From contig JABIQT010000001.1 in NCBI GenBank assembly GCA_018667995.1, forward strand, positions 1 to 7,204: DNA of 7,204 bases, read 5' to 3'. The notes beneath the pieces were generated by a model, which worked only from the letters and a program-made list of their open reading frames with translations, was not told the origin of the DNA and made no database searches. The DNA is from Candidatus Latescibacterota bacterium. GTDB taxonomy: Bacteria; JAAXHH01; JABIQT01. Made by a program: the position numbers and the translations under genes. Within the stretch, counting starts at the first letter, position 1, and the number at the start of each line of letters is the position of its first letter. Below, piece by piece: positions 1 to 7,204 of this stretch.

Positions 1-78
1 CTTCACGTTGCTTCTGATCACCCAACACACGCTATGAATGACGAGATGCCTGTGGCAGTGAGTAGAAGCAACGTGAAG
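1..78. repeat. Perfect 15-bp inverted repeat spanning the first gene's start
   Basis: The arm at 1-15 (CTTCACGTTGCTTCT) is the exact reverse complement of 64-78 (AGAAGCAACGTGAAG), with 48 bases between. The ATG at 34 lies in the loop and the right arm encodes part of the N-terminus (codons 11-15). A 15-bp perfect match this close is very unlikely by chance. The left arm begins at the first base of the window, so the repeat may be longer. It could be an operator pair for the adjacent winged-helix protein, a long-loop mRNA hairpin over the start, the edge of an element, or a fold-back artefact if this is a contig end. Confidence 0.85.
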
Positions 79-756
79 GACAGGCTGGTGACCCACCTAA
101 TAGAGATGCCAGTGGGTACAGACTGTGCCCCCAGGTGCCTGGCTTCGTATCTCGGCATCGACATAGGAGACCTTCATCAGCTGAGCGTAGAGCTTTCCAG
201 TGAGGGGGTGCCTGTGTGCTGGTTGCACGCCCATCTGCCGGTCTTCGGATACTGGTATGCGCACAATGCAGAGGAACTCCTGGCATTCCGGCAAGCGCTC
301 GGAGACGAGAATGCGCGACAGCTTTCCGGTATCGACATAGCTCTCGAGAAAATGAGGCAGGGGGGTTTGGCTTCCGACTCAACCGAACGCCCCAATCCTG
401 AAGACCGCAGGATTCCAGAGCCAACTGCAGACAGACGCGGTCCGGGCGACAGCGCCCATGTGCTGGACTTCGAGGAGCAAATGTCTGGCTGGGGTGCCCA
501 ACTGTGTCCTGACTTTGTGCCAACTCGACAGGAGCTGTTGCTCCTCGCAAAACACTGGTACGATTGGGTCGACAAGCACAACTACTTCCTCACCCTCAAT
601 GTTTCCCTTACGTGGATTCGCCATCGCGACTACTCCATGGCACGCATCGGCGAAATCGTCGATGTCTTGGGCGAACAGGTCCTGCAGGAGCGAGGGATAT
701 TGCCCAATGATGATGAAGAGTTTCTTGAGGAGGGTTATCCAGATGAATGCCATTAA
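34..756 (+). CDS. Winged-helix-like hypothetical protein (possibly 5'-incomplete)
   Basis: This encodes 240 aa from the ATG at 34. Residues 14-107 fit a winged helix-turn-helix layout: a first helix (VKDRLVTHLIEMPVG), a helix-turn-helix region around 33-57 (CLASYLGIDIGDLHQLSVEL), a wing around 60-75 with VPVCWLHA and GYWYA, then a long charged helix. This layout occurs in small phage-type and BirA-like DNA-binding proteins. A polar linker (about 110-145) leads to an acidic, Trp-rich C-terminal region of unknown fold. The start is uncertain: no good ribosome binding site precedes ATG 34, and the frame stays open back to base 1, so the gene may begin before the window; ATG 46 and GTG 73 are alternatives. 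It overlaps the next frame (ATG 743) by 14 bases, implying coupled translation. It could be the regulator of the downstream operon. The fold is judged by eye. Confidence 0.7.
   Translation: MNDEMPVAVSRSNVKDRLVTHLIEMPVGTDCAPRCLASYLGIDIGDLHQLSVELSSEGVPVCWLHAHLPVFGYWYAHNAEELLAFRQALGDENARQLSGIDIALEKMRQGGLASDSTERPNPEDRRIPEPTADRRGPGDSAHVLDFEEQMSGWGAQLCPDFVPTRQELLLLAKHWYDWVDKHNYFLTLNVSLTWIRHRDYSMARIGEIVDVLGEQVLQERGILPNDDEEFLEEGYPDECH
727..734 (+). promoter_or_regulatory. Strong ribosome binding site for the small frame at 743
   Basis: GAGGAGGG lies 8 bases before the ATG at 743, inside the 3' end of the preceding gene. It is the best Shine-Dalgarno match in the left block. It is the main argument that translation really initiates at 743 although the frame is soon stopped. 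Confidence 0.65.
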
Positions 757-1090
757 CACTCACAGGAGCAGGTACCTGATACATACGGTTGGCCTGGACG
801 GGCCTATGGTCGCTCAATGCTTCTACATGGACTGTGCCGCAACAACGCGACTACTGGAAGACTTGCGTTCACCGTCCTCGGTGTAAGAGTCAGAAGGCAG
901 AATCAGGATTGCTGCTAGGACGCGGTCTCAGTATTTCTCTGATCTGCATATACCGTACGTTACAAACGCGGTCTTCGAGGCAGGCGCCCGTTGGGCCTTT
1001 GACAGAAGTTTATCTGCGGATAGATTCCGTTTTCCCGGTATCAGCGCCTACAAGGTTCATAGGACTCTTTCTCTGTCACATACGGTATGA
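743..1090 (+). pseudogene. Small gene interrupted by an in-frame TAA (or a 47-aa ORF plus open continuation)
   Basis: From ATG 743 the frame encodes 47 aa (including YLIHTVGLDGPMVAQCF) and stops at TAA 884-886. The same frame then stays open for 67 more codons, with a protein-like mix including SDLHIPYVTNAVFEAGARW. It ends at TGA 1088-1090, which overlaps the next gene's ATG as ATGA. Strong ribosome binding site, overlap with the upstream gene, and ATGA junction downstream are what an intact 115-codon operon member would show if the TAA were a sense codon (CAA, for example). The second segment has no ATG, GTG or TTG, so it cannot start independently in the usual way. Options are a recent nonsense mutation, a sequencing error, stop readthrough, or a genuine 47-aa product followed by chance openness. 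The product is not recognised. Confidence 0.5.
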
Positions 1091-1836
1091 CGCCAGCAAA
1101 AAGCCCGAGCCCCAGGCTCTTCAAGACCATCTTTCAGGCACGATATGCACCTTCGCTGGCCTTCTATGCCCGTTTCGCTGAGGCGGCATCGGAGTTTGAG
1201 AACTATCCGAAGTGGGAGACAACCTGGAACTCTGTAGTCAGGCAAGACTACGCGCACATGTGCAGTATGATCGTGCGGCATGATTTTCTCGCATATGAGC
1301 AGGACAACGAGGACGAGGAACTGGAGAAAGAGCGTGTCCATCAGCTTCTTTCCGACGTACCTACGGCACTAGGGATTGAACGGTTCACGAGGCTCGGTCT
1401 GAGGAGACGCTATCTCGTGCCGACCGGGATGGCATTTTCTGAGCTGGTCTCAGTGTTCGAGCTCAAGTTCATGTCACCCAGGCATGTCGATGTACCCGGT
1501 GTTCCAAGCGATCTCGAGGATCTTATGTACCGAGCCGACATGAGGGACGGTGACGATCGGTTTCACATTGGCCTAGGACCTGTGCATAGAGACGAGTTGC
1601 CGTTGGCATTGGGACTCAACCATGATCGTCATCTGGATCCCAGCAGCCCAGACCAACTGGAGATTGTGCTTGATAGCTATCCCGATGTCGCGCTATTTAT
1701 TGATGTGGATCTCTACCGAGACGAAGACGACTGTGCTGTCGGGGTTGCCAACGATTTCTATAAGTCTGCTTGCGATAGGTTAAGTCAGATCGCAAACGGA
1801 TATGCAGACTACTGCTTCTCCCAGAAGGTGGCATGA
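1087..1836 (+). CDS. Hypothetical protein with TIGR04255-like features
   Basis: This encodes 249 aa. ATG 1087 was chosen because it forms an ATGA overlap with the preceding frame; no separate ribosome binding site is evident, so translation is probably coupled. The order of features recalls the TIGR04255 'sporadically distributed protein' family: an N-terminal strand/helix region, a RLGLRRRYLVP segment at about 102-112 where that family has a 'GLRYINRI'-type motif, then the late strand LFIDVDLY (203-210) followed by an acidic turn and a final amphipathic helix (DFYKSACDRLSQIANGYADY) where that family has 'LDIDVF' and a terminal helix. No catalytic motif, membrane segment or signal peptide is visible, so a cytoplasmic binding or sensing role is a guess. 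The family match rests on remembered motif spacing. The next gene starts one base after its stop. Confidence 0.7.
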   Translation: MTPAKSPSPRLFKTIFQARYAPSLAFYARFAEAASEFENYPKWETTWNSVVRQDYAHMCSMIVRHDFLAYEQDNEDEELEKERVHQLLSDVPTALGIERFTRLGLRRRYLVPTGMAFSELVSVFELKFMSPRHVDVPGVPSDLEDLMYRADMRDGDDRFHIGLGPVHRDELPLALGLNHDRHLDPSSPDQLEIVLDSYPDVALFIDVDLYRDEDDCAVGVANDFYKSACDRLSQIANGYADYCFSQKVA

Positions 1837-1837
1837 C

Positions 1838-2497
1838 ATGACCCTAGCAGCCCTCAGGAGTGCGAAAGCCGGATCCTCCACGACTCTGTCAGTAGACGAG
1901 TCTCAGGAGGATCCCGGCCCGAAGTTGATCAAATTCCCGAGGTCACGTCGCGACCCGCAGACCGAAATCGCCATGGAGGCCATGGAGAACGACGCAGACG
2001 ATCAGGAGGTCGATCCCTCGGACGCTACGTCAGGGCGATCCTACACGGAGGTCTCGTCCTCCAAACGCCAGCCGATGCATATGGTCAGCTCCGAGTCAAG
2101 GCGACGCGGTACCGTCAGCCCGCCATATAGGCTCGCGGTAAGGGTACACTTGGTTCAGCAGTTGTCCGACGATCTGAAGGTGATGGCGCGAACAGCTCGT
2201 TCTACAGCTGCAACGTCTGCCGTCGCGTCGTTTTTGGAAGCCGTACACAGGATGGCCGACGTCATACCGGGAGAGACGCTTACCGATGTTGCTTTCGCCC
2301 TCGCCAATGCACTGGTAGTAGACAACCGTTGGACAAACTACCGCTCGGATCAATTCGAAGGAGCCAGGGAGATTCTGTCTGACCTTGGCAACCGTCGTCA
2401 GGTGACAGACAGGGCAGCCGACAAGGCTATCCTCGAATTGGAGGATCTGGGCTTCTCCACGACTGCTTTCTCCTTCGACATTGAGACCAGCGACTGA
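1838..2497 (+). CDS. Hypothetical protein with polar N-terminus and helical C-terminus; candidate PIN partner
   Basis: This encodes 219 aa from ATG 1838, preceded by AGAAGGTG at 1823-1830 and starting one base after the upstream stop. The in-frame ATG at 1802 is rejected because it would overlap the previous gene by 35 bases without a better binding site. Residues 1-95 are polar and low in hydrophobics, with acidic stretches (NDADDQEVD around 51-59) and basic clusters (RSRR, SRRR), so probably disordered. From about residue 97 the sequence is helix-forming (VRVHLVQQLSDDLKVMA, SAVASFLEAVHRMADVI, TLTDVAFALANALVV). The family is not recognised. A position directly before a PIN-like protein, with a flexible region attached to a helical domain, is compatible with an antitoxin or scaffold. 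That role is inferred from context alone. A later start dropping part of the polar region cannot be excluded. Confidence 0.75.
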   Translation: MTLAALRSAKAGSSTTLSVDESQEDPGPKLIKFPRSRRDPQTEIAMEAMENDADDQEVDPSDATSGRSYTEVSSSKRQPMHMVSSESRRRGTVSPPYRLAVRVHLVQQLSDDLKVMARTARSTAATSAVASFLEAVHRMADVIPGETLTDVAFALANALVVDNRWTNYRSDQFEGAREILSDLGNRRQVTDRAADKAILELEDLGFSTTAFSFDIETSD

Positions 2498-2502
2498 ATC
2501 CC

Positions 2503-3327
2503 TTGTCGGCCGACCGACATTTCCTAGACACAACAGTTGTGCGCGGCCTTCTGCTGGGCACACCAGCGTACAAACAACGCCTGGGAGTCCGGATCGGAGG
2601 TGAGAAATACGTTTCGCGCTACGTGGCAATGGAAGTCCGACGGGGATATGTCTGTCACCTTATTGATTTCTACTCGCTTCTCTCAATGGATCATGTCCAT
2701 TCGCTGAGTGAAGCAATGACTCTCTGGACGCACTCGTTCAGCGGCAGAGGAGTGAAGGCGGTCCTCGGACTGGTAGCTCAACTGATCAGTGGCCACAGGC
2801 TCGACCCATCTACTCAGCGAGACAAGACCCGAGTTCAAGTCGCAATCCGGTCGTACATCCGATCGATCGAGGCCAAGATGAGGGGCCAGTTCAAGGACAC
2901 GGGACAGGACCGGACTCGCTGCCGAAGGGCTCGAGTAGCTCTCCGTTCTTTCGACGACATCTCACTCCGCGCCTTCCGCAAGCAGTTTGGAGACACCGAT
3001 GCCTGCAGACGTGGGTGTGCGATAGACTCGTTCTTGACCGGAACCTACCCGGTCGAGGTTGAGACTTTCATCAGGCAAGCCGAAGGAATGACTGGCCGTG
3101 AGTCGCTCGGCTTTCGAAAGGTTGCCGGAGAGTTGAAGCGTCTGTCTGAGAAGGGAGCACAAGTCTGCACCTGCGCCAGTTGTTCAAAGATCGGGGATGC
3201 TGTGATCGCACTTGACGCTCCGCGCCACATGGATCTCGCGCACACGGACCATTCATTCGATCATCTTTGTCCTCCTATCGGTCAGCCCCACACCAAACTC
3301 CCCCCCGAGAGCGCCGCAAATCCCTAG
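2503..3327 (+). CDS. PIN-like domain protein (putative ribonuclease)
   Basis: This encodes 274 aa from TTG 2503, five bases after the upstream stop; an in-frame TGA at 2482-2484 rules out a longer N-terminus. TTG is the only ordinary start ahead of the key FLDTTVV strand (Asp9). PIN-type acidic positions are present in order: Asp9 in FLDTT, Glu44 in YVAMEVRRGY, Asp232 in KIGDAVIAL, and Asp249 in AHTDHSFDHLCPPIG, which matches the 'T-D-x-x-F' end seen in PIN families. PIN proteins are usually metal-dependent RNases, often toxins. At 274 aa it is about twice a VapC-type toxin: a helical, basic insert of roughly 170 residues separates the Glu from the late Asp residues. Cys222, Cys224 and Cys227 (CTCASC), plus Cys139, could bind metal. 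It is probably the effector of the block. PIN assignment is fairly confident; substrate is unknown. Confidence 0.8.
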   Translation: MSADRHFLDTTVVRGLLLGTPAYKQRLGVRIGGEKYVSRYVAMEVRRGYVCHLIDFYSLLSMDHVHSLSEAMTLWTHSFSGRGVKAVLGLVAQLISGHRLDPSTQRDKTRVQVAIRSYIRSIEAKMRGQFKDTGQDRTRCRRARVALRSFDDISLRAFRKQFGDTDACRRGCAIDSFLTGTYPVEVETFIRQAEGMTGRESLGFRKVAGELKRLSEKGAQVCTCASCSKIGDAVIALDAPRHMDLAHTDHSFDHLCPPIGQPHTKLPPESAANP

Positions 3328-3392
3328 CAGCCGTCTGCGTTCGGACGCACAATCCGACGACAGGTGGATGACAACCGCTGCACCGGCGTAAC

Positions 3393-3409
3393 TGATTGAT
3401 AAACAATCA
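3393..3409. repeat. Small hairpin upstream of the terminator stem
   Basis: TGATTG at 3393-3398 pairs with CAATCA at 3404-3409 around the loop ATAAA. It is AT-rich and only three bases before the next stem, so the two form a tandem hairpin unit. On the minus strand its T-rich sequence extends the U-tract of the following terminator. Confidence 0.55.
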
Positions 3410-3412
3410 AAA

Positions 3413-3439
3413 GGCCCTCGGATAGATGATTCGAGGGCC
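3413..3439 (-). terminator. Rho-independent-type terminator, possibly bidirectional
   Basis: GGCCCTCG (3413-3420) pairs perfectly with CGAGGGCC (3432-3439) around an 11-base loop. Read on the minus strand the stem is followed by TTTTGATTGTTT, a good U-rich tail. Read on the plus strand it is preceded by A-rich sequence and followed only by CTCTTCGTCT, a weaker tail. It may end the left operon and also block minus-strand transcription; no minus-strand gene is convincing in this window. Confidence 0.7.
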
Positions 3440-3532
3440 CTCTTCGTCTGCATTCGGTTGATAATCCGACAGCAGCGCGTCGACCCGCCCTGATGATCGC
3501 GTCGTCAGACCGCATCGCCTATCGTTCTGCTC

Positions 3533-3616
3533 ATGAGACGCTCGATTCTCTCCCTGCTCCTGCTCGCCGTCCCCTCTACGCCCACAACGGGGTCGTGGCT
3601 ATTGCTTTGCCTGTGA
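3533..3616 (+). other. Orphan signal-peptide-like frame (27 codons)
   Basis: ATG 3533 opens MRRSILSLLLLAVPSTP, a positively charged start plus hydrophobic core typical of a secretion signal. The frame stops at TGA 3614-3616 with no mature domain, and further in-frame stops follow. It resembles the N-termini of both caspase proteins downstream (short Arg-containing start, Leu-rich core). It may be the remnant of a lost exported gene or a chance hydrophobic frame; no clear binding site precedes it. Confidence 0.25.
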
Positions 3617-3801
3617 GAGGGGATTTGAGTGATTGGCCTGAGAATACCCACTGGCAGAAAGTAGAACGGTTGTGAGGGATGAATGCTTCGACTACGATCG
3701 CCACACGGTTGTCTCGGGCATGGCTGCATTGAGCAAGCACGCCGGGCAATCTGCGGGCCCCCGCGCAAGGGCTGAAAAGACTGCGCCGAGAACCGACATG
3801 C

Positions 3802-3807
3802 AGGAGA
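3802..3807 (+). promoter_or_regulatory. Ribosome binding site fixing the first caspase start
   Basis: AGGAGA sits 8 bases before GTG 3816. It supports this GTG over the far upstream ATG 3672, and over ATG 3858, which has a weaker match ahead of it. Confidence 0.7.
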
Positions 3808-3815
3808 CACGACCC

Positions 3816-5432
3816 GTGAAAATTGGCAAGCTGCGGCACATTGTCCACGAGCAGTGGATGCGAGCCACCATCGCTGCCCTCGTCCTGCTCCTGGCCCCGA
3901 CGGGAGCTCACGCCACGGATGATGATCGGGGGATTCGCGCTGTTTACGCGGAGACTCGCACCGCGTTGGTCATCGGCAATGCCGCCTATCCGAACGGACC
4001 CCTACGCAATCCGGTCAACGATGCGTTGGACCTGGCTGAGTTGCTCACGCAGCGCAGCTTCGACGTGACGCTACTCACTGACGCGGACAAGCGAGAGATG
4101 GAAACAGCGATCCGGGAATTCGGCAAAAAGCTTGCCGGCGGCGGCGTGGGGCTGTTCTACTACGCCGGTCACGCTGTTCAGGCTGACGGCGTGAACTACT
4201 TGATGCCCATCGATGCCGCACCCACCAAAGAAACTGACACCCAGTACATGGCGGTAAACGCCGGGCTCGTGCTTGGTGAGCTGGGCAGTAAAAGCAACCG
4301 GCTGAACTTGGTGATCCTCGACGCCTGCCGCGATAATCCCTTCGCACGCAGCTTCCGTTCGGCGAGCCGTGGCTTGGCGACGATGGACTCTCCGCGGGGG
4401 ACCCTTATTGCCTACGCCACGAGTTCCGGCAAATCGGCTGCCGATGGGGATGGGCGCAACGGAACCTACACTCGGCATCTGATCGAACAGATGCGAGTAC
4501 CTGGGCAGGAATTGCAGGACATGTTCAGAGAAGTCCGTGCGAACGTCGAGCGGGCGACCGCCGGAGCGCAGATTCCGCAAGAGTGGGACAGCACTACGGG
4601 CCGTTTCTATTTTACTCCGATTGATGTCCTTGACGATCAACTCGATCTGACGACGGCGGAGCTGGCCCACTATCAGCAACTCCTTGATGAACAACGCGCC
4701 GCCGATCTCGCAATCGAAGATCTCCAGGCCAGCAAGTTCACCGCCATCGCCGAGATGGAGCGACAGATCGAGGCGTTGCGAATGCAGATCTCCGAACCAG
4801 GTTCGGCGGACAACACGCTGGATCAACTGCTCTCGCTCGGGAAGCAGCGAGAGCAGTATCAGAAGGACATGGAGGCTGCGAGGGAGAAAGCCGAGGAGGA
4901 ACGCCGCGCGCGGGAGGCGAAAATCGCCAGACTCCGCGCCTTGGAGCTATCCAAGCGTAGGGCGAGGTTTGAAGCCGACTACGAGAAGTACAGATGGATC
5001 ATTAACAGTGAACTCATGCAGCCCGCAGAGAGAATGCGAGCGTGGCGATTGATATGCACCACCTGGGGCGTGGAAGACGCCAGTGAAATCGCAGGCCCGC
5101 TGTTTTGGGATGGTGTAGCCGGCACTGTCTCCGCCACAATGCCTGACCTGAACGGAATTAAGGTCGTCATCGTGTTCAGGGAGAGCCGGAACTTGGACGC
5201 AGGGGCGGCTGAATCACTCCTGCTTTCAATGGGGGCCAGTTCCTCATTCGTCAGACAGGTCGAATCCAGCCACACTGGTGAACTCCACTACTGGGATATA
5301 GACAGCTCCATGGCTGCGCACGTTGCAGTAGCTCTGGAACAGATTGAGCAATTGAGCCCAATCCCGGGGAAAGATGCAAACGCCAAGAAGAATGTACGCC
5401 AACCAGAAATGCGGCTCTACATTACCAGATGA
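3816..5432 (+). CDS. Exported caspase-like cysteine peptidase (C14) with coiled coil
   Basis: This encodes 538 aa from GTG 3816. The ATG at 3672 would add 48 charged residues before the signal peptide and is rejected. Residues 15-33 form a signal sequence (MRATIAALVLLLAPTGAHA, AHA cleavage motif); ATG 3858 at residue 15 is a credible alternative start. The caspase-fold domain starts at TALVIGNAAYPNGPLRNPVND; the catalytic dyad is His119 (YYAGHA) and Cys171 (LDACRDNPF), both intact. A long charged coiled coil covers about 275-385, then a linker with AWRLICTTW. The last part (about 447-513, KVVIVFRESR to LEQIEQL) is a small alpha/beta module of unknown role, similar in pattern to periplasmic peptide-binding or SPOR/LytR_C-like modules. 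The family cleaves proteins at specific residues; site of action is probably periplasmic or extracellular. A paralogue follows after 112 bases. Peptidase assignment is strong; substrate is unknown. Confidence 0.9.
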   Translation: MKIGKLRHIVHEQWMRATIAALVLLLAPTGAHATDDDRGIRAVYAETRTALVIGNAAYPNGPLRNPVNDALDLAELLTQRSFDVTLLTDADKREMETAIREFGKKLAGGGVGLFYYAGHAVQADGVNYLMPIDAAPTKETDTQYMAVNAGLVLGELGSKSNRLNLVILDACRDNPFARSFRSASRGLATMDSPRGTLIAYATSSGKSAADGDGRNGTYTRHLIEQMRVPGQELQDMFREVRANVERATAGAQIPQEWDSTTGRFYFTPIDVLDDQLDLTTAELAHYQQLLDEQRAADLAIEDLQASKFTAIAEMERQIEALRMQISEPGSADNTLDQLLSLGKQREQYQKDMEAAREKAEEERRAREAKIARLRALELSKRRARFEADYEKYRWIINSELMQPAERMRAWRLICTTWGVEDASEIAGPLFWDGVAGTVSATMPDLNGIKVVIVFRESRNLDAGAAESLLLSMGASSSFVRQVESSHTGELHYWDIDSSMAAHVAVALEQIEQLSPIPGKDANAKKNVRQPEMRLYITR

Positions 5433-5544
5433 GGCGTCGGCGATTCCGAGAGACCCCGATCTCCGAAGATGCTCGCAGTTGGCCGATCGTTTGCCATTGG
5501 CGTCTCTCTTGTTCATGGGGCTCTACACGCGCGGGTTGTAGTTC
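5433..5544 (+). other. Spacer between the caspase paralogues
   Basis: These 112 bases contain no convincing gene or terminator hairpin, so the two caspase genes may be cotranscribed. No strong promoter was recognised. The sequence just before ATG 5545 has only a weak ribosome binding match (GCGGG). Confidence 0.5.
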
Positions 5545-7204
5545 ATGAGAATTTGCTACTTGGCCGGTGCTCTGCTCCTCCTCACCCTTGATGTCGAGGC
5601 CACAGAAGATTCCCGCGGGATTCGGGCAGTCTACAACGAAACCCGTACGGCTCTGGTAATCGGCAATTCTGCATACCCCAATGGTCCCTTGCGCAATGCG
5701 GCCAACGATGCGTCGGACATCTCGGAGCTGCTGGAGCAACGCAGTTTCGACGTGACGGTACTCATCGACGCAGATAAGCGACAGATGGAGACTGCCATGG
5801 AGACCTTCGGTGCAAAACTCTCCAAAGGGGGAGTGGGGCTGTTCTACTTTGCGGGACATGCCATACAGGTTCGGGGAATCAACTACCTCATGCCAATTGA
5901 GACCTCGCCGCGGAAGGAAGCTGACGTCGAGTACGTAGCGGTTGATATCGGACGCGTGCTGTCCGAGTTGGACAATTCGAACAACCGGTTGAACCTGGTG
6001 ATCCTGGACGCGTGTCGAGATAACCCCTTCGTGCGCAGCTTCCGAGGCTCGGCTAACGGCTTGGCTAAGATGGATGCACCGCGAGGTACCCTCATCGCCT
6101 ACGCAACGAGTCCCGGCAGGACGGCAGCAGATGGAGATTATGCGAACGGTATCTACACACAGCACCTGCTGGGGCAGATGCGGGTTCCAGGACAAGAGAT
6201 GCAACAGATGTTCAAGCGAGTGCGGGCAGCCGTGGAATCCGAGACGGCAGGCGTGCAGACACCGGAGGAGTGGGACCGGACGACGGGAGACTTCTATTTC
6301 ACACCGATCGACCAGCTCGATGAGCAGCTGGACCTGACAGCCGACGAGCTTGCGCGGTACCAGCAACTGGTGGCAGAGCAGCGCGCCGCGGACCGGGCCG
6401 TCGAGGAAATGGAAGCGGAAAAAGTCGCCACCATTGCTGAGATGGAGCGAAAAATAGAGTCGTTGCGGAATCAGGTGGCAGCACCGGGTAGCACCGACAG
6501 CTCTCTCGACGGGCTGATCGCGGCTGGCAAGCAGCGTGAACAGTTTCAGAGCGACTTAAGGGCGGCCAACCGCACGCGTGACGAGGAGATGGCCGGAGAA
6601 GTGGCTCGCCTCAAGGCGAGATTCAATACAGATTACAAGAAATACAGGTGGATCGCTGACGGAGATCTCATGCAATCTTCTGAGAAACTGCGCGCATGGC
6701 AATTGATCTGTAGCACATGGGATGTAGCGGGCGTGAGCGGTGAGCCAGGATCGCTGCAATGGGATGACAGGACGGGTAGGGTCATCATCAGGCCAAGCAA
6801 TCGTGATGACATGGTGTATGTACCGGAGGGGTCGTTCACGATGGGAGGACTCGACACTGACGAAGGTGAGAGACCCGCACAAGTGAACGTGGGTGGATTC
6901 TGGATCGACCGGACGGAGGTGACCGTCAATGCTTACCGTCGTTGCGTTGAGGCGGGCAAGTGTGGCAACCCCCTGAACTCTGGCTCCTGTAATTGGGGTT
7001 ATTCTAACCGGAGTGCACATCCGATCAACTGTGTGAGCTGGCACGACGCACAGGGGTATTGCTCGTGGGTGGAAAAGCGGTTGGCAACAGAGACGGAATG
7101 GGAGAAAGCGGCACGAGGAACAGATGGTCGGACCTATCCGTGGGGAGAAGAAGCCGCCGACTGTAGGCGCGCCGTCATGGGCAGAAATGGCAGTGGGTGT
7201 GGTC
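5545..7204 (+). CDS. Exported caspase-like peptidase fused to an FGE-sulfatase domain (3' end missing)
   Basis: The frame is open from ATG 5545 to the window end (553 codons visible); TAG at 5539-5541 makes this the first possible start. Residues 1-19 (MRICYLAGALLLLTLDVEA) are a signal peptide with a likely VEA cleavage site. The caspase domain has His105 (YFAGHA) and Cys157 (LDACRDNPF). A coiled coil runs about 260-358, then a linker with AWQLICSTW. From residue 423 (MVYVPEGSFTMGG) begins an FGE-sulfatase/SUMF1 domain with its usual landmarks: FWIDRTEVTVNAYRRCVEAG, NCVSWHDAQGYCSWV, KRLATETEWEKAARG, YPWGEE. In true formylglycine-generating enzymes this fold oxidises sulfatase cysteines, but many bacterial members serve as C-type-lectin-like ligand-binding modules; which applies depends on residues beyond the window. 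It is paralogous to the gene upstream through the linker. Domain calls are strong; function as a ligand-gated or secreted protease is inferred. Confidence 0.92.
   Translation, partial: MRICYLAGALLLLTLDVEATEDSRGIRAVYNETRTALVIGNSAYPNGPLRNAANDASDISELLEQRSFDVTVLIDADKRQMETAMETFGAKLSKGGVGLFYFAGHAIQVRGINYLMPIETSPRKEADVEYVAVDIGRVLSELDNSNNRLNLVILDACRDNPFVRSFRGSANGLAKMDAPRGTLIAYATSPGRTAADGDYANGIYTQHLLGQMRVPGQEMQQMFKRVRAAVESETAGVQTPEEWDRTTGDFYFTPIDQLDEQLDLTADELARYQQLVAEQRAADRAVEEMEAEKVATIAEMERKIESLRNQVAAPGSTDSSLDGLIAAGKQREQFQSDLRAANRTRDEEMAGEVARLKARFNTDYKKYRWIADGDLMQSSEKLRAWQLICSTWDVAGVSGEPGSLQWDDRTGRVIIRPSNRDDMVYVPEGSFTMGGLDTDEGERPAQVNVGGFWIDRTEVTVNAYRRCVEAGKCGNPLNSGSCNWGYSNRSAHPINCVSWHDAQGYCSWVEKRLATETEWEKAARGTDGRTYPWGEEAADCRRAVMGRNGSGCG

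Follow-up and report, generated by a model that had tools for sequence, protein, structure and literature searches.

A candidate tripartite toxin-antitoxin operon with a VapC-like PIN protein, an N-terminally extended antitoxin-like protein and a distant TIGR04255 relative

Which of the tightly packed reading frames at the start of a Candidatus Latescibacterota contig belong together, and what kind of system could they form? The window analysed here (the whole stretch of 7,204 nt) makes up contig C945 in its entirety; the assembly is fragmented (6.06 Mb, 1165 contigs). A preliminary description, made from the sequence alone, saw at positions 34-3327 a cassette of five co-translated frames, coding for a winged helix protein, a small frame and TIGR04255-like, antitoxin-like and PIN-like proteins, and considered that it could be a defence or toxin-antitoxin-type cassette.

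Gene content of the window

Gene A (34..756, + strand) codes for a protein of 240 amino acids and carries a coding bias of 0.143 bits/codon. Its product has no match in Pfam, NCBIfam, PADLOC, PHROGs or the PDB, so that the winged helix assignment finds no support in family or structure databases; just one weak partial match (E 8e-4) was found among 142 other genomes. The small frame proposed at 743-1090 was rejected as a gene: it is interrupted by an in-frame TAA at 884-886, has no codon bias and has no homologue. Codon bias between positions 757 and 1086 is close to 0 bits/codon in every frame, compared with 0.08-0.23 for genes A, C, D and E and the caspase gene; in the second half of this region, GC content is flat across codon positions, and the encoded peptides matched no family in Pfam, NCBIfam, PADLOC or further family searches. 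The segment 757..1086 is therefore probably the intergenic region 5′ of gene C. It contains one weak promoter-like match, a σ70-like site at 999-1026 (one found, 0.3 expected).

The 14-nt and 4-nt overlaps reported between consecutive frames both rest on the small frame and, since it holds a stop codon, are not real gene junctions. The two remaining junctions were described correctly: gene C (1087..1836, + strand, 249 amino acids) is separated by 1 nt from gene D (1838..2497, + strand, 219 amino acids), which is followed after 5 nt by gene E (2503..3327, + strand, 274 amino acids, TTG start). A Shine-Dalgarno sequence, AAGGTGG, is present at 1825-1831, 6 nt ahead of the ATG of D. Because gene A lies about 330 nt from C and has no relatives beyond the weak partial match, the supported unit is C-D-E; A is a coding orphan whose membership in the unit is not supported. 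Thus, frames A, C, D and E stand at the positions first given for them, and co-translation is supported for C, D and E only.

Downstream of E, positions 3672-5432 and 5545-7203 encode a tandem pair of related proteins that have caspase (Peptidase_C14) domains and regions resembling coiled coils, and the second of the pair runs on into an FGE-sulfatase domain; no link between the caspase genes and C-D-E was established.

Gene E and its upstream partner

Searches with E retrieved no Pfam (including PIN), NCBIfam or PADLOC match, and a search of PDB sequences with the E profile returned nothing significant. By tblastn, full-length relatives with 41-43% identity were found on Nostocales plasmids, and a genome scan retrieved 29 loci; taken together, the identities of full-length relatives span 41-44%. 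Residues D9, E44, D232 and D249 are invariant in an alignment of 22 sequences with full-length relatives, as are cysteines C140, C172, C224 and C227. An AlphaFold2 (AF2) model of E built from a 23-sequence alignment reached a pLDDT of 87.9 and a pTM of 0.86. Foldseek alone gave no significant match to this model. A second look at the Foldseek candidates with VIA-align placed VapC21 (5sv2) first, with a Z score of 10.9 and an rmsd of 3.2 over 133/135 residues; the top 19 rows were all VapC, FitB or PIN proteins, other VapC/PIN toxins scoring Z 7.5-10.6 and the first unrelated row Z 3.3. E thus has both the fold and the acidic active-site residues of VapC-type PIN toxins, and the PIN-like reading in the preliminary description is borne out.

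The corresponding acidic residues are separated by about 56 residues in VapC. In E, the distance between E44 and D232 is 188 residues, and it follows that E contains an insertion of ca. 130 residues, which is helical and contains conserved cysteines. The four invariant cysteines may bind zinc. As judged from the sequence and the model, E would cleave RNA and would be toxic to the cell unless relieved by its antitoxin.

Gene D is found next to E well beyond the window, in loci that retain the full DNA 5′ of E. We identified 26 complete D+E pairs with D directly upstream of E, nearly all in Nostocales cyanobacteria and several on plasmids; this tally counts loci rather than independent lineages, and some of them represent the same plasmid twice or split E genes. 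D cores also adjoin two broken copies of E (L035, L036), the E gene of L033, which is frame-split, and that of a Flavobacteriales genome. Plasmid-borne cyanobacterial copies often adjoin parA/parB or integrase genes. A conserved adjacent antitoxin gene, as in type II toxin-antitoxin operons, is therefore present, and the description of D as an antitoxin-like neighbour proved sound. D itself matches nothing in Pfam, NCBIfam or the PDB, and no known VapB, AbrB, RHH or Phd DNA-binding domain was recognised in it. We consider it highly probable that E is the toxin and D the antitoxin of the pair, in which D would neutralise E, and the toxin-antitoxin-type reading of the cassette was right.

In two divergent cyanobacterial D proteins (L024 and L030), the N terminus is longer by about 30 residues, which resemble DUF2281; the match is weak (E 0.018) and was obtained for the D of L024 only. 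Apparently decayed copies of E, consisting of a C-terminal remnant without D or C, are present in Bacterium UASB270 (L032:7902-8336) and in a Desulfobacterales MAG (L034:4152-4457). E was not found in viral contigs and phages.

Gene C and the N-terminal extension of D

Gene C has the codon bias of its genome. Its only orthologue adjacent to D-E, and the only C match among the loci, is that of the Flavobacteriales locus L031 (30% identity, same gene order), where an HTH_3 gene is followed by C, D and E and then by a tyrosine integrase. Among 395 genomes from the phylum to which L031 belongs, the E profile hit only that of L031 itself. C was not found in viral contigs, phages or plasmids. The recurrence check proposed for the cassette is hence answered: D+E is present on numerous contigs of cyanobacterial genomes as well as on several plasmids, and C+D+E in one Flavobacteriales genome.

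TIGR04255 is an NCBIfam family named "sporadically distributed protein". At its curated cut-off of 30 bits, the TIGR04255 HMM does not match C or any other protein of the same genome, and an HMM made from 70 TIGR04255 members scores C at only -0.1 bits. When profiles were compared by hhalign, the C profile (two sequences) aligned collinearly with the 70 TIGR04255 proteins with a score of 37.8 (P 1.7e-5), compared with at most 18.8 for 60 column shuffles and at most 21.0 for 80 unrelated ORFs; the C protein of L031 alone scored 29.2 against the TIGR04255 profile. The TIGR04255-like label thus fails by HMM at the curated cut-off and holds at the level of profile-profile comparison, where C appears as a distant relative of the family. 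The AF2 model of C (pLDDT 39.6) was unusable. Searches of PDB sequences with the C, D and TIGR04255 profiles returned nothing significant, TIGR04255 being without a solved relative. A match of C to Pterin_4a (E 0.0032, below the cut-off) was dismissed because it did not recur in the L031 orthologue.

The presence of C goes together with the length of D. Cyanobacterial D proteins comprise about 136 amino acids versus 219 in the window, where a low-complexity extension (residues 1-91, positions 1838..2110, + strand) precedes the core (residues 92-219). Measured against the profile of cyanobacterial D, the N-terminal extension comprises 91 amino acids in the D of the window and 74 in that of L031. 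Of 28 cyanobacterial D proteins encoded without C, 26 have an extension of -2 to 1 amino acids and two have one of 29-34, and none of the cyanobacterial D+E pairs has C or a D with the 91-residue low-complexity extension. Order-promoting residues make up 17.8% of the extension vs. 31.2% of the core of the window's D, and the reading frame of the extension carries a coding bias of 0.157 bits/codon. Coupling of C and the extension in the D family may be a single evolutionary event; the tree of E fits one or two.

We collected 77 TIGR04255 loci from three genome samples and took the next two genes on the same strand. Both downstream genes followed within 20 nt at 63/77 loci, compared with 8/153 size-matched control ORFs, for which the algorithm was identical except that a minimum gene length was also required. 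Family matches in third position are to HEPN (6), PIN (5), DUF7689 (3), PemK/MazF (1) and HicA (1), and those in second position to HTH_3 (5), Xre-like HTH (2) and SocA_Panacea (1). In the first 40 residues of second-gene products, order-promoting residues are depleted (p 4.8e-8) and the residues STNQGP are enriched (p 1.5e-10), p-values that are indicative only, since related loci are not independent and starts were chosen nearest to the preceding stop. The first genes display neither of these disorder-like signs, and the third genes at most a marginal rise in STNQGP (p 0.05). The TIGR04255 family stands ahead of many unrelated toxin-antitoxin pairs and may serve there as a guardian of the antitoxins. 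C is as long as TIGR04255 proteins and, like them, heads an operon in which an extended antitoxin and a toxin follow, but scores below the 30-bit cut-off. No paper mentioning TIGR04255 was found in a literature search, which is no proof of novelty, as most subscription papers and all preprints fell outside its scope.

As a second case of coupling, homologues of the partner protein of the HEPN toxins were sought in 365 genomes. Four HEPN-partner proteins with TIGR04255 encoded upstream (L143-L146) have long extensions; in three without TIGR04255 (L149, L150 and L151), the core begins at about residue 5, 7 and 37, respectively, leaving a short extension or none. The exceptions are L147 and L152, where very long N-terminal extensions are accompanied by an upstream overlapping ORF of about 235 amino acids that is not clearly TIGR04255 (P 0.19 for the pair; P 6e-4 for L152 alone) and that possibly represents another accessory class. 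With these exceptions, the HEPN-partner family supports the link between the tail and the accessory gene. At L148 (58-1881), a 607-amino acid protein carries the HEPN-partner core at its C-terminal end and is followed by a HEPN-like gene; by eye, its N-terminal part resembles ADP-ribosylglycohydrolases.

One can ask whether C is needed at all, that is, whether D and E suffice as a plain two-gene VapBC-like system, in which C would be a regulatory or passenger gene and the extension of D an unrelated DNA-binding or regulatory tail. About 26 cyanobacterial loci have D+E alone, so that C is dispensable there, and the kinship of C to TIGR04255 is distant. Yet C and the extension are gained or lost jointly, and TIGR04255 genes repeatedly stand in front of unrelated antitoxin-toxin pairs in which the antitoxin is N-terminally extended too, which makes the two-gene explanation unlikely. 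The comparison with VapBC itself runs both ways: its fold, its active-site residues and the partner gene directly upstream link E to VapC, but E also has the cysteine-containing insertion between E44 and D232, while D is not a recognised VapB and a third gene, C, is present.

Proposed action of C-D-E and comparison with TAC systems

The closest parallel is offered by toxin-antitoxin-chaperone (TAC) systems, such as HigBA1-SecB(TA) of M. tuberculosis and CmdTAC. The tail of TAC antitoxins confers chaperone dependence, is absent from chaperone-free homologues and also works when grafted to the N terminus (PMC5105189, PMC6377645). C-D-E resembles TAC in being a three-gene unit whose antitoxin is extended only when the accessory gene is present, and in both cases the accessory family goes with toxins and antitoxins of unrelated kinds (PMC5105189). 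It differs in having a TIGR04255-like accessory protein and a PIN toxin, with the accessory gene placed first; and the extension, likewise absent from accessory-free homologues, is N-terminal, not C-terminal. SecB (PF02556) has no match in the window's genome, and a SecB-like profile has no similarity to TIGR04255 (P 0.21) or to C (P 0.77). SecB was therefore rejected as a sequence relative of TIGR04255, and by sequence C is not a SecB-family accessory protein; a shared fold is possible. Since TIGR04255 is not SecB by sequence, C-D-E would work like TAC from outside the SecB-based class.

We favour, with a probability of roughly 0.6, the reading that C-D-E is one operon coding for a tripartite type II toxin-antitoxin system that works like TAC, with a non-SecB accessory protein and an N-terminal "addiction" tail. 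E would be a VapC-type PIN endoribonuclease toxin, bound and silenced by the C-terminal core of D. The long N-terminal extension would leave D unstable or aggregation-prone unless held by C, much as SecB-like chaperones hold the tails of TAC antitoxins. Were C diverted by stress or by a phage protein, D would be lost and E freed to cut RNA. The data directly show the gene order and its recurrence, the PIN fold and active-site residues of E, the distant kinship of C to TIGR04255, the usual succession of TIGR04255, antitoxin and toxin genes, and the joint occurrence of tail and accessory gene in two families; we infer the toxicity of E, its RNA target, its neutralisation by D, the binding of C to the extension and the trigger. 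For the chaperone-like action of C on the tail of D, we put the odds at about even; "chaperone" is an analogy, because TIGR04255 has neither SecB sequence similarity nor a solved relative. The addiction idea is directly testable, since nature offers versions of the system that have the accessory gene and the tail (C-D-E of the window and Flavobacteriales) and versions that lack them (D-E of cyanobacteria).

A defence role of C-D-E is possible. In CmdTAC, a phage capsid protein diverts the chaperone (PMC11618068), and with this precedent for sensing via a chaperone, C and TIGR04255 proteins could be, instead of stabilising chaperones, sensors or release factors of anti-phage systems that bind the extension and deliver D to a protease or answer phage proteins. 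Among the genes in second and third place of TIGR04255 units, some correspond to candidate defence models in PADLOC (PDC-M32A, PDC-M05B and HEPN_IX), and L031 adjoins an integrase gene. Nevertheless, no PADLOC model matches TIGR04255, C, D or E, relatives are absent from the viral contigs and phages searched, and no defence-island context was demonstrated; we rate a sensor or release factor as somewhat less probable even than the two-gene system. A reading in which the true antitoxin is C, by itself or together with D, and D is a linker or toxin subunit would suit the first position of C and the absence of a family match assigning a function to D, but is very improbable, as about 26 cyanobacterial loci retain D+E without C, and D must therefore suffice to control E there.

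If the TAC-like reading of C-D-E is extended to the whole family, TIGR04255 would be a second, SecB-unrelated class of antitoxin chaperones or adaptors, acting on N-terminal "addiction" tails of many unrelated antitoxin families (with HEPN, PIN, MazF, HicA and Panacea-type partners), and the window would represent a divergent case, whose VapC toxin bears an insertion. We advance this generalisation tentatively, at slightly less than even odds. If true, the upstream gene would expose many undescribed toxin-antitoxin pairs. Partners known from Panacea (PanA/PanT) and HEPN systems occur in TIGR04255 units, but the window has neither domain; in the passages of Kurata et al. covered here, accessory third genes are allowed for and TIGR04255 is not named.

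Two further observations concern the third genes of TIGR04255 units. A cluster of 13 members, from L060, L067 and about 11 further loci with TIGR04255, shares a "QSCDL"-like motif; the member tested has no Pfam match, and the cluster is a candidate undescribed toxin family. At L125 and L128, TIGR04255 is followed by a protein that by eye is HicB-like, with an N-terminal extension of about 50-60 amino acids, and then by a HicA-like protein.
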